Assembly: GCA_021852245.1 (NCBI GenBank)
Contig: JAJZNY010000216.1
Location: 1-11,103, forward strand
DNA from: Planctomycetota bacterium
GTDB taxonomy: Bacteria; Planctomycetota; Phycisphaerae; WQYP01
Direction of reading: 5' to 3'
Length of the DNA: 11,103 bases
Shown here in pieces: positions 1-11,103 of this stretch (its first letter is position 1; every line of letters starts with the position of its first letter). The position numbers and the translations under genes are program-made. Below the pieces are notes generated by a model, which did no database searches, was not told the DNA's origin, and was given only the letters and a program-made list of their open reading frames with translations.

Positions 1-101
1 ATAATTTGCCGATAACAACGCTTGTTGAGGCTTCAACCGCACCCGTGTTGGTGAGCTTGCTCAGCGGGGCGGAAAGCTTTTGTATCAGGCTCAACGGATG
101 A
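1..101. other. Left edge with short open frames on both strands
   Basis: No confident gene. On the plus strand a frame is open from base 3 to a TGA at 99-101 and could be the tail of an upstream gene. On the minus strand a frame opens at a TTG (94-92), preceded by an in-frame TAA, and stays open to the left edge, so it could be the first ~31 codons of a gene divergent from the recombinase. The minus reading has a mixed hydrophobic and polar composition that looks slightly more protein-like. Neither has a good ribosome binding site. A small perfect inverted repeat, GTTGA-GGCT-TCAAC, lies at 24-37. Sequence left of the window would settle it. Confidence 0.2.
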
Positions 102-192
102 GACCTGGAAGTGTCATGATGTTAAGCCTTGTCGTGCCTGCCTAGAATGGATCAGGTGCAGCCGCCAAGCTAATGCCAGAGAGGCCACTATT

Positions 193-1206
193 ATGGATCA
201 CCCTCCACTCCCCCAGAAGGTAAAAGATTTTCTCGACTATCTGCAGTTCGAGAGGCACTTTTCCACCTACACCAGTAAATGCTACGGAGCCGATCTGAGG
301 CAATTTGGCAATTACCTTGCGGGTCTGCCCGATCTGCCGCCGTCGATTGTCAATTCTCAATCCGCAGCCGTCCACGCGCAGATGCAGGCCCAGGCCGCCC
401 AGGCCGCACAACAGCCGGAGCCGACGCTGGAGCAGATCGAGTCGCTGCTGGTGGCCGCGAGTACCGATGATGTCCGCCGCTATCTGCAGCACATGCGTGA
501 ACACAATTATTCCAAGGCGACGGTGGCGCGCAAGTTGGCGACGCTCCGCAGCTTCTTCAAGTATCTCAACAAGCGCGGCCTGACGGGCAACAATCCCATG
601 CAGGCCATTCGCACGCCGAAGCTCGACAAGCGGCTTCCCAAATTCATGACCGAAGAACAGGTCACCGCTCTACTCAATACACCCAAGGACACCGATCTGC
701 TTGGCTCACGGGATAAAGCCATGCTGGAAGTCATCTATTCCACGGGCCTGCGGGTAAGCGAGCTGGTCGGCCTGAATCGCGAGGATGTCGATTTTAATTC
801 GGGAGTGTTAAAAGTGCGGGGCAAGGGGCGCAAGGAACGCATCAGTCCCATCAGCCCCACCGCCATGGCAGCTGTGAAAAAGTATCTGGAGATGCGCCAG
901 CAGGTCGTCTCCGATGCGGAACCGCAGTTGCCGCTGTTCATCAATAAGCATGGCCAGCGGCTCAGCACGCGATCGGTACGCCGCAAACTGGATAAATATC
1001 TGATTGAAGCGAATCTGGATCCGGACATCAGTCCGCATACGCTGCGGCACAGCTTTGCCACGCACATGCTTAATCACGGCGCCGATCTGCGGGCCGTGCA
1101 GGAACTCCTGGGCCACCAGAGTCTGAGCACCACTCAGGTTTATACGCATCTGACCACCAAGCGCCTGCAGGATGCGTATGAAAAGGCCCATCCACGCAGC
1201 GTGTGA
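193..1206 (+). CDS. xerC: Tyrosine site-specific recombinase, XerC type
   Basis: Cytoplasmic tyrosine recombinase of 337 aa, expected to act at the chromosomal dif site with a Xer partner to resolve chromosome dimers. The N-terminal SAM-like core-binding domain covers about residues 8-130 and the catalytic domain about 150-330. The full active site is visible: R187 in TGLRVSEL, K211 in GKGRKER, H282 and R285 in HTLRHSF, H308 in LLGHQS and the nucleophile Y317 in VYTHL. The end, YEKAHPRSV, and the segment LFINKHGQRLSTRSVRRKL resemble XerC more than XerD. It is longer than the usual ~300 aa because of a Gln/Ala-rich insertion at about residues 46-88. The ATG at 193 is preceded by a GAGAGG element about 8 nt upstream. 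It converges on the toxin-like operon. A housekeeping role is inferred; a mobile-element integrase is possible but less likely. Confidence 0.9.
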   Translation: MDHPPLPQKVKDFLDYLQFERHFSTYTSKCYGADLRQFGNYLAGLPDLPPSIVNSQSAAVHAQMQAQAAQAAQQPEPTLEQIESLLVAASTDDVRRYLQHMREHNYSKATVARKLATLRSFFKYLNKRGLTGNNPMQAIRTPKLDKRLPKFMTEEQVTALLNTPKDTDLLGSRDKAMLEVIYSTGLRVSELVGLNREDVDFNSGVLKVRGKGRKERISPISPTAMAAVKKYLEMRQQVVSDAEPQLPLFINKHGQRLSTRSVRRKLDKYLIEANLDPDISPHTLRHSFATHMLNHGADLRAVQELLGHQSLSTTQVYTHLTTKRLQDAYEKAHPRSV

Positions 1207-1276
1207 GAAGCGATACGCGGGTATGAGGTATCAATCTTTCGTCTTCCCCATGCCGGGGCGGTGAATGATTTCAGCC
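1207..1276. other. Convergent intergenic gap, xerC / PIN toxin
   Basis: Seventy bases lie between the ends of two convergent genes. The only structure is a short CCCC-ATGCC-GGGG repeat at about 1245-1257 with no T-run on either strand. I see no convincing intrinsic terminator. Confidence 0.3.
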
Positions 1277-1705
1277 CTACGGCTGTGGTACCACCTGCAG
1301 CGATACCACCCTGAGCCCATCGATATGTACCCTGCAGAGAGGCTTGGATTGGGCCTCCGTCGTAACGAACTCAGCCGCTCCGCCCCGGATTGCGGCGGCC
1401 AGATGAAGTGCGTCCATTGCAGAAAGCCCGTGGCTCTCCGCGATCCGAATTGCCTCATCCGTGAGTTGCCGATCCCCACTTTCGACCAGTTCGAAGCTGC
1501 CGAGAGCCGCTTGCATGAATTCCACCTCGTCGTGCCTTTTGTAATAACTCGGCTTGGGTAATAGTTCGAGGTGGAGGAAAAGACTGCAAAGGCCGTGCCT
1601 ATTCCCATCGGTAAGCGCCATGAACGAGCGGCGTCCGATCGTGTCGTTATTTCGGAAGGCGTTAATATAGACGCATGTATCGAAATAGGTACGGGTGGTC
1701 GTCAT
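1277..1705 (-). CDS. PIN-domain ribonuclease, VapC-like toxin
   Basis: Small (142 aa) PIN-domain protein, the fold of VapC toxins, which are Mg-dependent RNases that usually cleave tRNA or rRNA. The acidic active site is visible: D9 in TYFDTCVYINAF, E47 in LHLELLPKP, D98 in SAMDALHLAAA and E117 in EFVTTE. Length is normal for the family. The ATG at 1705-1703 overlaps the TGA of the gene upstream (TGATG), which indicates translational coupling; an AGGGAG lies a few bases upstream. A TTG one codon earlier is a less likely start. It is the last gene of a three-gene minus-strand operon, and the protein before it carries the antitoxin-like tail. Fold and toxin class are firm; the RNA target is unknown. 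Confidence 0.85.
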   Translation of the reverse strand: MTTTRTYFDTCVYINAFRNNDTIGRRSFMALTDGNRHGLCSLFLHLELLPKPSYYKRHDEVEFMQAALGSFELVESGDRQLTDEAIRIAESHGLSAMDALHLAAAIRGGAAEFVTTEAQSKPLCRVHIDGLRVVSLQVVPQP

Positions 1706-2136
1706 CAACTCCCTTGGTAGTCGCCGCGCCGGGCGCGCACCTCGGCCTCGACTTCCTCCTGCGTAAGAAACGTCATCCCGTTCTCGATGGCCCGCCTGCG
1801 AATCTCCATGAGTTTGCGCCCGAGCGGTGTCGTCGGCTCAAATTCCCAAGCCTGTGCTGCCCTGCCATTCGCATCGCGGGTTGTTGCCGCACCGCTTAAA
1901 TGCAACATGTCATCAACAGAGAGGGCTGTGTACCCCGCGCCGCCGAACGTTGGCGTCACGCTGGCGAACGCGGTGGGTGGGGTGGCGCGGGCAGCGCGTT
2001 CGCTTATCGCCGAGGCAAGGTCGTCAAATCCAAGGCGTCCCTCGACCACGAAGTCGAGGGACTGTTCCCCCGTCATTTGGCTGCCGAGGTATTCATATTC
2101 GAGGCAGCTTGCCTCCTGTAATGTGGGCCCTACCAT
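1705..2136 (-). CDS. Antitoxin-like protein, partner of the PIN toxin
   Basis: Protein of 143 aa that I cannot assign to a named family over its full length. The C-terminal ~40 residues (about 103-143: a TPLGRKLMEIRRRAIENG helix, then a short TQEEVEAEVRARRGD helix) resemble the small antitoxins found next to PIN toxins in cyanobacteria and planctomycetes. Such tails normally wrap around the toxin and block its active site. The N-terminal ~100 residues (SLDFVVEGRLGFDDL, then a Gly/Thr-rich stretch) are not recognised and are longer than expected for a VapB. No helix-turn-helix, ribbon-helix-helix or AbrB domain is obvious. The start at 2136 is supported by GGAG 8 nt upstream, inside the end of the TIGR04255 gene. 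It overlaps the toxin start by one base. Antitoxin function is inferred from position and tail. Confidence 0.65.
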   Translation of the reverse strand: MVGPTLQEASCLEYEYLGSQMTGEQSLDFVVEGRLGFDDLASAISERAARATPPTAFASVTPTFGGAGYTALSVDDMLHLSGAATTRDANGRAAQAWEFEPTTPLGRKLMEIRRRAIENGMTFLTQEEVEAEVRARRGDYQGS

Positions 2137-2139
2137 GGT

Positions 2140-2901
2140 TCAATCTCCATATTCCGGGTCAAGCGACTCGATCATCTCCGGCCGCAACAAGCTGAAGAAT
2201 ATCCGATGGGATTCGGCTTTCGCGCGATCGAGAAGATTTACGTGCTGCGCCCACGGCAATTCCCCATCGTTCACCGAGAATGCGGTCTGCACATTCGTGA
2301 GCAATCCGTCCTCACGGCCGACCCCTTTTTTGTCCAGTCTGACCGGAAACATCAACTCAATGGCTCCGGTAAAACATCCGGAAACCGTTCCCATGCGAAG
2401 ATGCAGTCCGGCACCAGAGGGCCGCTGCCCACCCACCGAGACATCCAAGACTAATTTATCCAAAACTTCCGTTCCGCCGGCGAAGAAATCCGTATACCTG
2501 AGCGTGCACTGCAGTGGATGATCCACCAGCTTTGACGCGGCAAGCCACGAGGCGAGCTCCAGAATGCGACGCCTGAATTCGGTCCATCCGGGATAAGGTG
2601 CTGCCGAACTCAGGGCAACCATCCGGTCGCCGACGAATGCTGTGTAGACGCCAAAGCGAAGGGCGTGGGTAGCGATATTTTGAAATGCAGGCTGGGCATT
2701 CCGTACGTCCGCCGGGACGCCGCTCGCCGGAAGCTGGGATAACTGGATATTCGGAAATTCTGTGCGGTATTTCTCGTATAAAATTCCCGGTAAGACGCTC
2801 CCCACGACGGTGTCGCCGCTAAAGCGCAAGGCCCACTGTGCCTCTACCAAGGGCTCCTCACGGAGCTTTTTCGGCAACCTTCCTGCACTCACCGTGTTCA
2901 T
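2140..2901 (-). CDS. TIGR04255 family protein, function unknown
   Basis: A 253-aa protein matching the TIGR04255 family as I know it. It opens with LPKKLREEPLVEAQWALRF (residues 9-27), has a VLPGILY segment (36-42), a short strand region ending in DRMVALSS, then APYPGWTEFRRRILELASWL (101-120), LRYTDFF (134-140), a variable beta-rich middle and a closing helix KAESHRIFFSLLRPEMIESL followed by DPEYGD (245-252). The family is scattered across bacteria and archaea, is about 250-260 aa, and has no established function that I know of. The frame stays open 50 codons further upstream to 3051, but that extension looks unlike the family. The ATG at 2901 has AGGAGA about 8 nt upstream, so I chose it. 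No signal peptide or membrane segment. It is the first gene of the operon with the antitoxin-like and PIN genes, with a 3-nt gap to the next start. Confidence 0.85.
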   Translation of the reverse strand: MNTVSAGRLPKKLREEPLVEAQWALRFSGDTVVGSVLPGILYEKYRTEFPNIQLSQLPASGVPADVRNAQPAFQNIATHALRFGVYTAFVGDRMVALSSAAPYPGWTEFRRRILELASWLAASKLVDHPLQCTLRYTDFFAGGTEVLDKLVLDVSVGGQRPSGAGLHLRMGTVSGCFTGAIELMFPVRLDKKGVGREDGLLTNVQTAFSVNDGELPWAQHVNLLDRAKAESHRIFFSLLRPEMIESLDPEYGD

Positions 2902-2903
2902 TT

Positions 2904-2917
2904 TCAGGCTCTCCTGA
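2904..2917 (-). promoter_or_regulatory. Shine-Dalgarno inside a small hairpin, TIGR04255 gene
   Basis: On the minus strand TCAGG-AGAG-CCTGA is a perfect 5-bp stem with a 4-nt loop, lying 2 nt before the ATG at 2901. The AGGAGA ribosome binding site is half in the stem and half in the loop, so the hairpin could dampen initiation. The stem is short and may be chance. Confidence 0.3.
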
Positions 2918-3010
2918 GACCCCGACGCTGCCGCAAAGGATTCACGAAGGGCATCTGCCCTCCTGCTGGTCAAACCCCAACCGGACGGCAGTGAGCTATT
3001 CGGGCGCGCC

Positions 3011-3039
3011 TGCAGGTGCGACACATTTTGCGCACTGCA
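3011..3039. promoter_or_regulatory. Inverted repeat, possible operator of the toxin-antitoxin-like operon
   Basis: TGCA-g-GTGCG (3011-3020), a 10-nt spacer, then CGCACTGCA (3031-3039) form a 9-bp imperfect inverted repeat with one unpaired base. It lies ~110 bp upstream of the TIGR04255 start and just downstream of a minus-strand -10-like element, TAGAAC (3057-3052, with TG one base before it). A weak -35-like TTGCAG lies at 3078-3073 with a short 15-bp spacer. Toxin-antitoxin operons are commonly autoregulated through such palindromes. This role is inference. Confidence 0.3.
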
Positions 3040-3157
3040 CGTTAATCGCATGTTCTATCATCCCATCTTCCGCTGCAAGCGCCAACCCATAGCCATTGCT
3101 TTAGCGGCCTAACTCGATATATGCCGGGTTCGCCCTCATCGCGCCCAATCGCCCGGC

Positions 3158-3174
3158 TGCATAAAAAATGTGCA
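3158..3174. promoter_or_regulatory. NtrC-like enhancer site 1
   Basis: TGCATAAAAAATGTGCA matches the classical NtrC palindrome TGCAC-N7-GTGCA at nine of ten defined positions. It is centred about 160 bp upstream of the -24 element of the sigma-54 promoter at 3325, a normal enhancer distance. The match is seen directly; occupancy by an NtrC-type activator is inferred. Confidence 0.45.
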
Positions 3175-3212
3175 TATCCCCATTCCCCTGCTCACATGAT
3201 GCTTTTTAAGGC

Positions 3213-3229
3213 GGCACCGATTTCGCGCA
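3213..3229. promoter_or_regulatory. NtrC-like enhancer site 2 (weaker)
   Basis: GGCAC-N7-GCGCA matches the NtrC palindrome at eight of ten defined positions. It is 55 bp from site 1, close to an integral number of helical turns, and about 105 bp upstream of the -24 element. Paired NtrC sites at such spacing are common upstream of nitrogen genes. Confidence 0.3.
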
Positions 3230-3262
3230 AAAAAGGCCGATAACGCGCCGCCCAAGTCAAAG

Positions 3263-3964
3263 TTGCCTATTTATTATGGAGTTGCGCACTCCGGCATCAA
3301 ACCCGGACGAACCCAATATAAGTGTGGCACACCGATTGCAATTTACTCCTGCCGACCCGACGGGTGCGTATCCCTCGGCTTGGCATTGAAGAGGTTGCGG
3401 ATCGTGCGATCGCAGAGAACCAGATTCAGTTCGGCTCATAGAGCGGGTGACCATTCGCAAAGTGTGTCACCCCTTCCTTATGGGGGCAGCGACCGAATCG
3501 TCTTTCTTCGATCACTCCCGCTGAGCAGCCTCCATGCCCTGTTGGTGGTGGCATGCACCATGGCCTTCTTTGTTTCGCTGGCCGGTGGGCATAGTGATGA
3601 AGGTACCTTTGGCAAGCGGAGCATCACCGGCCCGCTATCAATGGTACGGCCCGCTGGCGGGATCCATGTCGCTGCCACCATAACCCCACAAGCCCCGCCC
3701 GATTCGGGCGCAACCTTTCAGAGTACCATTTTGCAGGTGGCGGCAGCGGAGTCGCATGCGGAGAATCACACATCACTTGCATGCCGCAGTGGGGTGAGAG
3801 TCGATGCTGTTGTCGGTCGCGATCCGAATCGTTTGACCATCGCGGGGGAGATTGAAATCAATCGTTGTCTGGTCTTATTGCCCGGCCCATCGGCCCGGCA
3901 TCTGACGCGCTTCACATCAGGGTCTGCGCAGGTTCCGCCTGCCAATTTTCCCCGACTTTGCTGA
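3263..3964 (+). CDS. Uncertain ORF, possible small membrane or secreted protein
   Basis: The frame is open from a TTG at 3263 to a TGA at 3964 (233 codons at most) and resembles no family I know. If transcription starts near 3350 the upper start is impossible. An in-frame GTG at 3464 would give 166 aa, but no start has a good ribosome binding site. In the shorter version a hydrophobic stretch, LHALLVVACTMAFFVSLAGG, lies at about residues 24-43 and could be a signal peptide or anchor, followed by a soluble region of about 120 residues. Codon choice is only mildly like the neighbours. It lies directly downstream of the sigma-54 promoter, which is the main reason to keep it. It may equally be non-coding leader or decayed sequence. 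Confidence 0.25.
   Translation: MPIYYGVAHSGIKPGRTQYKCGTPIAIYSCRPDGCVSLGLALKRLRIVRSQRTRFSSAHRAGDHSQSVSPLPYGGSDRIVFLRSLPLSSLHALLVVACTMAFFVSLAGGHSDEGTFGKRSITGPLSMVRPAGGIHVAATITPQAPPDSGATFQSTILQVAAAESHAENHTSLACRSGVRVDAVVGRDPNRLTIAGEIEINRCLVLLPGPSARHLTRFTSGSAQVPPANFPRLC
3325..3340 (+). promoter_or_regulatory. Sigma-54 (RpoN) -24/-12 promoter
   Basis: TGGCACACCGATTGCA fits the sigma-54 consensus TGGCAC-N5-TTGCW exactly, with the invariant GG (3326-3327) and GC (3338-3339) ten bases apart. Transcription would start near 3350 and run right toward the uncertain ORF and amt. Sigma-54 promoters need a bacterial enhancer-binding protein, and NtrC-like sites lie upstream. Control by nitrogen status is inferred from those sites and from the amt/PII genes downstream, about 835 bp away. 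Confidence 0.6.
3445..3472. repeat. Inverted repeat downstream of the sigma-54 promoter
   Basis: GGGTGAC (3445-3451) and GTCACCC (3466-3472) are perfect 7-bp complements around a 14-nt loop, roughly 100 nt into the predicted transcript. It could be an mRNA hairpin or a protein site. No function is assignable. Confidence 0.3.
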
Positions 3965-3990
3965 TTTTTTATTGAATATTCGTCCGGTCG

Positions 3991-4006
3991 TGGTCAGCGG
4001 CATGCA
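3991..4006 (+). promoter_or_regulatory. Weak sigma-54-like element nearer amt
   Basis: TGGTCAGCGGCATGCA keeps the GG-N10-GC core of a -24/-12 promoter but lacks the CAC of the -24 box and has A in place of T before the -12 TGC. It would start transcription near 4017, leaving a leader of about 170 nt before amt. It is much weaker than the element at 3325 and may be chance. Confidence 0.2.
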
Positions 4007-4030
4007 ACCCGCACGCACTGACTTGGAATT

Positions 4031-4159
4031 ATGCGGCTTTCCGGCCGCAGGGTGTTGCTGAAGGAGGTGATGGTTGTCCAAAGTGACATGAATAGAAGAT
4101 TCCTATGGAGAGGCCCGTGCGCTAGCGGGAAATTAAAGTTCGTCCTTGTTTTGTCGTGA
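4031..4159 (+). CDS. Possible small leader ORF (42 aa) before amt
   Basis: An ATG at 4031 opens a 42-codon basic frame ending in TGA at 4157-4159, 25 nt before the amt ATG. Further in-frame ATGs lie at 4070 and 4088. The sequence AAGGAGGTGAT (4061-4071), fully complementary to the usual 16S 3' end, lies within it but sits too close to 4070 (2 nt) and too far from 4088 (20 nt) to be an ideal start signal for either. A 6-bp hairpin, TGCGGC/GCCGCA, lies at 4032-4049. Translation is unproven; the peptide resembles nothing I recognise. Confidence 0.2.
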   Translation: MRLSGRRVLLKEVMVVQSDMNRRFLWRGPCASGKLKFVLVLS

Positions 4160-4184
4160 TCGATTTTATTTCGGAGGATTGCTC

Positions 4185-5738
4185 ATGCGTCCAACCAAAT
4201 GGTTTACCCACAGAAAAATGAAATGGATGGCGTACATCGGCCTGATGCTGATGTTCACCATGCTGGCGGCCCCGCTGTTGGCCCAGACCGTGGCGCCCAC
4301 GCCGCCAGCTTCAACTCCTTCGGCTGCACCTGCTGCAACCGCAGCTCCCGCGGCCGCTGGTGCGGCAACCGCAGCCGCTGCAGCCGCAACACCCGCGGCC
4401 AGTGCGCCGGCGACAACCGCTCCCAATTGGGCCACACCCGCGTGGCTTTCGCACGGCGACACGGCGTGGCAGCTAACGGCCGCCACGATCGTCGGCATGC
4501 AAAGTATCCCCGGCCTGGCTATTCTTTACGGCGGCGTGGTGAAGAAAAAATGGGCCATCAACTCGGCCTTTATGGTCTTTTACGCCTTTTCCGCCGTGCT
4601 GATCGTCTGGCTGCTCTGGGCTTACAACATGGGCTTCGGTCCGCAATGGTTTCCATTCATCGGGCATCCAGGTCCCACAGCCAGCATGTCAGATGAGCTT
4701 GTACAGGCGAGCATACCTGCGGCCAGTGCAACCGCAGGCTTTCCGATGTCGGCGATGGTTTACTTCCAGTTTGTATTCGCCGCCATCACCGTCATCCTAT
4801 TTGCCGGCTCACTCTTCGGCCGCATGAGTTTTCTCGCATGGGTTATCTTCGTGCCGCTGTGGATGACCTTCTCCTACACCATCGGTGCTTTCAGCCTGTG
4901 GGGTGGTGGCTTCCTCGGACAAATGGGAGTCATCGATTATTCAGGTGGATATGTCATTCACTTGGCGGCTGGTGTTACCGGATTTACTGCGGCGGCCATC
5001 ATCGGCCCGCGACTGCCGCAGGACCGGGAAAATTTCCGTGCCAACAACATCCTGATGGTGCTCGCCGGTGCGGGTCTGGTGTGGCTCGGTTGGAACGGCT
5101 TTAACGGTGGCGACCCGTATTCCGCCAACGCGGACGCCGGAGCTGCCGTGCTTAACACCAACGTTGCCACGGCCATGGCCCTGCTCGTTTGGATGTTCCT
5201 GGACTATGTCAAATACGGCAAGCCGTCCGTTCTCGGTGCCGTCAATGGCATGGTGACCGGTCTGGTGGGCATCACCCCCGGCGCCGGTGTGGTGAATGGC
5301 TACGGCGCACTTGCCGTCGGCGTAGTGTGCGCGACCGTGCCGTGGTTTACCATGAACATTTTGGGCAAGAAACTCGCCATCTTCAAAAAGGTGGACGACT
5401 GCCTGGGTGTCGTGCATACGCACGGATTTGCCGGCCTCTTCGGCGGCATTATGACGGGTATCTTCGCCACGAAGATCGGCTGCGCCGCATTCGGCCTGAC
5501 CAATCCGGGCGGCCTGCTGGCGGGAAATCCGAAGCAGCTGTGGCTGGAACTCGTCGGCGCCGCATTCATCATCGGCCTCAACGTGGTGGTGACAGCGGTT
5601 CTGCTCTACCTGATCAAACTGTTTATCCCGCTGCGTATGTCGGATGAAAAACTGCGCGTCGGTGATGCCGCCGTCCATGGTGAAGAGGCTTACGGCCTTG
5701 CCGAGGACGATATCAGTGAAGGTGCGGTAACTGCCTGA
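4185..5738 (+). CDS. amt: Ammonium transporter, AMT2-like clade
   Basis: Inner-membrane ammonium channel/transporter of the Amt/MEP/Rh family, 517 aa, working as a trimer. The ATG at 4185 was chosen because CGGAGG lies 7 nt upstream; the frame is open a little further left. Residues 1-34 look like a signal peptide (basic start, hydrophobic core, APLLAQ), followed by a Pro/Ala/Thr-rich linker to about 82 before the membrane core. Conserved features: D251 and the first pore His H259 in VIDYSGGYVIHLAAG, F306 in GWNGFNGGDPY, and H413, the second pore His, in GVVHTHGFAGLFGG. The GFNGGDPY and ITPGAGVVNGYGAL motifs, with D310 where E. coli AmtB has Ser219, resemble plant AMT2 and its prokaryotic relatives. 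A soluble C-tail follows about residue 483. Two PII genes follow, so gating by PII is expected. Upstream signals suggest sigma-54 control. Confidence 0.97.
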   Translation: MRPTKWFTHRKMKWMAYIGLMLMFTMLAAPLLAQTVAPTPPASTPSAAPAATAAPAAAGAATAAAAAATPAASAPATTAPNWATPAWLSHGDTAWQLTAATIVGMQSIPGLAILYGGVVKKKWAINSAFMVFYAFSAVLIVWLLWAYNMGFGPQWFPFIGHPGPTASMSDELVQASIPAASATAGFPMSAMVYFQFVFAAITVILFAGSLFGRMSFLAWVIFVPLWMTFSYTIGAFSLWGGGFLGQMGVIDYSGGYVIHLAAGVTGFTAAAIIGPRLPQDRENFRANNILMVLAGAGLVWLGWNGFNGGDPYSANADAGAAVLNTNVATAMALLVWMFLDYVKYGKPSVLGAVNGMVTGLVGITPGAGVVNGYGALAVGVVCATVPWFTMNILGKKLAIFKKVDDCLGVVHTHGFAGLFGGIMTGIFATKIGCAAFGLTNPGGLLAGNPKQLWLELVGAAFIIGLNVVVTAVLLYLIKLFIPLRMSDEKLRVGDAAVHGEEAYGLAEDDISEGAVTA

Positions 5739-5751
5739 CAGGGCGATTTCC

Positions 5752-5768
5752 GGCGGCTCTTCGCCGCC
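5752..5768 (+). terminator. First hairpin after amt
   Basis: GGCGGC-TCTTC-GCCGCC, a perfect 6-bp GC stem 13 nt after the amt stop. No T-run follows, so it is more likely an mRNA-stabilising hairpin or part of a tandem terminator with the next hairpin. Confidence 0.5.
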
Positions 5769-5782
5769 TGACGGAAAAATCT

Positions 5783-5820
5783 GCGGCCGGGGATTTAATA
5801 CTCCCCGGCCGCTTTCATTT
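5783..5820 (+). terminator. Intrinsic terminator between amt and the PII genes
   Basis: GCGGCCGGGGA (5783-5793), an 8-nt loop and TCCCCGGCCGC (5802-5812) form a perfect 11-bp GC-rich stem, followed by TTTCATTT. This looks like a Rho-independent terminator, though the T-run is interrupted. It implies that amt is at least partly terminated before the PII genes, which then depend on read-through or their own promoter. Confidence 0.75.
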
Positions 5821-5900
5821 CCCGAATCGGCAAATGCCTGTAGAATCCAAAAATGCAGTGCCCGGCTTCAGGCCGGCGGCGTAGACGAGGTGCAGTATTC

Positions 5901-6254
5901 ATGAAATGGATCATCGCCATCATACAACCCCAACGGCTGGAATCCGTGAAGCTGGCTCTCACCGAGGCGGATATTTTTCGTCTGACCGTTTCGGACATCC
6001 AGGGGTACGGGCGGCAGAAGGGGCATACGGAATTTTTTCGCGGTGACCCATCCCAAACCAATCTGATCCGCAAGGTGCGGCTGGATATTGCCGTCGATGA
6101 TAAACAGGTTCAGCGGACCATCGATGCGATTACCCGCGCCGCCCGCACCGGATCTGGTGGTCGGGGGCAGGTGGGGGATGGCAAAATCTTCGTCCTGCCG
6201 ATTGAAAATGCCATCCGCATCAGCGACGGTGTTTCAGGTGCGGAGGCGATCTGA
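5901..6254 (+). CDS. glnK: PII signal-transduction protein, first copy
   Basis: PII (GlnB/GlnK) protein of 117 aa, a cytoplasmic trimer that senses ATP/ADP and 2-oxoglutarate and typically blocks Amt when nitrogen is ample. The ATG at 5901 starts the family's N-terminus (MKWIIAIIQPQRL) and has GAGG about 10 nt upstream. T-loop: GYGRQKGHTEFFRGD (35-49), with the ligand residues Q39 and K58 kept. Residue 51, the uridylylated Tyr in enterobacteria, is Ser here. The B-loop, RTGSGGRGQVGDGK (82-95), has five residues more than the usual RTGKIGDGK. The C-terminal ATP contact normally reading RIR is RIS (R106, S108). These changes argue against GlnD-type uridylylation and perhaps for altered nucleotide sensing. 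It lies after a terminator and before its paralogue. Confidence 0.95.
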   Translation: MKWIIAIIQPQRLESVKLALTEADIFRLTVSDIQGYGRQKGHTEFFRGDPSQTNLIRKVRLDIAVDDKQVQRTIDAITRAARTGSGGRGQVGDGKIFVLPIENAIRISDGVSGAEAI

Positions 6255-6340
6255 AACGAGGCGATATTTCTTTCGGCCGGGTGTAACATCTGTTGGGCAC
6301 ACCATGCCGGTTTGCAGTCCTTGTTTTTGGGGGTATCAGC

Positions 6341-6694
6341 ATGAAGTGGATCATCGCGATTGTTCAGCCATACCGTCTGGATGCCATCAAAATGGCCCTG
6401 AGCGAAGTTGAGGTGTTTCGCCTCAGCGTCAGCGACGTGCAGGGGTACGGGCGGCAGAAGGGGCACACCGAATACTTTCGCGGCCAGGCGATGCACGTCA
6501 ATCTTATCCGCAAGGTGCGCCTAGATATTGCCGTTAATGATAATTTCGTGGAGCCGACCATCTCGGCCATTCTCAAGGCGGCCCGTACCGGCGCCGACGG
6601 CAAGGGGCAGGTGGGGGATGGCAAAATTTTCGTCCTGCCGCTGGAATCGGTCATCCGCATCAGCGATGGTACCACCGGTTCCGATGCGATTTAG
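6341..6694 (+). CDS. glnK: PII signal-transduction protein, second copy
   Basis: Second PII protein, also 117 aa, collinear with the first without gaps. It keeps Q39 and K58, and has Met at position 51, the same five extra B-loop residues (RTGADGKGQVGDGK, 82-95) and RIS at 106-108. It differs from copy one mainly in the T-loop tip (RGQAMHVNLIRK against RGDPSQTNLIRK), the surface that contacts partners such as Amt, so the two may serve different targets. The ATG at 6341 was chosen by homology; a GGGGG about 8 nt upstream is a poor ribosome binding site, and the frame is open 16 codons further left. An 86-nt gap separates it from copy one, so co-transcription is likely. It converges on the vWA gene. 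Confidence 0.95.
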   Translation: MKWIIAIVQPYRLDAIKMALSEVEVFRLSVSDVQGYGRQKGHTEYFRGQAMHVNLIRKVRLDIAVNDNFVEPTISAILKAARTGADGKGQVGDGKIFVLPLESVIRISDGTTGSDAI

Positions 6695-6709
6695 GCGGGC
6701 AATTCCGAA

Positions 6710-6757
6710 AGCAGACCGGGCGGTTCTGTCCGCCGAAATTTGCGGAGGCGGTCGAAT
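6710..6757. terminator. Overlapping hairpins after the second PII gene
   Basis: GGCGG-TTCTGT-CCGCC and, using the same CCGC bases, TCCGC-CGAAATTT-GCGGA form mutually exclusive stems just after the PII stop. No T-run follows. It may end the PII transcript or simply stabilise its 3' end. Confidence 0.3.
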
Positions 6758-6869
6758 TAAGCGGCCTTTGGTGCATCGATTTCTTCCGCGGGTGGATCGC
6801 ATGACAGGCAAGAGGTGGCACTGAGTGCTCCGTGACGCGTGTCGGATCATTTGTCAGACTTAATACAGT

Positions 6870-9359
6870 CTACTGCAATTGCCACTTGCGGCGGAGGAGC
6901 CACTCGACTGAGATCGCGGCGACAAACAGCAGGAAACAGAGCGGGTTGTTGTACAGGGGGAACGATGTCCGGCGAATTTGATTTCGCTTCGGCAGCGAGG
7001 CATTAAGTCGCTGCCCCAATGCGCCGATGGAATCCAGCCGACTGTAGGTTCCGCCCGTCAGACGGGCGATGCGCTGCAGAATTTTCGGCTCGGCGGCGAG
7101 CCTGCTCATTTCGGTCTGCGGCGGGATAACAAAAATTTCAGTTTTATCCGTTCCCAGCAGTTTGCCCCCCTTTTTGGCGGTAAATACAAGGGTATATTTG
7201 CCGGCGAGGGTGGGGCTGATATTGCGTTTATACATGCCGATGTTGTGTCGCTCTGCGTGCATAAAAAGGGTGCGGGTTTTGCCGTCGGGCAGTGTTTCAA
7301 GCACGCGGGTATGGGCAAAACGTGTGGACTGGCCGTTCATGTCGGTCACCTGGGCACGGAGGCGTACCACCTGCCCGGGGCGATAGCGCTGGCGGCGGAT
7401 CATGGCGGTCACGGACGGGCCGGAGGCGGTCTTAATTTTGCTCTCGCCGGCAAGCCAGCGGACAAGCTGACCCCAGAAACGATGGTACGGAGATTCATTG
7501 CCGAGCGTGCGCAGCTCCAGTTGCCACCGGTACGTGGTATCAGCGGCAAACGCGGCGGATCGGCCTTTGCCGTAATGTCCGACGGCGAGAATGATGGCCG
7601 GGACGCCATGGACATCCTCTTTCGGGTCAATGAGCAGACTCTGGCCCGCCGGTGCGAGGCCGGCAAACGCCACGCCTCCATCCAGATCGGGCAGTGCACG
7701 CTGCGGGTGTCCACCGCCGGGCGGGATGAACCAGGGGGTGATCCCCGCGAAAATAGGGCTCTGACGGCCGAATGGCGTAAGCTCCGGGACAAACGGGAGC
7801 GAAAGCTGACTGGGGTGGACGGTCGAGAGCTTAATGGGAAACACCGCGGCCATGGATGTATTACCCCAGCCGCCCGAGGCAAAATTCTGCATGCCGCCGA
7901 TCATTAGAAAGCCGGCGCCGTCTTTGACGGCCTGCCGCATCTCCCGGCGCTGATCGGCCGAAAAGAAATTTGCCGCCGTATCGCCGAGAATAATCACCTT
8001 GAACTGCCGCCATTGGGCGAGCGTCTGTGGCAGGGCGGTTAATTTTCCATGCATACCCCGAACCATGAAATAGCCCGGGCGGGTTTGAATCAGGCTCACC
8101 AGATTCACATTCGGATCGGTGGCGAGATCCTCCTCCAGCGGGCCGACTTCCGGGCGAATTTGGGCTTCAATGTACAGGACGCTGATCCGCGGATTGGTAA
8201 TTAATATCGGAAACTGCTGGGTATTGCCGGCGGTGGACCGTTCCTGCGGTACGGCCGGGATGTGGACGGTAAGCAGAAGTCGGCCGACTTTATGCGGTGT
8301 GATGTGCAGCTTGATGATCTGGGGGTTGGGCCCGGATTGAAGCACGAGTTGTTTGGATTTCAGCAGCGTCTTTTGATGAAGAAGCTGCACCTGCACGGTG
8401 CGGTCGTCGAGTGCGGTGGAGCGGATATGCACCGAAAGGGTGACGCGGGTATTCACCGGTGCGGACTGGGGGCCGTTGATGCGGACGATATTAATTTCCG
8501 GTACGCCTTTGGCATGAGTGGAGGTTGATCCGACCCGGACGGTGAAAACCTTGACGCCCAGATGGGCGAGTGTCCGCAGCGGAGTCGGGCCATTCTGAAT
8601 TCCATCGGAAAAGAGCACAACCTCGCGTGCACCATTATTGGCAGCGAGCTTGATTGCGGTGGGCAGATCGGTCTGATCGCCGTCGGGGGCAATGGAGCTG
8701 TATTCGTGCTCGTTGGCCAGTGGCGCATTGTGCTTGCCGTCGTAGGCGAAATATTCAATCTGAAAATGATGCCGAATGATGTGTGACAGTTGGCGAACGG
8801 CCATGACGCTTTCAAGATAGCGGCTCGGCGCGTTGGCCTGATCATTGACGCTCATGGAGCCGGAGGCATCAATCACCATGCCGATTTTGGTGAGGCGATG
8901 AGGCGTGGTTACCCACGCCAGCGTCGGCTCGAACATCATCAGCAGCAGAAATACAATCCCCGCGCTGCGGAGCAGCAGAAGCGAGATCATCCGGCGGCGT
9001 CCGAGAAACCGGTACACGCGCTGATAGAAAATCCAGATTGCCGCGATCAGCAGGGCGGCGGTGATGAGCATCGCCGCAAGGTGCCCCGAGGCAGAAGGAA
9101 GCATCCAACCCGCAGCGGCATAGATGACGGCGACGATGCCGATGGATGCGGGTATCCATGGGGATGGCGGTCTATCTGCCGAGGCCGCAGGGGATGTGGG
9201 AGGAAGGCCGGGGCCGGTTACGGCGACCGAGCGCCATTGCCGAACGGCATAAACCAGCAGGGCGATGCCCACGACGGCATTCACCAATGCCCACCAGGCA
9301 AAGCCATTCTGCCCGAGGAAGTTCAGTGAGACGTCGGCCAATAGTTCGTATTGCATCAT
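6870..9359 (-). CDS. Membrane-anchored vWA / amidotransferase-like protein
   Basis: Large (829 aa) membrane protein of unknown role, of a type frequent in planctomycetes. Hydrophobic segments lie at about 19-40, 71-88, 93-112 and 126-149, and a last one at about 803-820. A von Willebrand A domain follows the fourth segment, with a complete metal site: D164-A-S-G-S168, T230 and D252 in LFSDG. Then come an Ig-like/CARDB-type stretch (about 290-385), a class I glutamine-amidotransferase-like fold (about 392-640, VIILGDTAANFFS and GAGFLMIGGMQNF) and a second beta-sandwich stretch (about 645-745). The amidotransferase part has no cysteine where the nucleophile should be (the only Cys is in the last membrane segment), so it is probably structural or ligand-binding. 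The usual MoxR and DUF58 partners are not beside it. The start is uncertain: MM at 9359 lacks a clear Shine-Dalgarno. Confidence 0.85.
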   Translation of the reverse strand: MMQYELLADVSLNFLGQNGFAWWALVNAVVGIALLVYAVRQWRSVAVTGPGLPPTSPAASADRPPSPWIPASIGIVAVIYAAAGWMLPSASGHLAAMLITAALLIAAIWIFYQRVYRFLGRRRMISLLLLRSAGIVFLLLMMFEPTLAWVTTPHRLTKIGMVIDASGSMSVNDQANAPSRYLESVMAVRQLSHIIRHHFQIEYFAYDGKHNAPLANEHEYSSIAPDGDQTDLPTAIKLAANNGAREVVLFSDGIQNGPTPLRTLAHLGVKVFTVRVGSTSTHAKGVPEINIVRINGPQSAPVNTRVTLSVHIRSTALDDRTVQVQLLHQKTLLKSKQLVLQSGPNPQIIKLHITPHKVGRLLLTVHIPAVPQERSTAGNTQQFPILITNPRISVLYIEAQIRPEVGPLEEDLATDPNVNLVSLIQTRPGYFMVRGMHGKLTALPQTLAQWRQFKVIILGDTAANFFSADQRREMRQAVKDGAGFLMIGGMQNFASGGWGNTSMAAVFPIKLSTVHPSQLSLPFVPELTPFGRQSPIFAGITPWFIPPGGGHPQRALPDLDGGVAFAGLAPAGQSLLIDPKEDVHGVPAIILAVGHYGKGRSAAFAADTTYRWQLELRTLGNESPYHRFWGQLVRWLAGESKIKTASGPSVTAMIRRQRYRPGQVVRLRAQVTDMNGQSTRFAHTRVLETLPDGKTRTLFMHAERHNIGMYKRNISPTLAGKYTLVFTAKKGGKLLGTDKTEIFVIPPQTEMSRLAAEPKILQRIARLTGGTYSRLDSIGALGQRLNASLPKRNQIRRTSFPLYNNPLCFLLFVAAISVEWLLRRKWQLQ

Positions 9360-9468
9360 CCACGCATACTCGCACAGGATAAACGCATGGGACGGTCAAA
9401 TGTTGTCCATGCCCCGCACTTGGCCTTGGCACCGTTTTGTCCCGCCGCGGAATCCGGCCGGCCGCAAG
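9360..9468. other. Gap between the DUF1015 and vWA genes
   Basis: A 109-nt gap between two minus-strand genes. It includes a GGCCGGCC palindrome (9456-9463) just after the DUF1015 stop but no stem with a T-run. No clear promoter for the vWA gene is visible, so read-through transcription is possible. Confidence 0.3.
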
Positions 9469-10800
9469 CTAAAAAAGCGGGTTGATCAGCATGCCCGTCG
9501 CCAGTTTTGGGTAAAAAAAGGTGCTTTTCTGGGGCATCAGTTCGTTATGGTGGCATAAATCCCGCACGGCCTGCAATGGTGTCGGCTGCAGGACAAAGCC
9601 CGCCTGATGTTGGCCATGGCGGCAGAGATGCAGGACATCTTTCGCCTCGTGCGGAAACGCCCATTGGAGTTCACCTTCGGGGGCGAACCGCGGTTTGACG
9701 ACCCGATCAAAAATCAGCTCCTGCAGGATGGCCACATCCAAAGACCGCCACTCGGCGGAGTGAGTCGCGATGGACGGTGAAGCGTAAAATTCCTTCAGCG
9801 GATCGTCATTCGCAGGCTTCACGACGATGGCCTGGTCCGATTTTGGATCGTAAACCGCCATCGCATGGCGGCCCCACGAGGCGAGGCGTTTTTCAAGCTC
9901 GGGGAGCTTATCGCCGGGGAATTTTTCCGGTGCCGCCAAAATGAGCCGAGCGCCGGCGGCGGCGAGAAAGGCGTCGAGAGTGAAGCCTTTGAGATTGGAA
10001 ACCGTTCGATGCGTCGGCATGATAATCAAGCCGGGGTCCTGCATGGCGACCAGCACAAACATGACGAAATTGGCGGGATGATCATGCGGCAGCGGGCCTG
10101 ATGCGCTTTCAAGTTCGCGCCGGTAATTGAGTGAAGTTCCATAGCGGTGATGCCCATCGGCAATATAGAGATGCTTTTGAGCAAGCAGTTTTCGCACCTG
10201 ATCGATAACCGCTGAGTCGGTAACCCGCCACAGTGATGACTTCACCTCGCTGCGGCCGTCCATTGACGGGAGAGACGCCTGCGCCACCGGCGCCCCAAGG
10301 CCGGTAAACAGTTTGCCGGTGACGGCATTATGCGGATCGTCGTAGAGACCGAAGACAGGCGAGAGATTGCACCGCGTGGCCCGCGTCAGCAGCAGACGGT
10401 CTTCCTTGGGGCCGCTGAACGTTTGCTCATGCGGATGGATGGTGCCGGTGGGCCCGAACTCCTCCAGTCGCACCCGGCAGAAAAGGCCACGCCGCTGATA
10501 CACCTGCCCTTCATGCGTGTAGGTTTGCTCATACGGATACAGGCCCGGAACATCATCGCGACGCAAAATGCCGGATGATAGCCATTGCGTAAGCTGATCG
10601 GCGGCCTGCTGATACGCAGCTGCCGGCCCGGCAACCTTCGGGGGAACGTGCGGGAGATCGATGGCCACAATGTTGTGTGCATTTCGGGTCAGCATCGCCT
10701 GCTTATCTTTCAGTTCCAGCACGTCGTACGGTGGAGAAACCAGCTCCGTCTGATCCAGAGCCGGATACCGAATTGCACTCATCGGTTGTATGTCAGCCAC
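9469..10800 (-). CDS. DUF1015 family protein
   Basis: Cytoplasmic protein of 443 aa from the DUF1015 (COG4198) family, whose biochemical role is not settled to my knowledge. Family marks, numbered from the GTG start: IQPMSAIRY (4-12) near the N-terminus, VSPPYDVL (21-28), PGLYPYEQ (85-92), HPHEQTFSGPKEDRLLL (122-138), then LSPVFGLYDD, IADGHHRYGTSLNYRRE (213-229) and FVMFVLVAMQDPGLIIMPTHRTV. The HPHEQT and ADGHHR motifs are the likely active site. I chose GTG at 10800: AAAGGA lies 7 nt upstream of it but only 1 nt before the ATG at 10806, and family members usually begin close to this point. It lies 139 nt downstream of gyrA on the same strand, followed after 109 nt by the vWA gene; a functional link is not evident. 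Confidence 0.93.
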   Translation of the reverse strand: MADIQPMSAIRYPALDQTELVSPPYDVLELKDKQAMLTRNAHNIVAIDLPHVPPKVAGPAAAYQQAADQLTQWLSSGILRRDDVPGLYPYEQTYTHEGQVYQRRGLFCRVRLEEFGPTGTIHPHEQTFSGPKEDRLLLTRATRCNLSPVFGLYDDPHNAVTGKLFTGLGAPVAQASLPSMDGRSEVKSSLWRVTDSAVIDQVRKLLAQKHLYIADGHHRYGTSLNYRRELESASGPLPHDHPANFVMFVLVAMQDPGLIIMPTHRTVSNLKGFTLDAFLAAAGARLILAAPEKFPGDKLPELEKRLASWGRHAMAVYDPKSDQAIVVKPANDDPLKEFYASPSIATHSAEWRSLDVAILQELIFDRVVKPRFAPEGELQWAFPHEAKDVLHLCRHGQHQAGFVLQPTPLQAVRDLCHHNELMPQKSTFFYPKLATGMLINPLF

Positions 10801-10861
10801 ACCCATGTCCTTTCGTCATATTCACTCCACAGGATGGAGAAAAGTTTGAATTGCAGGCATG

Positions 10862-10917
10862 CGTCATCGGAACCGGTCGTTTCTGCCCGCCCCGTTGATA
10901 CGATGCGGGCGATGACG
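10862..10917. repeat. Long-range inverted repeat between gyrA and the DUF1015 gene
   Basis: CGTCATC (10862-10868) pairs with GATGACG (10911-10917), and inside it GCCCGC (10885-10890) pairs with GCGGGC (10905-10910). The result is an interrupted stem about 13 bp long with a 16-nt bulge on one side. No T-run follows directly on the minus strand. It could end or stabilise the gyrA mRNA. Confidence 0.35.
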
Positions 10918-10939
10918 GTTAACGCACAGCTTTTCCTGC

Positions 10940-11103
10940 TTACTGCGGATCGAGCAGCGGGGTTCCATCAGCACCATCAGATTCTTCGGGTATCACCCGT
11001 GCCATGCCGACCAGAATATCCCCTTCTTCCAGTTTGATGAGGCGCACACCCTGCGTTGCGCGGCCCATTTCGCGCAGTTCACCGGTAACGCCGATGCGCA
11101 CCA
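10940..11103 (-). CDS. gyrA: DNA gyrase subunit A, C-terminal end (partial)
   Basis: The last 53 codons of gyrA, entering from the right edge and ending in TAA at 10942-10940. The reading includes VRIGVTGELREMGRATQGVR and then LIKLEEGDILVGMARV, the closing blade of the GyrA C-terminal beta-propeller, which wraps DNA and lets gyrase introduce negative supercoils. A short acidic tail (VIPEESDGADGTPLLDPQ) follows. MGRATQGVRLIKL is diagnostic for the GyrA/ParC propeller repeat; GyrA is preferred because of the acidic tail, although ParC cannot be excluded from so little sequence. The rest of the gene is outside the window. Confidence 0.85.
   Translation of the reverse strand, partial: VRIGVTGELREMGRATQGVRLIKLEEGDILVGMARVIPEESDGADGTPLLDPQ

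Follow-up and report, generated by a model that had tools for sequence, protein, structure and literature searches.

What does a protein of the TIGR04255 family do at the head of an operon that ends in a PIN-domain gene? TIGR04255 is a curated family without known function, and neither it nor the related names that we tried appeared in any paper found by a literature search of limited coverage. In the Planctomycetota DNA analyzed here (11,103 nucleotides, hereafter the window), a first-pass annotation had proposed that a TIGR04255 gene, an antitoxin-like gene and a PIN gene form a tripartite toxin-antitoxin or defence module. We analyzed the three window proteins and the loci of their relatives in other genomes and on plasmids. 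The trio very probably belongs to a wide family of toxin-antitoxin systems. On the fuller mechanism, a tripartite system in which TIGR04255 would serve the antitoxin, probably through an N-terminal extension of the latter, our judgement is evenly poised.

The window operon

The three genes lie on the minus strand where they had been placed and are coupled as described (Table 1). The junction of genes 1 and 2 reads TGA-ACC-ATG, a 3-nt gap with a GGAG internal to gene 1, and genes 2 and 3 meet in a TGATG overlap with AAGGGAG ahead of it. The assignment of gene 1 to TIGR04255 was borne out against the curated NCBIfam cut-off, the match spanning positions 2–251 of the 252 in the profile. The product of gene 3 belongs to the PIN family PF01850 (Pfam, 35.3 bits; cut-off 23.6) and does carry the four acidic residues attributed to it (D10, E48, D99 and E118, counted from the TTG start), which are invariant in six related PINs. 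It scored 18.6 bits against the NCBIfam VapC equivalog, below the 80-bit cut-off, and is therefore filed here as a PIN-domain protein only. The middle protein matched no Pfam or NCBIfam family above cut-off, and none of the three window proteins matched a PADLOC model.

Table 1. Features of the TIGR04255 operon in the window
Feature	Position	Strand	Basis
Gene 1, TIGR04255 family protein, 253 aa	2140..2901	minus	NCBIfam TIGR04255, 66.1 bits; cut-off 30
Ribosome-binding site of gene 1, AGGAG, upstream of ATG	2911..2915	minus	Sequence
Gene 2, middle protein, 143 aa, predicted antitoxin	1705..2136	minus	ORF; recurs in L001 and L002
Ribosome-binding site of gene 2, GGAG, within the 3' end of gene 1	2145..2148	minus	Sequence
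N-terminal extension of gene 2, about residues 1–97, proposed TIGR04255-binding (addiction) segment	1846..2136	minus	dN/dS, alignments
C-terminal tail of gene 2, residues 98–143, predicted toxin-binding segment	1708..1845	minus	Comparison with L001; same tail beside the same PIN subfamily
Ribosome-binding site of gene 3, AAGGGAG, within the 3' end of gene 2	1709..1715	minus	Sequence
Gene 3, PIN-domain RNase, predicted toxin	1277..1705	minus	ATG at 1705, TTG start at 1708 possible; PF01850

The trio adjoins the same tyrosine recombinase gene in the window and in two other Planctomycetota sequences where it recurs (L001 and L002), in which the TIGR04255 proteins are 86% and 43% identical, respectively, to that of the window. 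Comparison with L001 showed the genes to be under purifying selection, with dN/dS values of 0.17 for TIGR04255 and 0.23 for the PIN protein; in the middle protein, residues 1–98 gave 0.37 and residues 99–143 gave 0.09. This contrast therefore divides the middle protein into an N-terminal region that evolves fast and a tail that is nearly fixed (96% identical to L001). The former, about residues 1–97, corresponds to the roughly 100 N-terminal residues that the first-pass annotation had singled out as unexplained. Aligned with L002, this N-terminal region gave only a weak alignment (19 of 500 shuffles score as high), and a protein search with the middle protein returned only two similar proteins, the window's own included. 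The middle protein clusters with eight other antitoxin-tail proteins, and its C-terminal tail is common to the neighbours of other PINs of the same subfamily.

TIGR04255 is followed by a gene pair in six phyla

TIGR04255 was found in 66 of 392 Planctomycetota genomes, a distribution as patchy as had been claimed, and plasmid records added Cyanobacteriota, Pseudomonadota, Actinomycetota, Deinococcota and Bacteroidota. The 103 loci that we read comprise 87 from Planctomycetota (the window counted) and 16 from plasmids (taken from 19 plasmid records with a TIGR04255 match). Dropped before all counts were three loci with a stop inside TIGR04255 (L044, L049 and L088), duplicates of L002 and L001 (L006 and L007, respectively) and a contig-end fragment (G291:C288). 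Gene calling combined open reading frames with a codon score, in which a −3 overlap earned a bonus, and some calls were corrected by hand. We define D1 as the same-strand gene close behind TIGR04255 and D2 as the gene after D1.

A D1-D2 pair follows TIGR04255 in 93 of the 103 loci, an order kept in six phyla. Ten loci have no called pair; four of these are of one lineage, in which TIGR04255 adjoins peptidase and housekeeping genes, and in another (L076) the TIGR04255 frame is broken and a normal pair follows it. ATGA ends were seen in 46 of 103 TIGR04255 genes, against 17 of 97 for D1 and 5 of 94 for D2 (TIGR04255 versus D2, Fisher p about 5e-11); the count is independent of the −3 overlap bonus, and for 4 of the 94 D2 genes the stretch stops short of the gene end. 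We read these ATGA ends of TIGR04255 genes as a mark of translational coupling. At the level of individual loci, the trio of a Klebsiella plasmid had no DNA match in 5,426 E. coli genomes, and the D1 of L045 had no match on plasmids.

PIN genes adjoin TIGR04255 well above chance, the comparison on which the first-pass annotation had made its idea depend. With the window and the G001 and G002 loci set aside, 79 Planctomycetota loci remain, and D2 is a PIN in 10 of them (some of the ten are near-copies of one another), against about 0.1% of all genes (242 matches in 59 genomes totalling 270.8 Mb, assuming 0.9 genes per kb). Viewed from the PIN side, the subfamily of the window PIN has 9 strong matches among 384 genomes, 7 of them at TIGR04255 loci. 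The tripartite proposal is well supported as regards a D1-D2 pair behind TIGR04255 but not as regards PIN as the usual third gene, D2 being more often of another family. That mere coincidence, or hitch-hiking in islands poor in genes, brought the three genes together is hardly credible: the patchy distribution would suit such an account, but the gene order kept across loci, the overlaps of stop and start codons, a PIN frequency far above background and the retention of the trio at 43% TIGR04255 identity all stand against it.

The D1-D2 pairs are modular

Clustering of the D1 and D2 proteins gave eight D1 clusters with at least two members, each tied to one D2 cluster, with the exceptions of L078 and L083, whose D1 proteins fall in the largest class (33 members) and whose D2 partners are unclustered. 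The 33-member D1 cluster pairs with a 31-member D2 cluster. Fifteen HTH-like D1 proteins pair with part of a 26-member D2 cluster that shares a Q-[ST]-C-D motif (QTCD). PIN is the partner of nine tail antitoxins, that of the window included, and the smaller D1:D2 sets stand at 5:5, 3:3, 2:2 and 2:2. The partners of the 26 QTCD proteins fall into 11 D1 clusters, of which nine are singletons, and pairing is therefore looser there; three PINs (L055, L059 and L060) also have unclustered D1 proteins. We interpret the D1-D2 genes, from their families and arrangement, as toxin-antitoxin-like pairs.

The D2 families include PIN, Fic, MazF, zeta and HEPN. Pfam searches with 93 D2 proteins (set A4) matched PIN (11), DUF7689 (5), DHO_dh (3, from the lineage beside peptidase and housekeeping genes) and PemK, zeta, Fic, HEPN and metallo-beta-lactamase (1 each). 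In the clustered set, PINs are 14 of 93 D2 proteins, counting L019, L058 and the truncated L038. The largest D2 class (31 members) has a predicted NAD-dependent ADP-ribosyltransferase fold. Matches to PADLOC models within the D2 set came from L089 (LmuA, RTasMBL and PDC-M48B) and L004 (SoFic, PDC-S04 and PDC-S24), together with three PDC-M32B matches whose locus was not traced. For 93 D1 proteins (set A5), HTH families were foremost (HTH_23, 10; HTH_3, 9), and within the 15-member D1 cluster 8 of 10 proteins scanned singly had an HTH or HTH-like match, mostly below the Pfam cut-off. Sets A4 and A5 each hold 93 proteins but are not identical to the clustered 93: A4 adds L046, L051, L056, L063 and L076 and omits L003, L019, L028, L050 and L058, and A5 adds L051 and L056 and omits L028 and L058 (the L028 D1 was shortened when clustered).

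In a quickly built tree of 101 TIGR04255 proteins, D2 class (19 labels, with classes such as 'HicA-like' assigned by eye) changes 26 times, against 56.8 in shuffles, and the tail/PIN pair has at least two separate attachments, on branches with SH-aLRT of at least 95. D2 class is clustered on the TIGR04255 tree, and yet the D1-D2 pairs have been swapped repeatedly.

Such swapping with many toxins is also what favours a reading of TIGR04255 as mainly a sensor, which would hold the antitoxin-toxin complex and recognize a product of phage or stress able to displace the antitoxin. A precedent is CmdTAC, for which the part of PMC11618068 used here describes recognition of a phage capsid protein by CmdC and displacement of the antitoxin. 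TIGR04255 relatives on plasmids and, as partial matches, in three phage-collection records point the same way. We nevertheless regard this as rather improbable as an account of its own: no window protein has a PADLOC match, and the idea overlaps with our best explanation, that of a dedicated partner of the antitoxin, rather than excluding it.

PIN-class antitoxins linked to TIGR04255 have a longer N-terminal part

In the PIN class, 66–104 residues precede the tail in antitoxins with TIGR04255 (n = 9), against 22–55 residues in those without it (n = 6; Mann-Whitney p 0.0009, for rows that are related to one another, the nine linked antitoxins holding near-copies and perhaps five independent cases). 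The six unlinked loci (two from Planctomycetota, three from cyanobacterial plasmids and one from a viral contig) gave no match to the TIGR04255 profile; a looser pattern served to anchor the L117 tail, and a seventh unlinked locus (L123) was excluded for its broken genes. The unlinked two-gene PIN antitoxins are 61–96 aa long, with an N-terminus that is shorter or different. These lengths fit a role of the N-terminal part in binding TIGR04255, and do so for the PIN class only; in two other classes, those of the ADP-ribosyltransferase and DUF7689 proteins, the length comparison suffers from uncertain start codons.

The N-terminal sequences themselves count against our best explanation. No shared N-terminal motif was found in one TIGR04255 clade (17 sequences; Gibbs score 224, within the 216–231 of shuffled sequences). 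Similar D1 N-termini made up 13 of 225 pairs within TIGR04255 clades, against 16 of 993, and this similarity did not track the clades (223 of 2000 group permutations were as high). A hydrophobic N-terminal 'addiction' stretch was rejected as a general rule, being present in 21 of 92 D1 proteins, as in shuffles (23.5%). By D1 class, the same hydropathy test gave enrichment in the HTH (7 of 15) and tail/PIN (5 of 9) classes, with 0 of 33 in the ADP-ribosyltransferase class and 4 of 35 among the others, and a run of 13 non-polar residues was raised (HTH, 7 of 15; tail/PIN, 6 of 9; others, 9 of 35). The window middle protein has neither the hydropathy stretch nor the 13-residue non-polar run.

Sequence and predicted fold of TIGR04255

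The AlphaFold2 model of the window TIGR04255 protein (mean pLDDT 91.2) predicts a 250-aa alpha/beta protein. Pfam gave no family at E values up to 1, SecB included, so that by sequence TIGR04255 was rejected as a SecB. No clear fold match was found for the model among the 50 matches listed by Foldseek and the 50 listed by VIA-align; SecB is not among these listed rows, though TIGR04255 may still have its fold. A solved structure was likewise sought in vain: a search of PDB sequences with the single protein was empty at E values up to 1, and the family profile gave weak, unrelated matches only. The lack of a sequence match to SecB and of a clear fold match for the model weighs against our best explanation, as do the looser pairing of the QTCD proteins and the 10 loci lacking a called pair.

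The fold comparisons bear on two further readings. TIGR04255 might be the transcriptional regulator of its operon, omega-like, with a middle protein that has lost its DNA-binding part, autoregulation by TIGR04255 and an otherwise ordinary VapBC. Its place as first gene, the middle protein without a DNA-binding family match, and the presence of TATA-binding protein and a rolling-circle replication initiator in the Foldseek list agree with this, but those matches are weak (TM about 0.3). Moreover, the 15-member D1 cluster with its HTH and HTH-like matches keeps TIGR04255, and TIGR04255 is therefore not needed merely for DNA binding; we consider the regulator unlikely. Weak fold matches also include S-adenosylmethionine decarboxylase and arginine kinase/McsB, which would suit a modifying enzyme whose target is the antitoxin, the toxin or a small molecule, a reading that we hold to be very improbable.

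A proposed mechanism

Our best explanation makes TIGR04255 a dedicated partner of the antitoxin. Computation shows the operon and its recurrence, the identities of the families, the swapping of partners and the greater antitoxin length in the PIN class; the toxicity of the PIN protein, the binding, the chaperone action and the trigger are what we infer. The PIN protein would be an RNase toxin and the middle protein its antitoxin, gripping the toxin by the conserved C-terminal tail. TIGR04255 would act as a chaperone-like guard, binding the N-terminal extension of the antitoxin, probably as the latter leaves the ribosome, and keeping it soluble or safe from proteases. Were TIGR04255 drawn off or inactivated, the antitoxin would be lost and the RNase freed.

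A bolder extension, against which we would lean at present, is that TIGR04255 represents a second, non-SecB family of antitoxin-dedicated chaperones and founds a pan-bacterial tripartite class. Any antitoxin might then be made dependent by gaining a fast-evolving N-terminal extension that is read by co-translated TIGR04255, and different toxins (PIN, ADP-ribosyltransferase, Fic, MazF, zeta or HEPN) could be plugged in behind one sensor, possibly titrated by phage or unfolded proteins.

The link to modular toxin-antitoxin pairs gives TIGR04255 a role that can be tested in six or more phyla, probably a part in the control of many different bacterial toxins. Chaperone-dependent antitoxins may have in it a second solution, distinct from SecB. 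The survey also exposes unrecognized toxin-like families, including the large class with a predicted ADP-ribosyltransferase fold, and the link may explain why annotation often gives D1 genes short starts or misses them.

Comparison with known systems

HipBST has, to our knowledge, no TIGR04255 protein. Like the trio it is a toxin-antitoxin system spread over three proteins, and it differs in its toxin, which is a kinase according to PMC10627512 and not a PIN protein. PMC6377645 is a further paper on tripartite or chaperone-dependent toxin-antitoxin systems.

The two-gene PIN (VapBC-like) systems share with the window the PIN subfamily and the C-terminal tail of the antitoxin. They differ in having no TIGR04255 and in their antitoxins, whose shorter or different N-termini are described above.

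The omega-epsilon-zeta systems have three genes, of which omega, the regulator, is the first and stands outside the toxin-antitoxin pair. TIGR04255 likewise comes first and outside the pair, and one TIGR04255 operon has a zeta toxin; it differs in its predicted alpha/beta architecture, and HTH matches occur in some of the D1 proteins themselves.

In TAC operons, the chaperone gene comes last. SecB-type TAC systems (e.g. HigBA1-SecB-TA and CmdTAC) resemble the TIGR04255 operons in their three genes and in one dedicated third protein that goes with several unrelated antitoxin families; one TAC toxin is an ADP-ribosyltransferase, according to the portion of PMC11618068 used. As far as the part of PMC5105189 used here describes them, the TAC chaperone is tied to distinct antitoxin families whose C-terminal extension, highly variable in length and composition, is missing from classical two-gene relatives, a second likeness to the variable extension found here. 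The differences are that TIGR04255 is not SecB by sequence and stands first in its operon, and that the window antitoxin lacks a variable C-terminal (ChAD) extension, its C-terminal tail being conserved and its variable part N-terminal. The TIGR04255 system would thus be a mirror image of SecB-type TAC, with the partner gene first and the extension at the antitoxin N-terminus.

Toxin-like genes downstream of TIGR04255

The largest class of D2 proteins (toxin-like products of the second gene after TIGR04255; L045 and 30 relatives) is predicted to adopt a Tpt1/KptA-type ADP-ribosyltransferase fold; a Pfam scan of the D2 proteins gave no match assignable to this class. Many of the antitoxins paired with it carry an NWDGYGA-like motif, and the class also occurs as two-gene copies, with no TIGR04255 gene within the stretch read. 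Another D2 family, drawn from several phyla, is marked by a near-invariant Q-[ST]-C-D motif and is often preceded by an HTH-like D1 (the antitoxin-like product of the first gene after TIGR04255).

Among the PIN loci, the trio of TIGR04255, predicted antitoxin and PIN genes in another genome (L038) is otherwise normal, but its PIN gene terminates early, with the stop inside the match, and the shortened product has no Pfam match. Elsewhere, an antitoxin-tail/PIN pair occurs with no TIGR04255 gene at its locus (L122), flanked by the BREX gene pglX and the DISARM gene drmA.

D1 annotation is uneven on plasmids. At three loci (L095, L096 and L097), where the plasmid gene table is incomplete and lists no D1, an open reading frame of 196–205 residues occupies the gap; one locus tag is missing from the series at this position in L096 and in L097. 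The annotated D1 start lies downstream of the start called here in L094, L098, L101, L106 and L107.

Neighbouring genes and reach of the family

The tyrosine recombinase gene adjoins the trio in two other Planctomycetota loci (L001 and L002), as in the window. The tandem 133-residue genes appear to encode P-II regulators, and the gene ahead of them an ammonium transporter.

Features discussed in the text, with coordinates at each locus
Feature	Locus	Position	Remarks
Tyrosine recombinase	window	193-1206	convergent with trio; PF00589
Gene ahead of tandem pair	window	4146-5738	
Two tandem genes	window	5853-6254, 6293-6694	133 aa each
Largest D2 class, example	L045	6232-6621	+ 30 related D2 proteins; clustering
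Q-[ST]-C-D D2 family	L093	3926-4768	+ L048 and 24 other D2 proteins; clustering
Q-[ST]-C-D D2 family	L048	4063-4650	same family
Unlinked antitoxin-tail/PIN pair	L122	1705-2405	copy of window's; Planktothrix plasmid
Shortened PIN gene	L038	2597-2821	genome G250; 75 aa
D1-position ORF	L095, L096, L097	about 3258-3880	
TIGR04255 locus	L089	42-1079	gene order: TIGR04255, one protein, metallo-beta-lactamase-fold protein

TIGR04255-like genes detected with our own profile in L166 and L167 are absent from the NCBIfam search results for the phylum; the family thus extends beyond its NCBIfam model. In one lineage (L046, L051, L056 and L068) TIGR04255 stands alone with an M48-peptidase-like gene downstream (called by Pfam in two of the four and by eye in the others), and dihydroorotate dehydrogenase is the next gene in three; here TIGR04255 may have been recruited to a different role. 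At L089, the metallo-beta-lactamase-fold protein matches the PADLOC models for LmuA and for the reverse-transcriptase-associated metallo-beta-lactamase.
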